A stretch of 64,000 nucleotides of DNA. Origin: Halobacteriovorax sp. (lineage in GTDB: Bacteria; Bdellovibrionota; Bacteriovoracia; Bacteriovoracales; Bacteriovoracaceae). Location of the stretch: NCBI GenBank assembly GCA_002720865.1, contig PBIO01000014.1, positions 1,053,793 to 1,117,792 on the forward strand, given 5' to 3'. Below, in pieces: positions 1-64,000 of this stretch (the first letter of the stretch is position 1; each line of letters opens with the position of its first letter). Under the pieces are notes generated by a model that saw only the letters and a list, made by a program, of their open reading frames with translations, made no database searches and was not told the origin of the DNA. Position numbers and translations under genes: made by a program.

Positions 1-98
1 AACTGATTTTTGCAGGACCGAAGCTTATTAGAAAATCAGCTCCTGGAAAATACGAGGTAGTATCCTCCCATAGAGGGGGATACTATTTCTTAAATTAA
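1..98 (+). CDS. possible 3' end of a truncated gene (partial)
   Basis: Reading frame 3 is open from the window edge to a TAA at 96-98 and ends in residues YYFLN. The other two forward frames are closed by TGA at 4 and TAG at 28. The tail would overlap the 3' end of the convergent gene beginning at 90 and would run through an inverted repeat. Thirty codons are too few to recognise a family, so this is only a possible gene end. Confidence 0.3.
   Translation, partial: LIFAGPKLIRKSAPGKYEVVSSHRGGYYFLN
57..88. terminator. bidirectional terminator-like hairpin
   Basis: AGTATCC at 58-64 pairs with GGATACT at 78-84, with more pairing inside (TCC with GGG apart from one mismatch). TTTCTT follows on the plus strand. 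It lies just downstream of the stop of the minus-strand gene 90-1049 and may serve both converging transcripts. Confidence 0.5.
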
Positions 99-1049
99 GT
101 CTTTGACCTTTGCGACACAAGCTTTAGAACAACAGGCCTTCTCTTTTAGAAATTTTTTGAACTTAAAACGGTTCTTATCACTACGGGAGCAATGACGATT
201 GCTTCCCCATTTATGACCTTTTCCCCATGGGGCATAAGCACTTTGCTTATAGAGTTTTAGAGCGCAGGTGGCATTGGCAACTTGGACTTCATAATTCTCA
301 TAACGTTTAGATTCTTTTATCTCTCTACCTTTTGAGTCACGAACAACCGCCTTACTTGGGTAACAGAGTTGATTCTTTTTTAGAGTAACGGTCTTGCCAC
401 CTGTGTAGGCCCTAGTGCCTTTAGGCTGATTATGCATGGGGTGGATTCCCCAAGGGCCACGACCACCAATTCCAATATTATCACGACCAAATGTTGATTC
501 AGAATTAGAAATACATAAAAAATGCTCGAGAAGATCGTCATGATTTTTAACATCAATGCCATGGCTTGTGTTATCGGATTTAATAGCCGCCTTACAAATT
601 CCGGCCTCTTTTAAGGCTTCGGCTAACTTCTTAAGTCTTTTAATTGTTGAATGATTATCTGGAAGGGCAGAAAACTGTTTACTGGTATAGGCAATCCTTT
701 GAAAGCATGCGTTTGATTCTCCGAGAGTCTGGCGGTTAAGTGAATCGACCACATCGAAAAAGGATAGGGCGGTAAAGCTAAGAGGATCTAAAAAACTAAC
801 ACCTCTTTCTCTAAGCTCTGTTTCAATATCATCAGCAATAATTGGTTCCACTTCTTTTACAAAGGCCTGATCACCTTCTTGTAAAAACCAGGCTGAGTCA
901 TCACCCTTAGTCCGGTTTAAACATTTAAATTGAGTAAGCTCCCCGCTATTGTCGATAGTACAGGTATAATTACTAAAGTCCTGCCTTGACTCCATTGCCA
1001 TAAGGGAAAAAGAAAAAAGAAGACTGATAATTCCGAGTAGTTTTGTCAT
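90..1049 (-). CDS. secreted lysozyme/transglycosylase-like protein
   Basis: 319 aa with a signal peptide (hydrophobic residues about 4-18). Residues 181-204 carry an ESTF motif at about 184, followed 14 residues later by GPWGIHP. This resembles the catalytic Glu (ES) block and the GLMQI-like block of the SLT/lysozyme fold, which cleaves the glycan strands of peptidoglycan. Several Cys residues, including a CC near the C-terminus, suggest disulfides and a periplasmic or exported protein. The C-terminal 60 residues are Lys/Arg-rich. I infer a peptidoglycan-active enzyme. The assignment rests on motif shape only, and the N-terminal 170 residues match nothing I recognise. The gene is monocistronic, with a terminator-like hairpin directly downstream. 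Confidence 0.6.
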   Translation of the reverse strand: MTKLLGIISLLFSFSLMAMESRQDFSNYTCTIDNSGELTQFKCLNRTKGDDSAWFLQEGDQAFVKEVEPIIADDIETELRERGVSFLDPLSFTALSFFDVVDSLNRQTLGESNACFQRIAYTSKQFSALPDNHSTIKRLKKLAEALKEAGICKAAIKSDNTSHGIDVKNHDDLLEHFLCISNSESTFGRDNIGIGGRGPWGIHPMHNQPKGTRAYTGGKTVTLKKNQLCYPSKAVVRDSKGREIKESKRYENYEVQVANATCALKLYKQSAYAPWGKGHKWGSNRHCSRSDKNRFKFKKFLKEKACCSKACVAKVKDLI

Positions 1050-1166
1050 AGAACCTTATCGTCAGATGTTGCTTATTTACTTATATTAAATGGATACCTG
1101 TCTTAGGCCTAAAAAAGGGGTAAGTGGCTGTTTATTTGATAAATTAGGTGCCTTGTTTCTAGGAAA

Positions 1167-3062
1167 TTAGAAAATAATATTCCAAATAGAATAGATATTC
1201 ATAAAGAAGGGGTTCCACTTATTGCGGCGAACCTGCTCTTCTTCTCGTTTCCAAAGTCTTAAGTCTTTTGCGTACTCCCCATAGCCAAGCTGATAGCTGG
1301 TTGGGTTTTTATGTTTTGAGAAAACCTTGGCCTTAGGGTAACGCTCAAATTCATTAACATGAGTGTCCATTAAAGGTTTAGCTTTGGCCCTGTACTCTCG
1401 GGCTTTTTGGATATGCTCAGCTCTTCGCGGGGACTTCTTTTGATAACGAAGGGCCATTCTTAACTGGCGAGCGTGATGAATCCTAAGGAAAGTCACATCC
1501 ATTAAATCCCTTAGTTCTTTATTTTTAATTTTAGCCGTGCTTGGTAGCTCATCAATGGCATTTGATAATTTTAAAATTTCTTCTTCATTAAGCTCTGGAT
1601 TCTTGGCCAGCTCTTTTAAAAGATTCCTGTCGTGAATTCTATGTTTTTTAGAAATCTCATCTTGAAAATTCGCCGCGGTGATCATGGAGATGATCCCATT
1701 CTTTTTAATATGTTTTGTTTGAAAGTCGACGATGGCCTTCCACGATTCCTGGTCTTCCCCAAGAAGTTTAAGCCCAATCATAGGATCAAAAGCGTACTCC
1801 TTATTGGACATAAGCGCCACGGTCCAGTCCATTAGCCAGTAGCCTAGCTCGTGACCAGTGGTGAAATTAATATGCCCCTCGAGATTTTCCAAAGAAAGAT
1901 TTTTCATATCTTCTGCTCTGGAGGTGAGGTAGTCCGTCAAAAGTAGGGGAACATCCACATCCATAAAAATAAAATAGCTTGTTTCCGGGTAATACCAGGT
2001 GGGACGCTTACTTTTTTCCCTAAGAGTAAAGTCTCTAATCTCAAAAAAGTTTTCATTTCCATACATGGGTACATGCTCATCGTAGAGACCGTAAAACATT
2101 ACCGTGTGAGGGAAAATCCCAACAGTGCTATTGGTGTACTGAGGTAAGAAATTAAAGTTTCCGTATTCCGGATGAGTTTGATTTGAAGAGACATGCACTT
2201 TTATAAAAAGCTGACGCTCCATGGGATTTAAGACGGAAGCTGCTCCCTCCATCCAACCAATGGCGCGCTTATATGCAACAGGAGTAAATTCCGATGTTCC
2301 TGCTTCCATAGTCAAAAAAGAAAAGTCGATTCCATTGGCCACTTTCTTAAGTTTTTTCTTTAGGGCCTTCTGGGAACCAACACCCGTTACTGCCCGAAGA
2401 AGATTTAAAAGCTTAAAAGAATTTTGTTGGTGAAGAGCCGCTCCAAGAGAAATCCCCGGATAGATGCCTAGCTCTTTGGCCAACTTAAATGGCGCTTTTA
2501 AATTTCGATAGATTCTCTTTTTCTTTTGGCGAACCAAATTAAGATCAAAAATATTTTGATAGTTCCGGGCCATCCAGCGCACAAAGTCCATAGCAATTTC
2601 AGTCTTGCCCATTAAAAAACCATGAACCCACTCGTTGGGGTGGAGAGTATGTAAATGAAATCCACGAAATTTAAAGGCAGGCTCAAACTTAAAAGTCTTT
2701 TGGCAGCTCTTTAATAGGTCGACTTCGTGGGGAGAGATCTGAATCCGTGGATGAGGAAAATAAAAGCCTAGCTTTTGAAGCCCATAATAGAAGACCGAAG
2801 ACCATTCCTCATCGTTTGCCATGACCGTGAGCTTGACCTGATTATCTTGGCATTGGATCTCAACTTGATTTAGTGGAGAGTTACTTCTTGAGAATTGAAT
2901 TTTATTTGAATCAAGCTTAGCCTTTCTAAGAATTAAAAGAAGATCAGAAGAAACGGACTCTTCCTTGGCCACAACGAGCTTCATCTTCGATGGAACCACA
3001 TCCGCATGGGCGCTGGCGCTTAATCCTAGGACCAAGACTACAATGGTAAAAAGCTTATTCAT
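1167..3062 (-). CDS. secreted glycosidase-like protein (GH20/DUF4838-type N-terminal architecture)
   Basis: 631 aa with a clean signal peptide (MNKLFTIVVLVLGLSASAHA). Residues about 85-110 (YGLQKLGFYFPHP) and about 130-140 (FKFRGFHLHT) resemble two junctions: the small alpha/beta domain found before the barrel in GH20, alpha-glucuronidase and DUF4838 proteins, and the start of the barrel itself. The C-terminal quarter is rich in Lys/Arg and helical. No catalytic acid pair could be assigned with confidence. The likely role is in polysaccharide or peptidoglycan sugar binding or hydrolysis outside the cytoplasm. It is transcribed alone, with 117 bases between it and the lysozyme-like gene downstream. 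Confidence 0.5.
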   Translation of the reverse strand: MNKLFTIVVLVLGLSASAHADVVPSKMKLVVAKEESVSSDLLLILRKAKLDSNKIQFSRSNSPLNQVEIQCQDNQVKLTVMANDEEWSSVFYYGLQKLGFYFPHPRIQISPHEVDLLKSCQKTFKFEPAFKFRGFHLHTLHPNEWVHGFLMGKTEIAMDFVRWMARNYQNIFDLNLVRQKKKRIYRNLKAPFKLAKELGIYPGISLGAALHQQNSFKLLNLLRAVTGVGSQKALKKKLKKVANGIDFSFLTMEAGTSEFTPVAYKRAIGWMEGAASVLNPMERQLFIKVHVSSNQTHPEYGNFNFLPQYTNSTVGIFPHTVMFYGLYDEHVPMYGNENFFEIRDFTLREKSKRPTWYYPETSYFIFMDVDVPLLLTDYLTSRAEDMKNLSLENLEGHINFTTGHELGYWLMDWTVALMSNKEYAFDPMIGLKLLGEDQESWKAIVDFQTKHIKKNGIISMITAANFQDEISKKHRIHDRNLLKELAKNPELNEEEILKLSNAIDELPSTAKIKNKELRDLMDVTFLRIHHARQLRMALRYQKKSPRRAEHIQKAREYRAKAKPLMDTHVNEFERYPKAKVFSKHKNPTSYQLGYGEYAKDLRLWKREEEQVRRNKWNPFFMNIYSIWNIIF

Positions 3063-3274
3063 AATTCCTCATTTCGCGTAAATACCTTCTAACAAAATGG
3101 GACTTTTTAAAATTAAATTGAAGATTTTTCACTGGAGCAAATACCCAATTACGGGGACTTACTTGGAGAAAGAGAGTAAAGAGGCAAGGAACACCGTTTG
3201 TATTAAGGGGCGCAAGGTGTTACTTTGAGTTCATAAGCGACCCACAACGGGGAGCATTTTTTTTAGGATTTATT

Positions 3275-3472
3275 ATGAGTACAGGTACAGTTAAATTTTT
3301 CAATGAAGCAAAAGGTTTTGGTTTTATCACTCCAGAAGGTGGAGGGGACGATCTTTTTGTTCATGCAACTGGGCTTGAAGGTACCAGCTACCTCAACGAA
3401 AATGACAAAGTTGAGTATGAAGTTGGTGAAGGTCAAAAAGGACCATGTGCCGTTCAAGTAAGAAAATTATAA
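3275..3472 (+). CDS. csp: cold-shock domain protein (CspA family)
   Basis: 65 aa, a single cold-shock OB-fold. It has the RNP1-type block KGFGFI at 14-19 and the RNP2-type block DLFVHA at 27-32, which bind single-stranded RNA/DNA. The length is typical of the family. The ATG follows a roughly 100-base untranslated stretch. A strong rho-independent terminator ends the unit at 3505-3530, so it is a monocistronic gene. CspA-type proteins melt mRNA structure in the cytoplasm; whether this copy is cold-induced cannot be told from the sequence. Confidence 0.95.
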   Translation: MSTGTVKFFNEAKGFGFITPEGGGDDLFVHATGLEGTSYLNENDKVEYEVGEGQKGPCAVQVRKL

Positions 3473-3504
3473 TAGGTAAAAATCAAATTATATTTTTTTA
3501 AGGA

Positions 3505-3530
3505 AGGGAGCTTTTTAGCTCCCTTTTTTT
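3505..3530 (+). terminator. rho-independent terminator of the cold-shock gene
   Basis: GGGAGC at 3506-3511 and GCTCCC at 3518-3523 form a 6-bp stem with loop TTTTTA, followed by a run of T. It starts 33 bases after the stop codon of the cold-shock gene. Confidence 0.85.
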
Positions 3531-3618
3531 GGGTCAAATCGGAATAGGTCCGGCCAGAATAGGTTTATTTAGCCGATGAATTCGCTAAAGTATTTTTGTG
3601 AATTTCCGATAAGCTGGA

Positions 3619-4770
3619 ATGAGAGAACACACAAAAAGATCTAAGTTGTTGTTAATTATAACTTTATTAGTAACATCTTCTATAATGGCCAAAGCCCCTG
3701 AGCAAAAAGGCCAAAAGAATCATCAGGCTAATATTGAAGCGGCCCAGGCTCATGTGGATTTCTTGCTCAATAATCTAGATCGCTATCCTGCCAATATTGG
3801 AGTTGAACCGAAGAAAAAGTATGATTCTTTTGCAGAAAGAGTGGCGGCGGTAGATGAAGTTTTTGCAAGCTATTCAGTAGAAGCAGGTAAGCGAGATCCA
3901 TTTTTCGAATCATCTAATACGACTAAGCCGATAGTTAAATTCTTTAATGAAGTTCTTAGTGAATACGAAAGTGCCTTTCTTGAAATTAATGGAAAAAAAG
4001 CGACAGATAAAGATAGAAAAGAATATATAGAAAGAAAATTTCCTGGGGTTAAATACGAATCCCTAAAAAAACTATTAGTTACTAGCCATAAGGCTCAAAG
4101 GAAACATGCTCAAAAGGATCAGGCTTTTTGGGACGATTTATCTAAGAAAAAAGAAGGATTAGTCTCTGTATGGCCTGAACTTTCAAATGCTGTACACCCC
4201 AAAATAACGGCAGCAGAATTTAAAAAATATCTACCAGAGCTTTCGCAAGATAGTGATTGCTCCATAAAAAAAATAGAAACTTTACAAAGAAGTGACGGAG
4301 AATACTTAAGAATCTTTATTAACGATAAGACCTTTTTTGATGTTAAGGCCGACGCCATTACCGTAAACACTCCTTTTTCAAGAGGCTATAAAAGCAATGG
4401 AACTAAAACTCCATTTAGTATTGAACTTGGAAAAACTCAGTGGACAGATGAGCACGCCATTCTAAGATTTGATAAAGATGGAGTCCTTAAAAAGATTCTT
4501 TTTAAGAAGATTGGCACTGAAATTAATACGGCTTGGATTGACTCACTTCATACCTTTTTAAACACGGGAAGCTATGAAGGGTTATCTAAAGAGCATGTAG
4601 ATAAAAAAATCAATTACCGCTGTGAAGTAGATGCTAGTCCTAAAAGTGGTGAACTCAAATCCACGGCTTCTAAGGCACTTATGGATAGTAATCGAGAGGC
4701 TGGAAAACATATACCAGCTGAACTTGATCAAGCTGGGAAAAATAAAGAAGGTAATTCAATACGGAAATAA
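3619..4770 (+). CDS. secreted hypothetical protein
   Basis: 383 aa. The N-terminus has a basic stretch and then a hydrophobic signal segment ending at MAKAPEQ (about residues 10-25), so it is probably exported. The mature part is rich in Lys and Glu, has a few Cys (around 215 and 345) and ends in a low-complexity hydrophilic tail. No known domain is recognised. It stands alone between the cold-shock gene and a convergent membrane-protein gene. Confidence 0.6.
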   Translation: MREHTKRSKLLLIITLLVTSSIMAKAPEQKGQKNHQANIEAAQAHVDFLLNNLDRYPANIGVEPKKKYDSFAERVAAVDEVFASYSVEAGKRDPFFESSNTTKPIVKFFNEVLSEYESAFLEINGKKATDKDRKEYIERKFPGVKYESLKKLLVTSHKAQRKHAQKDQAFWDDLSKKKEGLVSVWPELSNAVHPKITAAEFKKYLPELSQDSDCSIKKIETLQRSDGEYLRIFINDKTFFDVKADAITVNTPFSRGYKSNGTKTPFSIELGKTQWTDEHAILRFDKDGVLKKILFKKIGTEINTAWIDSLHTFLNTGSYEGLSKEHVDKKINYRCEVDASPKSGELKSTASKALMDSNREAGKHIPAELDQAGKNKEGNSIRK

Positions 4771-4798
4771 AATTATCTAGAATTCAAACTGATCGCTT

Positions 4799-5629
4799 TT
4801 ACTTTCTTCGAAGACCCTGAAAAATAAGGCTGTATATGAGAAGAACAGTGAAAAACATAAGGAATAACGAAAGAAGAAAACTCTTATCATTCGAGTACAG
4901 TTTAAACTCATGAATCAGATCAAAGTTTTTAAAAACCGAATAGAAGTATTCTTTAGAAGAATCTTTTGTTTTTTCCCAGGAAAAATAAAACCCCGTTGAG
5001 CTGCACAGACAAAAAAACAAGGTGGCAACAAATGCGCCTTTTCTAAAGGAAACGAGCATTTTATCCAGTTCATTTTTACTATAAATAATTTCGCGGGCCT
5101 TTAAAGATTCCTCGTCTTCTAGCTTCGCCTTTAGAAGAGATTTTGTGAACTGCTCGAGAAGTCCTTTAGACTTAATATATTGATAAAGGATCATTGGAAC
5201 GAGCAGCAAAAGAGCTATATAGATTCCAAGCACTAGGGTAGAGGGGCTAACATAAAAAAAGCCCACAGAACCTGCAATTCCAAAGGATAAAAAGGCTAGA
5301 GGAAAGACCCACTGAATCTTTGTTTTTAGTCTTACGTATTCGGGACCGTCATCAAGGGAGAGCACCTTTACTTTGTCGCCGATTCGTTGGTGAATATCGT
5401 TTGAACCGTAGCTTGCTGTAAAAAGGTATTCCTTCCCTTTAAAATGATACTTAATTAAGGGGCGATACATAGTCGCTTTGGCCTTCCCATTAGTTCTAGA
5501 GATATATCTTTCAATTCCAAAAACCGTCCCCTTAAGCGTCTTTCCTTTGTTTTTAAAATAAAGATAGAGCCCACTAAAGCCTAGACCAAAGAGAGTAAAA
5601 ATTCCGCTGACGATTAGGATGACATACAT
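4799..5629 (-). CDS. membrane protein, DUF3592-like
   Basis: 276 aa. A first transmembrane helix (about 3-25) is followed by a soluble beta-rich stretch of about 90 residues (GKTLKGTV to DDGPEYV). This has the layout of DUF3592, in which a small extracytoplasmic domain sits between membrane helices. Further hydrophobic helices lie at about 108-128, 131-150, 195-215 and 253-272. The function of the family is unknown. It converges on the secreted-protein gene at 3619-4770 with 28 bases between the stop codons. Confidence 0.6.
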   Translation of the reverse strand: MYVILIVSGIFTLFGLGFSGLYLYFKNKGKTLKGTVFGIERYISRTNGKAKATMYRPLIKYHFKGKEYLFTASYGSNDIHQRIGDKVKVLSLDDGPEYVRLKTKIQWVFPLAFLSFGIAGSVGFFYVSPSTLVLGIYIALLLLVPMILYQYIKSKGLLEQFTKSLLKAKLEDEESLKAREIIYSKNELDKMLVSFRKGAFVATLFFCLCSSTGFYFSWEKTKDSSKEYFYSVFKNFDLIHEFKLYSNDKSFLLSLFLMFFTVLLIYSLIFQGLRRK

Positions 5630-5714
5630 AGATTATTTAACCTTCTGCGTAAAAAGAAGTAAGGGGGAGGAGAAATTTTATCATGGGTCTATTATACCTT
5701 AAAACTGCGAAAAT

Positions 5715-6338
5715 TTAGAAAACAAGAACACAAAGATGACGGCTTAAGGCCTCAATATTTTCGGGGTACTCTTCTTTAAATTCTTTTTTTATATAAGTGT
5801 GAAAGAGGGAATAAAAAATCTTATCTCCTGCGGCCGTACCATGGTGTACCCAGCGACCAGTTGCGTTTTTAACTTTGTCGACTCGATCTCTTCTCGCCGC
5901 TTCAAGCCAGGCATCTAAAACTTCTCGGTGATAATTAATTCCTTTTATCAAATCCTCGCGCATTTTAATTAATCTTTTATCTTCGAGCTTCATATTCTTC
6001 ATTTCAAAAATAATTTCTAAATAATAATCCCGGTAGGGAGCAGAGCGGGGAAGATCCCCTTTATCAATTTTTCCAATGAACTCAAGAAGTAGAACCTTTT
6101 CAATCACGGCCATATCAGTAAGACTAAAAAGTTTTTCTATCTGCTTGGCCACTTCAGGTTTTAAATTACTTTGATCCCCATTATAGGGTTTATAAGGTTT
6201 ATTAAAACGAGCATAGGCATCCACAAGATTCTTTCGCTCAGTGATCACGTCTTTATCATAACGAAAAGATTCAAAACCCTTGGCAAAACTCACTTGGGCT
6301 AGAAGGAAAAAAATAAGGAAATAGGATATTTGTCTCAC
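5715..6338 (-). CDS. secreted hypothetical protein
   Basis: 207 aa with a signal peptide (hydrophobic 5-19, ending SFAKGF). The start is GTG at 6338, preceded by AAGG. The mature part is charged and mostly helical, with no recognised domain. It ends in a hydrophobic CVLVF tail. It is divergent from the aldo/keto reductase gene; the 83-base spacer contains a dispersed GGTACC repeat. Confidence 0.55.
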   Translation of the reverse strand: MRQISYFLIFFLLAQVSFAKGFESFRYDKDVITERKNLVDAYARFNKPYKPYNGDQSNLKPEVAKQIEKLFSLTDMAVIEKVLLLEFIGKIDKGDLPRSAPYRDYYLEIIFEMKNMKLEDKRLIKMREDLIKGINYHREVLDAWLEAARRDRVDKVKNATGRWVHHGTAAGDKIFYSLFHTYIKKEFKEEYPENIEALSRHLCVLVF

Positions 6339-6373
6339 CTTAACTTATCGATTTTTTTAGAGAAAACCTTTAG

Positions 6374-6400
6374 TGCATATTTGCAAGTGACCAGGTACCT
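6374..6400 (-). repeat. dispersed AGGTACCTGG repeat, copy 1
   Basis: Read on the minus strand this is AGGTACCTGGTCACTTG followed by an AT-rich tail ending in TGCA. It matches the other copies except for one base in the TTACTTG half. It lies between the divergent genes at 6338 and 6422, 22 bases before the reductase start, so it could affect either promoter. An adjacent AGTACCT partial copy is seen at 6401-6407. Confidence 0.7.
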
Positions 6401-6421
6401 AGTACCTAGTATGATTAGGGC

Positions 6422-7210
6422 ATGAAACTTATATACGGAACTGCATGGAAAAAAGAGCGCACTGCTGAACTGGTCGAACTGGCCCTTAAGACTGGGTTTA
6501 AAGGTGTGGACACTGCTTGCCAGCCTAAACATTATAATGAACCTGGTGTAGGTGAGGGCATTGCGAACTCTGGAATTAAGCGCGAGGATTTATTCCTTCA
6601 AACCAAGTTCACTTCCATCGCTGGTCAGGATCCAGAGACTATTCCCTACGATCCAAGTGCCCCCCTTGAAGCGCAAATTAAAAAATCCCTAGAAACTTCC
6701 CTTGTGAATTTAAAAACAGACTACTTAGATTCCCTCGTTATGCATTCACTGATGAATTCTTTTGAGGAGACTTTAGAGGGATGGAAAGTCATGGAGAGTT
6801 TTGTCAGAGATGGCAAAGTCAGGCAGCTTGGAATTTCTAATTGCTATGACGATGAATATTTCAAGGCCCTTTATGAAAAGACAGAATTAAAACCGGCCGT
6901 TTTACAAAACCGCTTCTACGCCGATAGCGGCTACGATGTTGAGCTAAGGGCCTTTTGCAAAGATAAGGGCATAACCTATCAATCCTTTTGGACCTTAAGC
7001 GCCAACCCACATATTTTAGAAGGCCAAACAGTTATGGACCTTGCCAAAAAATACGGCACCACCCCCGCAGTTATTCTCTACCGCTGCCTAAGCGAGACCG
7101 GCGTGGTCCCTCTTTGCGGAACCAAGTCCGAAGTGCATATGAAAGAAGACCTTGCCCTTTACGATTTTGAAATTAGCGCGGATGAGGTTTCAAGGGTAAT
7201 CCCTTCGTAG
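6422..7210 (+). CDS. aldo/keto reductase
   Basis: 262 aa, an NADPH-dependent carbonyl reductase of the AKR superfamily (TIM barrel, cytoplasmic). The catalytic tetrad is visible: Asp30 (GVDTA), Tyr38 (HYNEPGVG), Lys62 (QTKFT) and His108 (VMHSL). GISN at about 137 and the cofactor-binding C-terminal stretch also fit. It is shorter than the usual 270-320 aa, mostly in C-terminal loop C, which sets substrate range. The substrate cannot be predicted. It is transcribed alone. Confidence 0.85.
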   Translation: MKLIYGTAWKKERTAELVELALKTGFKGVDTACQPKHYNEPGVGEGIANSGIKREDLFLQTKFTSIAGQDPETIPYDPSAPLEAQIKKSLETSLVNLKTDYLDSLVMHSLMNSFEETLEGWKVMESFVRDGKVRQLGISNCYDDEYFKALYEKTELKPAVLQNRFYADSGYDVELRAFCKDKGITYQSFWTLSANPHILEGQTVMDLAKKYGTTPAVILYRCLSETGVVPLCGTKSEVHMKEDLALYDFEISADEVSRVIPS

Positions 7211-7334
7211 CGGAGTCGCTTCGTGTTAAAAAAGGTCCGGAGCGGACCTGTTCAAAGTGAAATATTCAGTCTCCATTAAGAATTTAATTTTTCCAATTTA
7301 GATTTAAAGACTTAAAAAAGTAATTGGAGAGATT

Positions 7335-7844
7335 ATGATTACACCTAAAATAATTGAAAAAAAGATTTATATTATTAGGGATACGAAGGTAATGCTCGAT
7401 AGTGATCTGGCTGACCTTTATGGTGTAGAGACTAAATACCTCAATAGACAAGTTAAACGTAATTTAGAGAGATTTCCTAAAGAGTTTATGTTTCAGTTAA
7501 GCAAAATTGAATTTGACTCTTTGAAGTGCCAATTTGGCACTTCAAAAAAAGGACGTGGAGGAAAGCAGAAACTTCCTTTTGTATTCACTGAATATGGAAT
7601 AGCTGCATTGTCGGGTGTTATAAATAGTCCCATCGCAATCCGTTGCAATATCGCAATAATCAAAACCTTTATTGAAATGAGGAAAGTACTAAAGCAAGAT
7701 GAATCTCTTAGTCAGAAGCTAGAAAAACTTGAAGAGGGTACTAATCAGATGTTTAAAGTTGTTTTTGAAAGGCTAGATGACTTAGAAGCGGTGGCTCCAC
7801 TACTTCCACCTCGTCGAACGAAAATTGGATTTAAAAAAAACTAA
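7335..7844 (+). CDS. ORF6N domain protein
   Basis: 169 aa. Residues 5-95 match the ORF6N domain: KIYIIRDTKVMLDSDLADLYGVETKYLNRQ, then RFPKEFMFQL and FTEYGIAALSGVI. This DNA-binding domain is common in phage antirepressors and mobile-element proteins. The C-terminus (about 115-150) looks like coiled coil. The start has a good GGAGAG ribosome site 5 bases upstream. It is probably a phage or mobile-element relic that is still intact. A perfect 25-base inverted repeat lies inside the coding sequence (see 7521-7545). Confidence 0.85.
   Translation: MITPKIIEKKIYIIRDTKVMLDSDLADLYGVETKYLNRQVKRNLERFPKEFMFQLSKIEFDSLKCQFGTSKKGRGGKQKLPFVFTEYGIAALSGVINSPIAIRCNIAIIKTFIEMRKVLKQDESLSQKLEKLEEGTNQMFKVVFERLDDLEAVAPLLPPRRTKIGFKKN
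7521..7545. repeat. perfect inverted repeat inside the ORF6N gene
   Basis: Arms TTGAAGTGCCAA and TTGGCACTTCAA are perfect 12-bp complements separated by a single T. The sequence codes for LKCQFGTSK in the linker between the two conserved halves of the ORF6N domain. It could form a cruciform or hairpin in DNA or mRNA, or be a dyad for the protein's own binding; this is inference. Confidence 0.8.
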
Positions 7845-7852
7845 TTAATTTC

Positions 7853-8275
7853 TTACAAGTCTTTAAATTTAGGAATAAGCTTTTTAGGAAGTCTCTTGAT
7901 AGGTTTACAGCCTTTAATTTCATTGCAGAGCTTATGGGTCAGTTGAATATTGGATTTTTCGTCTTCACCTCCAGCACCTAGTGGAAGAATATGATCGAGC
8001 GAGGCGTCGTCCAATCGTCTAATCCACCTATGACAAAGTTGGCATAGAGGCTCTCTTTTCCAAAGCTCCTCTTTTAGACCCTTAAACTTTTTTCGATTCT
8101 TCTTTTTTTTATATGGACTAATAACTCTATACAGAAGTGACTTTCTCTCTTGATCAGAATAATTGAATTTAAGGTGAGGGTAATATGCTCCGAGAGTACA
8201 GGTATCACACTTCAGGCCGTCTTCATGAAAATTTAGGACGGCTTCTTCTTGGCAAATAAGGCAGGAACCAAACAT
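7853..8275 (-). CDS. HNH endonuclease
   Basis: 140 aa. The C-terminal half is an HNH motif: CQLCHRW, then LDHILPLGAGGEDEKSNIQLTHKLCN, with paired Cys for zinc and the DH, N and H catalytic residues. The N-terminus has a second pair of CxxC motifs (CLIC at 5-8, CDTC at 23-26), probably a zinc ribbon. Proteins of this type nick or cut DNA and are typical of phages, restriction islands and homing elements. Its 3' end is 8 bases from the convergent ORF6N gene, so the two look like one accessory insertion. Confidence 0.85.
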   Translation of the reverse strand: MFGSCLICQEEAVLNFHEDGLKCDTCTLGAYYPHLKFNYSDQERKSLLYRVISPYKKKKNRKKFKGLKEELWKREPLCQLCHRWIRRLDDASLDHILPLGAGGEDEKSNIQLTHKLCNEIKGCKPIKRLPKKLIPKFKDL

Positions 8276-8345
8276 GCATATATTCTAAAACCCATTCTTA
8301 TTTTAATCCATTGCACTCATGAAAAACTCCGCAAGAGTTTAGTTT

Positions 8346-9683
8346 TCATTTTTGCGGCGGCCGGCTAGGCTGACCAGGTACCGAAGACTCGGGCCCTTGT
8401 TCTTGCTTAGGCCAATCTTTCCAATGAAGAGGTTTGTCTTCTTCCCATAGTTCTGGGTTAATGCCATAGATGCATTGGTTATCATCGCGCCAGCACTGTC
8501 CGATCATAAGGTATTCAGCTTCTTCGTTCGTTTCATTTATGAAAGTGTGGAGCTTTCCGGTTCCAGCAGGAAGGGCGCAGGAATCGCCCGGGTTCATTTC
8601 ATAGCGGTGCCCATCAATCCAAGCTTCTATCTTGCCCTTTAGGACATAGATGAATTCCTCTTCCGTTGATTCACAGTGAGGAATGCCAGAGCGATGCCCG
8701 GGCATAAGAATGGCATGATGAAGGGCCACACGCTGGGCCCCTAAGGTGCGCCCAAGGTCTCGAACTTTTAAAAAATAATGAAGAGGCTCATCAGGACCTC
8801 CTGCATCTTTTTGCTCGATATCTAAAATATTCTTATGAGTAGTAAACGCCGGAGGTTCGGGTCTATCGGCCCAAAAATAACCACCTTCCTTGCATTCTTC
8901 ATTTCGCGCCGGATGTTCCGGGTAGTAGATTTTATCGTCCTTTTGATTTTGCTCCCCAATCACAATCATCACCACATCTTCTTTGCTATTATTATAAACC
9001 GCGTGGGCCAAATTCGAATTTGGAGGAAAGAAGATAATATCATTTGCTTTTGCCCGGTGAAGCTTTCCATTAACCCAAATATCGGGAGTGCCCTCTAAGA
9101 CGTAGACAAATTCCTCTTCAATTAAATGAGCATGAGGCCAAGAGGACCTCTTTCCAGGGGCAAGGGTTTCATGATGAATCCCAAGTTCCACAAGACCTAA
9201 GTCTGATCCAAGGGAAGCGCCCTTGGCAAAAGTTTCATCGGAGCCATTATAAAAAGCATAAAAATTTTGATCCACAATCGACGAGTGATGGCGAATAAAC
9301 TCTGGCCTTGAATCAAGAGATCTAGGCAAGGCCGGACGGGGACCGCCGTATTCAAATAAGTATTCCTTTTTAATTTTAAAATCGGATGGATGAGAGATGA
9401 CTTGAAACTCGTCTTCGTAAAGAGGAGAGTCTGGTCTTTCGGCCAAAAGCATAGAGGCCTTCCCTTCCACCACGGAGTAATGCCAATCTTTTAATCCGCT
9501 ATCCGCATATTTTTTAAGACCGGCCTTGGTAAAAAAGGAAATGGCCCCGGGGTATTTTTCTCCCACTTTTGGTAGCCAAGTGCCATCCGGTTTTGAGGAG
9601 CGAAGGTCAGAATCACGGGGAACTTGTTTATCTAGTTCTTCGTAGATTCCTTTAGAATTTAGGGTGAAGCGGAATAAGTTCAT
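8346..9683 (-). CDS. bicupin-domain protein
   Basis: 445 aa with two complete cupin barrels. The first is at about 165-250 (HAHLIEEEFVYVLEG ... FFPPNSNLAHAV), the second at about 315-400 (PHCESTEEEFIYVLKG ... ALPAGTGKLHTF). Each has the His-His-Glu and later His set that binds a metal ion. The N-terminal 150 residues are a divergent domain. Bicupins act as dioxygenases, decarboxylases or sugar isomerases in the cytoplasm; the substrate is not predictable. The last codons contain GACCAGGTACC (8372-8382), the core of the dispersed repeat. Confidence 0.8.
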   Translation of the reverse strand: MNLFRFTLNSKGIYEELDKQVPRDSDLRSSKPDGTWLPKVGEKYPGAISFFTKAGLKKYADSGLKDWHYSVVEGKASMLLAERPDSPLYEDEFQVISHPSDFKIKKEYLFEYGGPRPALPRSLDSRPEFIRHHSSIVDQNFYAFYNGSDETFAKGASLGSDLGLVELGIHHETLAPGKRSSWPHAHLIEEEFVYVLEGTPDIWVNGKLHRAKANDIIFFPPNSNLAHAVYNNSKEDVVMIVIGEQNQKDDKIYYPEHPARNEECKEGGYFWADRPEPPAFTTHKNILDIEQKDAGGPDEPLHYFLKVRDLGRTLGAQRVALHHAILMPGHRSGIPHCESTEEEFIYVLKGKIEAWIDGHRYEMNPGDSCALPAGTGKLHTFINETNEEAEYLMIGQCWRDDNQCIYGINPELWEEDKPLHWKDWPKQEQGPESSVPGQPSRPPQK

Positions 9684-9790
9684 GGGGAAAAAATAGCAAT
9701 TTTAAGCTCTTGCGTCGAATGCCTTGGTAGAAACTACAGGTATGAAAGGGACGTATTGACGATCTATTTCCCCAATTATACCAATGCGTC

Positions 9791-10201
9791 ATGATATCTA
9801 AACTTGTCGCCGCCCTTGCTGTTTTCACTCTTCTATCCTCTAGCGCCGAAGCCGCCCGCCCCCTATGGAGCCTAAAGCATTCCATTAGAAGCTACCGCAA
9901 ACTCGCAAAACCCACCGACAAGCATTTCAACAAAATGAAAAAGGCCTTCACCCGCGCCAAGCGCGCCGGCAATGCCAATCACGACATCCTAAGATACCTC
10001 ACCAAACGCATCAAAAATTCTAAGGATAAAGCTTTTTATAAAGAAGTCATGACTTCTCTGGATAGCGATAAGTTTGATGCTGAAGAATCCATTTTTATCC
10101 TAATGGAAAAGATCCGTGGTATTCCTAAGCATAAATATCAGTTGATTGAGGCGCTTTATGGTTCGGCGTTGGTTATGGTTTATGGGTTTGCGCGGGATTA
10201 A
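9791..10201 (+). CDS. small secreted hypothetical protein
   Basis: 136 aa with a signal peptide ending SSSAEAARP (about residue 21). The mature part is very basic and helical, with no recognised domain. Base composition changes within the gene: the first 230 bases are GC-rich, the rest AT-rich. Only two bases separate its stop from the stop of the transposase gene, so its 3' end may have been reshaped by insertion; this is inference. Confidence 0.5.
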   Translation: MISKLVAALAVFTLLSSSAEAARPLWSLKHSIRSYRKLAKPTDKHFNKMKKAFTRAKRAGNANHDILRYLTKRIKNSKDKAFYKEVMTSLDSDKFDAEESIFILMEKIRGIPKHKYQLIEALYGSALVMVYGFARD

Positions 10202-10203
10202 GT

Positions 10204-11454
10204 TCATCGGTTTTTGTATTCTTTAATCCTCAATTTTATCGCTTCATCAGATTTTATTTTGAATTGATCTTTGTAAAAATCATTTTCCATTCCAAAATAA
10301 GCTTCTTCAGGAGTTCTCCCTTCTAAGGCAGAGTGAGGGATAATATTATTATAATCATCAATATATACTCGAATATGTTTTTCTAAACCGAGCATGGAGT
10401 TGAATTTCACTTTTTTAAGATAGTTTTGTTTTAACATTCTGAAGAATGCCTCAATTCTAGAGTTTGAAAAATGGGTATTCAACTTTGATATGAGATGTTG
10501 AATCTCATGATTTTCAATAACTGAATACAGATGGTAGTTGAGATTTTCTTTACCTGCATCTGTCATTAATTCAAGAGGAGAAGTATATTTTTCTACAGTG
10601 TTGTTTAAAAGATTTGCACTTGTTTCTCCATTCCAATTCTTAATCAGTTTCCAATTGATTACGAAACGAGAATGATTGTCGAGAATAACTTGTAAGAAGA
10701 CCTTACGACCTCGGACCTTTATTTCAGTAACATCCATATGCCAAAGTACATTTGGAAAGTTCCGTTTGATACCAATCGGATATCCTCTTTTAAAAATCTT
10801 TTTGAGTTTTGGTCGCTTTACTTGAAAAATACGTGCGTACTTTGTCCAAGTTCTAGGTGAACAATGGACTAGGTCTAGTCTTCTTGCGAGTGTTGATATT
10901 GCATGAAGAGGTAAATGAAAGTATGCCGGATTCTGGTATAGGTTTAATAGACTTCTTAATTCAGTTGGAGAAAGAGATCGCTGATGATTTTGTCTGTATT
11001 TGTTTATATCAGAAATATAGTTTTTCCGATCAGTTATTTCTTTATTCCATCTTTTATATTTCGAAAAACTCATTGATAAGTCATTAAGCGCACTTCTTAG
11101 GCTTTTTCGGCCTTTGTGCTTTTGAATGAGTTTTATAATTTTAAACCGAACTAAAGGATCATTGATCCTCAATTTCTTCAAAGTTGTTTTTGTAGCCTTT
11201 TGAACTGAATTTAAAAGTTCAATTCTCCTTTTTAATTCACGAATTTCATCTTTTAACTGAGCATTTTCTTTTCTCAGTATCGTAACCTTCATCGTCTCTT
11301 GATCGATAGGTTGATACTTTAGTTTTAAATGAAGTCGTTTTTTTATCCAGCCTTTGGCAGTGCTTACTGGAATGTTTAGCTCAGGTAACAAATAAGGGTT
11401 TTTAGATTTTGAAATTAAAACCTTAGTCTTTTCATCGTATTTTTTGTATTGCAT
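10204..11454 (-). CDS. DDE transposase/integrase-core protein (IS3-like)
   Basis: 416 aa in a single frame. There is an N-terminal helix-turn-helix region (about 1-50) and a coiled coil with a Leu-rich stretch (about 60-95). The rve-type catalytic core has D (WHMDVTEIK, about 232), D (LMTDAGKE, about 290) and E (SRIEAFFR, about 328), so the DDE triad is intact. It would cut and join DNA for transposition. A GGGGA ribosome site lies just before the ATG. No terminal inverted repeats are apparent, and only 2 bases separate the gene from its neighbour's stop. It is therefore either an end-eroded IS or a stand-alone transposase gene. Its 5' side abuts the ssrA-like fragment. Confidence 0.8.
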   Translation of the reverse strand: MQYKKYDEKTKVLISKSKNPYLLPELNIPVSTAKGWIKKRLHLKLKYQPIDQETMKVTILRKENAQLKDEIRELKRRIELLNSVQKATKTTLKKLRINDPLVRFKIIKLIQKHKGRKSLRSALNDLSMSFSKYKRWNKEITDRKNYISDINKYRQNHQRSLSPTELRSLLNLYQNPAYFHLPLHAISTLARRLDLVHCSPRTWTKYARIFQVKRPKLKKIFKRGYPIGIKRNFPNVLWHMDVTEIKVRGRKVFLQVILDNHSRFVINWKLIKNWNGETSANLLNNTVEKYTSPLELMTDAGKENLNYHLYSVIENHEIQHLISKLNTHFSNSRIEAFFRMLKQNYLKKVKFNSMLGLEKHIRVYIDDYNNIIPHSALEGRTPEEAYFGMENDFYKDQFKIKSDEAIKLRIKEYKNR

Positions 11455-11468
11455 TATTTCCCCAAAGG

Positions 11469-11521
11469 GGAGGTTGACGAATATTCGTCGGACACGGGTT
11501 CATTTCCCGCCACCTCCACCA
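11469..11521 (+). pseudogene. ssrA: 3' end of tmRNA (ssrA) - attachment-site fragment
   Basis: Bases 11486-11521 match the 3' end of tmRNA: GGACACGGGTTCATTTCCCG forms the T arm, followed by CCACCTCCACCA (acceptor strand plus CCA). No 5' half (GGGG plus a TTCGACGGG-like block) is visible upstream, because the transposase gene occupies that place. Oddly, GGAGGT at 11469-11474 can pair with ACCTCC near the end, and GACGAATATTCGTC (11476-11489) is a perfect 14-base palindrome between them, so the fragment could still fold as a mini tRNA-like structure. I read it as the left attachment copy of ssrA-targeted islands. Confidence 0.65.
11510..11521 (+). other. attachment-site core, left copy
   Basis: CCACCTCCACCA is the last 12 bases of the ssrA-like fragment. 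The same 12 bases recur at 22060-22071 and 28281-28292 in the same orientation. This is the pattern left by site-specific integration at the 3' end of tmRNA. Confidence 0.6.
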
Positions 11522-11613
11522 GAGGCTGGGCCGACCTAAAGACTATGCAACGGTACATCCGCAAAGCCGGTACAGAAATCAAAGGCATCACTGACAATCT
11601 AGATCTAGATTAA
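11522..11613 (+). pseudogene. C-terminal remnant of a tyrosine integrase
   Basis: In frame from 11521, the sequence reads GWADLKTMQRYIRKAG, then KGITDNLDLD and TAA at 11611. This is the box with the nucleophilic Tyr (QRY) at the end of phage-type tyrosine recombinases, in which a Gly-Trp-x-Asp-Leu-Lys-Thr-Met stretch precedes the Tyr. The first 90% of the gene is missing: it is replaced exactly at the CCA end of the ssrA fragment. A terminator follows 7 bases after the stop. It is a relic of the enzyme that probably inserted the island. Confidence 0.7.
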
Positions 11614-11619
11614 TGGAGT

Positions 11620-11648
11620 AAAAAGGTCCGAAGAATGGACCTTTTTAT
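11620..11648 (+). terminator. rho-independent terminator after the integrase remnant
   Basis: AAAAGGTCC at 11621-11629 pairs with GGACCTTTT at 11637-11645 around a 7-base loop, continuing into T-rich sequence. It isolates island A from upstream transcription. Confidence 0.8.
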
Positions 11649-11735
11649 TTAGTCATTAGTAGTCTTTACTTGTAAAGACATATCATAAGTGTTTAAATTT
11701 ATATTATTTTTTCCCGTAAGAATTAAGGTTCCAAT

Positions 11736-11930
11736 ATGACTGATTTGGATAGATGGCTCTCAGTTGAAGAGATCGCAAATTATCTTGGTGTTAGCAAAGA
11801 AAGTATTTATAGATGGCTAGAGTCTAGGAAGATGCCTGCTCACAAAGTAGGAAGACAGTGGAAGTTTAAGGTTAATGAAGTAGATGAATGGGTAAAAAAC
11901 GGAGATGCATCAGAGGAAGGGCATAAGTAA
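11736..11930 (+). CDS. excisionase-type HTH DNA-binding protein
   Basis: 64 aa. LSVEEIANYLGVSKESIYRWLESRKMPAHKVGRQWKF is a MerR/excisionase-like winged helix (HTH_17). Such proteins act as excisionases or repressors, or as targeting subunits placed before restriction-like genes. The stop codon overlaps the start of the helicase gene (TAATG), so the pair is translationally coupled. It is the first gene of the five-gene island A operon and probably regulates or guides it; this is inference. Confidence 0.85.
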   Translation: MTDLDRWLSVEEIANYLGVSKESIYRWLESRKMPAHKVGRQWKFKVNEVDEWVKNGDASEEGHK

Positions 11931-14824
11931 TGAGTGACTTTCTTCACAAAGGACTTAATCCAAAGCAAAAAGAAGCTGTTTTAAATACAGAGGGACCTCT
12001 TCTTATTATAGCAGGGCCCGGTTCAGGGAAGACATTTACGCTAGTCGAGCGGGTTGTTTATTTAATTAAAGAGAAGGGGGCTTCTCCAGAGTCTCTTTTT
12101 GTTGTTACTTTTACCGAAAAAGCTGCAAGGGAATTGAAAACAAGGGTTTCAAATAGACTCGCGGAGCTGGAAATTCCATTCAATCTACATGAAATGTATT
12201 TAGGTACGTTTCATTCAATCTGCCTAAAGATTCTCGATGAGTATAGAGATGCTTCAAGATTAGAGAGGAATTACTCGGTGATGGATCAGTTTGATCAGCA
12301 GTATTTTCTTTACCAAAATATAAAAAAATATCAAGCGATTGAAAATTCAGATTTAATTATGGGTTCTAGAACTTCTAACTGGAATCAGTCTGAAAACCTT
12401 TTGAAATGGTTAAATAAATTATCGGAAGAGGCTGTAGATATAAAAACATTTCATAGCTCTGGTGATGTTGAAATTAGAGCATTAGCAGAGCTGTATGATC
12501 TTTACCATAACGAACTGAAGGATAATAACACTCTTGATTTTTCAACAATTCAATATGACACCTTGAGGCTTCTAGAAGACAACCCCGACATTCGAGAAGA
12601 GCTTCAAGAGCATCTTAAATATTTAATGATTGATGAATATCAGGACACTAATACGATCCAAGAGAAGATAGCAAGGCTATTGATGGGAGAAAGAAAGAAC
12701 ATTTGCGTCGTCGGTGATGACGATCAAGGTCTCTATCGGTTTAGAGGTGCGACAATTAGGAACATCCTCCAGTTCAAAGATAATTTTGAGCCAGGAGCGT
12801 GTAAAGAAGTTGATTTAACAATTAACTATCGATCTCATCCTGACATTGTTAAGTTTTATAATGAGTGGCAAGCAGATAAAACCTGGGAAGTAGATGGAAC
12901 CAGCTTTAGGTTTGATAAAAATATCATCCCTTGCGATAAAGAGTTTAAAACTAATCCCTCTGTTATAAAAGTTTCATCTGAAGAAGGAGATTCTTGGCAC
13001 GAAGAAGTTCACCTGTTCCTGTCTAGACTTGTAGAGGAAAAAAGGATTACAAACTGGAACCAGGTCGCATTTTTATTTCGATCTGTTAAAAATGATAAAG
13101 TCTTAGCACTTAGTAGATACTTGGAAGATAAAGGGATACCTGTTTACTCCCCAAGGTCAAATATGTTCTTCGAAAGAGAAGAAATAAGGCTAATGATTGG
13201 TGCCTTTATATTTATGTTTCCCCAGTTTCCAAAGGTAAGACAGTTTAAAATCAATGGAAAAGATCATCATTTAGAAGTCTGGGATTATTATGATCGGATG
13301 TGTGCTGCTCCATTTTTTGAAGAACTAAGAAAACCTGAAAATAAAGAGCTTTTAGACTGGTGTCGTTCAGTAGCAAGAGACCATATGAGACTCGTGAAGG
13401 ATACTGATTACGGTTATACAGGATTATTTTATAGGCTACTCCAGTTTCCTCTTTTTAGTCGCTTTCTACGAGAAGAGGACAGAAGTATCGAAAGAATAAG
13501 AGCAACTAGGAACTACTCTCTATTTTCTCAAATTCTCACAAGGTTTGAATATTTACATTATGTGAGTGTATTCAAGCCTCAGTATTTAGATAAAAATATT
13601 AAAGATCTTTTTAATTCATACTTTAGGTTTTTGATCGAGGGTGGAATTGATGAGTATGAAGATGATTCAGAGTATGCACCCTCTGGTTGTGTTTCTTTTT
13701 TAACTATACACCAATCGAAAGGACTAGAGTTTCCTATTGTTTTCGTTGGTTCTCTAGAGGCAGTACCGAGAAAGCAGTATACGGACCTGGATGAAAAGAT
13801 AGAACAAGGTTACTTATCAAAAGAAATTTTTGAGCCTTTGGAGCACACAAAATATTTTGATTTCTGGAGGCTTTACTACACTGCATTCTCAAGAGCTCAA
13901 AACCTCCTTGTGCTTTCATGTGGTGAAAAAACAGGGAATGGTAGAACGCCTTCCAAGTACTTTTCTAGGTATTACGACAAGGTGATTTCGTGGAAAGATC
14001 CATCTTTCAGTATAAAAGAAGTTGATGCGGAAGAGGTTAAGGAAATAAATATTAAAAATGAGTACTCCTTTACCTCGCACATAAATCTTTATGACACATG
14101 CCCTCAGCAATACAGGTTCTTTAAGGAGCTTGCGTTTGCACCTGTTCGTACCGCACCAATGATATTTGGTACAATTGTTCATCAAACGATTGAAGATATT
14201 CATAATGCCGCCCTTAGCGGGAATGAAGACATAATTAACGAGAAAAAAATTGAAGAATGGTTTAACCATAACTACAAATTGATCTCAAAAACAGAGCGAG
14301 TCTTACTTGCTCCCCATATTGAAGCAGTGGCCCTGGATCATGTCATTAGGTACTTTAAAAGCGAGCAGGATAAATGGTTTAGAATCAGGGAAGCTGAGAT
14401 CGATATATCTTTAGTGATGGAAGATTTTATTTTAAAAGGTAGCATCGACCTTGTCCGGGGAGAGGATAATACAGTTGAAATCGTAGATTTTAAAAGTGAA
14501 ACCAAACCAGACATTGAAACTGAAAGTGAAAGGCTAGAAAAGTATCAGAAACAGTTAGAGATATACGCTCACCTGTTTGAAGAGAGGACAGGGCAAAAAG
14601 TCTCGAAATTACACCTTTATTATACGGGTGAAAAAAGTGGGACACCTTACATCTCGTTTGACAAGAGCTCAGAATCTATTGATGGAACAGTAAGTGATTT
14701 CTCAAGTGTCGTGAGAAGAATTGAAAATAAAGATTTTAAATTAAAGCGTCCTCCTGGAACAGAGTGCGTGGACTGCGATATGAAATACCATTGTGGAAAG
14801 AAGAATTTTAAGTTTGAAGGATGA
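11930..14824 (+). CDS. UvrD/Rep-family helicase with C-terminal Cas4/AddB-like nuclease
   Basis: 964 aa. The N-terminal two thirds form an SF1A 3'-5' helicase: Walker A GPGSGKT at 29-35, DEYQDT at about 235, VGDDDQGLYRFRGA (motif III) at about 263, TIHQSKGLEFP (motif V) at about 592, and TAFSRAQNLLVLS (motif VI) at about 648. The last 250 residues are a RecB-type PD-(D/E)XK nuclease (GSIDLV ... EIVDFKSE, about 835-855). It has one Cys before the domain (DTCPQQY) and a C-x2-C-x5-C at about 945-954, the AddB/Cas4 pattern for a 4Fe-4S cluster. It would unwind and degrade DNA. It is the second gene of island A, 3 bases before the methyltransferase. Confidence 0.9.
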   Translation: MSDFLHKGLNPKQKEAVLNTEGPLLIIAGPGSGKTFTLVERVVYLIKEKGASPESLFVVTFTEKAARELKTRVSNRLAELEIPFNLHEMYLGTFHSICLKILDEYRDASRLERNYSVMDQFDQQYFLYQNIKKYQAIENSDLIMGSRTSNWNQSENLLKWLNKLSEEAVDIKTFHSSGDVEIRALAELYDLYHNELKDNNTLDFSTIQYDTLRLLEDNPDIREELQEHLKYLMIDEYQDTNTIQEKIARLLMGERKNICVVGDDDQGLYRFRGATIRNILQFKDNFEPGACKEVDLTINYRSHPDIVKFYNEWQADKTWEVDGTSFRFDKNIIPCDKEFKTNPSVIKVSSEEGDSWHEEVHLFLSRLVEEKRITNWNQVAFLFRSVKNDKVLALSRYLEDKGIPVYSPRSNMFFEREEIRLMIGAFIFMFPQFPKVRQFKINGKDHHLEVWDYYDRMCAAPFFEELRKPENKELLDWCRSVARDHMRLVKDTDYGYTGLFYRLLQFPLFSRFLREEDRSIERIRATRNYSLFSQILTRFEYLHYVSVFKPQYLDKNIKDLFNSYFRFLIEGGIDEYEDDSEYAPSGCVSFLTIHQSKGLEFPIVFVGSLEAVPRKQYTDLDEKIEQGYLSKEIFEPLEHTKYFDFWRLYYTAFSRAQNLLVLSCGEKTGNGRTPSKYFSRYYDKVISWKDPSFSIKEVDAEEVKEINIKNEYSFTSHINLYDTCPQQYRFFKELAFAPVRTAPMIFGTIVHQTIEDIHNAALSGNEDIINEKKIEEWFNHNYKLISKTERVLLAPHIEAVALDHVIRYFKSEQDKWFRIREAEIDISLVMEDFILKGSIDLVRGEDNTVEIVDFKSETKPDIETESERLEKYQKQLEIYAHLFEERTGQKVSKLHLYYTGEKSGTPYISFDKSSESIDGTVSDFSSVVRRIENKDFKLKRPPGTECVDCDMKYHCGKKNFKFEG

Positions 14825-14827
14825 ATT

Positions 14828-16723
14828 ATGAGTGAAGAAAAAATAAATGTTGAAGAGTTTAAGTTTGAGCCTATTAAAGGTTATCCTATGCTTAATTGGA
14901 AAGGAAAACGACCCTTTTCTTCTACACAATACTACCCTGCTCAGCTCAAAGAAAGATATGGTGATGAGAATCATGATGGATGGATGAATAAGCTTTTCTG
15001 GGGAGATAATCTTCAAGTTATGAGCCATTTACTTAAAGAGTATAGAGGAAAAGTAAATCTTATCTATATAGATCCTCCGTTTGATTCAAAGGCAGATTAT
15101 AAAAAACGTATATCTTTAAAGGGAATAGGAGCAGAAGGCTCAATGAATTCTTTTGAAGAAAAGCAGTATACCGACTTGTGGAATAATGATGAATATTTGC
15201 AATTTATGTATGAGAGACTCTTTTTGTTGAAGGAGTTGCTTTGCGATGGGGGAACGATTTTTATTCATTGCGACCACAGGATGAACTCATATTTGAGAAT
15301 CTTAATGGATGAAATATTTGGAAGGGAGGCACATGTTAACGAGTTAATATGGCAAAAGATTAGGACTACTAAGGCTCAGTCTACTGGCTTTGGAGGTGTA
15401 CATGATACAATTTTGTTCTATTGTAAAAACAAGCTTGGAAGCTTCCATACTCAAAGAAAAGAACTTAAAGAAAGCTATATCAAATCACATTATAAGCCGC
15501 ATCCAGTAAATGGAAGATACTTTACTGATGTGTCCTTGCTTCAGAAGGGGGCTGGTCCGGCTCGAAATTTTGGAGATAAGGTGATTTCACCGCCACCCGG
15601 TAGACATTGGGTTTGGGGACAAGAAAAAATAGACAAGGCTATGAAAGAGGATAGGATTTGGTTTAACTCAAAAGGCACACCTAGAAAGGTTCAATATCTT
15701 GATGAGATGGAAGGTGATGTTGTAAGTGATTTATGGTTTGATATTTTCCCAATAAATAGCCAGGCACTTGAGGACACCGGATACCCCACACAAAAGCCAG
15801 CTTCACTTCTTGAGAGAGTCATTTCTTGTGCTACAAATGAAGGAGATCTTGTTTTTGATTGCTTTATGGGAGCAGGGACGACTCCAGATGTAGCAATGAA
15901 GATGGGGCGAAGATTTATTGGGGCAGATATTAATTTGGGGGCGATTCAAATTGCGACAAAGAGAATTAACTCTAGTGTTAAGATGCTAGTAGAAAATGAA
16001 GACGATATATCAAAATTTTGGACAGGGTTCGAAGTTTATAATGTCAATCACTACGATGTATTTAGAAATGAGCTTGAGGCGAAAAGCTTAATTGCAGAGG
16101 CTCTTGAAATAGTTCCGATTTCAAATTCAGTATATGACGGTGAAAAAGATGGAAGAATGGTTAAAATTCTTTCTATTAATAGAATTGCAACAAGAGTTGA
16201 TCTTAATGAGTTAATTAATGGCATTGATTATAAAGTCTATAAAAAACGAAAAGAAGACAATCCAAATAAGGTTGTCGAAAAAATTCTATTGGTTTGTATG
16301 GGGCACGAAGCAGATTTGAAAGCGGGACTAGAGCTTGCTGTTAAAGAAGCAGGATTTGAAATTGATGTTGAAGTTGTTGATATATTAAGAGATAAGTCAA
16401 GCCTTGAGTTTAAGAGAGATGCCGAGGCTAAAATAGAAATAAAAAATGGGAAATTAATTATTGAGAAATTTTACCCTATGAATCTATTGCAAAAGCTAAG
16501 TATTCAGAAAAGCAAAGTCAATGACTGGAGAGAGTTAGTAGAGTCTGTGATGATAGACTGGAACTTTGATGGAGGGATATTGTCACCGTCAACCGTAGAT
16601 ATTCCAGGTAAAAAGGATCTTGTAACAGGGGAGTATGAAATACCTGGAGACTCAGGGACAATTCGCGTGAAAATTACTGACATACTGTCAGAGTCTTTGG
16701 AGATTGAGGTTCATAATGGTTAA
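14828..16723 (+). CDS. DNA adenine/cytosine-N4 methyltransferase, beta class (type III Mod-like)
   Basis: 631 aa. The catalytic motif IV DPPF is at about 80 and the SAM-binding motif I (DCFMGAGTT) at about 343. This order, IV before I, defines the beta class, as in type III Mod and M.HinfI-type enzymes. The region between motifs (about 120-320) would hold the target recognition domain. TQKP before motif I fits the family. The C-terminal 230 residues are unassigned and may contact partner proteins. It methylates DNA in the cytoplasm, presumably marking self for the neighbouring nucleases. The last codons overlap the next gene by 8 bases. Confidence 0.9.
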   Translation: MSEEKINVEEFKFEPIKGYPMLNWKGKRPFSSTQYYPAQLKERYGDENHDGWMNKLFWGDNLQVMSHLLKEYRGKVNLIYIDPPFDSKADYKKRISLKGIGAEGSMNSFEEKQYTDLWNNDEYLQFMYERLFLLKELLCDGGTIFIHCDHRMNSYLRILMDEIFGREAHVNELIWQKIRTTKAQSTGFGGVHDTILFYCKNKLGSFHTQRKELKESYIKSHYKPHPVNGRYFTDVSLLQKGAGPARNFGDKVISPPPGRHWVWGQEKIDKAMKEDRIWFNSKGTPRKVQYLDEMEGDVVSDLWFDIFPINSQALEDTGYPTQKPASLLERVISCATNEGDLVFDCFMGAGTTPDVAMKMGRRFIGADINLGAIQIATKRINSSVKMLVENEDDISKFWTGFEVYNVNHYDVFRNELEAKSLIAEALEIVPISNSVYDGEKDGRMVKILSINRIATRVDLNELINGIDYKVYKKRKEDNPNKVVEKILLVCMGHEADLKAGLELAVKEAGFEIDVEVVDILRDKSSLEFKRDAEAKIEIKNGKLIIEKFYPMNLLQKLSIQKSKVNDWRELVESVMIDWNFDGGILSPSTVDIPGKKDLVTGEYEIPGDSGTIRVKITDILSESLEIEVHNG

Positions 16724-19361
16724 AAATCATAAGGAACGTGACAAGGGGCAAGGACTTGATTTTACATTTTATAAACTACTTCGAAAGTTTTACCTAGAAA
16801 ACAAAGGTGCTATTAAAAGGAACTATAGGGATCTTACAAAAAAATATCTTGATTATAATGATCCTGCTGGACCTAATTCATTTTTAAGAGTCCCACAGTA
16901 CGAGGCTCTTGAAATGTATGTGTTTTTGAAAGAATACCTTGATAATGAGCCAGTTCAAAATATTTTTAAAGATTGGTACGAGAAGAATAAGAAATTCAAA
17001 GATAGGTCGATAACTGGGGCAGAATCTGGTCAAGCTACTCTTTTTGGGGGAGAACTAGACGAAAAAAGTTATAAAAAAATATTCTCAGCAATGAAGAAAA
17101 ATAATCGGATGTACTCTAATTATATTTTTGCTTTAACGATGGGGACAGGAAAAACAATTTTAATGGCGACTTGTATTTTTTATGAGTTTATTTTAGCTAA
17201 AAAATGGCCCAAAGATATTAAATATTGTCATAATGCATTGGTTTTTGCTCCAGATAAAACAGTTTTACATTCGTTGAAAGAAATTCAGACTTTTGACATG
17301 TCTAAGGTCGTTCCTCCTGAGTATGTAAACTTTCTCACGACACATATTCAATTTCATTTTCTAGAGGAAGCAGGAACCTCGCTAAGTACCTTAGATAAGT
17401 CTATGTTTAACATAGTAATATCTAACTCTCAAAAAATAATATTAAAAAAGAAGCATAAAGAGAAAAGCTCAGTTGATAAAATTTTTGAAAGTACAAAAGA
17501 TGTGTACGAAAAAAATACTGTTTATTCAAATAATGAAGATTTGTACGGCTTTGATGTGCCGGATAACGAGGTTGAGCTAGCAACAAACCAGCGTTTTGAA
17601 AAACTTAGACGACTAGAGCAGTTGGGGATTTATGTAGATGAGGCACATCATGTTTTTGGTGCGGGTTTAGCAAAGGACATGGGGGTAAAAAAAGGAGCCA
17701 ATAGTCTTAGAACAACTATTGATGAACTTGCTTTAAGTCTTGCGGCTTCAGGAACACGAGTCGTATCTTGTTATAACTATACAGGAACGCCTTATGTAGG
17801 GAAAGATATTCTACCAGAAGTGGTATATGGATACGGTCTGAAAGAGGCGATTGATAATGGTTATCTTAAGAAGGTTCAGTTAAATGGTTATACAAACGTA
17901 AAAAATACAGAGTTTATCAAGTTAGCAATTAATGACTTTGTTGAGAATTATTCGAATCAAAAGTATGAAGGTATGTTGCCTAAGTTGGCAATATTCGCTT
18001 CAAGTATTGAAGAGCTTGTTAATGAAGTAAAGCCTGCAGTTGAAGATGAGTTAACAAAGCTAGGCATTCCTCTCGATAGAATTCTTGTAAATGTTGGAGA
18101 TGATAAAGTTACATCTAACGATGACATTAGGAGGTTTGTAACTCTAGACACAAGGACGTCAAGTGATCAGTTTATACTTTTAGTTAATAAAGGGAGAGAA
18201 GGTTGGAATTGTAGGTCACTTTTTGGTGTGGCTTTATATAGATCGCCTCGTTCAAAGATTTTTGTACTTCAGGCGACAATGAGATGTCTAAGGTCTATTG
18301 GGGAAGGGCAACAGAAAGGTCGAGTATATCTTTCAAATGAAAATCTTGACACTCTCAATAATGAGTTACAGCAGAACTTTCGAATAAATGCAAAAGATCT
18401 TCAAGGTGTTGCTGAGTCGAAAGATAACGTTGAAGTTAGACCGGTCCCTCCTCCTGTGAAAATAACGCTTAAAAGGAAGTTGTTGCAATTCGAGTTATTG
18501 AAGAAAGAAATCTCAAATGGGATTGATCTAGAGTTAGATAAAATTAATTTTGAAAAATATCGTGTTATCCAAACTACTCAGGAGGGACTTGAAGAAGGAG
18601 GTGTAAGTGGGGATGCACCAAATATTACAAATGATTTAACAAGCATAAAAGAGAAGATGGAGTTCTCTCCGATAACAATTGTGGCAGAAATAAGCAGATA
18701 TTTAAACCGAAAATGTCTAGAAATTGATAGCGTACTAGAGAATTCAAAGCAAGGGATGAATGAGATAGTTAAGGTCGTAAACGACTTCAATGAAGTGCTT
18801 TATGATTGGATTATACCTCGTCTCTTTAATGAGTTTTATGAATTAAATTCATTTGATGATTGGGAGGAGCATGACGTAGAGCTCGTAAAGGACCCACCTT
18901 TGGAAACAGGATACTACACGGTACGTGCAAAAACAGACATGACGGTTTCTTTGAACCATAAAGACTTAGTACCTGGTTTAGTTGAAAAAAGCTTTCATCT
19001 AGACACGTATTGTTTTGACTCTAAGCCCGAGAGAACACTTTTCTGGGATCTTTTAAAAGAAGATAAAGTTAAAAAGGTATACTTCACGGGGATGCTAACT
19101 CATGGTCAATCAGACTTTTTTATACAGTACATAGATCCCGAGCAACATTCTGTTCGAAGTTATTACCCTGATTTTATTTTCGAAGAAAGTGACGGCTCTT
19201 ATGTCATTGTAGAAGTAAAAGGAGATAACATGGTAGATGACCCTGTAGTTCAAGCAAAGAAAGAGTATGCCTCTCAGATGGCAGTAGCAGCTGGTATGAG
19301 ATACGAGATGATCAAGGGCAGTGAAGTAGAGAATAGAGAGTATCGAAAACTCTTCAAGTGA
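16716..19361 (+). CDS. type III restriction Res-like DEAD/DEAH helicase-nuclease
   Basis: About 881 aa from the ATG at 16716 (a TTG 12 bases earlier is possible). SF2 helicase motifs: MGTGKT at about 141, VDEAHH at about 307, SGTRVVSCYNYTGTP (motif III) at about 350, and GREGWNCRSL plus QATMRCLRS (motifs V and VI) at about 495-530. The C-terminus has an endonuclease core YYPDFIFEE ... YVIVEVKGD (about 817-835), as in type III Res. It would move along DNA and cut unmodified sites together with the Mod-like protein encoded just upstream. At about 880 aa it is within the size of Res proteins. Confidence 0.88.
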   Translation: MVKNHKERDKGQGLDFTFYKLLRKFYLENKGAIKRNYRDLTKKYLDYNDPAGPNSFLRVPQYEALEMYVFLKEYLDNEPVQNIFKDWYEKNKKFKDRSITGAESGQATLFGGELDEKSYKKIFSAMKKNNRMYSNYIFALTMGTGKTILMATCIFYEFILAKKWPKDIKYCHNALVFAPDKTVLHSLKEIQTFDMSKVVPPEYVNFLTTHIQFHFLEEAGTSLSTLDKSMFNIVISNSQKIILKKKHKEKSSVDKIFESTKDVYEKNTVYSNNEDLYGFDVPDNEVELATNQRFEKLRRLEQLGIYVDEAHHVFGAGLAKDMGVKKGANSLRTTIDELALSLAASGTRVVSCYNYTGTPYVGKDILPEVVYGYGLKEAIDNGYLKKVQLNGYTNVKNTEFIKLAINDFVENYSNQKYEGMLPKLAIFASSIEELVNEVKPAVEDELTKLGIPLDRILVNVGDDKVTSNDDIRRFVTLDTRTSSDQFILLVNKGREGWNCRSLFGVALYRSPRSKIFVLQATMRCLRSIGEGQQKGRVYLSNENLDTLNNELQQNFRINAKDLQGVAESKDNVEVRPVPPPVKITLKRKLLQFELLKKEISNGIDLELDKINFEKYRVIQTTQEGLEEGGVSGDAPNITNDLTSIKEKMEFSPITIVAEISRYLNRKCLEIDSVLENSKQGMNEIVKVVNDFNEVLYDWIIPRLFNEFYELNSFDDWEEHDVELVKDPPLETGYYTVRAKTDMTVSLNHKDLVPGLVEKSFHLDTYCFDSKPERTLFWDLLKEDKVKKVYFTGMLTHGQSDFFIQYIDPEQHSVRSYYPDFIFEESDGSYVIVEVKGDNMVDDPVVQAKKEYASQMAVAAGMRYEMIKGSEVENREYRKLFK

Positions 19362-19387
19362 CCCAGGGATAAGGAAATCACGACAAA

Positions 19388-21970
19388 ATGGGTGATGTAA
19401 AAGAGTATCAAATTTTTCTAAAAGGCGAAGATAAAACTAATAGTGTTAGTCGATTCGAAAAAATAGGCAGTAAGTACAAAATTGTTTTCAACAGTGGCAA
19501 GACATTCACCTATAATGCGAGAAACGTCCAGATCATCGAGTCTGTTTTAAAACAAGAAAAACCTAGAGATGTCTTTGATTACTTAAGCAAAATAGCAAGT
19601 AAGGTTGGTTTAAAAGCTAAAGTAGGTGATGGGAAAGAAATAAACATACTTTCTCATAATTTTTCCAAGCTAGGGTTTATTGATAAAGATAGCTTACTGG
19701 GCCACTTTTTATCCAAAAGTGGCCCGAATGTTAAATCTGAAACTCAAATAAAACAAGAAATATACCCCTTCGGTTTTAATTCTAGTCAAAAGAAAGCTGT
19801 CGATAGAGCTCTAAAGAATAGGGTAAGTATTATTGAAGGACCTCCAGGCACAGGGAAAACTCAGACGATCCTAAACTTGATTGCAAATATTGTTTCAAAT
19901 GGTCAAAGTGTGGCTGTTGTATCAAGCAATAACTCTGCAACTAAAAATGTTCTTGAAAAACTTGAAAAGAATGACGTTTGTTTCATCTCTGCATATCTTG
20001 GAAATACATCAAATAAAAAAGACTTTATAGAAACTCAATCAGATACACCTAATCTAAAAGAGTGGGAGCTCAGTGCGGAAGATATTGAAAAATTAAATGA
20101 TGAAATATCTACTAAATACACTGAGCTTGAAGAAAAACTTGAAAAGCAAATTAAACTTTCAGAGCTGAAACAAGAGTATTCAGGCATTGTACTAGAAGAA
20201 AGGCATTTCTTAATTGATTATGAGAAAGTTAAAAATCAAGATAACGTAAATTTCCTGGATAAAGTGACAACATCTGATAGAGCGTTAGAGCTATGGCTTG
20301 AAAGTGAAAACTTTGAAAAGCCTAGCTGGTTCTGGTCAATAGTATATTTTGTTTTCAGCTTTATGAACAAGGCAGCATTTCGTCATTCTTTCATAAATAA
20401 ATTATCCAAGGAATACAGTGTTGAATTCCTGGTTTCAGAGTTTCAGAAACGATTTTATGAGTTGAAGAAAAATGAATTAGGAAAACGTATTGATTCAATC
20501 TCTAGAGAGTTAGAACGTTTTGATTTTTCTAAAAAGATGAAGGTTTACTCTGAAATGTCTCTAAAGCTCTTTAAATCTAGTCTTGCAGATAAATATAAAG
20601 ATGGAAGGTCTAAGGAATATGAAATTGAAGACCTGAGAAAAGACTCTGAGAGCTTTATAAAAGACTATCCTGTTATACTGAGCACTACTTACTCATTGCG
20701 AAGTAGTCTTTCTAGGGATGTGACTTATGACTATGTTATTGTTGATGAATCTTCACAGGTCGATCTTTGTACAGGAGCCCTTGCATTGTCTTGCGCTAAG
20801 AACATTGTTGTCGTAGGAGATCTCAAGCAGTTACCACATGTTGTAGATTCAAGGACTGCTAATCTTACTGACTCTATTTTTGAGAGCTACGATTTATCAG
20901 AAAGTTTTCGATACAAGGATCAAAGTTTATTGTCTTCGCTTATAGAGATTTTTCCCGAAGCTCCTAGAACTTTATTGCGAGAGCACTATAGATGTCACCC
21001 TAAGATAATTGAGTTTTGCAATAAGAAGTTTTATGACGGGAAATTAGTTGTTCTAACCGAGGATAATGGGGATAGGGAGCCTTTAGTCGTTTACAAAACA
21101 GTTGAAGGAAATCACGCCCGAAATAGGGTAAACAAAAGGCAAATAGACGTAATCAAGAATGAAATTGTTCCTGAGCAAAAACTTAACCTTAATGATGGTT
21201 CTTTAGGGATAATTACACCTTACAGAAACCAGACAAATGTCTTACAGGACTCATTTAAAGGTACTAAAGTTAAGGCTGACACTGTTGATAAGTTTCAGGG
21301 GCAAGAGAATGATATTGTTATTCTCTCTACTGTCGACAATGAAGTTTCTGAATTTACAGATGATGCTAATCGGTTAAATGTCGCTGTCTCAAGAGCTGTT
21401 AAACAGTTGATACTGATTGTTAATGAAGGGGACTCTTTAGAGGATCGAAACATAGGGGACCTCGTTAATTATATTGAGTATAACAATTTTTCGGTTATAA
21501 AGAGTAAGATAAGTTCTGTGTTTGATTATCTCTTTAAGAGCTACGCTAAAAAAAGAAGAGAATTCTTTAAAGGGAAGAAGAAAGTTTCTAGGTTTGATAG
21601 TGAAAACCTAATGTATGACTTACTTTCAAATATTTTGAGAGAAAAGAATATTCGAGATTTAGGTATTGCGATGCACGTCCCTTTAAAGATGATTATTAAT
21701 GACTCAAGCCTGCTTGATTCAGAGGAAGAGCGTTTTGTCATGAAAACACAAAGTCATGTTGATTTCCTCATTTATGATTCTCTTGGAAAGAAACCAAAGT
21801 TTGCAATTGAGGTTGATGGGGTTTCCTATCATAAAGATTCGGGCAGGCAGGCAGAAAGAGACAAAATGAAAGACGAGATCTTTAAGAAGTATGAGCTTCC
21901 TCTCTACAGATTCAGAACTGATGACAGCAATGAAAAGCAGAGAATCGCTAAAATATTGGATTCGATTTAG
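19388..21970 (+). CDS. SF1B (Upf1/Dna2-like) helicase with C-terminal Vsr/DUF2726-like nuclease
   Basis: 860 aa. The helicase core has Walker A GPPGTGKTQT (about 150), VDESSQVD (about 453), VVVGDLKQLPHV (about 472), REHYRCHP (about 530), DKFQGQENDIVILS (about 635) and NVAVSRA (about 665). Between Walker A and B lies a roughly 200-residue insert that is largely charged helix and may be coiled coil. The C-terminus has DFLIYD ... FAIEVDGVSYH ... RDKMKDEIFKKYELPLYRF (about 790-850), a Vsr/DUF559/DUF2726-type PD-(D/E)XK fold. A weak ribosome site and a 26-base gap follow the Res-like gene. It is the last gene of island A. Confidence 0.88.
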   Translation: MGDVKEYQIFLKGEDKTNSVSRFEKIGSKYKIVFNSGKTFTYNARNVQIIESVLKQEKPRDVFDYLSKIASKVGLKAKVGDGKEINILSHNFSKLGFIDKDSLLGHFLSKSGPNVKSETQIKQEIYPFGFNSSQKKAVDRALKNRVSIIEGPPGTGKTQTILNLIANIVSNGQSVAVVSSNNSATKNVLEKLEKNDVCFISAYLGNTSNKKDFIETQSDTPNLKEWELSAEDIEKLNDEISTKYTELEEKLEKQIKLSELKQEYSGIVLEERHFLIDYEKVKNQDNVNFLDKVTTSDRALELWLESENFEKPSWFWSIVYFVFSFMNKAAFRHSFINKLSKEYSVEFLVSEFQKRFYELKKNELGKRIDSISRELERFDFSKKMKVYSEMSLKLFKSSLADKYKDGRSKEYEIEDLRKDSESFIKDYPVILSTTYSLRSSLSRDVTYDYVIVDESSQVDLCTGALALSCAKNIVVVGDLKQLPHVVDSRTANLTDSIFESYDLSESFRYKDQSLLSSLIEIFPEAPRTLLREHYRCHPKIIEFCNKKFYDGKLVVLTEDNGDREPLVVYKTVEGNHARNRVNKRQIDVIKNEIVPEQKLNLNDGSLGIITPYRNQTNVLQDSFKGTKVKADTVDKFQGQENDIVILSTVDNEVSEFTDDANRLNVAVSRAVKQLILIVNEGDSLEDRNIGDLVNYIEYNNFSVIKSKISSVFDYLFKSYAKKRREFFKGKKKVSRFDSENLMYDLLSNILREKNIRDLGIAMHVPLKMIINDSSLLDSEEERFVMKTQSHVDFLIYDSLGKKPKFAIEVDGVSYHKDSGRQAERDKMKDEIFKKYELPLYRFRTDDSNEKQRIAKILDSI

Positions 21971-22058
21971 ACCCAGAATCAGATATTTGCTCTGTTGTAG
22001 TTACTTGTAGTTAATATCATTTTTAAACTTAATTATATTAAACAGTTAGGAGTGGCTC

Positions 22059-22076
22059 ACCACCTCCACCATTTAT
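22059..22076 (+). other. attachment-site copy between islands A and B
   Basis: ACCACCTCCACCATTTAT is identical over 18 bases to 28280-28297 and shares its 12-base core with the ssrA 3' end at 11510-11521. It sits in a 265-base gene-free, AT-rich stretch after the last island A gene. It probably marks the junction of two elements that inserted one after the other at the same site. Confidence 0.65.
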
Positions 22077-22235
22077 TATTAGTTGAGTATATATGTCATA
22101 TTCCCTTATTTTCCAATTTTGAGCTTTAAATAAATATTCGTTAATCTCATAAAAATCTAACCGATAAGTGGTTACTAATCAAAGAAAACTATTAATAAAA
22201 CTGCTGCTTAAAGATAGCGCTGATCTGATCTTTTT

Positions 22236-24188
22236 ATGGATAAACCGCGATACTTAACAAAATCTAGATTCAAACTTGGTATGGAATGTCCTACCAAGCT
22301 TTTCTACACAAAGAAAAAAGAGTACCTAGATTCAAAAATGGATGATTCATTCTTGGCCGCCTTAGCAGAAGGTGGCTTCCAAGTAGGTGAGCTTGCAAAG
22401 CTTTATCATCCTGGTGGTCATGACATTACTACTCTGGATTATGAAGAAGCAGAAAATCAAACAAACGATTTGTTAGCTCAGGAAAAGGTAACTATTTATG
22501 AGCCAGCAATTAAGTTCGAGAACCTTTTTATTCGAGTAGATGTACTTGTTAAAAATAAAGATCATTTTGAACTAATTGAGGTTAAAGCAAAGTCTTATGG
22601 TGGAGAAGATGATCCTATCTTAAATAAGAATGGAACCGTCAAAGCTGGTTGGAAGCCATACCTGTTTGATATAGCCTTTCAAAGGTATGTCTTAAGAGGA
22701 GCACATCCAAACGCAAGGATAGATAGTTACTTGATGCTTGCTGATAAGAACTCTTCTTGCCCAGTGGATGGCCTTAATCAAAAGTTTAGGATTGTAAGAG
22801 ATGAGAGTAATCAAAAAGGTATCAAAGTATCAAATACGCTTACTGAAGAAGATTTGGCATCAGAGATTTTAATCAAAGTCCCAGTAGATGAAATTATTGA
22901 TCAAATAATGGAAGACGGGACCTTTGAAGAACAAATTAAATATTTAGCTGAAGCTTATGAGAAAGATAATAAGCTTATTTCTCCTATTGGAGGTCATTGT
23001 GCTAAGTGTGAGTTTAATTGTTCTGCAGAAGATGAAGAACAAGGTTTTAAGAATGGTTTTAAAGAGTGTTGGAAACAATCTCTTGGCTGGAGTGATGAAG
23101 ACTTTGAAGAGTCAAATGTACTAGAGGTTTGGTCGTTTGGTAGAAAGTCTCAGTTAATTGCTGAAGATCGAATTAAGTTTTCAGATCTTGTTGAGGCTGA
23201 TTTTGAACCTGTTACAGATGGAAAGCCTGGAATATCAGCAAAAGAGAGAAAGTGGTTACAGGTAGAAAAGGTTCAAACTAATGACGAGACACCTTTTTTA
23301 GATAAAGACGGTCTTAAGCTAGAAATGGATAAATGGACTTTTCCACTGCACTTCATTGATTTTGAAACCTCTATGGTGGCAATCCCATTTAATAAGGGAA
23401 GAAGACCATATGAGGCCATCGCATTTCAATTTTCACATCACATTGTGAATGAGGATGGAAGTGTTGAGCATGTAGGTGAGTATTTAAATACTACTCCTGG
23501 TGAATTTCCTAACTATGAGTTCTTAAGAGAGTTTAAACGACAGTTGGAGCACGATGAGGGAACTATTTTTAGATACTCGCCCCATGAGAATACGTTTCTT
23601 AATCATATCTATCGTCAGTTAAGAGAAGATCCTAGTGAGATAGATGATAGAGACGGATTGTGTGATTTCATCAAAACGATTACGACAAGCTCAAGTTCTA
23701 TGGCCGAGACCTGGGAAGGCGATAGAAATATGGTGGACCTCTGGCATTTAGTGAAGAGGTATTACTATGATCCTGCAACTAGAGGATCAAACTCTATCAA
23801 AGCGGTACTGCCTGCTATTTTGAATTCAAGTGACTTTCTTAAAGAAAAATATTCTAAGCCTATATATGGCTCTGAAGGTGGAATTAAGAGTTTAAATTTT
23901 ATAAAGCAGACATGGTTAGAAGAGAAAGATGGAAATGTTGTAGACCCATACAAGAAGCTTCCAAAGATGTTTCAAGATGTAAGCGATAAAAACTTAGATC
24001 TTTTAACTGATGACGATGAACTTGCTAATGGTGGAGCTGCTCTTACGGCCTATGGACGTATGCAGTTTAGTGAAATGAGTGAAACAGAGAGAAATGAATT
24101 GGCCAATGCCTTACTTCGCTATTGTGAGTTAGATACTCTTGCGATGGTGATGATTTATGAGGCTTGGCGAGAGTGGATAAAACGATAG
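22236..24188 (+). CDS. DUF2779 protein: Cas4-like nuclease plus RNase H-fold exonuclease domain
   Basis: 650 aa. The N-terminal half looks Cas4-like: Cys in GMECPTK (about 18), the nuclease core RVDVLV ... FELIEVKAKSY (about 100-117), and a Cys cluster HCAKCEFNC (about 253-262) that could complete an Fe-S site. The C-terminal half is the DUF2779 domain, with FIDFETS at about 374 as the DxE of a DEDD-type exonuclease, YSPHENT at about 450 and CELDTLAMV near the end. Two nuclease domains in one chain suggest DNA or RNA end processing. No clear ribosome site is visible before the ATG. It is the first gene of island B, 15 bases before the SIR2 gene. Confidence 0.8.
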   Translation: MDKPRYLTKSRFKLGMECPTKLFYTKKKEYLDSKMDDSFLAALAEGGFQVGELAKLYHPGGHDITTLDYEEAENQTNDLLAQEKVTIYEPAIKFENLFIRVDVLVKNKDHFELIEVKAKSYGGEDDPILNKNGTVKAGWKPYLFDIAFQRYVLRGAHPNARIDSYLMLADKNSSCPVDGLNQKFRIVRDESNQKGIKVSNTLTEEDLASEILIKVPVDEIIDQIMEDGTFEEQIKYLAEAYEKDNKLISPIGGHCAKCEFNCSAEDEEQGFKNGFKECWKQSLGWSDEDFEESNVLEVWSFGRKSQLIAEDRIKFSDLVEADFEPVTDGKPGISAKERKWLQVEKVQTNDETPFLDKDGLKLEMDKWTFPLHFIDFETSMVAIPFNKGRRPYEAIAFQFSHHIVNEDGSVEHVGEYLNTTPGEFPNYEFLREFKRQLEHDEGTIFRYSPHENTFLNHIYRQLREDPSEIDDRDGLCDFIKTITTSSSSMAETWEGDRNMVDLWHLVKRYYYDPATRGSNSIKAVLPAILNSSDFLKEKYSKPIYGSEGGIKSLNFIKQTWLEEKDGNVVDPYKKLPKMFQDVSDKNLDLLTDDDELANGGAALTAYGRMQFSEMSETERNELANALLRYCELDTLAMVMIYEAWREWIKR

Positions 24189-24203
24189 AGAAATGGAGAA
24201 GAT

Positions 24204-25328
24204 ATGAGTGATGATAAGTATGATTTTGAGAAAGAGAAATTAAACTTACTTGATAAGTTAAATTCTCCTGATAGGAAAGTTGCATTTTTGTTTGGATCAG
24301 GAGTTAGTGTCGATGCAAAACTACCTACAATGCAAGGACTAACTGAAAAGATTGAGGCATTGCTTGAGGGAGATAATCTTTCGAAATATAAAGAAATAAA
24401 AGATCATCTTGATTCAGGTGAGCATTTAGAACATATTTTAAATTTTCTCGAAAATATTTCAAACTTCGGGAAATTTGATAAGTTTCTAGGCGACAAAGAT
24501 GGTTTGAATTTCTCTTGGCAAAACTTAAATAAAGAAATCAGGAAGAATATTTCGAAAGTCATATCTGAGAGTGTCGAACTTAATGGTGAAAATTATTTAA
24601 AGTTTGCAGGTTGGATAAATACGAGAGTTAAGAATACAGAAATTTACACTTTAAATTATGATTTGATACTTGAGTCAGCCTTTGAAACTCTAGGGATTTT
24701 GTATTTTGATGGTTTTGTTGGCTCCATTGCTCCAATGTTTCAACCGTCTGCTGTTGATCCTGTTTTACATGATGTAACGAAAGAAATTCGTCCACCATCA
24801 TCCTGGGTGCGAATTTGGAAAATGCACGGATCAATAAATTGGATGGAGGAAAATGTAAGTAATAGGCCTATCGTCAGGAGGTCATCAGATAAGGTTGGGG
24901 AATGTCTAATTTATCCTTCTATAGCAAAGTATTCTGAATCTCGTAGAAGCCCTTTTTTAATATTGCAGGACAAGTTTAGAAGGCATTTGAATTCAAAAAA
25001 CTTAACTTTAGTTATATCAGGATACGGATTTGGTGATGAACATATTAATGAAATATTGATTGATACGTTGAGGAGAAATAAAAGGCTCGACGTTGTAGTA
25101 TTGAATTATGGAGAGATCGACTCCATAGAGACATTATCGGAATTAGCAAAAGATAAAACCTTAAATATATCAATTTTTTCTCCTAGAGAGTTCTGTGTTA
25201 GAGGAGTTCGAAAATCTTGGGAAGAAGGAGAACCTACCAATCTGGGCGATTCGGTTGAGTTTTTCAAAATGTTGTTCGACAGTACATCCCTAAAAGATAC
25301 TGATACTCAGGAGAAGAAAGGTGAGTAG
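24204..25328 (+). CDS. SIR2-domain anti-phage NADase-like protein
   Basis: 374 aa. The Rossmann-type SIR2 domain shows FLFGSGVSVDAKLPT at 28-42, YTLNYDLILE at about 148 (the NYD containing the catalytic Asn), KMHGSINW at about 207 (the catalytic His) and ISGYGFGDEHI at about 271. Bacterial SIR2 proteins of this type degrade NAD+ on phage infection. A good GGAGAAG ribosome site precedes the ATG. The 3' end overlaps the HerA start by 8 bases, the typical SIR2-HerA arrangement, in which both proteins form one large complex. Confidence 0.9.
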   Translation: MSDDKYDFEKEKLNLLDKLNSPDRKVAFLFGSGVSVDAKLPTMQGLTEKIEALLEGDNLSKYKEIKDHLDSGEHLEHILNFLENISNFGKFDKFLGDKDGLNFSWQNLNKEIRKNISKVISESVELNGENYLKFAGWINTRVKNTEIYTLNYDLILESAFETLGILYFDGFVGSIAPMFQPSAVDPVLHDVTKEIRPPSSWVRIWKMHGSINWMEENVSNRPIVRRSSDKVGECLIYPSIAKYSESRRSPFLILQDKFRRHLNSKNLTLVISGYGFGDEHINEILIDTLRRNKRLDVVVLNYGEIDSIETLSELAKDKTLNISIFSPREFCVRGVRKSWEEGEPTNLGDSVEFFKMLFDSTSLKDTDTQEKKGE

Positions 25329-27120
25329 CGTTGAAACTAGAATAGGGAAGATTAGAGCTGTTTCTGGATCGAAAATTTTACTGGCCTTAGATCCTGAAAT
25401 AGATATTGCTCCTGTAATACGCAGTCGCGTACATAGGGTTACACAGGTTGGATCACTACTTAAAGTTAAAGTTGGAGCTAGATATGTAATTGGGCATGTT
25501 TCAAGTGCTGTAGCCGTATCAAGTCACCATACGAATGAAAATGATGGAGAAGAAGGGACATTTGCATGGGGGATTATTCCAGGAGAGAGATCACTAGAAT
25601 TAAGCGTTTTTGGTGAGATTATTAATGGAGTGTTTGAGAGAGGTGTTTCATCTTTTCCAGATATCGACTCTGAAGTGCATGTTGTTGATGAGAATGATTT
25701 AAAGAGTATTTATTCAAATAACTCAGAAGAGGTTTTACCTTTAACCTTAGGAGAACTGAGTGGGGGGATATCTCTCCCCGCTATTGTTGATCTACAGAAA
25801 TTTGTAATGAGGCATGCTGCAATAGTTGGATCGACTGGTTCAGGTAAATCAAATGCTGTATCAGTAGTTCTTAAAAAAATTTCAGAATTAAAGTGGAATA
25901 ATACTAAAGTCATTATCGTTGATATTCATGGTGAATATGAATCCTTTATGAACGATGATGCAGATGTGGTTTCACTTAGATCAACAACACATCCATTTAA
26001 ATTGCCATATTGGCTTTTACCGTTTGACGAACTGATCGCTTTTATTATGGGGAGAACTATTCAACAAGAAGATCTTGGGACTCGTAAGTTTAAAGAAGAA
26101 ATAGTAAAAGGGAAAGTAGAGTGGGCTATTAATAATGGATTAAATGATTATACTAATTCAATTACAGTAGATTCTCCTATTCCGTTTGATATCAGAAAAA
26201 TATGGTATGACTTATATGTCAAAGAATTTGCAACTTATGACAATGCTCAAAGACAGGAAGAGCATATTTCCTGGATTGATAAGGGTGACTCAACTCGTTT
26301 GGCTCTACCAACTTTCAATCCACCTGCTACTGGTAATAGTGCTCCATTTAAGGGAACCCAGCCTACTGGAGCAGCGAGTTTATTGGAAAAATTAAGAACT
26401 AGATGTATTGATAGAAATTACGATTTCATTATGGGGGATGATAGTAATGATGTTTTTCGACTAGAGCTGAAAACAATTTTAGAAAGTTGGTTAGGGGGAA
26501 AGGGAGTTACTATCTTAGACCTCAACAATGTTCCTTCTGATGTAATAGACATAACGGTAGGCTCAATAAGTAGGTTACTTTTTGATATCTCTAGATGGGG
26601 GAGGGAGAAGGAGGGCTTCGGTCGTAAAAGACCTATTTTCCTTGTTTATGATGAAGCACACCTATACTTGAGTGATAATAAATACGGATTTAGCTCAGGG
26701 GCATCAGTTCGTACTGTTACAAGAATATTAAGAGAAGGAAGAAAGTACGGAGTTGGTTCCCTGATCGTAAGTCAGCGGCCATCTGATATTAATTCAACTA
26801 TCTTCAGTCAACTAGGAACAATTATATCTTTGAGGTTAAATAATTCATCCGATGTAAATGTTATTAAAAGTGCTGTCCCTGATAACTTATCAAATATGGC
26901 TGATATTATAGGTTCATTAAAAACTGGAGAGGCCTTTATTTCTGGCGAGTCAGTACCTCTTCCATTAAGAACACAATTCTTTGAAATAGAGGGAAGAAAT
27001 CAAAGTAGTGATCCCAAACTAGTCGGAACCTGGAATAAAGATAAAAACATAGAGAACCTTGAAGAAGTAATTAAAATATGGAGAGTTCAAGGAGCAAGTA
27101 TTAATGAGACTGAGGAGTAA
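25321..27120 (+). CDS. herA: HerA-family ATPase/helicase (SIR2-HerA partner)
   Basis: 599 aa, start GTG at 25321 with AGGAG upstream. An N-terminal HAS beta-barrel (about 1-110) is followed by a FtsK/HerA motor: Walker A GSTGSGKSN at about 169, VDIHGEYE at about 201, Walker B LVYDEAHLYL at about 441, arginine-finger region RILREGRKYGVGSLIVSQRP at about 465, and a C-terminal brace. HerA proteins form hexameric rings on DNA; paired with SIR2 they make an anti-phage complex. This is the third gene of island B. Confidence 0.92.
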   Translation: MSSVETRIGKIRAVSGSKILLALDPEIDIAPVIRSRVHRVTQVGSLLKVKVGARYVIGHVSSAVAVSSHHTNENDGEEGTFAWGIIPGERSLELSVFGEIINGVFERGVSSFPDIDSEVHVVDENDLKSIYSNNSEEVLPLTLGELSGGISLPAIVDLQKFVMRHAAIVGSTGSGKSNAVSVVLKKISELKWNNTKVIIVDIHGEYESFMNDDADVVSLRSTTHPFKLPYWLLPFDELIAFIMGRTIQQEDLGTRKFKEEIVKGKVEWAINNGLNDYTNSITVDSPIPFDIRKIWYDLYVKEFATYDNAQRQEEHISWIDKGDSTRLALPTFNPPATGNSAPFKGTQPTGAASLLEKLRTRCIDRNYDFIMGDDSNDVFRLELKTILESWLGGKGVTILDLNNVPSDVIDITVGSISRLLFDISRWGREKEGFGRKRPIFLVYDEAHLYLSDNKYGFSSGASVRTVTRILREGRKYGVGSLIVSQRPSDINSTIFSQLGTIISLRLNNSSDVNVIKSAVPDNLSNMADIIGSLKTGEAFISGESVPLPLRTQFFEIEGRNQSSDPKLVGTWNKDKNIENLEEVIKIWRVQGASINETEE

Positions 27121-27122
27121 AT

Positions 27123-27329
27123 ATGGAATGGACCTATTTGGATAGTTCTTGGATTGAAGCAGCAAGGGTGAATCATGAGGAAAATTATTTAGAAATCAAA
27201 TTTAAAAGTGGGAAATGCTTTAGATATGATGGAGCTGCGGAGCATTTTGATGGTTTAATCTCAGGGTCGGCTGGAAGTTATTTTCATCAGAATTTGAAAA
27301 CTTGGCCCTATACTGAGTTTTTAGAATAA
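27123..27329 (+). CDS. KTSC-domain small protein
   Basis: 68 aa. The pattern LDSSWIEAARV, LEIKFKSGKCFRYDG, GSAGSYFHQNL matches the KTSC fold, a small domain of unknown role often found next to nucleases or in phages. The start is 3 bases after the HerA stop and the ribosome site lies inside the herA tail, so expression is coupled. It may be an accessory subunit of the SIR2-HerA unit; this is inference. Confidence 0.75.
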   Translation: MEWTYLDSSWIEAARVNHEENYLEIKFKSGKCFRYDGAAEHFDGLISGSAGSYFHQNLKTWPYTEFLE

Positions 27330-27341
27330 GGACGATTGAAT

Positions 27342-28190
27342 ATGGCGAAAAATAAAAGAAACGTTTTAGAAAGAGATGCAAAAAAACTCTATCTCTATAG
27401 TGGTAATCAATGTGCTCGTCCAGAATGTTCAAAAGAAATATTTTCTCCCGAAGGAGCAAATATTGGAAAGATTGCTCACATTGTAGGTCTCAATGACGAC
27501 TCTTTAAGACATGATGGTAGATGGTCAGAGAAAAAATTAAATAGTTATGAAAACTTGCTTCTACTTTGCTCTGCCTGTCACGATGTGATTGACGATAGAG
27601 ATTCTGGCAAAAAGTTTAAAGTTCCCGAACTGAAGGAGTGGAAGTCCTCACACGAGATTAAATTTGAGGCTGGATTTAGAAAATTTATTAATTCAGAAAC
27701 AAAAGTTTCTTGGAATGAATCCTATTCATCAAAACTTCCGAATGATTACTTATCTGCATGTAAAACTTTAAACCTGGACCCTTATGATTCGGATTGGTTG
27801 AAAGAGCATTTAGAGAGTTTTGTTAGAAAACTTGAGAATCTTAGCCAAGGAGTTAGAGAAACACTTTGTCTTGTACTTGAGAAAGGGTTTGATTTTGATT
27901 TAGGATTTCCTTTTCCAATGCTTAACAGAAGAGAGATCTCTTATCAAAACTTTATTACAAATATAGACAAAAATGATAGAGAGGAGTGTATTCTTCACAT
28001 TAAATGCTTAGTGGACGAGGGGTGGCTCGAGGTTAACTGTGCTTACTTTGAGGGAGAGGAAGCAACTCTTTCATTTCGACTCAACTATCGAGAAGATGAA
28101 TATGACACATTACTGAAGATATTCTTGGAGAACTTAAAGCCTGAGAAACTGTTAAACTCAATTAAGAAATTGGATTTTGGTCTAGTATAG
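27342..28190 (+). CDS. HNH endonuclease
   Basis: About 282 aa from the ATG at 27342, with AAGGA 8 bases upstream. The first 100 residues hold an HNH nuclease: CARPEC, then GKIAHIVG, then NLLLLCSACHDVIDD, with the zinc Cys pairs and the H, N and H residues. The remaining 180 residues are an unassigned, mainly helical region, probably the sensor or partner-binding part. It closes island B and ends 90 bases before the right attachment copy. It may be an extra effector beside SIR2-HerA. Confidence 0.85.
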   Translation: MAKNKRNVLERDAKKLYLYSGNQCARPECSKEIFSPEGANIGKIAHIVGLNDDSLRHDGRWSEKKLNSYENLLLLCSACHDVIDDRDSGKKFKVPELKEWKSSHEIKFEAGFRKFINSETKVSWNESYSSKLPNDYLSACKTLNLDPYDSDWLKEHLESFVRKLENLSQGVRETLCLVLEKGFDFDLGFPFPMLNRREISYQNFITNIDKNDREECILHIKCLVDEGWLEVNCAYFEGEEATLSFRLNYREDEYDTLLKIFLENLKPEKLLNSIKKLDFGLV

Positions 28191-28279
28191 GAAACCTGAG
28201 AAGTGGTGAACAGTTAAAGTAACAAGCTGTAGCTTCAATTCAAAAAAATCCTTATTCATCAGGGGAAAAAATTAATGAA

Positions 28280-28297
28280 ACCACCTCCACCATTTAT
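28280..28297 (+). other. attachment-site copy, right end of island B
   Basis: ACCACCTCCACCATTTAT repeats the sequence at 22059-22076 exactly. After it, base composition and gene style return to those of the chromosome. I take it as the outer right junction of the tandem islands. Confidence 0.65.
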
Positions 28298-28335
28298 CGC
28301 ATCTCACCTTGAACCAAATCCAAAAACTTATTACT

Positions 28336-28425
28336 ATTTAATAGCGTTGAATCCACGCCACCCCCCTTCGATGGGAAAGCACTGAGTGTAGGATTTTGAG
28401 TCTAATGCGTTTTTAACCTTTAATT
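28336..28425 (-). pseudogene. degenerate tRNA-Leu-like remnant
   Basis: On the minus strand, CGCATTAGACTCAAAATC resembles the D-arm end and anticodon arm of tRNA-Leu with anticodon CAA. A D-loop-like AATTAAAGGTTA precedes it, and GGCGT-GGATTCA-ACGCT, a five-pair T-arm-like hairpin, follows. The T loop is not canonical, the anticodon stem is mismatched and no matching acceptor stem or CCA is seen. It is at most a decayed tRNA gene near the island end. Confidence 0.3.
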
Positions 28426-28479
28426 GGGGTTTGAGGCAGAAGAAGGGAATGTTTTGAAGACCTGCAATTGGAGGTTTCA

Positions 28480-29199
28480 GTGAAACTATCAGCACCTATT
28501 TATGTATTGAAGAAGAAGGCCCGGGAGCTTAAGCGCTCGGAAGGTATTTCCTTGAATGAGGCCTTAGATGTGGTGGCACGGGAGGAAGGGTTTTCTTCTT
28601 GGAGCCTGCTTGCCAGTAAAAGCGAGGAGCTTTTGCCTCGGGAGCAAGGGGAGATTCTTGGTTTTTTAAATGCTGGGGATCTTATGCTTATTGGGGCCAG
28701 ACCTGGGCATGGGAAGACGACTTTTGCCCTTGAGCTTTTGGTGCAAGGGATGAGGGAGAAACGGCAGTGTTTTTTCTTTTCTCTAGAGTACACGTTTAAG
28801 GATGTGCTTTCTAAGGTGGCCGATTTAGATACCAGTATAGGGGCGAATAATGAGTATCTTCATTTTGATTTTTCTGATGAGATCAGCGCCAGCTATATTA
28901 TAGAGAAGGTAACCCCCGGAGCCGTGGTTGTGGTGGATTATCTTCAGCTCCTGGATCAGGTAAGGAGTAAGCCTAGCTTACAGAGTCAGGTTTCAGAGCT
29001 TGAGGAGTTCGCTCGTGAGAGTGGGTGCGTCTTGATTTTTATAAGTCAGGTTGACCGAGAGGCGGATGGGAAGAAGCCTGGTCTTTCGGATGTGCGGCTT
29101 CCTAATGCGCTTGATTTGGATGTGTTTAATAAAGCGCTCTTTATTCATGAGGGGAAGAAGTACTTTGTTAGACCCGAGGTACCTGGTTACTTGCTATAA
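28480..29199 (+). CDS. DnaB/RecA-fold ATPase
   Basis: About 239 aa from GTG at 28480, which has GGAGG 5 bases upstream. Residues 1-50 carry a short KKKARELKRSEGISLNEAL-type helical motif ending in WSLLASK, seen before various enzymes. The rest is the DnaB C-terminal ATPase fold: Walker A GARPGHGKTT at about 71 and Walker B VVVDYLQLLD at about 150. There is no primase-binding N-domain, so it is not the replicative helicase. The final codons (PGYL) are encoded by a dispersed repeat. It lies between the two island regions and is followed by its own terminator. Confidence 0.75.
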   Translation: MKLSAPIYVLKKKARELKRSEGISLNEALDVVAREEGFSSWSLLASKSEELLPREQGEILGFLNAGDLMLIGARPGHGKTTFALELLVQGMREKRQCFFFSLEYTFKDVLSKVADLDTSIGANNEYLHFDFSDEISASYIIEKVTPGAVVVVDYLQLLDQVRSKPSLQSQVSELEEFARESGCVLIFISQVDREADGKKPGLSDVRLPNALDLDVFNKALFIHEGKKYFVRPEVPGYLL

Positions 29200-29208
29200 T
29201 GAAAAATG
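29177..29208 (+). repeat. dispersed AGGTACCTGG repeat, copy 2 (with TATAAT)
   Basis: AGGTACCTGGTTACTTG (29177-29193) is followed by CTATAAT and GAAAAATG. It supplies the last codons and the stop of the ATPase gene. TGCTATAAT (29192-29200) looks like an extended -10 promoter box carried by the repeat. Confidence 0.8.
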
Positions 29209-29240
29209 AAAGGGCGCTCCCGATGGTCGCGCCCTTTTTT
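29208..29240. terminator. rho-independent terminator, left copy of the island C boundary repeat
   Basis: AAAGGGCGC at 29209-29217 pairs with GCGCCCTTT at 29229-29237, followed by TTT. It lies 9 bases after the ATPase stop. The same 32-base block occurs at 38329-38360 with three changes, so it also marks the left edge of island C. Confidence 0.85.
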
Positions 29241-29479
29241 CAATATTATATAGTGTTAAATATTTGAAAATACGAGCTCAAAATTTTTTCTTGAAAAGTT
29301 TCTAACAATTGTGCAATGATGTCTTCGGAGTCGATTTTTGCCACAGGTGTGAGCGCCCGAAAAGACGACAGTTAAATACTAAAAGGCAATTTAGTTTATC
29401 TTTATTAAATCGCTGGCTTAGTTGTAATGAACGCTCACAACAACTACTTATTAGTCCAGCTATCTTAATGGAGATTGCT

Positions 29480-30130
29480 ATGTCGCAATTAGATTTTTCA
29501 AAACTATGTGCAGATTCTCTGCGAAATTTCACAAAAGAAAATTATAATATCAAACTTAAGGCTGCTCATGCTCATGAGCTAGTGGCTGCATATTTTGGTT
29601 ATAATTCAAGAAATGCAATGATTTCAGACAAAAGATTCCCAATTGGGAAGCTATGTGAAGCTGAGGTAATCGTTATGATTTCCGATAAAGAAATAGATGC
29701 TCGGAGGTCTGAATTAAAAGACCTATCAGCTGAAATTCCAGATAGCTATACTCTCGGTGAAGCTGTTTATACCCCTTTGTTTAAAGATCTTTCACTTTAT
29801 AAAAGTGAGTTCCCTCTATTTAGAAGTTTTGAAAGGTTTGCGAAATATTTCGTTGAAAATAGTCAGCGATGGAAAGATACAATTAAAAAACTTGGAGACT
29901 TTCAATATGAACATATTGTTTCTGCTTTAGAGCACGACGATAGGGTTGTTATTAAGGTTGTACATACCTCTAAAGTGTCTGAAGTCGAATATATTGAAAA
30001 TGGAGAGACTATTTTAACTTTACCTCGTATCGCTGGGAAAATAGGTTTTGGTCCCCTTCAAGTTAAAATAATAAGTAAGGCTGGAGGAGAAAGACGAGTT
30101 TTTAAGAAACCAGGAGGACAGGATGTCTGA
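29480..30130 (+). CDS. hypothetical island protein, possible regulator
   Basis: About 216 aa from ATG 29480. An upstream start at 29309 would add 57 unlikely residues and lacks a ribosome site. Residues 10-40 (LKAAHAHELVAAYFGYNSRNAM) are a short helical motif like the one at the start of the ATPase at 28480. It is found in several bacterial accessory proteins, often in front of an unrelated domain. No catalytic motif is recognised in the rest. It overlaps the HNH gene by 8 bases, so the two are probably one functional unit. Confidence 0.65.
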   Translation: MSQLDFSKLCADSLRNFTKENYNIKLKAAHAHELVAAYFGYNSRNAMISDKRFPIGKLCEAEVIVMISDKEIDARRSELKDLSAEIPDSYTLGEAVYTPLFKDLSLYKSEFPLFRSFERFAKYFVENSQRWKDTIKKLGDFQYEHIVSALEHDDRVVIKVVHTSKVSEVEYIENGETILTLPRIAGKIGFGPLQVKIISKAGGERRVFKKPGGQDV

Positions 30131-31148
30131 TATTGGACCTAGAGAAAAAGAAGTTTTTTATCGAAATGAAAAATATAGTGTTCGCGATGATGGTTCTGTT
30201 TATAGGCATGAGAGGAAAGGGAAAAGACCGAGACCCAATGATTGCAAATGGACATTTGGCAAAGAATCTAAATCTCATCCGTATCTTTCTATTTCAGGAC
30301 AAAGAGTTCATCGAATTGTAGCAACTGCCTTTCATGGTAATCCACCTGAATCTGATTATGTGGTTGATCATATTGATACAAATTGTAGGAATAACCGGCC
30401 AGAGAATTTAAGATGGGTCACGAGACTAGAGAACAGTCTCAATAATCCGGCTACGAGGAAGAAGATTGAATATCTTTGCGGAAGTATTGAAGCTTTTCTC
30501 GATAGTCCTTCGATGCTCAATGATCGAACGAATGATCGAAGTTTCTCTTGGATGAGAACGGTGACCAAGGAAGAAGCTCAAAATTGCAAAAAGAGAATGA
30601 CCATTTGGGCAAATTCTAATATTCCGGAATCAAAATATCAGGGTATGAGTCGCGATAGAAGGGACTTTAATAAGAGAGTCTATAAACCACTTAGTAAGTT
30701 TGATGTAGGATTTGGAAGGGAGCCTGGCTTAGATATCTCTAAAACACTTTGGTGTGCCACTTATATGTTTATATCTAATAAGTTTTTTCTTTGTCCTGAA
30801 AAATTTAAAAAAGATAGGCTGGAAGAATATTTTCAAAATATTAGACCTGGAGAGCTCTTTTCTGAAACTCAAAAAGTAGAAGACTATCCAGACTATTATT
30901 ACTCTATGGAAGTTGTTAAGTCAGAAATTCGTAGAGAAAAGAATTCGATTATAGTCCTATGTAAAAGATCTAATAATACTTTTATGAATGTCGGTATAGA
31001 GCTGTATGAGAAGAATAACTGGTTTATCCATAATAACTTAGGAGTTTATAGTTGTGAGGATGAAGCTAGAGGTGCATTTACAAGCTTAATAAAAATAGAG
31101 ACTAGTGAATTTTCTAACTTGAGTTTTAAAAACCAGATGAATTTATGA
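30123..31148 (+). CDS. homing-type HNH endonuclease
   Basis: 341 aa. The N-terminal 110 residues resemble NUMOD4/HNH_3 homing nucleases: YSVRDDGSVYRHE, HRIVATAFHGNPP, VVDHIDTNCRNNRPENLRWVT, with HI, N and N forming the HNH core. This class of nuclease normally makes site-specific nicks in phage genes. The C-terminal 230 residues are unlike usual homing enzymes and are unassigned. An AGGAGGACAGG ribosome site lies at the end of the preceding gene. It is either a defence effector or a selfish nuclease inside island C. Confidence 0.8.
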   Translation: MSDIGPREKEVFYRNEKYSVRDDGSVYRHERKGKRPRPNDCKWTFGKESKSHPYLSISGQRVHRIVATAFHGNPPESDYVVDHIDTNCRNNRPENLRWVTRLENSLNNPATRKKIEYLCGSIEAFLDSPSMLNDRTNDRSFSWMRTVTKEEAQNCKKRMTIWANSNIPESKYQGMSRDRRDFNKRVYKPLSKFDVGFGREPGLDISKTLWCATYMFISNKFFLCPEKFKKDRLEEYFQNIRPGELFSETQKVEDYPDYYYSMEVVKSEIRREKNSIIVLCKRSNNTFMNVGIELYEKNNWFIHNNLGVYSCEDEARGAFTSLIKIETSEFSNLSFKNQMNL

Positions 31149-31223
31149 TAGATTAAAAGGAAATAAATTCTCTTTTATAAAAAAACACCTAAATATCTGA
31201 AATAATTTGTTTCATTTTCGAAA

Positions 31224-31251
31224 AGTCCAATAGATACAAAACTATTGGACT
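31224..31251. promoter_or_regulatory. inverted repeat before mcrB
   Basis: AGTCCAATAG and CTATTGGACT are perfect 10-bp arms around an 8-base AT spacer. They end 5 bases before the ATG at 31257 and cover the ribosome-binding region. There is no T-run for termination. It is a candidate operator for a small dimeric repressor or an mRNA hairpin that limits translation. It is the only sizeable gap in the island C operon. Confidence 0.55.
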
Positions 31252-31256
31252 ATTTG

Positions 31257-34200
31257 ATGAGCAATACTTTACTCGCTGAATTCACGCAGAAGGTTCCTGA
31301 TCTTTCGGGTACGAATATTTTCGATTTTAGAAAGAGGCAATACCACTTCTGTGATCTACTTAAGGAATTAATCACAGAGGTAGTTCAAAAGCCATTTAAT
31401 GAGAATACCTTAACGGCGTTAATCCAAATCAGTAAAAATAGGTCTAAAGACAATAATATAGAGAAGTACTTAGGTCTACTAGAGCTTCCTGATGAAAGTA
31501 GGGAAAAGTACTTGAAGGAAATGCTTGCAGTTAATCAGTCTGATCGCGGGCTAACTGGAGCAGGAAAGAGTTCAATTTCACCTGTGAGGATGATGCTAGG
31601 TAAAGGTGAAAAAGAAAATTCAATCAATAGCTCAACGAAAGAAAAGTATTTAGCAGAAGGATTAGCCCACTTTGAAACCTTTAGAGAACTTTTAAAAAAA
31701 GCATCAGAATGCCGGAGTTTTGATGAAGCAGTTAGTGCTGTTAAGGAGTTTGTTGATAAAAAGGTCCCGATGATTAAGGAAGGGATATACTCACCCTTAC
31801 TTTGTTATTTAAAACCAGAATTTTTCCCAATCGCTAATAACGGAACTAAGGATTACTACAAAAGCTTAGATTGGAATGGAAAGGACTATATTTCGTTAAT
31901 GAGTTTTACTTCATCTTTGTTAGTCCTTTTTAAGGATAAGAATCATTTATTGCTTGATGCTTTAACAAGGGGAAGGGTGAAGTATCAGGTTCATCCAAGT
32001 TTAAAGCCAAAAAAACCTCGAGTATTTATTGAAAAAACATATCCCAAAGATGGACTTTTCAGGGAAATGTTAATGTCTCCGGATAGTGGAGATGATGGTA
32101 GAGACACTTATAAGAACATGAGAAAAGTTATGCCCGACGATATCGTTCTTCATTTTATTAATAATAATGAGTTCGTAGGGGTATCAAGAGTAGCGGATTA
32201 TCACGATGAAGTTGAGGCTTCTTTTTCTGATGCTGAAGAAGAATCGACGCATTATCAGGTTAAATTAAAGGACTATATTGAATTAGATCCAAACTTACCT
32301 AGAAATCTTCTTTTTACAGATGAAAACGAAGAAGTTTTAAATAATATTAGGGTCAATAGTGGCAAGAAGAAGATCTTCTACAATAAAAACTTTGAAATGA
32401 ATCAAGGGGCATATTTAACTGATGCTCCAATTGAACTATGTAGATTGATTAGCAGAATATATGAAAGAGAATTCTCTAAAGAAATTCCTTATCTCTCTGA
32501 GGCCTTTGGAAGCCATGAGTACGCGGGTGTACAGCATTGGATGATTGGCTGCGGAGTTGACGGAAAGTATTGGGATGAGTTTTTAGAAAGAGGTCAAGTA
32601 ACTATAGGTTGGGAAGACTTAGGAGATCATTCTAAGTTTAAGTCTAGAGATGAAGTTGAATCTAAATATATAGAAACCTATAAGCCTGAATCTAGACCTA
32701 CTAATGATGCCTTGGCCATTTGGGAGTTTTCCCATGAGATGAAAGAAGGTGATATAGTTTTTGCCAAAATTGGACGAAAGAAGTTCCTTGCTGCAGGAGT
32801 GGTTAAGTCTAAAAGTGTTGAATACGACGCGACTCGAAAGCTTCATCAGATGATTCAAAAAATAGAATGGTTAAAGATTAAGGAGCATACATATACCGAT
32901 GGTGGTGTTGCCCTAAAAACACTAACCAATATCAATCAATACACTAGGTTTGTTAAAAATCTACGACAAATATATGAACTTGATAAAAGTAATAATGAGG
33001 ATAATGAGATGAGTAAAACATCTTTAGACCAGTTAAACACAATACTTTTTGGCCCTCCTGGAACAGGGAAAACTTACGAAGTAAGAAAAATGGCCCTAGA
33101 TATAATTACAGGAGGCAATGCCCCTGAGGAGTATGATCAAGTCGTAAAAGAGTTTAATAGGTTTAAAGAGGAAGGGCAGGTCGAATTTGTTACCTTTCAT
33201 CCAAATTTCGGTTATGAAAATTTTGTAGAGGGCATATTTCCAGATACTGAGAATTCTGAAGTACTTACTTATAGAAGGAAGTCAGGAGTATTTAAAAATA
33301 TTTGTGATGAAGCTCTTAAAAACCTTCTTAATTCTGGAGAAAGTAATAGTACTGAAGTAGAGGATGAGTTTGAGGCCAGGTGGAGGCGATTTGTTGACGA
33401 AATTGAAGATGGAGAAGGAAGTCTCGTAATGAAGACATTGAATGGAGCAGAGTTCCTTGTTCGCCATACTGATACCGATGGATCTTATATTTTTAGGAAT
33501 ACCACGGGAACAGGACATCATATCGCGAAGAAAAGATATTTTAAGGTTTTTAAACACTTAGTTGAAACGGGAATCAAGGAGCCAGAAAGAAAGGATATTA
33601 ATGTATCTTCCCTCCAAACATATATGGCTCCCATTTTAAGAAGACTTTTTACTTATGATGACATTGAAATTGCTAGAAGTAATGAGGAACGTAAGAACTA
33701 CGTCCTTATTATAGATGAAATAAATAGAGGAAACATTCCAGCTATATTTGGTGAACTTATCACTTTGATCGAGCCATCTAAAAGATTAGGAAGTAGTGAA
33801 GCTCTCAAGCTAACACTGCCATTAAGTGAAGAAGATTTCGGAGTACCGAAGAATCTCTATATTATCGGAACAATGAATACTGCAGATAGATCTGTCGAGG
33901 CCTTAGATGCGGCATTAAGGAGAAGATTTTCTTTTATTCCAAAATATCCTGAAAATAACCACTCAATGGTTGGGAAGGTCGGTGATGTTGATCTTAGTAA
34001 AATGCTAGAGCGGATAAATAAGAGGGTAAAAGTTTTAAAGGGTGATGATTATCAAATAGGCCATTCTTATTTTATGAATATTAGTGATGAGGACTCACTT
34101 CGGGAAGCTTTTGAAAATAAAGTAATTCCACTCCTAAATGAGTACTTCTATGAGGACTTAAAGAAGGTTCAAATGATTCTTGGGGATAGTTTTGTGAAAT

Positions 34201-34313
34201 CAACGCCAGTAGAGTCTGGACTGATGTTAGGTGATGAATCAGATATTGAAGACTTTGATCTCTATGAGCTTATAAGTAGTTCAGAATGGAAGTTTAAAAA
34301 GATCTATGAATAA
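31257..34313 (+). CDS. mcrB: McrB-like GTPase/ATPase with EVE/PUA-type recognition domains
   Basis: About 1018 aa from ATG 31257 (an upstream TTG at 31245 is less likely). Residues about 1-250 are unassigned. About 255-345 (RDTYKNMRKVMPDDIVLHFINN ... VGVSRVADY) and about 415-560 (WMIGCGVDG ... GDIVFAKIGRKKFLAAGVV) look like two EVE/PUA-type modules, which read modified bases. The McrB motor follows: GPPGTGKT at about 599, FHPNFGYENFVEGI at about 645, IIDEINRGN at about 818, and NTADRS with DAALRRRF at about 873. McrB rings translocate DNA for McrC. Escherichia coli McrB is about 460 aa, so this is an extended form. Confidence 0.88.
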   Translation: MSNTLLAEFTQKVPDLSGTNIFDFRKRQYHFCDLLKELITEVVQKPFNENTLTALIQISKNRSKDNNIEKYLGLLELPDESREKYLKEMLAVNQSDRGLTGAGKSSISPVRMMLGKGEKENSINSSTKEKYLAEGLAHFETFRELLKKASECRSFDEAVSAVKEFVDKKVPMIKEGIYSPLLCYLKPEFFPIANNGTKDYYKSLDWNGKDYISLMSFTSSLLVLFKDKNHLLLDALTRGRVKYQVHPSLKPKKPRVFIEKTYPKDGLFREMLMSPDSGDDGRDTYKNMRKVMPDDIVLHFINNNEFVGVSRVADYHDEVEASFSDAEEESTHYQVKLKDYIELDPNLPRNLLFTDENEEVLNNIRVNSGKKKIFYNKNFEMNQGAYLTDAPIELCRLISRIYEREFSKEIPYLSEAFGSHEYAGVQHWMIGCGVDGKYWDEFLERGQVTIGWEDLGDHSKFKSRDEVESKYIETYKPESRPTNDALAIWEFSHEMKEGDIVFAKIGRKKFLAAGVVKSKSVEYDATRKLHQMIQKIEWLKIKEHTYTDGGVALKTLTNINQYTRFVKNLRQIYELDKSNNEDNEMSKTSLDQLNTILFGPPGTGKTYEVRKMALDIITGGNAPEEYDQVVKEFNRFKEEGQVEFVTFHPNFGYENFVEGIFPDTENSEVLTYRRKSGVFKNICDEALKNLLNSGESNSTEVEDEFEARWRRFVDEIEDGEGSLVMKTLNGAEFLVRHTDTDGSYIFRNTTGTGHHIAKKRYFKVFKHLVETGIKEPERKDINVSSLQTYMAPILRRLFTYDDIEIARSNEERKNYVLIIDEINRGNIPAIFGELITLIEPSKRLGSSEALKLTLPLSEEDFGVPKNLYIIGTMNTADRSVEALDAALRRRFSFIPKYPENNHSMVGKVGDVDLSKMLERINKRVKVLKGDDYQIGHSYFMNISDEDSLREAFENKVIPLLNEYFYEDLKKVQMILGDSFVKSTPVESGLMLGDESDIEDFDLYELISSSEWKFKKIYE

Positions 34314-35550
34314 TTTTATTCAGGTGTTTGAACATCAGATATTAAAGGTCTACAAGGAACCATTTGATGAAAATGGTAATCGTATAGGAATAAAGGATTC
34401 TGAGTTTAAGGCCCTCCTTGGATATCACTCTAAGGTATCTGACCAGTATTTCACACCAAGTCTAAATAAGTTAAAATTCAATCACTATGTTGGAGTTATA
34501 CAGGTTGGAAAACTAATCATAGAAATTCTTCCTAAAGCTGGGAAGGTCGGAAATAAAGAGATGTGGTCAAATGCCCTTTATAAAATGATTAGGGTGGCAA
34601 AGGACTTTAGATCTAAGCGTGGTAGCCAAACCAAGTTACTTTTTAAAAATGAAAGAATCCTGGAACTCTACTTGATGGAGTATTTAAAGGAGCTTGAGGA
34701 AGTCCTCCATAGAGGTCTTCGAAAAAAGTATAGATTTAGGGACTCAAATCGAAGATCAGTTAAAGGAAAAATTCTTTTTTCAAAAGATGCTGTCATTAAT
34801 CATAGCGATAAATCGAATGTTTACTGTCACTATCAGTCCTTTGATTTCAACCATGAAATAAATCGGGTACTTTTACATGCTCTTAATCTTGTAATTTCAG
34901 TCACCAATTCACGAGAAATCATTTCAAAGGCCAAGGCTCTCAAAATTGAATTCCCAGAGAATCTTAATGATAAAATCAGTGTCGGAGCCCTATCCAAGTT
35001 AAATACAAATAGAAACACTGATTATTATGAAAAGTCATTAGTTTTGGCAAAAATGATCATTAATAATCATTCTCCAAGCCTCAAAACTGATAACAATAGT
35101 GTCATAAGTTTTCTCTTTGATATGAATCATCTCTTCGAGGAGTTCGTGTTTAAGACCCTTAAAAAGAAACTTGATGGCTATAAAGTTTACAGAAAAAGAA
35201 TCTCCTATTGGAATGGAAAACGTTTGATTCCAGACATCTTAGTTAAATCTCTAGATACAGGAGAAGTCTTTGTCATGGATACTAAATGGAAACTTCCAAA
35301 AAACTATAAACCAGACGATGCCGATTTAAGGCAAGTGTTCACTTATAATGAATATTTTGGAGCAAAGAAAGGAGCACTTCTGTATCCATTTACAGAAGGC
35401 TTTGTTGAATCTAGTGGGAAGTTTGAGGATCGGGAGCATGAGTGTCTTGTCGTCGGATTAAATTTATTTGATAAAAAGAATAAACTCAAACAAGAACTTC
35501 TTTCGAAAAAAATTATTTCACTTTTAGTAAAAAGAAAAAGGTTTGAATGA
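34306..35550 (+). CDS. mcrC: McrC-like nuclease subunit
   Basis: 414 aa. The N-terminal beta-rich domain (KLKFNHYVGVIQVGKLIIEILPKAG) contacts the McrB ring. The C-terminal PD-(D/E)XK nuclease shows PDILV at about 308 and VMDTKWK at about 325, the catalytic D and D-x-K. The start overlaps the mcrB stop by 8 bases. Together with the preceding gene this forms a modification-dependent restriction enzyme that cuts phage DNA carrying modified bases. Confidence 0.88.
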   Translation: MNNFIQVFEHQILKVYKEPFDENGNRIGIKDSEFKALLGYHSKVSDQYFTPSLNKLKFNHYVGVIQVGKLIIEILPKAGKVGNKEMWSNALYKMIRVAKDFRSKRGSQTKLLFKNERILELYLMEYLKELEEVLHRGLRKKYRFRDSNRRSVKGKILFSKDAVINHSDKSNVYCHYQSFDFNHEINRVLLHALNLVISVTNSREIISKAKALKIEFPENLNDKISVGALSKLNTNRNTDYYEKSLVLAKMIINNHSPSLKTDNNSVISFLFDMNHLFEEFVFKTLKKKLDGYKVYRKRISYWNGKRLIPDILVKSLDTGEVFVMDTKWKLPKNYKPDDADLRQVFTYNEYFGAKKGALLYPFTEGFVESSGKFEDREHECLVVGLNLFDKKNKLKQELLSKKIISLLVKRKRFE

Positions 35551-37434
35551 ATGAAGATTATTTTTGCTAAAATTCAAAAAAATAAGTGCTTATCTAGTAT
35601 GTGGATTTCATTCACTGAGGATTTTCAGGTTAAAGAAACTCAAAAAACGCTATCAATAACTTATCAAAAGAAAACTGACATGAGTCTGTATAGCCCTATT
35701 TCTTCAATCCTAGGGATAATAGGCGAAAATGGGAGTGGAAAGTCTTCGATAATTGAGAATATTTGTAGTGATTTATTATTAGATTCAAGTGAAATCTATT
35801 CTGACAATGTATATATTTTTTGGGATGAAATGAAAAAGGAGATAACTCTATTAAATTGTAACAAGGGTGTGAAATGTCTAGGGTTCTCTGCAGAGATAGT
35901 TCGTTTGCCTCAATTACCCGTGGGAGGACTCTCTCTTAATGTGTTCTATTACTCACCAATCTATAGTCCACATCAATCAGAGTCATTCTTATCTAAGGAG
36001 TTCAAGACTAATGGCAAAAATCTTGGAAATAACTATTTATACCGGGGTACGCTTGGAAAATCTAAACAAACAGATATCAAAACACAGTTCAAATTTTTAA
36101 GAGAAAATAGAAATAGCGACTTGAGTAGTGGGTTCCCTAAATATTTTGAACTGGCATGTGAGAAATTATCGCTAAGAAATTTTGACAATATACTTGTCGA
36201 CTCTATATTGGATGTGTTTGAAAATAACAGAAATAATAAATTTGAGAAATTATTTTATAAATTCACCAAAGAATACGGAAGTCTTCGGTTAAGGTTTTTT
36301 AGAGACCTCAATAGGTTTGATAAAGATTATCGGAGTCGAGAAGATTTTGTAAGAGAATATTCGAATAAAGCAATAAGTAGACACATTGATCATGAACCAC
36401 AAAATGTAAGCGACTTTTTAATGCTGCAAGTGTATAAAACTTTTTTCCAGGCACTCAAAAGGGCGAGCGTCCTAGAGAAAGCTCTGTTAATAGCGGTCCT
36501 TTTCTCTAGTGATAGAAGAACTTTCTATATGGAGCTGAACAAGTTAATGATTTTTTCTGGGAGATCTGAGAACTTTATCTCGCTAGAGGAACAGGGATTT
36601 AGCTTTAAGAAGTTTGAGAGAAGTGTAGTAAAAATACAAACTAAATTTAATAATGTTGAAAAGGTACTAACAATACTTCGAAAAAATAGTTCGTTTGATT
36701 ATGGAATGCCGCGAAAGTTTTACCCTGAAGAAGAAGAGGAGTTGTTCATTTTTCAAAATACTATATTTGAAAAATATAATCTAGAAACCTTGGGCTTCAG
36801 TATGGGATGGCAGGGAGTTAGTAGTGGTCAGATAGCTAAGTTAACACTTTTCTCGAGGTTGTATTCAGCATTTTCGTCAAATATTAAAGGCACAAGTTTT
36901 ATGATAATATTAGATGAGCCAGACATTTATTTACATCCTGAATGGCAAAGAACCTTCTTGAAAGACTTGAGAGACTTTCTCAGAAAAATAGAATCAAAAA
37001 GTAGTAAAGAAATGTCTTTCCAATTACTTCTTACAAGCCATTCTCCTCTTTTAATTGGCGATCTGAAGAAAGACTCTGTGAAGGTACTTAAACGATCTAA
37101 CCGTGGATCCACCTTGGAAGATGTCTGCGATCTAACATTTGGCTCAAATATACATACCAGCTATGCGATTACTTTTTCCTTGGATTCTACGAAAGGGGCG
37201 ATATTTGATGAGGCAATCAATAGTATATATAGACTTATTGAAGTCGGAGATGAAATTTCTCTGTCTACCCTCGAGAGCAGTATTGAGCTATTAAAAGAAA
37301 CTGGTGATGAATTAATAAGAGAATCTTTTTTAGATAGGATAAAGGAGATTAAAATTAAAGATGAAAAGCAAAATAAAATTAAAAACTTAAAAGTAGAAAT
37401 TGCTAAATTAGAGAGCGGGAATGATAACAATTGA
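35551..37434 (+). CDS. SMC/OLD-like ATPase (Septu PtuA-like)
   Basis: 627 aa. ABC-type ATPase head: Walker A GENGSGKSS at about 57, ABC signature GVSSGQIAKL at about 423, Walker B MIILDEPDIYLHP at about 450, and switch His in TSHSPLLI at about 492. A long insert (about 170-400) is probably helical. No Toprim motif is seen, so it is PtuA-like rather than OLD nuclease-like. It begins directly after the mcrC stop and overlaps the HNH gene by 14 bases. With that gene it makes the ATPase-HNH pair typical of Septu-type defence, in which the ATPase controls the nuclease. Confidence 0.82.
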   Translation: MKIIFAKIQKNKCLSSMWISFTEDFQVKETQKTLSITYQKKTDMSLYSPISSILGIIGENGSGKSSIIENICSDLLLDSSEIYSDNVYIFWDEMKKEITLLNCNKGVKCLGFSAEIVRLPQLPVGGLSLNVFYYSPIYSPHQSESFLSKEFKTNGKNLGNNYLYRGTLGKSKQTDIKTQFKFLRENRNSDLSSGFPKYFELACEKLSLRNFDNILVDSILDVFENNRNNKFEKLFYKFTKEYGSLRLRFFRDLNRFDKDYRSREDFVREYSNKAISRHIDHEPQNVSDFLMLQVYKTFFQALKRASVLEKALLIAVLFSSDRRTFYMELNKLMIFSGRSENFISLEEQGFSFKKFERSVVKIQTKFNNVEKVLTILRKNSSFDYGMPRKFYPEEEEELFIFQNTIFEKYNLETLGFSMGWQGVSSGQIAKLTLFSRLYSAFSSNIKGTSFMIILDEPDIYLHPEWQRTFLKDLRDFLRKIESKSSKEMSFQLLLTSHSPLLIGDLKKDSVKVLKRSNRGSTLEDVCDLTFGSNIHTSYAITFSLDSTKGAIFDEAINSIYRLIEVGDEISLSTLESSIELLKETGDELIRESFLDRIKEIKIKDEKQNKIKNLKVEIAKLESGNDNN

Positions 37435-38296
37435 TTTAGAGGACCCTAAAGCTGTTGAAGCATTTTATAAAAAGTCTAAGGACATTTTATTGAATAAAAT
37501 GGGGACAAAAAAATTTCGTTGTTTTTCAATGTGGCTAGAGGTGAATAGCACAAGCCTAAAGGAGCTGTTGACTGCTGATTATATGAAGTTGCTTGCATTA
37601 TTGGGACCGTTATCAACAGCGAGACCAAAGTACCCTTACAAAGACTTCAAAAACGATATGTTAAAGGCTTATCGCGCTTTATCTTCATCTAAAAATAAAA
37701 GATCATTTTCTTCATTGGATTTCGTTAATAGTGTTGGTATTAGAGTCTGTCCATATTGTAATAGAAATTTCGTGTTTAATGCGTCGTCTCGAAACCGAAC
37801 TTGCGAGCTGGATCACTTTTTTAATAAAGATGAGTTTCCCTTTTTTGCTTTGAGTTTTTTTAACTTAGTACCTTCTTGTGGACTTTGTAATAGATATAAA
37901 TCAACAAGGGAAATTGACATCTCCCCTTATGATAATAATGTTGACTGGACTTCCCATTACAAATTCAACCTTGAAATTAAAAAATCAACGATATTGTCAG
38001 TAAATGATTTTGACTTTAGATTAGAAGTTCTTTCCAAGGAGTTCTCACTAAATGCGAATTGTTTTAGACTTGAAGAGTTGTATGAATGCCATAAAGAGGA
38101 AGTTTTGGAGCTATTGAACCGAAAGCAAATATTTTGTAAATCACAGATAGATGAAATAAGGGAGAAGTATAAAGGCCTTATTCCTTCTCGAAAGCAGGCT
38201 AATAAGATTATTTTTGGTCATGGGATCGATAAGAAAAACTTACAAAAAACGCCGTTATGTAAAATGCTCTCTGATATATTTGAATCTGATGAGTGA
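37421..38296 (+). CDS. HNH nuclease, Septu PtuB-like
   Basis: 291 aa. VCPYCNRNF at about 109-117, CELDHFF at about 128, then SFFNLVPSCGLCNRYKS at about 146-162 form a zinc-HNH core with the D-H, N and Cys pairs. This layout is characteristic of PtuB and related nucleases. The start codon lies inside the ATPase gene (14-base overlap). It is the last gene of island C and would be the DNA or RNA cleaving effector of the ATPase-HNH pair. Confidence 0.85.
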   Translation: MITIDLEDPKAVEAFYKKSKDILLNKMGTKKFRCFSMWLEVNSTSLKELLTADYMKLLALLGPLSTARPKYPYKDFKNDMLKAYRALSSSKNKRSFSSLDFVNSVGIRVCPYCNRNFVFNASSRNRTCELDHFFNKDEFPFFALSFFNLVPSCGLCNRYKSTREIDISPYDNNVDWTSHYKFNLEIKKSTILSVNDFDFRLEVLSKEFSLNANCFRLEELYECHKEEVLELLNRKQIFCKSQIDEIREKYKGLIPSRKQANKIIFGHGIDKKNLQKTPLCKMLSDIFESDE

Positions 38297-38328
38297 ATAG
38301 CTTTTAGGATTATTCTTATTATTAAAAT

Positions 38329-38360
38329 AAAGAGCGCTCCTGATGGTCGCGCCCTTCTTT
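38329..38360. repeat. right copy of the terminator block bounding island C
   Basis: This block matches 29209-29240 at 29 of 32 positions. On the minus strand it forms AAGGGCGC with GCGCTCTT (one G-U pair), two bases after the stop of the minus-strand gene 38363-38791. It is therefore still a usable terminator for that gene. The original chromosome probably had one shared terminator between the ATPase gene and this convergent gene. Confidence 0.75.
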
Positions 38361-38362
38361 GA

Positions 38363-38791
38363 TTAAAGACAAAATTCATATTCGTGTTTGCGCCCATCGA
38401 TCCAGATGGTGAGTTTTTGGGTGTACTTTTGGTTTCCTTGGAGCCAGATGTAGTTTTGGGTGATGGGAAGTTTGTCGTATTGATGGCCGTGGTTTTCCTT
38501 GATGAGGGTGCCGGTGAGCTCGTTGATGAGGGAGCTTTGGCGGAAGTTTTTTAGGCGGTAGTCGATGGTTTTGAAGCCGGTGTCTCCCCAGACGTCGAGG
38601 TAGATTTCTCGGGCGATGCGGCCCCCTTGGTTTAGGCCGTAGGTGGGGGTGACTCTTGATTCTTTGTAGCTTAGGCGGATGCTTAGGTTTTCTGCCTGGA
38701 GGAGGTGATGCTTCCAGGTTCCTTGGTAGTAAGCGCTGGCGCTAGTTAGAGGGGCTAAAACTAATAGTAATAATGTGATAAGCTTTTTCAT
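38363..38791 (-). CDS. small secreted hypothetical protein
   Basis: 142 aa with a signal peptide (MKKLITLLLLVLAPLTSASA). The mature part of about 120 residues is rich in aromatic and basic residues and probably beta. It has no recognised family. Unlike the AT-rich island genes, the 3' half is GC-rich, in line with chromosomal origin. It is the first gene to the right of island C. Confidence 0.6.
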   Translation of the reverse strand: MKKLITLLLLVLAPLTSASAYYQGTWKHHLLQAENLSIRLSYKESRVTPTYGLNQGGRIAREIYLDVWGDTGFKTIDYRLKNFRQSSLINELTGTLIKENHGHQYDKLPITQNYIWLQGNQKYTQKLTIWIDGRKHEYEFCL

Positions 38792-38872
38792 ATTTTCTCC
38801 TTCGTGAGGTTTTCGTTAAGTATTTATAGGCGAGTTTTGAATCGGCCGCTTTCGATTAAAGGATAAAAAGTT

Positions 38873-39616
38873 GTGAAAAAAGGACAGGAGATTAAGGTGA
38901 GCTTTGATGATCTGGTTATCTATCATCAAAACCTTCCTAAAAAGCAGGTTAAGCCTCACTCTCATAAGGAGGCCCATGTCTTTATGCCTCTTAAGGGAGA
39001 TATCTGGATTACCCTAGGTGAGCAGCGAGTTCGCGTGACCCCAGGAAAGATGCTAGTTCTGGCCGGCGGGCAAAAACATAGCTTTGAATCTTCAAAGGAG
39101 CAGGGGGAGCGGATTGTCGCTATGGTTCCCCTGGCGATTAAGGAGACAGCGCTTCTTCCTTGTCATCATTTATTAAGGGAGCTCTTTTTCTTTTTGTTAT
39201 CTGATAAGGATTCACCCCTGGCCAAAAAAACCACGGGACTTATTAAGGGACTATTAAAGGAGATTACAGCAGAGCAGCCTTTTGGGGTTCATAACTTACA
39301 TAGTAAGGCAGAGGATGAGAGGGTTTTAAGGGCCATAGAGCTAATGGATAAGGAACTTGATGCCAGTATCTCGCAAATTGCTAAAGAGGTTGGCACCAGC
39401 GGAAAGACTCTAACGAGGCTTTTTCAAATGGAATTAGAACTAACCCCCAAGCAGGTACAAACCGCTTTTAGGATTGATCGCGCCTCAACTTTGTTAAGGA
39501 AGGGTGGCTACTCCGTAACGGACGCGGCCTTTGAAGTAGGTTTCAACAGCCTCTCTAGTTTTATCAAGGCATATCGAAACCACACCGGCAAAGTCCCATC
39601 CACTGATCGCCGATAG
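38873..39616 (+). CDS. AraC-family transcriptional regulator with cupin sensor domain
   Basis: 247 aa, start GTG. An N-terminal cupin (KPHSHKEAHVFMPLKG ... VLAGGQKHSF, about 20-65) senses a small ligand. The C-terminal AraC double HTH (about 155-247) shows SQIAKEVGTSGKTLTRLFQMEL and VTDAAFEVGFNSLSSFIKAYRNHTG. It controls transcription of an unknown target. It is divergent from the secreted-protein gene. The stop codon TAG overlaps a dispersed repeat copy. Confidence 0.88.
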   Translation: MKKGQEIKVSFDDLVIYHQNLPKKQVKPHSHKEAHVFMPLKGDIWITLGEQRVRVTPGKMLVLAGGQKHSFESSKEQGERIVAMVPLAIKETALLPCHHLLRELFFFLLSDKDSPLAKKTTGLIKGLLKEITAEQPFGVHNLHSKAEDERVLRAIELMDKELDASISQIAKEVGTSGKTLTRLFQMELELTPKQVQTAFRIDRASTLLRKGGYSVTDAAFEVGFNSLSSFIKAYRNHTGKVPSTDRR

Positions 39617-39645
39617 GTACCTGGTTACTTGTAAAAATGAAAATG
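39615..39645 (+). repeat. dispersed AGGTACCTGG repeat, copy 3
   Basis: AGGTACCTGGTTACTTG followed by TAAAAATGAAAATG. The first two bases belong to the stop codon of the AraC gene, and the tail contains the start codon of the kinase-like gene at 39637. It is in direct orientation with copy 4 at 40378, so the two bracket that gene. Confidence 0.8.
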
Positions 39646-40371
39646 TTCCTTAAAGAAAACACTAACCCAAATAGCACGTCTCTTCTAAATGAAGTGAGGG
39701 GACTTGCTGAGCTTAGAAAATTTCAGGATGTTCATAAGCTTCGCATTCCTTTGGTGGAAGAATTTACTCAGCAATTTATAAAGATGGAGAAGATTGATTC
39801 GACTTCGCCTACGAAGGAGGGCTGGATTCGTTTGGCCCAGGGGCTGGCGGCCCTTCATGGAGTGCATCAGGAGCAGTTTGGATTTGAGGAAGATAATTAT
39901 ATTGGTTTGAATAAACAGAAGAACACTCCCTGTGATGATTGGGGAGAGTTTTATTATGAGTGCCGTTTGCTCTTTCAGGTGGAGCTTATATCAAATCAAT
40001 CCGTGAAGGATGAGTTAGCTGCAATTTTAAAGTCTAAAAAATCTGAGCTTATTAAAAAGCTTAATGAGCATAATCCTTCGGCCAGTTTACTTCATGGGGA
40101 TCTATGGTCAGGCAATGTGATGTTTGATGAATCTGGACCTTGGCTTATTGACCCGGCCGTTTACTACGGGGACCGAGAAACCGATCTTGCCATGACCGAA
40201 GTCTTCGGCGGCTTTCCCCCTATCTTTTACGAGACCTACTTCTCTCTCTACAAAAAGCCTGAAGGCTATGACTATCGAAACGGCCTTTACAAGCTCTACC
40301 ATATCTTAAATCACTATAATCTTTTCGGTGATTCCTACCTCGGGCAGTTAAGGGCGCTTCTTCGATTTTAG
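39637..40371 (+). CDS. fructosamine/ketosamine-3-kinase-like protein, N-terminally truncated
   Basis: 244 aa. FLKENTN at the start corresponds to the Lys-containing strand of the kinase N-lobe. LLHGDLWSGNVMF (about 150-162) is the catalytic loop with Asp, and LIDPAVYYGDRETDLAM (about 170-186) the metal-binding segment of the fructosamine kinase family, which removes sugar adducts from proteins. Family members are about 280-290 aa. The missing 30-40 residues would include the first strands and the nucleotide-binding loop. The gene begins inside a dispersed repeat, so truncation by repeat insertion is likely. Confidence 0.75.
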   Translation: MKMFLKENTNPNSTSLLNEVRGLAELRKFQDVHKLRIPLVEEFTQQFIKMEKIDSTSPTKEGWIRLAQGLAALHGVHQEQFGFEEDNYIGLNKQKNTPCDDWGEFYYECRLLFQVELISNQSVKDELAAILKSKKSELIKKLNEHNPSASLLHGDLWSGNVMFDESGPWLIDPAVYYGDRETDLAMTEVFGGFPPIFYETYFSLYKKPEGYDYRNGLYKLYHILNHYNLFGDSYLGQLRALLRF

Positions 40372-40377
40372 GCCATT

Positions 40378-40423
40378 AGGTACCTGGCTGGCCGGGACAG
40401 GCTTACTTGCTATAGTGAAAAAT
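40378..40423 (+). repeat. dispersed AGGTACCTGG repeat, copy 4 (with 15-base insertion)
   Basis: AGGTACCTGG and TTACTTGCTATAGTG are separated by 15 extra bases (40388-40402) rich in G and C. It begins 6 bases after the kinase-like gene stop, and its right end runs into the 3' end of the next minus-strand gene. It may be a longer version of the element, or one with an insertion. Confidence 0.65.
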
Positions 40424-40688
40424 CTTGAAGATCCATATCTAGCTCAAGAACTGTTACAACAGTATTTAGATTGTACTGGAAGACAGCATAAAGTTCGCAT
40501 TCCCATTTTCTAATTTTAAAAATACCAAATCTATCCTTATCAAAATGAGAGAGTTCATAAATGCCTGAGCTTATCTCTTCATTTAGCTTGCAAAGCTCTT
40601 CACTAGATACTTCTATTTCAAATCGCTCTTTGAGTCTTCTTAAAGTGTGAGTTTTCTTTTTTTGAATGAGTTTTTCTAAATTTTTCAT
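40410..40688 (-). CDS. small hypothetical protein
   Basis: 92 aa, no signal peptide. The N-terminus is basic and helical. The C-terminal half (KDRFGIFKIRKWECELYAVFQYNLNTVVTVL) reads as a small beta sheet. The size and layout recall small toxin-like or phage-derived proteins, but no catalytic motif is recognised and no antitoxin gene is adjacent. Its last codons lie inside repeat copy 4. Confidence 0.5.
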   Translation of the reverse strand: MKNLEKLIQKKKTHTLRRLKERFEIEVSSEELCKLNEEISSGIYELSHFDKDRFGIFKIRKWECELYAVFQYNLNTVVTVLELDMDLQDFSL

Positions 40689-40726
40689 TTAGGTATCTCT
40701 AGACTTGTAGTTTACACGAGTCTTTC

Positions 40727-41557
40727 TTAAAGCTCCAGCTTCACGCGGATGGGATGATGGTCTGAGCCTTTGAAGTTGCTTAGGACTTTGGCCTCTTTGA
40801 TTATCATGCCGCGGACAAAGACATTGTCGAGGGGGTTATTGTATTTGCCGATGCGGCTGATGATGGGGGCGCGCAGGCGGTTATCTTCTTCGAAGGTGGC
40901 TTCCGTGAGGCCTGCTTCTTTAAGTGAGGATTGAAGGAAGCTGTACTTGCTTTTTGACCAGGTGTTAAAGTCGCCGGCAAAAAGGATGGGTCCTGAGTGG
41001 GAGTTGATCACGTCAAGAAGGGCGTTAATCTGTTTTTTAAAGGAGCCCAAGGTAACAAAGTTTATGCCGTGGATATTGATGACCATTAATTCTTCACCGG
41101 AAGTAGCGATATTGTATTTTGTGATGAGCGAGATCTTTGGAGTGGTAAAACCAAGTTCCCGTTTACTTCTTTGGTAGTCGACGGAGTTTGGGGAAACGGT
41201 GGAGCCAGTTGAAACACCGGTGGGGGTTCCCCGCATCTTAAAGGAGACTCCCATATGGTAGGAGTGGGGGCCTTTAGAAAGGGCGTCTTTTACTTTTTGT
41301 TTGAGGTGGGTTTCTTGAAGAAGGAGAAGGTCCGCGTCTTTAGATAGTTTTTCAAGGTCGGATGCAAAACTTTTCTTTTTGCCTTTATAAATATTCCAAA
41401 CGATGACGTTTAAGTTTTCTGGTAAGGCCATCTTTAGGGGAGTGCTGTCTTCTCTTTCTATTTTAATAATGGCGTCCACGGGTTCTTGATAGAACTTTCC
41501 ATGGGCCGTGCCTAGGGCGCAGGTGATAATGATGGCGATAAGTACCTTTAAATTCAT
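40727..41557 (-). CDS. secreted endonuclease/exonuclease/phosphatase-family protein
   Basis: 276 aa with a signal peptide (hydrophobic 4-19, cleavage near AHG). EEP fold motifs in order: NVIVWNIYKG (about 50), LLLLQETH (about 77), ILFAGDFNTW (about 193) and GSDHHPIRV (about 266), giving the metal-binding Glu, the GDFN Asp-Asn pair and the final Asp-His. It hydrolyses phosphodiesters such as DNA or phospholipid heads outside the cytoplasm. Export fits a nuclease used for prey DNA or nutrient DNA; this is inference. Confidence 0.85.
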   Translation of the reverse strand: MNLKVLIAIIITCALGTAHGKFYQEPVDAIIKIEREDSTPLKMALPENLNVIVWNIYKGKKKSFASDLEKLSKDADLLLLQETHLKQKVKDALSKGPHSYHMGVSFKMRGTPTGVSTGSTVSPNSVDYQRSKRELGFTTPKISLITKYNIATSGEELMVINIHGINFVTLGSFKKQINALLDVINSHSGPILFAGDFNTWSKSKYSFLQSSLKEAGLTEATFEEDNRLRAPIISRIGKYNNPLDNVFVRGMIIKEAKVLSNFKGSDHHPIRVKLEL

Positions 41558-41660
41558 CCCTTATTTTTGCAAATCCTAGGAAAAAAGGGCAAAAATACGA
41601 GAAATACGGTAGAAATAACATGTCAAAAACTTAGACGATATAAACCTTGGGGAAGCAATT

Positions 41661-42275
41661 ATGGGAACTTTACATCGATTTGTAGTGCAGGATAGAAGCG
41701 CGAAGATTTCTTGGACTTTAGAGGAGCTTGGAATTGCTTACGAGGTAAAGGAGCTTCAGTATAAGGAGTCCGAGCATAAGAGTGAGGAGTATTTAAGGAT
41801 TAATCCTCTTGGGCAATCGCCAGCTTATGTGGATGATATGGGTACTTTTACCGAGTCCATAGCCGCGGCCATGTATCTTGGGGATCGCTATCTTGAAAAG
41901 GGACTCGCACCGGCCTTTGACGATATAAAGGGAAGAGCGGAGTATTATTTTTGGACTAATTTTAGCGGCGCCACGATGGATAGTGTTTATCATAAATACT
42001 GGCTGCTAAAGAAGACTAATGAGGAGTACCAAAAGGATTGGACCGAGTGGACGGAAACGAAAATCGAGCAAATCTTTTCTCTATTAGAAACTAGGTTAGA
42101 GGGAAAAGAGTATTTAGTTAATAATAGTTTTTCTGTGGCAGATATCTGCGTGGCCTATGTTCTTTGGCAGGTAACGGAAGAGCCAACTTATAAAAACTAT
42201 CCTAATGTCATGAGCTATTTTGAGCGCTGTACTTCTAGGGAAGCCTGTAAAAAACTTGGTGCCTTCGCAAAATAG
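41661..42275 (+). CDS. glutathione S-transferase family protein
   Basis: 204 aa. The N-terminal thioredoxin-like domain has SAKISWTLEELGIAYEV and GQSPAYVDD with TESIAAAMYL as the glutathione-binding ES. The C-terminal domain is helical (about 90-200) with FSVADICVAYVLWQV, the conserved N-capping box region. It would conjugate glutathione to electrophiles in the cytoplasm. It is preceded by GGGGAAG at good spacing and stands alone. Confidence 0.88.
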   Translation: MGTLHRFVVQDRSAKISWTLEELGIAYEVKELQYKESEHKSEEYLRINPLGQSPAYVDDMGTFTESIAAAMYLGDRYLEKGLAPAFDDIKGRAEYYFWTNFSGATMDSVYHKYWLLKKTNEEYQKDWTEWTETKIEQIFSLLETRLEGKEYLVNNSFSVADICVAYVLWQVTEEPTYKNYPNVMSYFERCTSREACKKLGAFAK

Positions 42276-42429
42276 TACGAAAATTATTTGAATTTTTTTC
42301 ATTAGTGAAACGAGAATTTAAGGTCTTTTTTCGTTTTTAATGCGCAATCTAGAAAAATAAATCTAAAAAAGAGAATAATTATCAAGGGGTTATTAGTGAT
42401 CCCGTAAGCTAAGTTCTGCTTTAGGGCAA

Positions 42430-42444
42430 CCAACTTTATGTTGG
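42430..42444 (+). promoter_or_regulatory. hairpin overlapping the ribosome-binding site
   Basis: CCAAC (42430-42434) pairs with GTTGG (42440-42444) around TTTAT. The 3' arm shares GG with the GGAGG ribosome site of the gene at 42452, so folding could limit its translation. Confidence 0.35.
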
Positions 42445-42451
42445 AGGAAAG

Positions 42452-42826
42452 ATGTTAGTAGATAATTTGAAGCATGTTAAAATGATGGAAGAAGCTGGGT
42501 TTGATGAGAATCAATCTCGAACTCTGATAACGATTTGGAGCTCCATTGTGGAATTAAATTTAGCGACAAAGGATGATTATTTATTGCTAAAGAAGGACCT
42601 TGAGATAGCTTTTTTACGAGAGAGAAAAGCAACGGATGATAAATTCTCAGGGCTAGATGAGAAATTTATAGAAATAGATAAAAGATTTATTAAAATTGAA
42701 AAACGGCTAGATGCAGTTGAAGAGTCTATAAAACATCTTCCAGGAAAGTTGCTCAATCAGTTCATCTTTGTGGCATTTGCTATGGTAAGTTCTATGGTTG
42801 CCCTAGGAAAACTTGGTATTCTCTAA
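42452..42826 (+). CDS. coiled-coil membrane-anchored protein (DUF1640-like)
   Basis: 124 aa. A helical N-terminus with FDENQSRTLITIWSSI (about 18-34) precedes a coiled coil of heptads about 50-95 (FSGLDEKFIEIDKRFIKIEKRLDAVEESI). One C-terminal transmembrane helix (about 100-122) follows. This layout matches the DUF1640/CCDC90 group, whose bacterial members are of unknown function. A GGAGG ribosome site lies 5 bases before the ATG. Confidence 0.65.
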   Translation: MLVDNLKHVKMMEEAGFDENQSRTLITIWSSIVELNLATKDDYLLLKKDLEIAFLRERKATDDKFSGLDEKFIEIDKRFIKIEKRLDAVEESIKHLPGKLLNQFIFVAFAMVSSMVALGKLGIL

Positions 42827-42837
42827 GGGAAATAAAA

Positions 42838-42868
42838 AAAGGGCGCAAGTCCGTAAGTGCGCCCTTCA
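42838..42868. terminator. bidirectional terminator hairpin
   Basis: GGGCGCA (42841-42847) pairs with TGCGCCC (42858-42864). On the minus strand a run of seven T follows, so it is best as the terminator of the secreted-protein genes 42895-43589. It also follows the coiled-coil gene on the plus strand. Confidence 0.75.
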
Positions 42869-42894
42869 AAAAGGAGAGATTTTTTATTTTATTC

Positions 42895-43218
42895 TTAGTC
42901 TTCGCAACGTACGTCTAGAATAGCTGTGTACATTCCAGTTACGTGGTTAAGATAAACTTTGCTTGAAGAAGCAAATGCTTTTCTACGAAAAGTGTTGCTG
43001 TCTTCGAAATCACCGTGAGTAGGGTTACAAGTTCTTAGGTAAGAAAATTTAGTTCTTCCCCAACGGTCAGCATTGATTTCAGCGGCCATAGCTTGAGCCT
43101 CTGCGAAAACACCTTGAGCAGTTTCACCTTTTACTCTTACTAGTTCAACTCGGTCATATCTTCCAGCGAAAGCAGAAAGAGAAAGTAGGGCAGCAGTTAA
43201 AGCGATAAATTTTTTCAT
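42895..43218 (-). CDS. small secreted protein, paralogue A
   Basis: 107 aa from the ATG at 43218, which has GGAG upstream (a start at 43248 would add 10 residues before the signal peptide). MKKFIALTAALLSLSAFA is the signal peptide. The mature 89 residues contain two Cys. It is about two-thirds identical to the next gene by eye, with the same length, so this is a tandem duplication. The function is unknown; the small disulfide-bonded exported form fits a periplasmic or envelope protein. Confidence 0.7.
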   Translation of the reverse strand: MKKFIALTAALLSLSAFAGRYDRVELVRVKGETAQGVFAEAQAMAAEINADRWGRTKFSYLRTCNPTHGDFEDSNTFRRKAFASSSKVYLNHVTGMYTAILDVRCED

Positions 43219-43265
43219 AATAAACTCCGTATATATAATTAGTGGCATTATTGCCGATTATTAAA

Positions 43266-43589
43266 TTAGTCTTCGCAACGAACAACTACAGTTGCTCCAT
43301 AAACACCAGTTACATGGTTAAAAGTTACTCTGCTTGTTGAAGTGTAAGCTTTTCTGTTGAAAGAATGGCTATCTTCAAAGTCAGAAGAGGTAGGGTTACA
43401 CTGGCTTAAGTAAGAAAATTTTGTTTTTCCCCATCTGTCGCCATTGATTTCAGTGGCCATAGCTTCAGCTTTAGCGAATACACCTTGAGCAGTTTCACCT
43501 TTTAACCAAACAATTTCAGTCTTGTCTAAGTTTCCAGCGAAAGCAGAAAGTGATAATAGTGCAGCAGCGATAGCGATAAATTTTTTCAT
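43266..43589 (-). CDS. small secreted protein, paralogue B
   Basis: 107 aa from MKKFIAIAAALL at 43589, with GGAG upstream. The signal peptide ends AFAG. Shared blocks with paralogue A include VKGETAQGVFA/LKGETAQGVFA, EINxDRWGxTKFSYL, CNPT and VTGVY/VTGMY, plus the C-terminal VRCED. It is transcribed first, 47 bases before paralogue A, and probably in the same unit. Confidence 0.7.
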   Translation of the reverse strand: MKKFIAIAAALLSLSAFAGNLDKTEIVWLKGETAQGVFAKAEAMATEINGDRWGKTKFSYLSQCNPTSSDFEDSHSFNRKAYTSTSRVTFNHVTGVYGATVVVRCED

Positions 43590-43789
43590 ATTGAACTCCA
43601 AAAAGTTAGTTAGGCATCAGCGCCTGTTGTTTCGATGACCAAGTTATAGGGCAGGTAAAAATTTTTTTCCTTAAAAAAAACTCTTTTGCTTCAGTTTTCC
43701 TTAACCGGAGTTAAAACAATAATTTTGGTTACTTAGGATAGTTGTTTAGGTCTCTAATAAAACTTAGAAGCTGATTGCTTAACTGGTGG

Positions 43790-44533
43790 TTATGATTTTT
43801 TAGATAAAATTAGACTTTTAGAACTAGAAAAAATGGTTCCAACTTTATTCATATAAAGAGATTCTTTTGGATTTAGATCAAAGGGCTCGCCATTATGTTG
43901 GCAATTGAACCCACCGGCCTCAAAAGAGATAAGGGAAGTGGCAGCGTAATCCCAAATACAGCCTCCTCCTAAGGATTCTTTTGGAGGTTTAATAAAAACT
44001 GCTGGAGCGAGTTCAATGGTATTGATGGCCATCATCACAGCTCCAGCGATGGGAATCTCGTTTAACTCCCCCGGGCCTTCGATAACTTTAAAGGGGTTTT
44101 CGTTTTTAAAAGCGCCTTCACCCTTTATAGCATGATAAAGATTCTTATTCGCCGGATCGAATACAACTCCAATTACAACAGTTCCATCTTTTTTGATTAA
44201 GGCAATTGAAACCGCGTAACCGCTTTCTCCTTTAGAGTATTGTAGAGTTCCATCAAGGGGGTCCACACACCAGAAATATTCTTTTTCAAAACGGGAATTA
44301 TCATCTGGGGATTCTTCCGTTAGTAGACCTAGGTCGTATTTTTTTATGGAGGGGTTTAAAATTTCAAGGATGGCGTTCTGCGCTTTTAGATCAATTTCCG
44401 TTAGGGCACTAGAGGCCTTGCTTTCACCAGCTGATTTTCCAAGTAGGGATAAAGTGCTTCCGTCTACGGAGCTAATAATCTTTCCAGCCGCTAGGGCCGC
44501 CTCTTTGGCCTGGTCTAAAAGCTCTATAAACAT
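43790..44533 (-). CDS. inositol monophosphatase-family phosphatase (CysQ-like)
   Basis: 247 aa. Metal-binding motifs LLTEES (about 74-79) and WCVDPLDGTLQY (about 92-103) are followed by WDYAATSLISFEAGG at about 198. These are the three sites of the lithium-sensitive phosphatase superfamily (inositol phosphates or 3'-phosphoadenosine 5'-phosphate). The CysQ assignment is tentative: the substrate is not determined by these motifs. It overlaps the upstream phosphotransferase gene by 10 bases, so the two are co-expressed. Confidence 0.82.
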   Translation of the reverse strand: MFIELLDQAKEAALAAGKIISSVDGSTLSLLGKSAGESKASSALTEIDLKAQNAILEILNPSIKKYDLGLLTEESPDDNSRFEKEYFWCVDPLDGTLQYSKGESGYAVSIALIKKDGTVVIGVVFDPANKNLYHAIKGEGAFKNENPFKVIEGPGELNEIPIAGAVMMAINTIELAPAVFIKPPKESLGGGCIWDYAATSLISFEAGGFNCQHNGEPFDLNPKESLYMNKVGTIFSSSKSLILSKKS

Positions 44534-45429
44534 TTTAAAACCTTATCTTTCATCTTTTCCGAATAGCTATTGAGTTTTGGGTGACCTGGGGACCAACCTT
44601 TTAAGAAGCGATAGAAGTCGCACCAGGCGTAGGGATAGAGCCCACGCCATTCTTTTTCTACTTCTAAGTTATTTAATTCGCCAAAATAATAATCAAGCCA
44701 TTTAGCTTCATATTTTTCTAAATCATCTTCTCTATAGATACTGCTTAGAAAATAAGCGAGATCTTTGACGCCAACTCCGCCCCCAATATATTGAAAGTCC
44801 ACCGCAGCAGCTTCAGTATCAGAGAATAAAAAATTGGCCAGCTTGGCATCTCCATGCACAAAAGTTTTAAATTTAGCAGCGTTTAACTTCTTATCAATTA
44901 AGGGAGCTGCTTTTTTTAGTTCAATATCCTCGATGGCCTTAAACTCGTCAGGCCTAGTATCCAGATGCCAATAAGTTCCAATCTCCCAAAGACCAGTGGG
45001 AGAAGTTCCTAGGTAGTGAGCATGAAACTTAGCAAGCCATTTTAAACAAAGCTTAATCTCCTCATCATTAACCGAAGCTTTCGGGGAAAAACACTTTGTT
45101 TTTAAATCTTCTAGAATAAGGTACTGCTGATGACCTCTTTTTCCTGCGGCCAGAAAACGAGGGGAGTAGGCAAAGGGAATCTCATTATTAAAATTTTTAT
45201 AGAAGTTCATCTCTACTTCATATGATTTGGCTTTTCTTTGGTGAGAGAAATCGGTGTCCCAGCCCCTTGGATGATTCTTACCTCTTTCTATGTTGATGAG
45301 TTTTTCAATAACAGAGGTCTTTTCTGTGGTGACCCGATTAAGGACGCCGTAACCACTCCAGAGTTCTTGAATGGCCTTTATCTCTATGATCTCTTTTGAA
45401 TCTGTGAGCTCGAGAATGATTTCTTTCAT
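44524..45429 (-). CDS. aminoglycoside/choline kinase-like phosphotransferase
   Basis: 301 aa. VHGDAKLANFLF (about 187-198) is the catalytic loop with Asp and Asn, and AAVDFQYIGGGVGVKDLAYFL (about 206-226) the metal-binding Asp segment of the APH/ecdysteroid-kinase fold. The N-lobe is recognisable as GYGVLNRVTTE. It probably phosphorylates a small metabolite. Coupling with a phosphatase of the IMPase family suggests both act on the same sugar-alcohol or nucleotide pathway; this is inference. Confidence 0.75.
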   Translation of the reverse strand: MKEIILELTDSKEIIEIKAIQELWSGYGVLNRVTTEKTSVIEKLINIERGKNHPRGWDTDFSHQRKAKSYEVEMNFYKNFNNEIPFAYSPRFLAAGKRGHQQYLILEDLKTKCFSPKASVNDEEIKLCLKWLAKFHAHYLGTSPTGLWEIGTYWHLDTRPDEFKAIEDIELKKAAPLIDKKLNAAKFKTFVHGDAKLANFLFSDTEAAAVDFQYIGGGVGVKDLAYFLSSIYREDDLEKYEAKWLDYYFGELNNLEVEKEWRGLYPYAWCDFYRFLKGWSPGHPKLNSYSEKMKDKVLKCL

Positions 45430-45472
45430 GCTATAAGCTTACACTATTCGGAGCCTTAACGCGGATAGTCCC

Positions 45473-45492
45473 AAAAGGTACCTGGCACCTTT
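45473..45492. repeat. variant dispersed repeat, hairpin form
   Basis: AAAAGGTACCTGGCACCTTT. The arms AAAGGTACC and GGCACCTTT are complementary except for one pair. It shares AGGTACCTGG with the other copies but not the TTACTTG half. It lies between the divergent kinase and FKBP genes. The palindromic form is close to REP-like elements associated with RAYT enzymes. Confidence 0.6.
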
Positions 45493-45550
45493 GCGTAATT
45501 GCGCAGATTATGACAAAACTACGGGAAATAAACACAATTCAGAGGAAACT

Positions 45551-46165
45551 ATGGAAACAGATTCGCAAAAAGTTAGTTATATCATCGGTCGTCAAATCGG
45601 TGGAGATTTTAAAAAGCAAAACATCGATATTCAATTTGATGATTTCTTTCAAGGTGTACGTTCATCTTTTCTTCAAGAGCCAAGTGAACTTGAAGAAGCT
45701 GAGATCAACAGAGTTATGGGTGAATTCCAAAATAAAATGAAAGCCGCTCACGAGCAACTTGCTAATGAAATGGCCATGAAAAATAAAGAACTAGGGGAAG
45801 CCTTCCTAGCTGAAAATAAAAAAATCGACGGTGTTACTGTAACAGCATCAGGGCTTCAGTACCGCGTTCTTGAGTCAGGAAACGGAGCAACTCCAACTGC
45901 TGAATCAACTGTTGAAACTCATTATGAAGGAACTTTGATTGATGGAACTGTTTTTGATTCATCTTACCAAAGAGGAGAGTCTATCTCTTTTCCAGTAAAT
46001 GGTGTTATTCCAGGTTGGACTGAAGCTCTTCAATTAATGAAAGAGGGAGATGTTTGGGAATTAGCTATTCCTTCAGAGCTTGCTTACGGCGCTCAAGGTG
46101 CTGGCGGACAAATCGAGCCTCACTCAACACTTAAGTTTAAAATCGAACTTATCAAAGTTAAGTAA
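45551..46165 (+). CDS. FKBP-type peptidyl-prolyl isomerase
   Basis: 204 aa from ATG 45551 (AGAGG upstream; a longer frame to 45491 runs into the repeat). An N-terminal FKBP_N dimerisation region (about 1-85) is followed by an FKBP_C domain: VETHYEGTLIDGTVFDSS, FPVNGVIPGWTEAL, IPSELAYGAQGAGG, TLKFKIELIKV. It speeds cis-trans proline isomerisation. The FkpA/Mip layout is complete, but no signal peptide is seen, so it is probably cytoplasmic. A strong terminator follows. Confidence 0.92.
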   Translation: METDSQKVSYIIGRQIGGDFKKQNIDIQFDDFFQGVRSSFLQEPSELEEAEINRVMGEFQNKMKAAHEQLANEMAMKNKELGEAFLAENKKIDGVTVTASGLQYRVLESGNGATPTAESTVETHYEGTLIDGTVFDSSYQRGESISFPVNGVIPGWTEALQLMKEGDVWELAIPSELAYGAQGAGGQIEPHSTLKFKIELIKVK

Positions 46166-46170
46166 TTATA

Positions 46171-46198
46171 AGGCCCCTCTCTGAGGGGCTTTTTTTTG
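46171..46198 (+). terminator. rho-independent terminator of the FKBP gene
   Basis: GCCCCTC and GAGGGGC pair around a short loop, followed by eight T. It starts 6 bases after the stop codon. Confidence 0.88.
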
Positions 46199-46299
46199 CC
46201 CCAAACATAGGGTGCTTTTACCCCATATAAACCTTCTAAACATCTTTTTAAGTTACTGTATTTATGTGAGAGACATTCTTCTCATAAACTATAGTTTCA

Positions 46300-46608
46300 A
46301 TGACAAAAACGATCTTAACAATAACGCTTCTTTGCCTTTCCGTGGGGCTTTTTGCCCAGGTTCCTGATTCGGCTAAAAGAGAGTCCATCAACTTTCAAGT
46401 AGGAAAGACTAAGGTCATTTATTTAAAAGCCGACGAAGATATGTATGTTCATTGTAATAATGCTGGTTATTACACTTGCGAACATCAGAAGAAGCCAAAA
46501 CGAATAATTATTAAAACCTTAAAAGTGGGTAACCCAAAATACGACCTGATAATTAGAAATTTAAAAGGTGATATAGCAAGGGTCGTAAAAATATCAGTGA
46601 CACCATAG
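46300..46608 (+). CDS. small secreted hypothetical protein
   Basis: 102 aa with a signal peptide (MTKTILTITLLCLSVGLFAQ). The mature part is a basic beta-rich domain with a Cys pair (HCNNAGYYTC). No family is recognised. It is the first gene of a four-gene plus-strand run (46300-48538) with gaps of 8, 3 and -4 bases. Confidence 0.6.
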   Translation: MTKTILTITLLCLSVGLFAQVPDSAKRESINFQVGKTKVIYLKADEDMYVHCNNAGYYTCEHQKKPKRIIIKTLKVGNPKYDLIIRNLKGDIARVVKISVTP

Positions 46609-46616
46609 GAAAAAAT

Positions 46617-47264
46617 ATGAGCGATTTATGGGAAAAAGTATCAGAGTCTGAAAAAGAATATGTAGAGGGCGCTGGTCCGTTTACTGATGAGCATGGGCAG
46701 GCCTCAATTCATGGCAATACAATTGTTCATAAATGGAATACTAAAGGACGAGGCTTTTTGACTTTCTTCGCGGTTTTTTGGAACGCCTTTGTTTTTACTT
46801 TTTTGACGGCTACCTGGTCTGGCTCAGTAACTGTCAATGGAACTCCTTATAAATCAATTCAACATGCTTACGCCAACGACCCAAGCGTTTTAGTTTTTTT
46901 AATCTTTCCGGTCATAGGACTTGGGATCGGCTATGTCTGCGCGGCCCTTTGGTTTAATAAAACCATTATCAAGCATAATTACAAGGGGCTTGAGATTACT
47001 CGCGGTCCAGTTCCTTGGCCTAAATCAAAAGTGATCATAAGTAGCAGCGATATCGTTCAGTGCTACGTACAGGTTTATTCATCTCATTCACAAAATAAAA
47101 GACCAATCTACGCCTACCGTGTCGTTGCTCAGGTCCTAAACGGAGCCGAACAAATTGTGGAAGACGGACTTCCAAATTACCGTGCGGCCAGAATCTTAGA
47201 GCAGTGGCTTGAATCAAAACTTAATATAGAAGACAAATCGGTTCACGGTGAAGTAGCTTCATAG
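46617..47264 (+). CDS. membrane hypothetical protein
   Basis: 215 aa with two transmembrane helices (about 43-66 and 92-115). The N-terminus is cytoplasmic and the C-terminal soluble part about 100 residues (VIISSSDIVQCYVQVYSSH ... ARILEQWLESKLN). The overall pattern resembles DUF3592-like or PH-like membrane proteins, but no family is certain. The start has AGGAAAAA upstream. It is the second gene of the 46300-48538 run. Confidence 0.55.
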   Translation: MSDLWEKVSESEKEYVEGAGPFTDEHGQASIHGNTIVHKWNTKGRGFLTFFAVFWNAFVFTFLTATWSGSVTVNGTPYKSIQHAYANDPSVLVFLIFPVIGLGIGYVCAALWFNKTIIKHNYKGLEITRGPVPWPKSKVIISSSDIVQCYVQVYSSHSQNKRPIYAYRVVAQVLNGAEQIVEDGLPNYRAARILEQWLESKLNIEDKSVHGEVAS

Positions 47265-47267
47265 GCT

Positions 47268-47807
47268 ATGTCGTTCATTTACCATTTAAAACCAGTGCCA
47301 ATGGAAGGGGATTTTTTGATCCCCCTCAATGATATGGATAAAAGCTCCGAGCTCTATGTAAAGCACGCCAGTAAGTATGAAGGGCGAGAAGAGCTTATGG
47401 ATGAAAGTCTGCCTATTTTAAACTGTAAGTGGAATGATGTGGTCCAATTCTCGGCCCTTGATCCAAGAATAATCGTAGAAGAACTTAAAAAGTATCAAAC
47501 AGATCTGGTTATTAATCGGCGTGAGATTTACCGGGTTCCTATTAGTGAGATCATAGGCAAGAATGAAGCGATTATTTTTGACCGGGATACAACGAGGAAA
47601 AAGGGAAGCTTTGGTATTTTACCCCATGAAGTAAAAGTTTTAAGTGAAGAAAATTATAATGAGTTAACTTCAGTTCCCAAGGAGACTATCGAGTATTGGA
47701 AAAGAGTGAGAGACGAGGGTGGGAAGTTTTTGTTTTTTCCTTTTATTACCCATATTATGGTTAAAGGAAAAATCGACACAACCAACTTTGAGATAGTAGA
47801 GATATGA
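47268..47807 (+). CDS. hypothetical protein
   Basis: 179 aa, no signal peptide or membrane helix. It contains a RREIYRVPISEIIG stretch and a C-terminal FFPFITHIMVKGKID, suggesting a mixed alpha/beta protein. No family is recognised. The stop overlaps the start of the methyltransferase gene by 4 bases (ATGA), so the two are tightly coupled. Confidence 0.6.
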   Translation: MSFIYHLKPVPMEGDFLIPLNDMDKSSELYVKHASKYEGREELMDESLPILNCKWNDVVQFSALDPRIIVEELKKYQTDLVINRREIYRVPISEIIGKNEAIIFDRDTTRKKGSFGILPHEVKVLSEENYNELTSVPKETIEYWKRVRDEGGKFLFFPFITHIMVKGKIDTTNFEIVEI

Positions 47808-48538
47808 AATACTACGATATGCACGAAGACGTCTATAAGCAGCTAGCGGCCAAGGATAAAATTTCTTGGGATGGGCAAACGGATCCTAAAGAGCTTTTTA
47901 ATCACGAGATCAATCAGGCCATTGGAGAAAAGCTTCCAGAGTTTTTTAATTCTTACGAAGGGCTGTGTGCAGTGGACTTAGGCACAGGAACGGGAACCTG
48001 CGCTTTAAATTTAGCAAAGCTTGGCTTTAAAGTGCGTGGTTTTGATTTATCAGAGACGGCCATAGGTCTGGCCAAGGAAAATGCTAAGGCCCTTGGAGTA
48101 GAAGCCAGTTTTGAAGTTTCAGATATCACCAAAATTGTGACCACTGATAAGGTGGATTTAGTGGTGGACAGTAGCCTGCTTCATTGCCTTGTATATAAGG
48201 AAGATAGGAATAATTTTTTTAGAGTGGCCCATGACTTATTAAAGGATGAAGGGCTTCTTTTTTTGCATACGATGATCGAGGCCAAGGATATGTCTGAGAT
48301 GCTTGATCGAGATTATCTTGTTTACGAAGATCATATTCTTTATAGCACTGGCCCAGATCGCTGGGAAATGGACTGGCAGGAAGTACAGGGGAAACGTGTT
48401 TTTCCCCACCGCTGGATAACAACTATTGATCTCTTAACAGAAGAGGTTAGGCGCGCGGGATTTAAGATCGTCCACTCAAAGCTAGAGCCTCAAGAGCGAA
48501 GCACGGGCACCCTCTGCGCTTGGCTTAAGAAAATTTAG
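47804..48538 (+). CDS. class I SAM-dependent methyltransferase
   Basis: 244 aa. Motif I VDLGTGTGTCAL is at about 57-68, motif II acidic end RGFDLSE at about 78, motif III VDLVVDSSLLH at about 117 and LLFLHTM at about 151. These are typical of small-molecule methyltransferases (Methyltransf_25/11). The substrate is unknown. It is the last gene of its run and overlaps the convergent secreted-protein gene by 4 bases. Confidence 0.85.
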   Translation: MKYYDMHEDVYKQLAAKDKISWDGQTDPKELFNHEINQAIGEKLPEFFNSYEGLCAVDLGTGTGTCALNLAKLGFKVRGFDLSETAIGLAKENAKALGVEASFEVSDITKIVTTDKVDLVVDSSLLHCLVYKEDRNNFFRVAHDLLKDEGLLFLHTMIEAKDMSEMLDRDYLVYEDHILYSTGPDRWEMDWQEVQGKRVFPHRWITTIDLLTEEVRRAGFKIVHSKLEPQERSTGTLCAWLKKI

Positions 48539-48945
48539 TTACAGTACTGAGCGAAAAGTTGATTCATCGTCGCCACAAGCTGTGGACTTTCTGAACCGGC
48601 CTTATCACATCTATTCATGCCTTCAACGGCTAGGTGACGGTACTGTTCTTCACAAACTTCTTCAGCTCTTTTGTAGAGGTTAAAACATTTCGTATATAGT
48701 GGAATTGTAGCCTCAAATTTTTCAGCGGCACCATCTAGAGCGTGGCAAACTACGTTCATATCAGGGTTTTCATTTTCAATTTCAGTATAGGCCGTAACAT
48801 AGTGCTGACCACCTTCTGCCATTAACTTTCCAGCTTGCCCTTCAACACCCGCAGCGTCGTAATAAGGTCCTCCGCAGTGTTCGGTGGCAAATGCAGAAAG
48901 ACTAATAAAACAAATTGCTAAAAAAGCTAGAACGACTAATTTCAT
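48535..48945 (-). CDS. small Cys-rich secreted hypothetical protein
   Basis: 136 aa with a signal peptide (MKLVVLAFLAICFISLSAFA). The mature part of about 115 residues has six Cys and is probably an all-helical disulfide-linked protein. The family is not recognised. It converges on the methyltransferase gene (4-base overlap). Confidence 0.6.
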   Translation of the reverse strand: MKLVVLAFLAICFISLSAFATEHCGGPYYDAAGVEGQAGKLMAEGGQHYVTAYTEIENENPDMNVVCHALDGAAEKFEATIPLYTKCFNLYKRAEEVCEEQYRHLAVEGMNRCDKAGSESPQLVATMNQLFAQYCN

Positions 48946-49020
48946 TGGTATCCCCTTAATTTTTGAAAGGCAAAATTAACTAAATTGAGGCTAAATGACA
49001 AATGTCGTCTTAAGTACTGA

Positions 49021-49051
49021 ATATTTCAAATATACAAGTAACCAGGTACCT
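49021..49051 (-). repeat. dispersed AGGTACCTGG repeat, copy 5
   Basis: On the minus strand AGGTACCTGGTTACTTG is followed by TATATTTGAAATAT. Its first bases overlap the stop codon of the thioesterase gene. This stop-codon overlap is also seen for copy 3, and copy 2 supplies a gene end. Confidence 0.8.
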
Positions 49052-49454
49052 AATTGTCTGTATAGGGTTCGTCGATTTTTCGAGGGACCCGGTCAGCTGT
49101 CACGGCCACATAAGTGAAGACACCTTCAGTTACTTTCTCACGAATATCTTCGTACTGACGTGCAACCCATGATTCAATCTTAACCGTCATGGAAGTTTTT
49201 CCCTGCTTAATTAATTTTACATAACAGCAAAGAGTATCTCCCACCATAACTGGTTTATAAAAAGTCATGGCATCAACGGCGATGGTTACCGTTCTTCCCT
49301 TAGAGATTTTTTTTGTGACTAGGCCGCCGGCAATATCCATTTGGGATAGGACAAAACCTCCGAAGATATCTCCGGCCGGGTTAGTATTCTCTGGCATGGT
49401 CTGGACTCTAATGGCCAGCTCGCCTTCTGGTTGTTCGTTTTCTTTCATACTCAT
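49050..49454 (-). CDS. acyl-CoA thioesterase, hotdog fold (YciA-like)
   Basis: 134 aa. RVQTMPENTNPAGDIFGGFVLSQMD (about 17-41) is the hotdog-thioesterase signature with the catalytic Asn/Asp region, and GRTVTIAVDAMTFYKPVMVGDTLCCYV (about 53-79) the central strand pair. It hydrolyses acyl-CoA thioesters in the cytoplasm. The length equals that of YciA. It is alone; its 3' end touches a dispersed repeat. Confidence 0.88.
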   Translation of the reverse strand: MSMKENEQPEGELAIRVQTMPENTNPAGDIFGGFVLSQMDIAGGLVTKKISKGRTVTIAVDAMTFYKPVMVGDTLCCYVKLIKQGKTSMTVKIESWVARQYEDIREKVTEGVFTYVAVTADRVPRKIDEPYTDN

Positions 49455-49682
49455 GAATCTAGTTTACTTGCTCGCCTATACAACAGCAAACTTCTTAACC
49501 TGATGTTAATTTCCCATTATTGGAGGAGGGGAAGGCCTATAAAAACTTCCCGTATCCATGGCTAAAGTTAGGAAATTACTTGGTTTAACAGGGGTTAAGG
49601 AAAAGTGCTTGAGCCAGTGTTTTCCGGTCGCAAAAAATCTGGATTCAGACTAAATTCCTGTCATTGAAACAAACAGCACTGA

Positions 49683-49790
49683 CTCCTACCGGTGCTTGTA
49701 AAACTTTCTCCTACCCCCCAGATTCCCTTCGTCATGATGGCGAAGGGGTTCTTCCTGACGAAGAAACTGGTAGGTGCAAAATGCACCATA
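49683..49790 (+). ncRNA. candidate structured RNA or leader in a 400-base gene-free stretch
   Basis: The gap 49455-49872 contains no convincing gene. Within it, CCTACC (49685-49690) can pair with GGTAGG (49769-49774). Inside that, CCCTTCG (49725-49731) pairs with CGAAGGG (49741-49747), while the overlapping CTTCGTCA (49727-49734) pairs equally well with TGACGAAG (49756-49763), so two folds exclude each other. A further hairpin GGTGCA-AAA-TGCACC lies at 49773-49787. Upstream, GGGAAG and CTTCCC form a hairpin near 49535-49555. The next gene starts 83 bases downstream. It matches no riboswitch class I know. Confidence 0.35.
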
Positions 49791-49872
49791 GGGGAAGAAG
49801 CTTCAATTCGCTGGATAAAAATTTGAGATTTAGTATTCATAGAATACGAGATAATTGAGAGAGAGAGAGAAG

Positions 49873-51129
49873 ATGCAAGTTACGACAAATGTCATTTCAG
49901 ATGCTTTAAATAGCTATCTATCGAGCACCCGACTTTCCATGGAGCAGATTGCTAATAAATGGAATATTTCTTCGGCCATGCTTAGCCAGATAAAAAACGG
50001 TAAAAAGCGGGCTGGAATCGATCTAGGTCTAAAGATCCTACGTGAAACAGGAACAAATATTGAGCACAGAAAGATGTGGCTCGATGAAAGGTATATGCAA
50101 GAAAGTGAAGAGTACGGGCTTATAAAGGAAGAGTTCAGCCGAATGAAAGCTGAGAAATCTCTTCAAAATGAGTTCTGTGAGCTTCTAGAATCTCATCCGG
50201 TTTTACTTGATATCTTTTTAGATATTGCTCTTGCTGAAAAAACCGGAATCACATGGAATAGCATTTATAAGAACTACGGTGAGCACGGAGCAGACCTGGC
50301 CCTAACCTTAGTTGAATCTAAGCTCGTCGTTAGAGATGAGGAAAGATTTTATATTAATGAGACCAATTCTACTTTTATAAGTGATGAGGTAACCTCATTC
50401 GGCATCGTTAAGGCGATTATCGAACTTCAAAAAACAAGAAAGAAAAGAAATATATTTAAAGGTGAGCTTCAGTACGACATCACTGATGTTAGTAAAGAAG
50501 CCTATGCGGAATTAATAGAACTTAATAAAGAATATGTAAAAAATGTGAGAAGCATATTACAGGAGAATGAAATGCATCGTTTAGCCGGCGGAGTGAGAAT
50601 AGTCTGCCAATCCTTAGTTTCACTAGCAAAGGGTACACTTTGTTTGGCCCTATTCCTTTGTCTTTTTAATCAAGGACCTGCTCATGCGGGCGGTATTAGC
50701 GGCGGTAGTTCTGACCTTGCTCTTGGCGGAGTTGGCGGCGGTGCCTCAGACTTAATAACCTCGACTAGAAAACCAAGAGACTTTACGGGACGTTTTGGTT
50801 CAAAGTTTATCTATGAAAAAGCCTCTCTTTCTGTGCCTTATTATTATGCGGATAAGGAATCAGCGGTTGCAGCCATGGTTGAACTTAATAAGAATCTAGT
50901 TGAAGGAAACTACGACAAATCGATTCTTAGAAGAATGAGAATTCGTCCAAATGACAATTGTAAATCACAAGACTCAATGGGCTCATCATATATACGTAAT
51001 GCTCTTACTAAGGGAAGTATTCACCCCCTCGGATTTTCCCTTAGTGAGAGTTTTAATGCCAAGGGCGAGCAAAGATTTAGCATCAAAGCTGACTTCTTTG
51101 TCCCTTGTGAAAAGCCTAAGAAAGATTAA
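49873..51129 (+). CDS. HTH protein fused to a membrane/secreted domain (possible membrane-bound regulator)
   Basis: About 418 aa from ATG 49873 (GAGAGAGAAG upstream). Residues about 10-55 are a helix-turn-helix of repressor type (MEQIANKWNISSAMLSQIKNGKKRAG). About 70-225 is a helical domain, perhaps like TIGR02147/DUF4423 regulators. Residues about 248-272 form a hydrophobic segment ending QGPAHAGG, which reads as a transmembrane helix or an internal signal peptide. A roughly 145-residue, Gly-rich then beta-type domain follows. It may be a one-component transmembrane transcription regulator. Alternatively, ATG 50572 with AGGAG upstream could start a separate secreted protein. Confidence 0.65.
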   Translation: MQVTTNVISDALNSYLSSTRLSMEQIANKWNISSAMLSQIKNGKKRAGIDLGLKILRETGTNIEHRKMWLDERYMQESEEYGLIKEEFSRMKAEKSLQNEFCELLESHPVLLDIFLDIALAEKTGITWNSIYKNYGEHGADLALTLVESKLVVRDEERFYINETNSTFISDEVTSFGIVKAIIELQKTRKKRNIFKGELQYDITDVSKEAYAELIELNKEYVKNVRSILQENEMHRLAGGVRIVCQSLVSLAKGTLCLALFLCLFNQGPAHAGGISGGSSDLALGGVGGGASDLITSTRKPRDFTGRFGSKFIYEKASLSVPYYYADKESAVAAMVELNKNLVEGNYDKSILRRMRIRPNDNCKSQDSMGSSYIRNALTKGSIHPLGFSLSESFNAKGEQRFSIKADFFVPCEKPKKD

Positions 51130-51167
51130 GAGTGCCCTAGTTTATATGCACCGTTAATTGCCTATCT

Positions 51168-51205
51168 ACCCGTAATCCCATGAAGCTTTCATGGGGTTCG
51201 GGTTT
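51168..51205 (+). terminator. terminator-like hairpin
   Basis: ACCCG at 51168-51172 and CGGGT at 51199-51203 enclose CCCATGA and TCATGGG, giving two stacked stems. A short TTT follows. It lies between the HTH-membrane gene and the ABC transporter genes. Confidence 0.6.
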
Positions 51206-51221
51206 GCCTTAAACTACCTAA

Positions 51222-51899
51222 ATGATATCTTTGAAAAACCTAAGTTACTCAGTTCCCTCTGGGAAGAGTATTTTTGAGGATCTTTCTTTTGAAGTGGAGA
51301 AAGGAGAATTTCTTGGAATATTGGGGAAGAATGGAACAGGGAAAACAACTTTAGTTGACTTAATTCTAGGTTCAAAGCCAGCATCCACAGGAGAAATTAA
51401 GGTTTTTGGAGAGGACTCCTTTGATGATGAGAAAAATTATCGTAGTGATATAAGTTTTCTAAGCCAAGATGTTATCTTACCTCATGATATTTCAGTTAAA
51501 GATTTTCTCTCTTATCATGGTAGTTTCTATCCCAATTATTCGTTAGAAAAAGAAAAAGAACTTTTAAAATTTTATAGTATAAATGAGCTTGATAAGATTG
51601 GTAGCTTGTCTACAGGTCAGCAAAACAAAATTCAAATAGTTGGAGCTTTGTCTTCAAATCCGAAACTATTGATAGTTGATGAAGTTACGGCAGTTCTTGA
51701 TCCAGAAACTAGAGCTAGGTTTTTTAAAAACTTAATGAATCTCAAAAAAAGTGGTGAGTGCACAATATTGTTAGCTACGAATATTGTTGAGGATTTAATT
51801 GGTAAAGTTGACAGGGTTCTCTATCTAGAAGAAAAAAGAGCACTTATTCACTCACCAGAAGATATCCACCTTCTCTTTGAAACGGAGGACGTGGCGTGA
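51222..51899 (+). CDS. ABC transporter ATP-binding protein
   Basis: 225 aa. Walker A GKNGTGKTT is at about 36, Q-loop FLSQDV at about 83, signature LSTGQQNKI at about 129 and Walker B LLIVDEVTAVLDP at about 150. It drives an ABC-2-type exporter together with the permease encoded by the overlapping next gene (4-base overlap). The signature is STGQQ rather than SGGQ, a tolerated variant. The cargo is unknown. Confidence 0.92.
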   Translation: MISLKNLSYSVPSGKSIFEDLSFEVEKGEFLGILGKNGTGKTTLVDLILGSKPASTGEIKVFGEDSFDDEKNYRSDISFLSQDVILPHDISVKDFLSYHGSFYPNYSLEKEKELLKFYSINELDKIGSLSTGQQNKIQIVGALSSNPKLLIVDEVTAVLDPETRARFFKNLMNLKKSGECTILLATNIVEDLIGKVDRVLYLEEKRALIHSPEDIHLLFETEDVA

Positions 51900-53362
51900 A
51901 TAAAGTCATGAAAAACATTATCTCTTTTGAAATAGAGGTTAAGACAAAAAAAGCTAAAGAGGCTTTCTTAAAGGTCAACTTTACACTGGCCATAATATTC
52001 TTTGCAATAGCACTTTTGAATTACAAAATGATAGTCACTTCAATCTATTGGGGAATTGTTATCAATTTATTGATTTATTTTTTCATTAATACATCGTTTA
52101 ATTTGCAAGGTTTTTCTATTAAATATTATGATGGTATTCCTTGTAGTAAAAAAGAACTACTTTCATCTTTAATCCTCGCTCAGCTTCTTTTTTCGATCCC
52201 ATATCTTTTAATAGGATTTGTGATAATTGCTCTATGTGCAGGTGGCTTCTTTTCTGTTTTTGACTTTAAGGTATATGAGTTATTTTTTATTTTGTTATCT
52301 TCTATCCCTGTTTCAATACTCTTCACACTTTCTAATATTGTTAATTTTATTAGTAATCCTCGAATTCAAGCTAGTAAGGCTTTAAATCCGCATACCTTAA
52401 CAATAAGAAAAATTATGAGTAGCCTAAAAACAGGAATCCTTTCATACGTTAATGGATTGATGTGGGTGTTCATTTTTGCGGTTCCCTGTATCACAATTGG
52501 CGACTATTTTCGCCCTTTCGAAGATGTAGACTATTCGTTTGAGATAGTCGCTTTTGGTTTTCTTTTTATTGGTATCTTTTTTAAATATAAACAAGCTTTA
52601 AATGTATGGAAAGATGAAAGGTTTTCTTTCCCTGACAATAAGAGGTTAGTTAGGAATTTGAAGATTTCGACTGTGGGATTTGTATTGTCTATGCTGATAT
52701 TAGTAGTTTCAAATCCCGTTTTAGATAAAGAAAATAATTTAGTTGCCAGTGAAAAAGTTAAAAAAATTTATAAAGATATAACTGAAGGAAAAAAAGAGGT
52801 TGTTGATCAAATTTTTAGCGACAAGGAGTTAGTGACTTATGCGAATAAGGATGGAGAGACCTTTTTCCATTATGCACTCCGAAAAGGACATATTGACGTA
52901 GTTAAAAAGCTTTCTTCTCATAAAATTTTTCTAAATGAGAGATATTATCAGAGTAGAACTCCTTTAATGATCGCAGTAAACTCTAAAAGAATTGAAGTTG
53001 TAAAGCACTTACTAGAAGTTGGATCAGACCCAAATGAGACTCAAGAAGGAGGCTTTTCTCCTTTAATGTTAGCTTCAAAAAAATGTCAGGCTGGACTAGT
53101 CGATTTACTTATTGAAAAGGGGGCGTCGCTTAATGCTCAAGATTCCAGTAAGTTTACAGCTTCTCACTATGCTTCTAAAAGCAAGTGCCTCGTTCCCCTA
53201 ATGGCACTTCACAAAAGTGGTGCTAGTTTAGAACTAAAAAATAAGGAAGGTCTGTCTTCTTTAGACTTACTGAAAAAGAAAAACTCTAAGTTGCATGGAG
53301 AATTTAAATATTACTTAGACAATTATTCTAAATATCTTCGTAATATTGCTAGTGAGAAATAG
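51896..53362 (+). CDS. ABC-2-type membrane protein fused to ankyrin repeats
   Basis: 488 aa, GTG start. About six hydrophobic helices fill residues 25-285, matching the position of the permease partner of the ATPase. A last helix (about 255-275) is followed by a soluble C-terminal part of about 190 residues with four or five ankyrin repeats: DGETFFHYALRKGHIDVVKKL, RTPLMIAVNSKRIEVVKHLLEVGSD, SPLMLASKKCQAGLVDLLIEKGAS, TASHYASKSKCLVPLMALHKSGAS. Ankyrins bind proteins; the fusion to an exporter permease is unusual. A terminator follows. Confidence 0.8.
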   Translation: MNKVMKNIISFEIEVKTKKAKEAFLKVNFTLAIIFFAIALLNYKMIVTSIYWGIVINLLIYFFINTSFNLQGFSIKYYDGIPCSKKELLSSLILAQLLFSIPYLLIGFVIIALCAGGFFSVFDFKVYELFFILLSSIPVSILFTLSNIVNFISNPRIQASKALNPHTLTIRKIMSSLKTGILSYVNGLMWVFIFAVPCITIGDYFRPFEDVDYSFEIVAFGFLFIGIFFKYKQALNVWKDERFSFPDNKRLVRNLKISTVGFVLSMLILVVSNPVLDKENNLVASEKVKKIYKDITEGKKEVVDQIFSDKELVTYANKDGETFFHYALRKGHIDVVKKLSSHKIFLNERYYQSRTPLMIAVNSKRIEVVKHLLEVGSDPNETQEGGFSPLMLASKKCQAGLVDLLIEKGASLNAQDSSKFTASHYASKSKCLVPLMALHKSGASLELKNKEGLSSLDLLKKKNSKLHGEFKYYLDNYSKYLRNIASEK

Positions 53363-53363
53363 A

Positions 53364-53394
53364 AAAAAGGACCTTCATTCGAAGGTCCTTCTTT
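53364..53394. terminator. bidirectional terminator
   Basis: AAGGACCTTC (53368-53377) and GAAGGTCCTT (53381-53390) are perfect 10-bp arms with a short loop. A-rich sequence on one side and T-rich on the other serve the convergent ABC and secreted-protein genes. Confidence 0.88.
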
Positions 53395-53406
53395 AGAGAG
53401 AGTATG

Positions 53407-53895
53407 TTATTGACGAGGGCTTAGAGCCACTCGAGCTTGAGAGAACAATTCTTTGTCGTTAAGAGAACTAGAGATAGTTTCTCTTAGGTGGGTGCTTTCT
53501 TCTCCATTATGATTTGTGAATTTAACGATTTCACGAACAGTACGGATAGAAATTTTAAATTCAGCTCCAACTTTAAAGTCTTCACCAAAAACTTCGGTGG
53601 CGTTTGGCCAACCACAAAATTGCATATTAGGATCTTTGATTCTTAAAGCAAAAACCTTAACGCCAAAGTCTCCACCGCGGCGATGATTAAGGGCACGGTG
53701 CCAAGTTTGGTAGCGCTCAAGATTGATGGCCGGAACTGGACAGGCGTATCCCATGATATTTGGAATAAAGGTGTCTTCAGCAACTCTAAGGGTTGCCTCA
53801 TGTGTTTCATCTAGCAAAGTTTGAATCACTTCTTCATTTGCCATAACAGTATTCATATTTAATAAAACTAAAAATGTAAGTAATAGGCTTTTCAT
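53407..53895 (-). CDS. secreted hypothetical protein
   Basis: 162 aa with a signal peptide (MKSLLLTFLVLLNMNTVMA). The mature part of about 142 residues has two Cys and a beta-rich central stretch (GAEFKISIRTVREIVKFT). No family is recognised. The shared terminator separates it from the ankyrin-permease gene. Confidence 0.6.
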   Translation of the reverse strand: MKSLLLTFLVLLNMNTVMANEEVIQTLLDETHEATLRVAEDTFIPNIMGYACPVPAINLERYQTWHRALNHRRGGDFGVKVFALRIKDPNMQFCGWPNATEVFGEDFKVGAEFKISIRTVREIVKFTNHNGEESTHLRETISSSLNDKELFSQARVALSPRQ

Positions 53896-54103
53896 TTCTC
53901 TCTCCAGGTTGTGCTTGTTAAGCAGTTCTGAAGACTTTATAGGTTAGGTTTATGTATAAATATAATTAAAAGTTAACATGGTTGTTATAAGGTATTTTTA
54001 TGGGTCCGGTAGTCTCTCTTGAGTAAGTATAAGTGCTCGTAATTATTAATATTTTTTGGTCTTGAAAGTTAAAGCTCGCCCTCTAAGATACCGATAAGAC
54101 TGG

Positions 54104-55066
54104 GTGAGAAAATTTAGTAATGTCTTAATATTGTGTTTTCTAGGCCTAAGTCTTGGGCCTTTGTCTTTGGCCTCGGAAAAAGAAGTGGTCATTGTTAAAA
54201 ATAATTGGACCAGTCAGATTGTTTTATCTGAAATTCTAAGTGGCATCTATAAAAAGCATGGAATAAAAAGTCGATTTAAAAAACTTCCCGTTGATGAGCA
54301 GTGGGGTGAGTTATCAAGAGGGTGGTCAGATGTCCAAGTGGAAGTTTGGGAAGGGACCATGGCCGATAAGTTCGAAAAACTCACTTCTGAAGGAAAGATG
54401 CTGGGGGCAGGAACTCATGATGCTAAGACCAGGGAAGATTGGTGGTATCCACTTTATGTAAAGGAGCTTTGCCCAGGTTTGCCAGATTGGAAGGCCTTAA
54501 AAAAATGCTCCAGTGTTTTTGCTACAAGTAGTAGTGGTGGCAAAGGAAGATATCTCGGTGGACCGTGGGAGAAACCAGATAAGGCCAGAGTTAGGGCCCT
54601 TGGACTTAACTTTATTCTTGAGAGGGCCAAAGATTCAGATGGTCTTTGGGCAGCCTTAGATAAGGCCTTTAAAAAGAATAAGCCAATACTTCTTTTTAAT
54701 TGGACCCCGAATTGGATTGAACATAAGTATAAGGGGGAATTTGTTGAATTTCCCGAATACGATCCAAAGTGCGAAACAGATCCATCCTGGGGTGTTAGCA
54801 AGGAATGGAAATATGACTGCGGCAATCCTAAGAATGGCTGGCTAAAAAAAGCGAGCTCTAAAAGATTAAAAGAGAGCTTTCCCTGCGCCCATGAAATTTT
54901 AAAGCGATTTAATTTTAAAAATGAGCAAATTGCAAAGCTGGCCTTTGAGGTTGACTCCAATAAAAAGGATGTGTCCAAAGTTGCTGCCCGTTGGGTTAAA
55001 GAGAATAAGATGATTTGGGAGAATTGGATCCCAAGCTCTTGTCCAGCAAAAGGAGGGAAGCATTAA
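54104..55066 (+). CDS. glycine betaine/choline-type substrate-binding protein (OpuAC/ProX family)
   Basis: 320 aa, start GTG. The signal peptide (about 1-23) ends SLASEKE. VVIVKNNWTSQIVLSEILSGIYKKHG and the WSDVQVEVWEGTM block (about 80) match the OpuAC fold, whose aromatic residues cage quaternary amines. LFNWTPNWIEHKY (about 205) supports this. No ABC ATPase or permease gene is adjacent. The stop is overlapped by the start of the histidine kinase gene, suggesting a sensing role for the pair rather than transport. Confidence 0.85.
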   Translation: MRKFSNVLILCFLGLSLGPLSLASEKEVVIVKNNWTSQIVLSEILSGIYKKHGIKSRFKKLPVDEQWGELSRGWSDVQVEVWEGTMADKFEKLTSEGKMLGAGTHDAKTREDWWYPLYVKELCPGLPDWKALKKCSSVFATSSSGGKGRYLGGPWEKPDKARVRALGLNFILERAKDSDGLWAALDKAFKKNKPILLFNWTPNWIEHKYKGEFVEFPEYDPKCETDPSWGVSKEWKYDCGNPKNGWLKKASSKRLKESFPCAHEILKRFNFKNEQIAKLAFEVDSNKKDVSKVAARWVKENKMIWENWIPSSCPAKGGKH

Positions 55067-56969
55067 ATTTAACCTCCGAGATTCTATTAGTCTTCAGCTT
55101 TTAAAGTCAGTCTTTAGTCTGTATTTTGTGGCAGCGATTTTCGTAACGGCAGTTCAGCTTTATTTGGAGTTTAAGCAAACTAAAAGGGATATAAAGGCCG
55201 ATATGCAAAGTATCGGCACCACTTTTGATAAGTCCTTAACGGATGCGGTCTTTAATTATAATGATCAACTTATCTCAAGCATCTTACTGGGTATTGAAAA
55301 GAACAATATTGTTACGGGGGCTCTACTCCTAGATGAAAAAGGTCAAAAGATTGAGAGTAAAGGTGAGCTCAAGGCAAAGGAAAAAGAAGGATTTTCTGAA
55401 AAGCATTATAGTGTGACTTATCCAGTGCTAAAGGAGAATGAGGGTAAAACTATTCAAATTGGAACTCTTAAAATCTATTCTAGTCATAAGGTTGTTATTC
55501 AAAGAGTTAAATATGGATTTCTTTTAATTCTTATTAACTCCTTGATTAAAACCGCTTTTCTTTGGCTTGTTATGGTTTATTTTTTAAATAAATATCTTTC
55601 AAAGCCGCTTATAAAAATGAGTCAAGGACTCGAAGAGCTTGATTCACAAAAACTAAAACCTTTAAGTCTAGAGTATGATTATAAAAATGAATTTTCCTTT
55701 TTTAAGGACTCTTTTAATAGATTGATAGAAAAGATTTCTCAGCTTCATAGTAAGATTAAAACTGAAAACGAAAAACTTGAAGAAAGGGTCGCTCATAGAA
55801 CTAAAAACCTAGAGCAGGCCAATGAGGAGATTTTAAAACTCGCTAAAACCAAATCAGATTTCTTAGCCAATGTTTCCCACGAGATTAGAACTCCTATGAA
55901 TGGATTAATTGGTATGATGGAACTTTTGGACTCTGGTTCGCTCTCTAAGGAGCAAGAAGAGCAAGTGGCCGTAGCCAAATCTTGTGCGGAGAACCTACTG
56001 GTCATCGTGAATGATGTTCTAGATATTAGTAAAATTGAATCTGGGAAAATTGATTTAGAGAATGAGTACTTTGATCTTCATAATTGTTTAAAAGAAGCTT
56101 TTTCAATTTCTGAGTATGCGGCCAAATCTAAGGGAATCGAGCTGATCCTCAATATTTCTGATGATACTCCTGAAGTTTTAAAAGGGGATGTCACTAGGTT
56201 TAAGCAGATCATCTTAAACTTCTTAACAAATGCCATTAAATTTACAAGTAAAGGTAAGGTAGAGCTTCAATCTAAAAAAATGAATAATAGAATTGAGTTC
56301 TCAGTAATCGATACTGGAATTGGTATTTCTAAGGAGGCTCAAAAGGAAATTTTTGAGGAATTCTCACAGGCCGATAATTCAATCACAAGACGCTTCGGTG
56401 GAACGGGTCTTGGGTTATCAATTGCAAAAAAGTTAGCTCAGCTTATGGATGGTGAGATTGCGGTGGAGAGTAGTGAAGGGGAGGGTTCTCGTTTTACGTT
56501 TAGATACCCCTATAAAGAAGCTGATAGTACTTTTTGTTTGCTTGATATAAAGAAAAAAGAAGACCTAAAGAGCGACTCTAGTCCTTCGTTTAAAAAGATT
56601 CTTGTTGTTGATGATAACACTGTAAATCAAAAAGTCTTATCGATGATTTTAAAAAAGCTAGGTTACGAATCGGATATTGCTTCAAATGGTGAAGAGGTCC
56701 TAGAGATGGTTGCAAAAACTAGTTACCAGCTTATTTTTATGGATATGCAGATGCCTGTTATGGACGGAGTAACTGCCACGAAAAAACTAGTAGAAATTTA
56801 TGGGGCAAATTGTCCAAGTATTATTGCGGTTACTGGTAATGCTAACTCAGAAGATAGGGAAGCTTGTTTTAACGCCGGTATGATTGATCATATCTCTAAG
56901 CCAGTAAAGATAGAGGATATTCGTGTCGTCTTAAAAAAGGTTTTAGAGCTCGAAAAAGAAGTTGGCTAA
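55062..56969 (+). CDS. hybrid sensor histidine kinase/response regulator
   Basis: About 635 aa. I chose ATT at 55062 as the start: AGGAGGG lies 5 bases upstream, it overlaps the previous stop (ATTAA) and it gives a cytoplasmic leader before the first membrane helix. The next canonical start, GTG 55128, would cut into that helix. Domains: two helices around a periplasmic part (about 15-175), HAMP (about 180-230), HisKA with FLANVSHEIRTPMNG (His at about 273), HATPase with NFLTNAIKFT and GTGLGLSIAK, and a receiver with phosphorylated Asp in FMDMQMPVMDG (about 560). It relays a signal probably sensed by the binding protein encoded just upstream. Confidence 0.88.
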   Translation: MKFNLRDSISLQLLKSVFSLYFVAAIFVTAVQLYLEFKQTKRDIKADMQSIGTTFDKSLTDAVFNYNDQLISSILLGIEKNNIVTGALLLDEKGQKIESKGELKAKEKEGFSEKHYSVTYPVLKENEGKTIQIGTLKIYSSHKVVIQRVKYGFLLILINSLIKTAFLWLVMVYFLNKYLSKPLIKMSQGLEELDSQKLKPLSLEYDYKNEFSFFKDSFNRLIEKISQLHSKIKTENEKLEERVAHRTKNLEQANEEILKLAKTKSDFLANVSHEIRTPMNGLIGMMELLDSGSLSKEQEEQVAVAKSCAENLLVIVNDVLDISKIESGKIDLENEYFDLHNCLKEAFSISEYAAKSKGIELILNISDDTPEVLKGDVTRFKQIILNFLTNAIKFTSKGKVELQSKKMNNRIEFSVIDTGIGISKEAQKEIFEEFSQADNSITRRFGGTGLGLSIAKKLAQLMDGEIAVESSEGEGSRFTFRYPYKEADSTFCLLDIKKKEDLKSDSSPSFKKILVVDDNTVNQKVLSMILKKLGYESDIASNGEEVLEMVAKTSYQLIFMDMQMPVMDGVTATKKLVEIYGANCPSIIAVTGNANSEDREACFNAGMIDHISKPVKIEDIRVVLKKVLELEKEVG

Positions 56970-56972
56970 TTC

Positions 56973-57440
56973 TTAGCGATTCTTTAAGGCCCCTAGGTAT
57001 TTTTTATCATGAACAAGAATATGTTTTAAAAGCCAGTTTTGAAGGTATTCGTATAATTTTTGAATCATCTTTTCATCACCAGCTTGATATTTTTTAAAGA
57101 GCTCATCTACTTGGGTCGTGAAAAGTTTATGCTCAATTTTATGTTCCGCTGTATGTTCGTAATTAACTTCATCAAAAAATTCTTCTTCATAAGCAAAATG
57201 AATTACAGCAAATTCTTTAAGGGCATTAAAGACTGATCCAATAGAGAGCTCATGGGATTCTTTTTCAATCATTAGATGAAGAAGGTTTATATACTGAACA
57301 ATTAAGAGGTGGTGGCTATCAATAGTCTCTTCTTCTAAGCTGTACTTAGGTCCCCATTCAATAAAGGGTTTTTCTTCAGGGTAAATATCAATTAGCCTTT
57401 GAAGTCTTTGAGTTTCAGCTACTATATCCATGACTTGCAC
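56973..57440 (-). CDS. bacteriohemerythrin
   Basis: 155 aa. Iron ligands follow the family order: His in DSHHLL, His and Glu in IHFAYEEEFF, His pair in EHKIEH, and His with Asp in KHILVHDKK. Bacteriohemerythrins bind O2 at a diiron site, for storage or oxygen sensing. The 20 residues before the domain are an extra N-terminus. The gene converges on the histidine kinase gene with 3 bases between the stops. Confidence 0.9.
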   Translation of the reverse strand: MQVMDIVAETQRLQRLIDIYPEEKPFIEWGPKYSLEEETIDSHHLLIVQYINLLHLMIEKESHELSIGSVFNALKEFAVIHFAYEEEFFDEVNYEHTAEHKIEHKLFTTQVDELFKKYQAGDEKMIQKLYEYLQNWLLKHILVHDKKYLGALKNR

Positions 57441-57496
57441 CTAAGTTATGAGAATTCCTGATAAGTTTGAATTATAGTAGAAACAATTAATATTAT

Positions 57497-58882
57497 CTAG
57501 GTTCCGCAAAAAGTTTCTGTGACTCTCTGCTCATTGGTAGGAGGCTCTTTAAAATGATCAAGTTCTTGATTAAAACTGTAGGGATTCTCTAAAACTTTAT
57601 TCATATTCTTAAAGCTATCAAGCTGTCCTTTATAAATATCATCGATAACTCTTTGAACTTGATGGTTTCTAGGAATATAGAGCGGGTTAATACTATGAAG
57701 TTCCTTAGTCTTTGCTACTGGCCTCCACTCGGATAGGAACCTTTGAAGTTTTTCAGTATCTGGATAACCCTTTGAATCACCATTAAAAAGCTCAGGTAAA
57801 TTTCTAAAAGAAAGAGTAAAATCTAATTGGTTTTCTTCAAGATAGCTTAGAAAAAGATGATTCAAAATTCTATTGGAGTCCGGAAGACCGAGCTTTTCGC
57901 TAAATTTTTCTTCTATCTTCTCCTGAATTAATCCAGGTAAGAACTTTAAGGACTCTTCAATCTTTGAGACGGCCTTATTCTCGTCGGGATCAATTAGTGG
58001 AATAAGACATTCCGCTAGTCTTAAAATATTCCACTGGGTAATCGGTCCTTGATTCATAAAAGCGTAGCGACCATTTCTATCAATGGATGAAAAAACTTTC
58101 TGAGCTTTATATTCATCCATAAAGGCGCAAGGACCATAATCAATTGTTATTCCCGCAATTGAAGAATTGTCGGTATTCATAACCCCGTGGATAAATCCAA
58201 GTGAGGTCCAAATGGCCGTGAGCTCTGCTTGTGCCTTGGCCACTTCTACTAGAAATTCTATTGGTGAGGTCGCCTTCGGATAATGTCTTTTTATGGCATA
58301 GTCCATTAAGACTTTGAGATTTTTATGATCCTGCCGACTAGCAAAGAATTGAAATGTTCCAACTCGCAAATGACTTTTGGCCACGCGGGTGAAAACTCCT
58401 CCCGGTTCAGCTTCTTGCCTATAAACAGGTTCGTTCGTTAGCACTGCTGCCAAGGCCCTTGTGGTTGGAACTTTTAACTGATGCATGGCCTCACTTAAAA
58501 TATATTCTCTTATGACCGGACCTAGGGCAGACTTTCCATCACCGCCGCGAGAAAAAAATGTTCTTCCGCCGCCCTTAAGCTGAATATCAAATCCTTTTGT
58601 TTCTCCAAGGAGTAGAGCTCTACCATCGCCAAGCTGGGGAACAAAGTGACCAAACTGATGACCGGCATAGGCCATGGCGAGAGGTTCAGAGCCCTCTAAT
58701 ATTTCTTGTCCCGAAAAGATCATTGCCAGCTGTGCCTCTGACTTTGAGGAGACATCAATCCCAAGCTCCTCTGCTAGCTTATAATTAAAAGCAAGAAGGC
58801 TGGCCTTAGGAAAGCTTGCAGGATCAGCTTTTTCGTAGAACTCTTCTGGAAGATTAGAGTAAGTATTTTCAAAATTAATCAT
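57497..58882 (-). CDS. selO: protein adenylyltransferase SelO/YdiU
   Basis: 461 aa, slightly shorter than the usual 480. The pseudokinase-fold features are clear: LGDGRALLLGE, LKGGGRTFFSRGGDGKSALGPVIREYI (about 100-130), FIHGVMNTDNSSIAG (about 230-245) and IDYGPCAFMD (about 250). SelO attaches AMP to Ser, Thr or Tyr of target proteins under redox control. The C-terminus ends TFCGT with a Cys where selenoprotein forms have Sec, as in most bacteria. It overlaps the BtuF-like gene by 8 bases. Confidence 0.95.
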   Translation of the reverse strand: MINFENTYSNLPEEFYEKADPASFPKASLLAFNYKLAEELGIDVSSKSEAQLAMIFSGQEILEGSEPLAMAYAGHQFGHFVPQLGDGRALLLGETKGFDIQLKGGGRTFFSRGGDGKSALGPVIREYILSEAMHQLKVPTTRALAAVLTNEPVYRQEAEPGGVFTRVAKSHLRVGTFQFFASRQDHKNLKVLMDYAIKRHYPKATSPIEFLVEVAKAQAELTAIWTSLGFIHGVMNTDNSSIAGITIDYGPCAFMDEYKAQKVFSSIDRNGRYAFMNQGPITQWNILRLAECLIPLIDPDENKAVSKIEESLKFLPGLIQEKIEEKFSEKLGLPDSNRILNHLFLSYLEENQLDFTLSFRNLPELFNGDSKGYPDTEKLQRFLSEWRPVAKTKELHSINPLYIPRNHQVQRVIDDIYKGQLDSFKNMNKVLENPYSFNQELDHFKEPPTNEQRVTETFCGT

Positions 58883-59624
58883 TTTTAAAGCGCTCCACTA
58901 ATATATCGATGCCATCTAAAATGGGAGCCGGTCCCGGTTGTAAAAATATGGCAGGGTCTAGTTCAGTAACAGGAATCTTTAATCCTGTTCTTTTTTCTAA
59001 GGAGTCAAGCTCAACTTTTTTCCCACACCAGCAGGCCAGGCATAGCTCGGGTTTTGCCTCAATAATTTCTTGATTTGTTACAAAGCGATCTTTGGCCAAA
59101 GAGCCCTTAGCCTTTTTGGAGAAAACGTCAGTCCCACCGCAAAGTTCAACCAATTCAGAGAACCATCTAATTCCAGAGATTGTCGGTTCATCCCATTCTT
59201 CAATATAAACTCGGGGTCCTTTTAAGTTTAGTGCTTTAGTCTCTTCTATCTTTGCACAAAGTTTTGATACAAGCTTATTTGTTTTCTCCACGGCCCCGAC
59301 CATATAACCTAAAGTTTGAATATAGGAGAGGATTTCCTCAAGGGATCTTTGATTAGAAATAAAAACATTGAGCCCCTTGGCAATAAGCTCTTTTGCGATA
59401 TCTTGCTGAATGTCTGAAAAACCAAGAACTAGATCTGGCTTTAATTCAATAATCTTTTCTATATTTGCCGATGTGAAGCCAGATACTTTTTTAAGCTTCT
59501 TAGCAGCCTCAGGTCTTTCAACAAAAGCAGAAACACCAACAATACGATGCTCTTCACCCAATAGGTAAAGCGTCTCTACGGACTCTTCCGTCATACAAAC
59601 AATACGCTCAGCAAACTTCTTCAT
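58875..59624 (-). CDS. cobalamin/heme-type periplasmic-binding-fold protein (BtuF-like), no signal peptide
   Basis: About 249 aa from ATG 59624, where AGGA lies 8 bases upstream; ATG 59633 is an alternative. IVCMTEESVETLYLLGEEHRIVGVS, KPDLVLGFSDIQQDI and VYIEEWDEPTISGIRWFSELVELCGG match the helical-backbone substrate-binding fold of BtuF and related cobalamin-binding proteins. Without a signal peptide it would stay in the cytoplasm, as found for orphan family members. It is translationally coupled to selO downstream. The ligand is unproven. Confidence 0.82.
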   Translation of the reverse strand: MKKFAERIVCMTEESVETLYLLGEEHRIVGVSAFVERPEAAKKLKKVSGFTSANIEKIIELKPDLVLGFSDIQQDIAKELIAKGLNVFISNQRSLEEILSYIQTLGYMVGAVEKTNKLVSKLCAKIEETKALNLKGPRVYIEEWDEPTISGIRWFSELVELCGGTDVFSKKAKGSLAKDRFVTNQEIIEAKPELCLACWCGKKVELDSLEKRTGLKIPVTELDPAIFLQPGPAPILDGIDILVERFKND

Positions 59625-59639
59625 CCCCCCCATCCTATT

Positions 59640-59670
59640 AGGTACCTGGTTACTTGTAAATTTGAAAAAA
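59640..59670 (+). repeat. dispersed AGGTACCTGG repeat, copy 6, next to the RAYT gene
   Basis: AGGTACCTGGTTACTTG, then TAAATTTGAAAAAA. It lies 16 bases upstream of the BtuF-like start and about 70 bases before the start of the RAYT transposase gene. Repeats of this kind normally sit beside the transposase that moves them. Confidence 0.8.
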
Positions 59671-59741
59671 AACTTAGATTTTAAGCAAGAATTTTAGATT
59701 TTCACTAACCTAATGGACTAAGAAAGCCTTGGAGGTGCTTT

Positions 59742-60287
59742 ATGCCAAGAAAAGACTTAATTAGAACAAATGAATTTCCCTACCACGTAACAGCTAGATG
59801 CCATAATAAGGAGTGGTTTGAGCTACCACTATCTATAGTTTGGAAGTTAGCCGAGTATAGCCTAAAAGAGGCTCATGAAATGTTTCCAATAGAACTGATT
59901 AATTTTGTTCTCATGAGCAATCACTATCATATGATTTTAATTACTCCTGAAGCGAATCTCGATAAATTCATGCGCGAGTTTAATAGACGACTAACTCTTA
60001 GGATTCACCGTTATGCGGGAACAGTGAATCAAGTCTTCGGCGGGCGTTATAAATGGTGTGTAATTTCAGCGAACAATTATTTTATGAACTGCTATCGTTA
60101 TGTTTATCAGAATCCAATTAGAGCTGGCATTGTAAAAAGATGCGAAGATTATCCTTACTCTACGCTTAGATTTATCATCAAAGGAAAACAATTCTCTATT
60201 CCTATTTATGACCGTTACGGCTTTAAAGACGAGTGGGGACTGGCTTGGCTTAATGAAAAAGTAGAACTGCCTAATTGTTTTCGTTAA
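59742..60287 (+). CDS. REP-associated tyrosine transposase (RAYT, IS200-like Y1 family)
   Basis: 181 aa. PYHVTARCHNKEWF (about 14-27) and VLMSNHYHMILITP (about 50-63, with the HxH metal site) are the two halves of the Y1/HUH nuclease. FMREFNRRLT, FGGRYKWCVI and NNYFMNCYRYVYQNPIRAGIV (about 110-130) supply the catalytic Tyr. RAYTs cut and join single-stranded DNA at REP-type palindromes and do not carry IS ends. A start with GGAGG 8 bases upstream supports expression. The 3' end overlaps the convergent protease gene by 17 bases. Confidence 0.92.
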   Translation: MPRKDLIRTNEFPYHVTARCHNKEWFELPLSIVWKLAEYSLKEAHEMFPIELINFVLMSNHYHMILITPEANLDKFMREFNRRLTLRIHRYAGTVNQVFGGRYKWCVISANNYFMNCYRYVYQNPIRAGIVKRCEDYPYSTLRFIIKGKQFSIPIYDRYGFKDEWGLAWLNEKVELPNCFR

Positions 60288-61224
60288 TTAGCTTGAGGAT
60301 ATGGGGAGTTATTTTTTGAATATGCATACCAGCGTCGTAGCCACTATCCTGTTTTCCGTCTGAACATTTATCACCTTCAGAATTACAAATATTCCAACGC
60401 TTACATTTTTTCTTTTTATCTATGACAAAATCATTATTACCGCGAACAAGAATTCCAAGGAGCTCTCCTTTGCGGGTGATAACGGGAGAACCTGAGTTTC
60501 CTCCCACGGCATCCACAGTTCCTTCAAAATAAACCTTTTCTGGGTTCATTTTTTTTATGAAAGCGTCACTTGCATACTTAAGGGGAAGACCTGAAGGAAA
60601 ACCCAGCATGGCAATTCTTTTACCTTCATATAACTCTTCTAGGTTTCCAGGCTGAAAACTATGGCGACCTTCCATTTTTTTGCTAAGTCTTATAAGGGCG
60701 TAGTCCTTTCTATTCTTACCTTTCTTTTCATGAATTCCGTAGATCACTTCTTTGCAGCGAACGATGGAACTTGATTTTCCTTTAAGAGGGTTGTCACCTT
60801 TTTTATTAATGGCGTAGTCAAAGACCCAATCAAAGTCTTGGCATTTATCAGTTGCTTTATTTTTTACTTCTCCAGACTCCACCATACAGTGACCGGCCGT
60901 AAGCATAAGATCGGGCGCAACGAGAAAGCCTGTACAGGCCACGGCTGAGGTTGGCTGTTTAGAGAATTTTTCGTCTTTACATAGATTGTACTCTTCAATC
61001 ATATTTGGAAAAATAAGCTCTAGCTCTTCACCGTCAATATTAGTTTTCATCACATCGGTCCAATGCCCAAGGGCCGTGCCCCATTTTCTGATGCGTTCAT
61101 TGGTTTGGTGCATATCAAAGCGATCGTCAGTGCCATAGATGGCCTTGTTCTTGTTCTTTTTATCGCTTCTCCAAGCATGGGCCTGGGAGGTCATGAATAT
61201 GATGATGAGGATCCATTTAAACAC
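60271..61224 (-). CDS. secreted trypsin-like serine protease
   Basis: 317 aa with a signal peptide (MFKWILIIIFMTSQAHA). The S1 protease triad is visible: His in TAGHC (about 110), Asp in DYALIRLS (about 175) and Ser in GGNSGSPV (about 241). ACTGFLVAPDLMLTAGHC fits the family entry. It has several Cys for disulfides. It is likely secreted to the periplasm or prey. The C-terminal 50 residues after the Ser are Cys-rich and atypical. Confidence 0.92.
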   Translation of the reverse strand: MFKWILIIIFMTSQAHAWRSDKKNKNKAIYGTDDRFDMHQTNERIRKWGTALGHWTDVMKTNIDGEELELIFPNMIEEYNLCKDEKFSKQPTSAVACTGFLVAPDLMLTAGHCMVESGEVKNKATDKCQDFDWVFDYAINKKGDNPLKGKSSSIVRCKEVIYGIHEKKGKNRKDYALIRLSKKMEGRHSFQPGNLEELYEGKRIAMLGFPSGLPLKYASDAFIKKMNPEKVYFEGTVDAVGGNSGSPVITRKGELLGILVRGNNDFVIDKKKKCKRWNICNSEGDKCSDGKQDSGYDAGMHIQKITPHILKLINENN

Positions 61225-61334
61225 CCCTTATCTTATCTAATCTATGAATTCGATTCGATAGAATATGAAAGATCTCTAAGGGGTGTTAGAATAATAACAG
61301 TATTAAAGATCCATGATTTCAGGTAATTAGAGCT

Positions 61335-62504
61335 ATGGAAAAGATCATTATTATTGGCGGGGGTCCGGCGGGACTTTTTGCAGCTTATAAGCTTCTTAAG
61401 AAGGGAAAAGCTGTGGCCCTTTATGATCATTCTTCTGGGCTTGGTAAGAAATTTCTTGTGGCCGGCAATGGCGGTTTAAACTTAACTCATAGTGAGGAAC
61501 TTAAAGTATTTGCTTCTCGCTACGGTAAAGATGAAGAACTATTTTTAGAGCTAATCAATGAGTTTACCCCAGATGACTTAAGAGCGTTTTGCTCTGAGCT
61601 AGGAGTTGAAACTTTTGTGGGCTCTAGCGGCCGAGTTTTTCCTAAAAAACTTAAAGCGGCGGAGATCTTACTTAATTGGACCAAGATATTAAAAGAGAAT
61701 GAAAACTTCAGCCTATTTTTAAATCATAGTTTGATTTCGATAAATCAAAATAAGGAATTAAGTTTTAAGAATGAAGGAAAAGAAGTTTTAGTTCACGGAG
61801 ATAAAATTATCATGGCCCTAGGTGGAGGGAGCTGGAAGAAAACCGGATCCGATGGAGCTTGGGTCTCTATGTTTGAAAACCTAGGAATAAAAGTAAATGC
61901 TCTTCTTCCCATGAACTGCGGCTTTGAAAAAAAATGGTCTGAATACTTTATTAAAAATGTAGATCGCTATCCCTTAAAAAATATTGCTCTTCGCTTTAAA
62001 GACCAGATTATCAAGGGAGAGGCCATGCTTACTCCTTTTGGAATTGAAGGGGGAGGGGTCTACGCTCTTTCAAATAAAATTCGAGATGAGTTGTTAAAAA
62101 AGGGAAGGGCTAATCTCTTTTTAGATTTAAAGCCAGATCTAACGGCGGAACAAATTGAAGCAAAGCTCGCTGATAAAAAAGCTAAAACTTCCTTGAGTAA
62201 TCATCTACGAAAAAGCATTGGGATAGAAAAAGAACAATTTATTCTTCTTAAGGAGATAAGTAGTACTGAGCCTGATAAAAATATCAAAAGTCTTAAGTTA
62301 GAATTAACAGGTATTCGACCTATTGATGAAGCCATTTCAACTTCCGGCGGAGTTTGCTTTTCTGAGTTAACAAATTTTTTTGAGTTAAAGAAGATTCCAG
62401 GTGTCTATATTGCGGGTGAAATGCTCGACTTTGAAGCCCCTACCGGGGGGTATTTATTGCAGGCATGTTTTTCAACGGCAAATCGCATAGTTGAGAGTAT
62501 CTGA
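61335..62504 (+). CDS. HI0933-like FAD-dependent oxidoreductase
   Basis: 389 aa. The Rossmann dinucleotide site IIIGGGPAGLFAAYKLLKKGKAVALYD is at about 4-30, and the HI0933 family marks GKKFLVAGNGGLNLTHSE (about 36-53), GRVFPKKLKAAEIL (about 98) and GEMLDFEAPTGGYLLQACFSTA at the C-terminus are all present. It uses FAD in the cytoplasm; the family has been linked to reduction of small substrates, but the substrate here is unknown. It is divergent from the protease gene. Confidence 0.88.
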   Translation: MEKIIIIGGGPAGLFAAYKLLKKGKAVALYDHSSGLGKKFLVAGNGGLNLTHSEELKVFASRYGKDEELFLELINEFTPDDLRAFCSELGVETFVGSSGRVFPKKLKAAEILLNWTKILKENENFSLFLNHSLISINQNKELSFKNEGKEVLVHGDKIIMALGGGSWKKTGSDGAWVSMFENLGIKVNALLPMNCGFEKKWSEYFIKNVDRYPLKNIALRFKDQIIKGEAMLTPFGIEGGGVYALSNKIRDELLKKGRANLFLDLKPDLTAEQIEAKLADKKAKTSLSNHLRKSIGIEKEQFILLKEISSTEPDKNIKSLKLELTGIRPIDEAISTSGGVCFSELTNFFELKKIPGVYIAGEMLDFEAPTGGYLLQACFSTANRIVESI

Positions 62505-62582
62505 CCGGAAGCAATTTCCCTCGGTCAAAGCTATGTAAAGCCGATCATTAAGGCCTTTTGAACCCATCCCGATGGGTTTAAT

Positions 62583-63494
62583 ATGAGAAGCCAAAAACTG
62601 ACACTGACACTAATGATGGTGGCGTTCCTTTCTTTCTCCTGTGTGGAGGAAACCCCAGAAGAGGATTGCACCAAAACTAATGAACCCTCAACCCAGCTGG
62701 TTGCCGGATCGGACTCACTTGAGAATGACTCCAAGTGCGAAACTGACGATGACGGCGGCGTGGATGATGACCAAGGAAATGATGATGGTAATGATGGCGG
62801 TAACGACGATGTTACTGATATTGATGCCCTTAATGCACCTTGGAACAAAGAAGGTACTTCGATTGTTATCGATGCTTACGAGCAGAACCGAATTGATTGG
62901 AACAAGATGGCAGCGGATACCAAAATGGTGGGAGTTATCCACCGATCTAGTATAGGAATGCGAGTAGACAAAAAGTATGTCGAAAGAAAGAATATCGCAA
63001 AAGAGCGAGGTTATTTATGGGGGGCCTATCATTTAGGTCGCCGTGGAAACACCATCGCCCAAGCTGACCTTTTTCTCTCCTTAATTGACGGAGAAGAAGA
63101 CACCCTTATGGTTCTTGATTTAGAGGACACATCATCAAGTAGCTTTATGAGCTTAGATGAAGCCGAAGTTTTTATGGACTATGTGTATGAAAAAACCGGT
63201 CGAATTCCAGTGGTCTATGCAAATCACAGTACGACTAAAAAACTAAACACTAAGTTTAAAAACAAGCCCATCTTCCAGCAGTCAAAGCTATGGTATGCCA
63301 GGTTTAAATCGAGAGTGACTGATTATCCTACTGGGATCTGGCCAAATTATTTTCTATGGCAGTTCTCAAGTGAGATCAACTGCTCAAGAACTGGATCCTG
63401 TCTTTACAATGTACCTGGTACATCGAGTGATATGGATATAAATGTTTTTAACGGCGATTTTACTGCCTTACAGGCCCAGTGGAATAACGACTAG
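62583..63494 (+). CDS. GH25 lysozyme-like lipoprotein
   Basis: 303 aa. A lipoprotein signal (lipobox LSFSC, Cys20) is followed by an Asp/Gly/Asn-rich acidic linker (about 45-83) and a GH25 lysozyme domain (about 90-295). IVIDAYEQN holds the first catalytic Asp and VLDLEDT (about 178) the Asp-x-Glu of the active site. WQFSS and SDMDINVFNG complete the GH25 signature. It cleaves peptidoglycan beta-1,4 bonds. Anchored in the outer membrane or periplasm, it would suit cell-wall remodelling or prey wall attack; this is inference. Confidence 0.9.
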   Translation: MRSQKLTLTLMMVAFLSFSCVEETPEEDCTKTNEPSTQLVAGSDSLENDSKCETDDDGGVDDDQGNDDGNDGGNDDVTDIDALNAPWNKEGTSIVIDAYEQNRIDWNKMAADTKMVGVIHRSSIGMRVDKKYVERKNIAKERGYLWGAYHLGRRGNTIAQADLFLSLIDGEEDTLMVLDLEDTSSSSFMSLDEAEVFMDYVYEKTGRIPVVYANHSTTKKLNTKFKNKPIFQQSKLWYARFKSRVTDYPTGIWPNYFLWQFSSEINCSRTGSCLYNVPGTSSDMDINVFNGDFTALQAQWNND

Positions 63495-63524
63495 GCTAAG
63501 TGCCAATTTTTACTGGTAATTAAA

Positions 63525-63570
63525 GGGACTTACCCCATATAAAGAAACCCCTTCTTATATGGTAAGTCCC
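63525..63570 (+). terminator. long-stem terminator after the GH25 gene
   Basis: GGGACTTACC (63525-63534) with CATATAA pairs with TTATATG and GGTAAGTCCC (63561-63570): about 17 bp with one bulge around an 11-base loop. A TAATTTTA tail follows. Confidence 0.7.
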
Positions 63571-63662
63571 TAATTTTACACCTCCATAAATTTTCTTTTC
63601 ATGGACATTCAGAACTGCCGCATAATGAGGATTCAAGAATCTAACCCCTGCGGAATAAAATT

Positions 63663-63917
63663 ATGAAATGGATTATCTTTGCTTGTTTTGTTGTTATTAG
63701 TTTTACGGCCTTAGCGGCAGAGGGAGATAAGCCCAAAGTAGTAAAAAAGAAGAAGCTCAACTTCAGAACTTTGGCTTCGGTATCGAATGATGTCCAAAAA
63801 GAAGTGGAAACTAGGTATAGGGATAATATGCTTAGGGAAGAAGAGCAAAGAATTCTTAAGGATGAGGAAGCGTGGCTTAAGACTTTAGAGTATATGGAGA
63901 AAAATAGTCACGAATAA
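63663..63917 (+). CDS. small secreted hypothetical protein
   Basis: 84 aa with a signal peptide (MKWIIFACFVVISFTALA). The mature 65 residues are highly charged helix (KKKLNFRTLASVSNDVQKEVETRYRDNM) with no recognised family. A strong terminator follows directly. Confidence 0.6.
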   Translation: MKWIIFACFVVISFTALAAEGDKPKVVKKKKLNFRTLASVSNDVQKEVETRYRDNMLREEEQRILKDEEAWLKTLEYMEKNSHE

Positions 63918-63918
63918 A

Positions 63919-63948
63919 AAAGCCCCGTTTCCGGGGCTTTCTTTTTTT
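63919..63948 (+). terminator. rho-independent terminator
   Basis: AAAGCCCCG and CGGGGCTTT pair around TTTC, followed by a run of T. It ends the small-secreted-protein unit and may also face the minus-strand gene beyond. Confidence 0.9.
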
Positions 63949-64000
63949 ACTTTAGATATTTAACTAAATTGATATGTCCTGTTTCAACTTTGGCGTCCCA
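63947..64000 (-). CDS. 3' end of a gene running past the window (partial)
   Basis: The minus strand is open from the window edge to TAA at 63947-63949, coding for 17 residues ending HINLVKYLK. The preceding terminator supports a convergent gene end. Too short to assign a family. Confidence 0.55.
   Translation of the reverse strand, partial: WDAKVETGHINLVKYLK

What the first reader, a model, noticed from the sequence alone, without database searches (positions are those of the whole stretch)
59640..60287. Dispersed GGTACC repeat family and its probable RAYT mobiliser
At least six sites share AGGTACCTGG, and five of them also TTACTTG plus an AT-rich tail ending in TGAAA: 6374, 29177, 39615, 40378, 49021 and 59640. 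A hairpin variant sits at 45473. A complete RAYT gene lies about 70 bases from the last copy. RAYTs are known to accompany REP-type repeats, so this looks like a REP family of a low-GC predator-type genome. All copies lie outside the islands.
Basis: partly seen in the sequence, partly recalled or inferred. Interest (0 to 1): 0.66.

Follow-up and report, generated by a model that had tools for sequence, protein, structure and literature searches.

The report
RAYT end-repeats scattered between genes
A 17-base sequence scattered between genes in this low-GC, predator-related bacterium is the end-repeat of a small HUH "RAYT" transposase gene lying beside one copy; almost every transposase of this type in the lineage has its own private end-repeat, a relative of the known REP/RAYT and TIR/TIRYT systems rather than a new kind of element.

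Summary
The repeat is real. AGGTACCTGGTTACTTG occurs 13 times exactly and 5 more times with one mismatch in the 4.9-Mb genome, five of these in the window. Among 95 genomes of the family it is abundant only in the three of this genus (23, 29 and 17 hits at two or fewer mismatches); the rest are at control level. It is the terminal inverted repeat (TIR) of the window's RAYT: the 70%-identical orthologue in a congener has it on both sides, about 110 bases before the ATG and directly after the stop. Across the phylum 45 of 54 RAYTs have a private TIR. Copies are extragenic (73 of 74).

Corrections: the window RAYT is 3'-truncated and has lost its downstream TIR; the repeat has no GTAG foot and no predicted stable hairpin, so it is not a canonical REP; copies are few. 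Closest known kind: REPtron/TIRtron. New here are the lineage, the shared AGGTRCC tip, and tandem duplications (11 of 76 copies) at the outer tip that look like traces of activity. Mobilisation itself is inferred.

The parts
6384..6400 (-). TIR-family copy, one mismatch (AGGTACCTGGTCACTTG); outer tip carries a perfect 7-bp tandem duplication TACTAGG
29177..29193 (+). TIR-family copy, exact; homology of the upstream gene to G002 stops at its first base and the repeat supplies the gene's new 3' end and stop codon
39615..39631 (+). TIR-family copy, exact; supplies the stop codon of the AraC-like ORF upstream and abuts a fructosamine-kinase ORF whose Pfam match starts at profile position 42
40378..40409 (+). 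Variant copy with 15-base GC-rich insert (AGGTACCTGGCTGGCCGGGACAGGCTTACTTG); three copies of this variant in the genome
45470..45492 (-). Copy of a different family: TIR of the RAYT on contig C9 (AAAGGTGCCAGGTACCTTTTGGG)
49035..49051 (-). TIR-family copy, exact; supplies the stop codon of the 4HBT thioesterase gene
59640..59656 (+). TIR-family copy, exact: upstream terminal repeat of the RAYT unit (starts 102 bases before the ATG)
59742..60287 (+). RAYT gene (HUH Y1 transposase-like; HYH at residues 61-63, Tyr120 in Y---NP), 3'-truncated relative to orthologue G002:C2:454122

Best explanation
The repeat is the terminal inverted repeat of a RAYT (TnpAREP-like HUH single-tyrosine transposase) unit, spread through intergenic DNA as a miniature, non-autonomous element. 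Shown: the orthologous RAYT unit is bracketed by this sequence in inverted orientation; nearly every RAYT in the lineage has its own TIR at the same two positions; several TIRs have their own dispersed families; copies are extragenic; presence and position differ between congeners. Inferred: the RAYT binds one strand of the TIR as single-stranded DNA, nicks near its outer tip through Tyr120, and rejoins the ends, scattering solo TIRs and inverted TIR pairs. Tandem duplications of flank plus TIR tip, found only at the outer side, fit cutting or copying at that edge. The window RAYT is probably decaying, so present mobility may depend on a relative (for example the C31 RAYT, whose TIR GGTACGTGGTTACTT is similar) or have ceased.
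For: Orthologue in G002: RAYT flanked by AAGGTACCTGGTTACTTG upstream and AAGGTACCTGGTCACTTG downstream. Three other RAYTs in the genome have private TIRs with families of 8, 4 and 13 copies. 45 of 54 RAYT loci have an upstream/downstream inverted repeat above the 95th percentile of mismatched locus pairs; RAYT-TIR Mantel r = 0.22, P = 0.0004. A test on another genus: the TIR of a G013 RAYT has 17 copies in G013, 12 of them in inward pairs, and none in its sister species G057 or two other genomes. Genus-restricted abundance. 73 of 74 copies extragenic against 22% expected. Outer-tip tandem duplications in 11 of 76 copies, 0 on the inner side, 0.17 expected. The only solved-structure relative is E. 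coli TnpAREP 4er8, E = 7.6e-9. The RAYT unit sits beside the 4HBT gene in G002 but not at that place in G000.
Against: No clean empty site with both flanks intact was found; presence/absence cases involve longer indels. The window TIR folds to no stable hairpin. No RAYT was found in G001 despite 17 copies. Some copies sit at orthologous positions in congeners with the 17-mer conserved while flanks are 73-85% identical, which could mean function or old age rather than active spread, although these were found by searching for that 17-mer. No cleavage or transposition was measured.
Confidence: 0.82

Rival explanations
1. The 17-mer is a binding site for a host regulator or nucleoid protein; its presence at RAYT ends is borrowed.
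For: AGGTACCT is a palindrome; five copies are at orthologous positions between species with 16-17 of 17 bases kept while flanks are 73-85% identical; many copies lie at gene boundaries.
Against: The other RAYTs of the genome and phylum have different TIRs in the same two positions, so the link is to the RAYT and not to one DNA-binding protein. Copies lie mostly at gene 3' ends (42 of 74 within 60 bp) rather than 5' ends (12 of 74). The orthologous cases were found by searching for the 17-mer, so they are biased towards conservation.
Confidence: 0.08
2. Inward-facing TIR pairs bound mobile gene cassettes that the RAYT moves in trans, like mobile insertion cassettes of other IS families.
For: Close inward pairs bracket non-transposase genes: L042 (924 bp, beta-barrel-like protein), L035 (1686 bp, cupin and methyltransferase beside a tRNA), L040 (555 bp), L189 in G001 (814 bp, YceI-like). 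At the L042 site G001 has only the left TIR, and neither G001 nor G002 encodes the gene.
Against: The YceI-like gene of L189 is resident in G000 next to the same tRNA without any TIR, so that pair arose by separate TIR insertions or rearrangement. In G013 the close pairs other than the RAYT unit are only 54-143 bp, with no room for a gene. TIR types at the two ends of L042 differ.
Confidence: 0.09
3. Chance similarity or an ordinary terminator or intergenic motif.
For: Short sequence, often next to terminators.
Against: Shuffle expectations; reversed-pattern controls at zero for two mismatches in G000 and G002; 30-bp unit shared between unrelated loci.
Confidence: 0.01

Closest known systems
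TIRtron / TIRYT (Di Nocera et al. 2013, PMC3733652)
   Same: RAYT-like gene flanked by terminal inverted repeats unrelated to GTAG REPs; moderately abundant TIR families; several TIRYT genes per genome with different TIRs.
   Different: Their common TIR motif is GGGGWSAS and 20 of their 26 TIRYTs fall in subclass 2.1 with a C-terminal HTH domain (PMC6006769); here the shared tip is AGGTRCC, the proteins are about 200 aa with no extra Pfam domain, and the lineage was not found by name in those papers.
REP/REPIN-RAYT REPtrons (Nunvar 2010 PMC2817692; Bertels and Rainey 2011 PMC3116915)
   Same: RAYT with two flanking inverted repeats; private repeat family per RAYT; extragenic copies; some inverted doublets.
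   Different: No GT[AG]G foot, no stable hairpin in the window family, tens rather than hundreds of copies, mostly singlets in the window family.
E. coli TnpAREP (structure 4er8)
   Same: Only solved relative by sequence; HUH motif and Y---NP catalytic tyrosine.
   Different: GTAG-contact residues W94, Q95, E100, H101 are replaced by F, G, W, T/C in the aligned profile.
IS200/IS605 insertion sequences
   Same: HUH Y1 transposase, proposed single-strand mechanism.
   Different: No near-identical complete element copies; four RAYTs in the genome are only about 45% identical.

Membership tests
RAYT / TnpAREP protein | HUH motif and single catalytic tyrosine in Y---NP | tested here: met
   H61-Y-H63 and Y120/N124/P125, invariant or nearly so in 54 aligned proteins; Pfam Y1_Tnp over cut-off; 4er8 at E 7.6e-9
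RAYT / TnpAREP protein | NCBIfam equivalog NF047646 above curated cut-off (80 bits) | tested here: not met
   Best match of all five proteins tested but 61-72 bits; divergent member. This is an annotation cut-off, not a functional criterion
RAYT / TnpAREP protein | Low copy number, flanked by its own inverted repeats | tested here: met
   4 divergent genes in the genome; 45 of 54 loci in the phylum with private TIRs; window copy itself has lost the downstream repeat
RAYT / TnpAREP protein | Cleaves its own repeat as single-stranded DNA | not testable with these tools
   needs protein and oligonucleotides
Canonical GTAG REP | GT[AG]G tetranucleotide at the foot | tested here: not met
   Repeat reads TTAGGTACCTGGTTACTTG; contact residues for GTAG replaced
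Canonical GTAG REP | Stable stem-loop | tested here: not met
   Window TIR folds at 0.0 kcal/mol with DNA parameters; some other TIRs fold well, mean z -0.51 +/- 0.22 over 44
Canonical GTAG REP | Extragenic location | tested here: met
   73 of 74 copies
Canonical GTAG REP | High copy number (usually >100, PMC2817692) | tested here: not met
   17-29 copies per genome
REPIN | Repeats predominantly as inverted doublets | tested here: inconclusive
   Few inward doublets in the window family (40-58 bp in G000/G001), but inward pairs dominate in G013
TIRtron / TIRYT | Terminal inverted repeats unrelated to GTAG REPs around the gene, with dispersed copies | tested here: met
TIRtron / TIRYT | GGGGWSAS motif in the TIR (common, not universal, in the published set) | tested here: not met
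   No GGGG in AGGTACCTGGTTACTTG; shared tip is AGGTRCC
TIRtron / TIRYT | C-terminal HTH extension (subclass 2.1, most published TIRYTs) | tested here: not met
   Pfam scan finds only Y1_Tnp; relatives about 200 aa
IS200/IS605 insertion sequence | Several near-identical complete copies moving as a unit | tested here: not met
   Four RAYTs about 45% identical to the window protein

The most novel reading that the evidence does not exclude
These RAYTs act at the outer tip of their TIRs, leaving short tandem duplications of flank plus TIR tip as a scar, and inward TIR pairs can carry a resident or accessory gene between them, so the RAYT system would reshape gene content at intergenic hot spots rather than only scatter miniature repeats.
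Probability: 0.15. Interest if true: 0.68.

Novelty: new variant of a known kind. Interest (0 to 1): 0.45.

Why it matters
It extends RAYT-repeat partnerships to a predator-related, low-GC lineage and gives about 45 RAYT-TIR pairs in one phylum. That set would let the determinants of repeat recognition be read from co-variation; so far they rest on three experimentally studied systems (PMC8266576). The outer-tip duplications offer a sequence scar that can be counted without experiments, which bears on the open question of how RAYT repeats spread.

Tried and rejected
Clean empty sites: compared G000 with congeners G001 and G002 at the window and other loci. Presence/absence is clear in several cases but always with longer indels or one-sided synteny, so no exact insertion boundary or target duplication could be called. 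Gene-cassette idea: attractive at L042, but weakened by L189, whose gene is resident in G000 without TIRs. Hairpin as a general property: only about a third of TIRs fold clearly better than shuffles, and the window TIR not at all. Local clustering of copies (5 of 18 in 64 kb, P about 0.0002-0.0006): real in G000, but in G002 it vanishes when copies within 5 kb are merged, so no mechanism is proposed. The named-genome search gave only two relatives. Structure prediction was not run because the sequence match to 4er8 settled the fold family.

Full report
Observation. The window holds seven AGGTACCTGG sites, of which four continue exactly as AGGTACCTGGTTACTTG and a fifth with one change. Shuffled sequence would give 0.13 such matches. 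The site at 40378 is the same motif with a GC-rich insert between its halves. The site at 45473 is not a variant of this family: genome-wide search places it in the family of another RAYT.

Genome-wide. The window is G000:C14:1053793-1117792 of a 4.9-Mb, 33-contig assembly. The 17-mer occurs 13 times exactly and 5 times with one mismatch. In 95 genomes of the family (two mismatches allowed) it is abundant only in the three of the same genus: 23, 29 and 17; the others have 0-2, like the reversed control pattern. The nearest named relative is an uncultured Halobacteriovorax MAG, whose 628,588-base contig and RAYT flanks match those of G002.

The RAYT link. Four Y1-transposase genes lie in the genome, about 45% identical to the window protein. 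The other three are each bracketed by a private inverted repeat, upstream of the ATG by about 110 bases and within a few bases of the stop codon, and each of these repeats has a dispersed family of 4-13 copies. The window RAYT has only the upstream copy, but its 70%-identical orthologue in G002 has AAGGTACCTGGTTACTTG upstream and AAGGTACCTGGTCACTTG downstream, in inverted orientation. This identifies the window repeat as the RAYT's terminal repeat. Alignment shows that the window gene has lost its last ~18 residues, including a motif kept by nearly all of the relatives aligned, together with the downstream repeat.

Generality. Of 54 RAYT loci from the phylum, 45 have an upstream/downstream inverted repeat scoring above 95% of mismatched locus pairs, at nearly constant positions; TIR similarity follows RAYT similarity (Mantel r = 0.22, P = 0.0004). 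Many tips share AGGTRCC. As an independent check, one TIR from another genus (G013) was chosen and searched: 17 copies in G013, 12 of them in six inward pairs (five of 54-143 bp, one being the RAYT unit), none in its sister species or in two other genomes.

What the copies look like. In the three congeners 73 of 74 copies lie outside ORFs, 42 of them within 60 bp of an ORF's 3' end. Several supply the stop codon of the upstream gene (window 29177, 39615, 49035). The repeated unit is about 30 bp, TTAGGTACCTGGTTACTTG-N6-TGAAA. Eleven of 76 copies carry a perfect 7-15 bp tandem duplication made of the outer flank plus the first bases of the repeat; none does so on the inner side, and 0.17 are expected. 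This asymmetry is the clearest trace of activity at the outer edge; that a RAYT nick causes it is inference.

Mobility. Copies differ between congeners: the copy near the tRNA-Cys in G001 is absent in G000, the 29177 copy interrupts homology with G002, and the RAYT unit sits beside the 4HBT gene in G002 but not there in G000. Other copies are shared at orthologous positions. No exact empty site was found.

Cassettes. Inward pairs bracket genes at L042, L035, L040 and L189. At L042 the congener G001 has one TIR and no gene, and the gene is absent from both congeners. But the L189 gene is resident in G000 without TIRs, so bracketing by separate insertions is the safer reading.

Comparison. The protein is a divergent TnpAREP/RAYT. 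The repeat fails the canonical REP tests of GTAG foot, stable stem-loop and high copy number, and the E. coli GTAG-contact residues are replaced. It fits the TIRtron/TIRYT arrangement of Di Nocera et al. 2013 (PMC3733652) but with a different TIR motif, no HTH extension, and in a lineage not named in the papers searched. I rate it a new variant of a known kind.

Noticed in passing
L042:6374-7297 (G000:C31:250372-251296): 924-bp segment with a beta-barrel-like protein gene between a TIR and an inverted long-insert TIR variant; G001 has only the left TIR there and no homologue.
   Followed up: partly
window 39637-40371: Fructosamine-kinase ORF whose Pfam match starts at profile position 42, directly after the 39615 repeat; probable 5' truncation at the repeat.
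   Followed up: partly
G001 (same genus): 17 repeat copies but no RAYT found, in an 81%-complete, 250-contig assembly; several of its contigs end close to a copy.
   Followed up: no
L157 region, G002:C2:454713-454790: Downstream TIR of the G002 RAYT is followed by a tandem array of TTTTTTAAGGTACC units (four tips).
   Followed up: partly
window 8374-8383 and flank: CGGTACCTGG...GGCCGGCCGCC...AAAAATGAAAAC, possibly a decayed long-insert copy at the 3' end of ORF 8346-9683.
   Followed up: no
window 6421, 29177; G002:C2:410987, 435940: Nucleotide synteny between G000 and G002 breaks within about 25 bp of repeat copies several times; could be intergenic bias or repeat-linked rearrangement.
   Followed up: partly
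G000:C14:661000-676000 (L037): Two copies 856 bp apart share a longer inner flank (TAGAAATGAAAA..GTGTCTCACGTT), suggesting a duplicated segment; a C31-type copy lies between them.
   Followed up: no
all four RAYT upstream ends in G000: A TGAAAAAA stretch lies a short way inside the upstream TIR of all four RAYTs, and TGAAA recurs in solo copies; role unknown.
   Followed up: no
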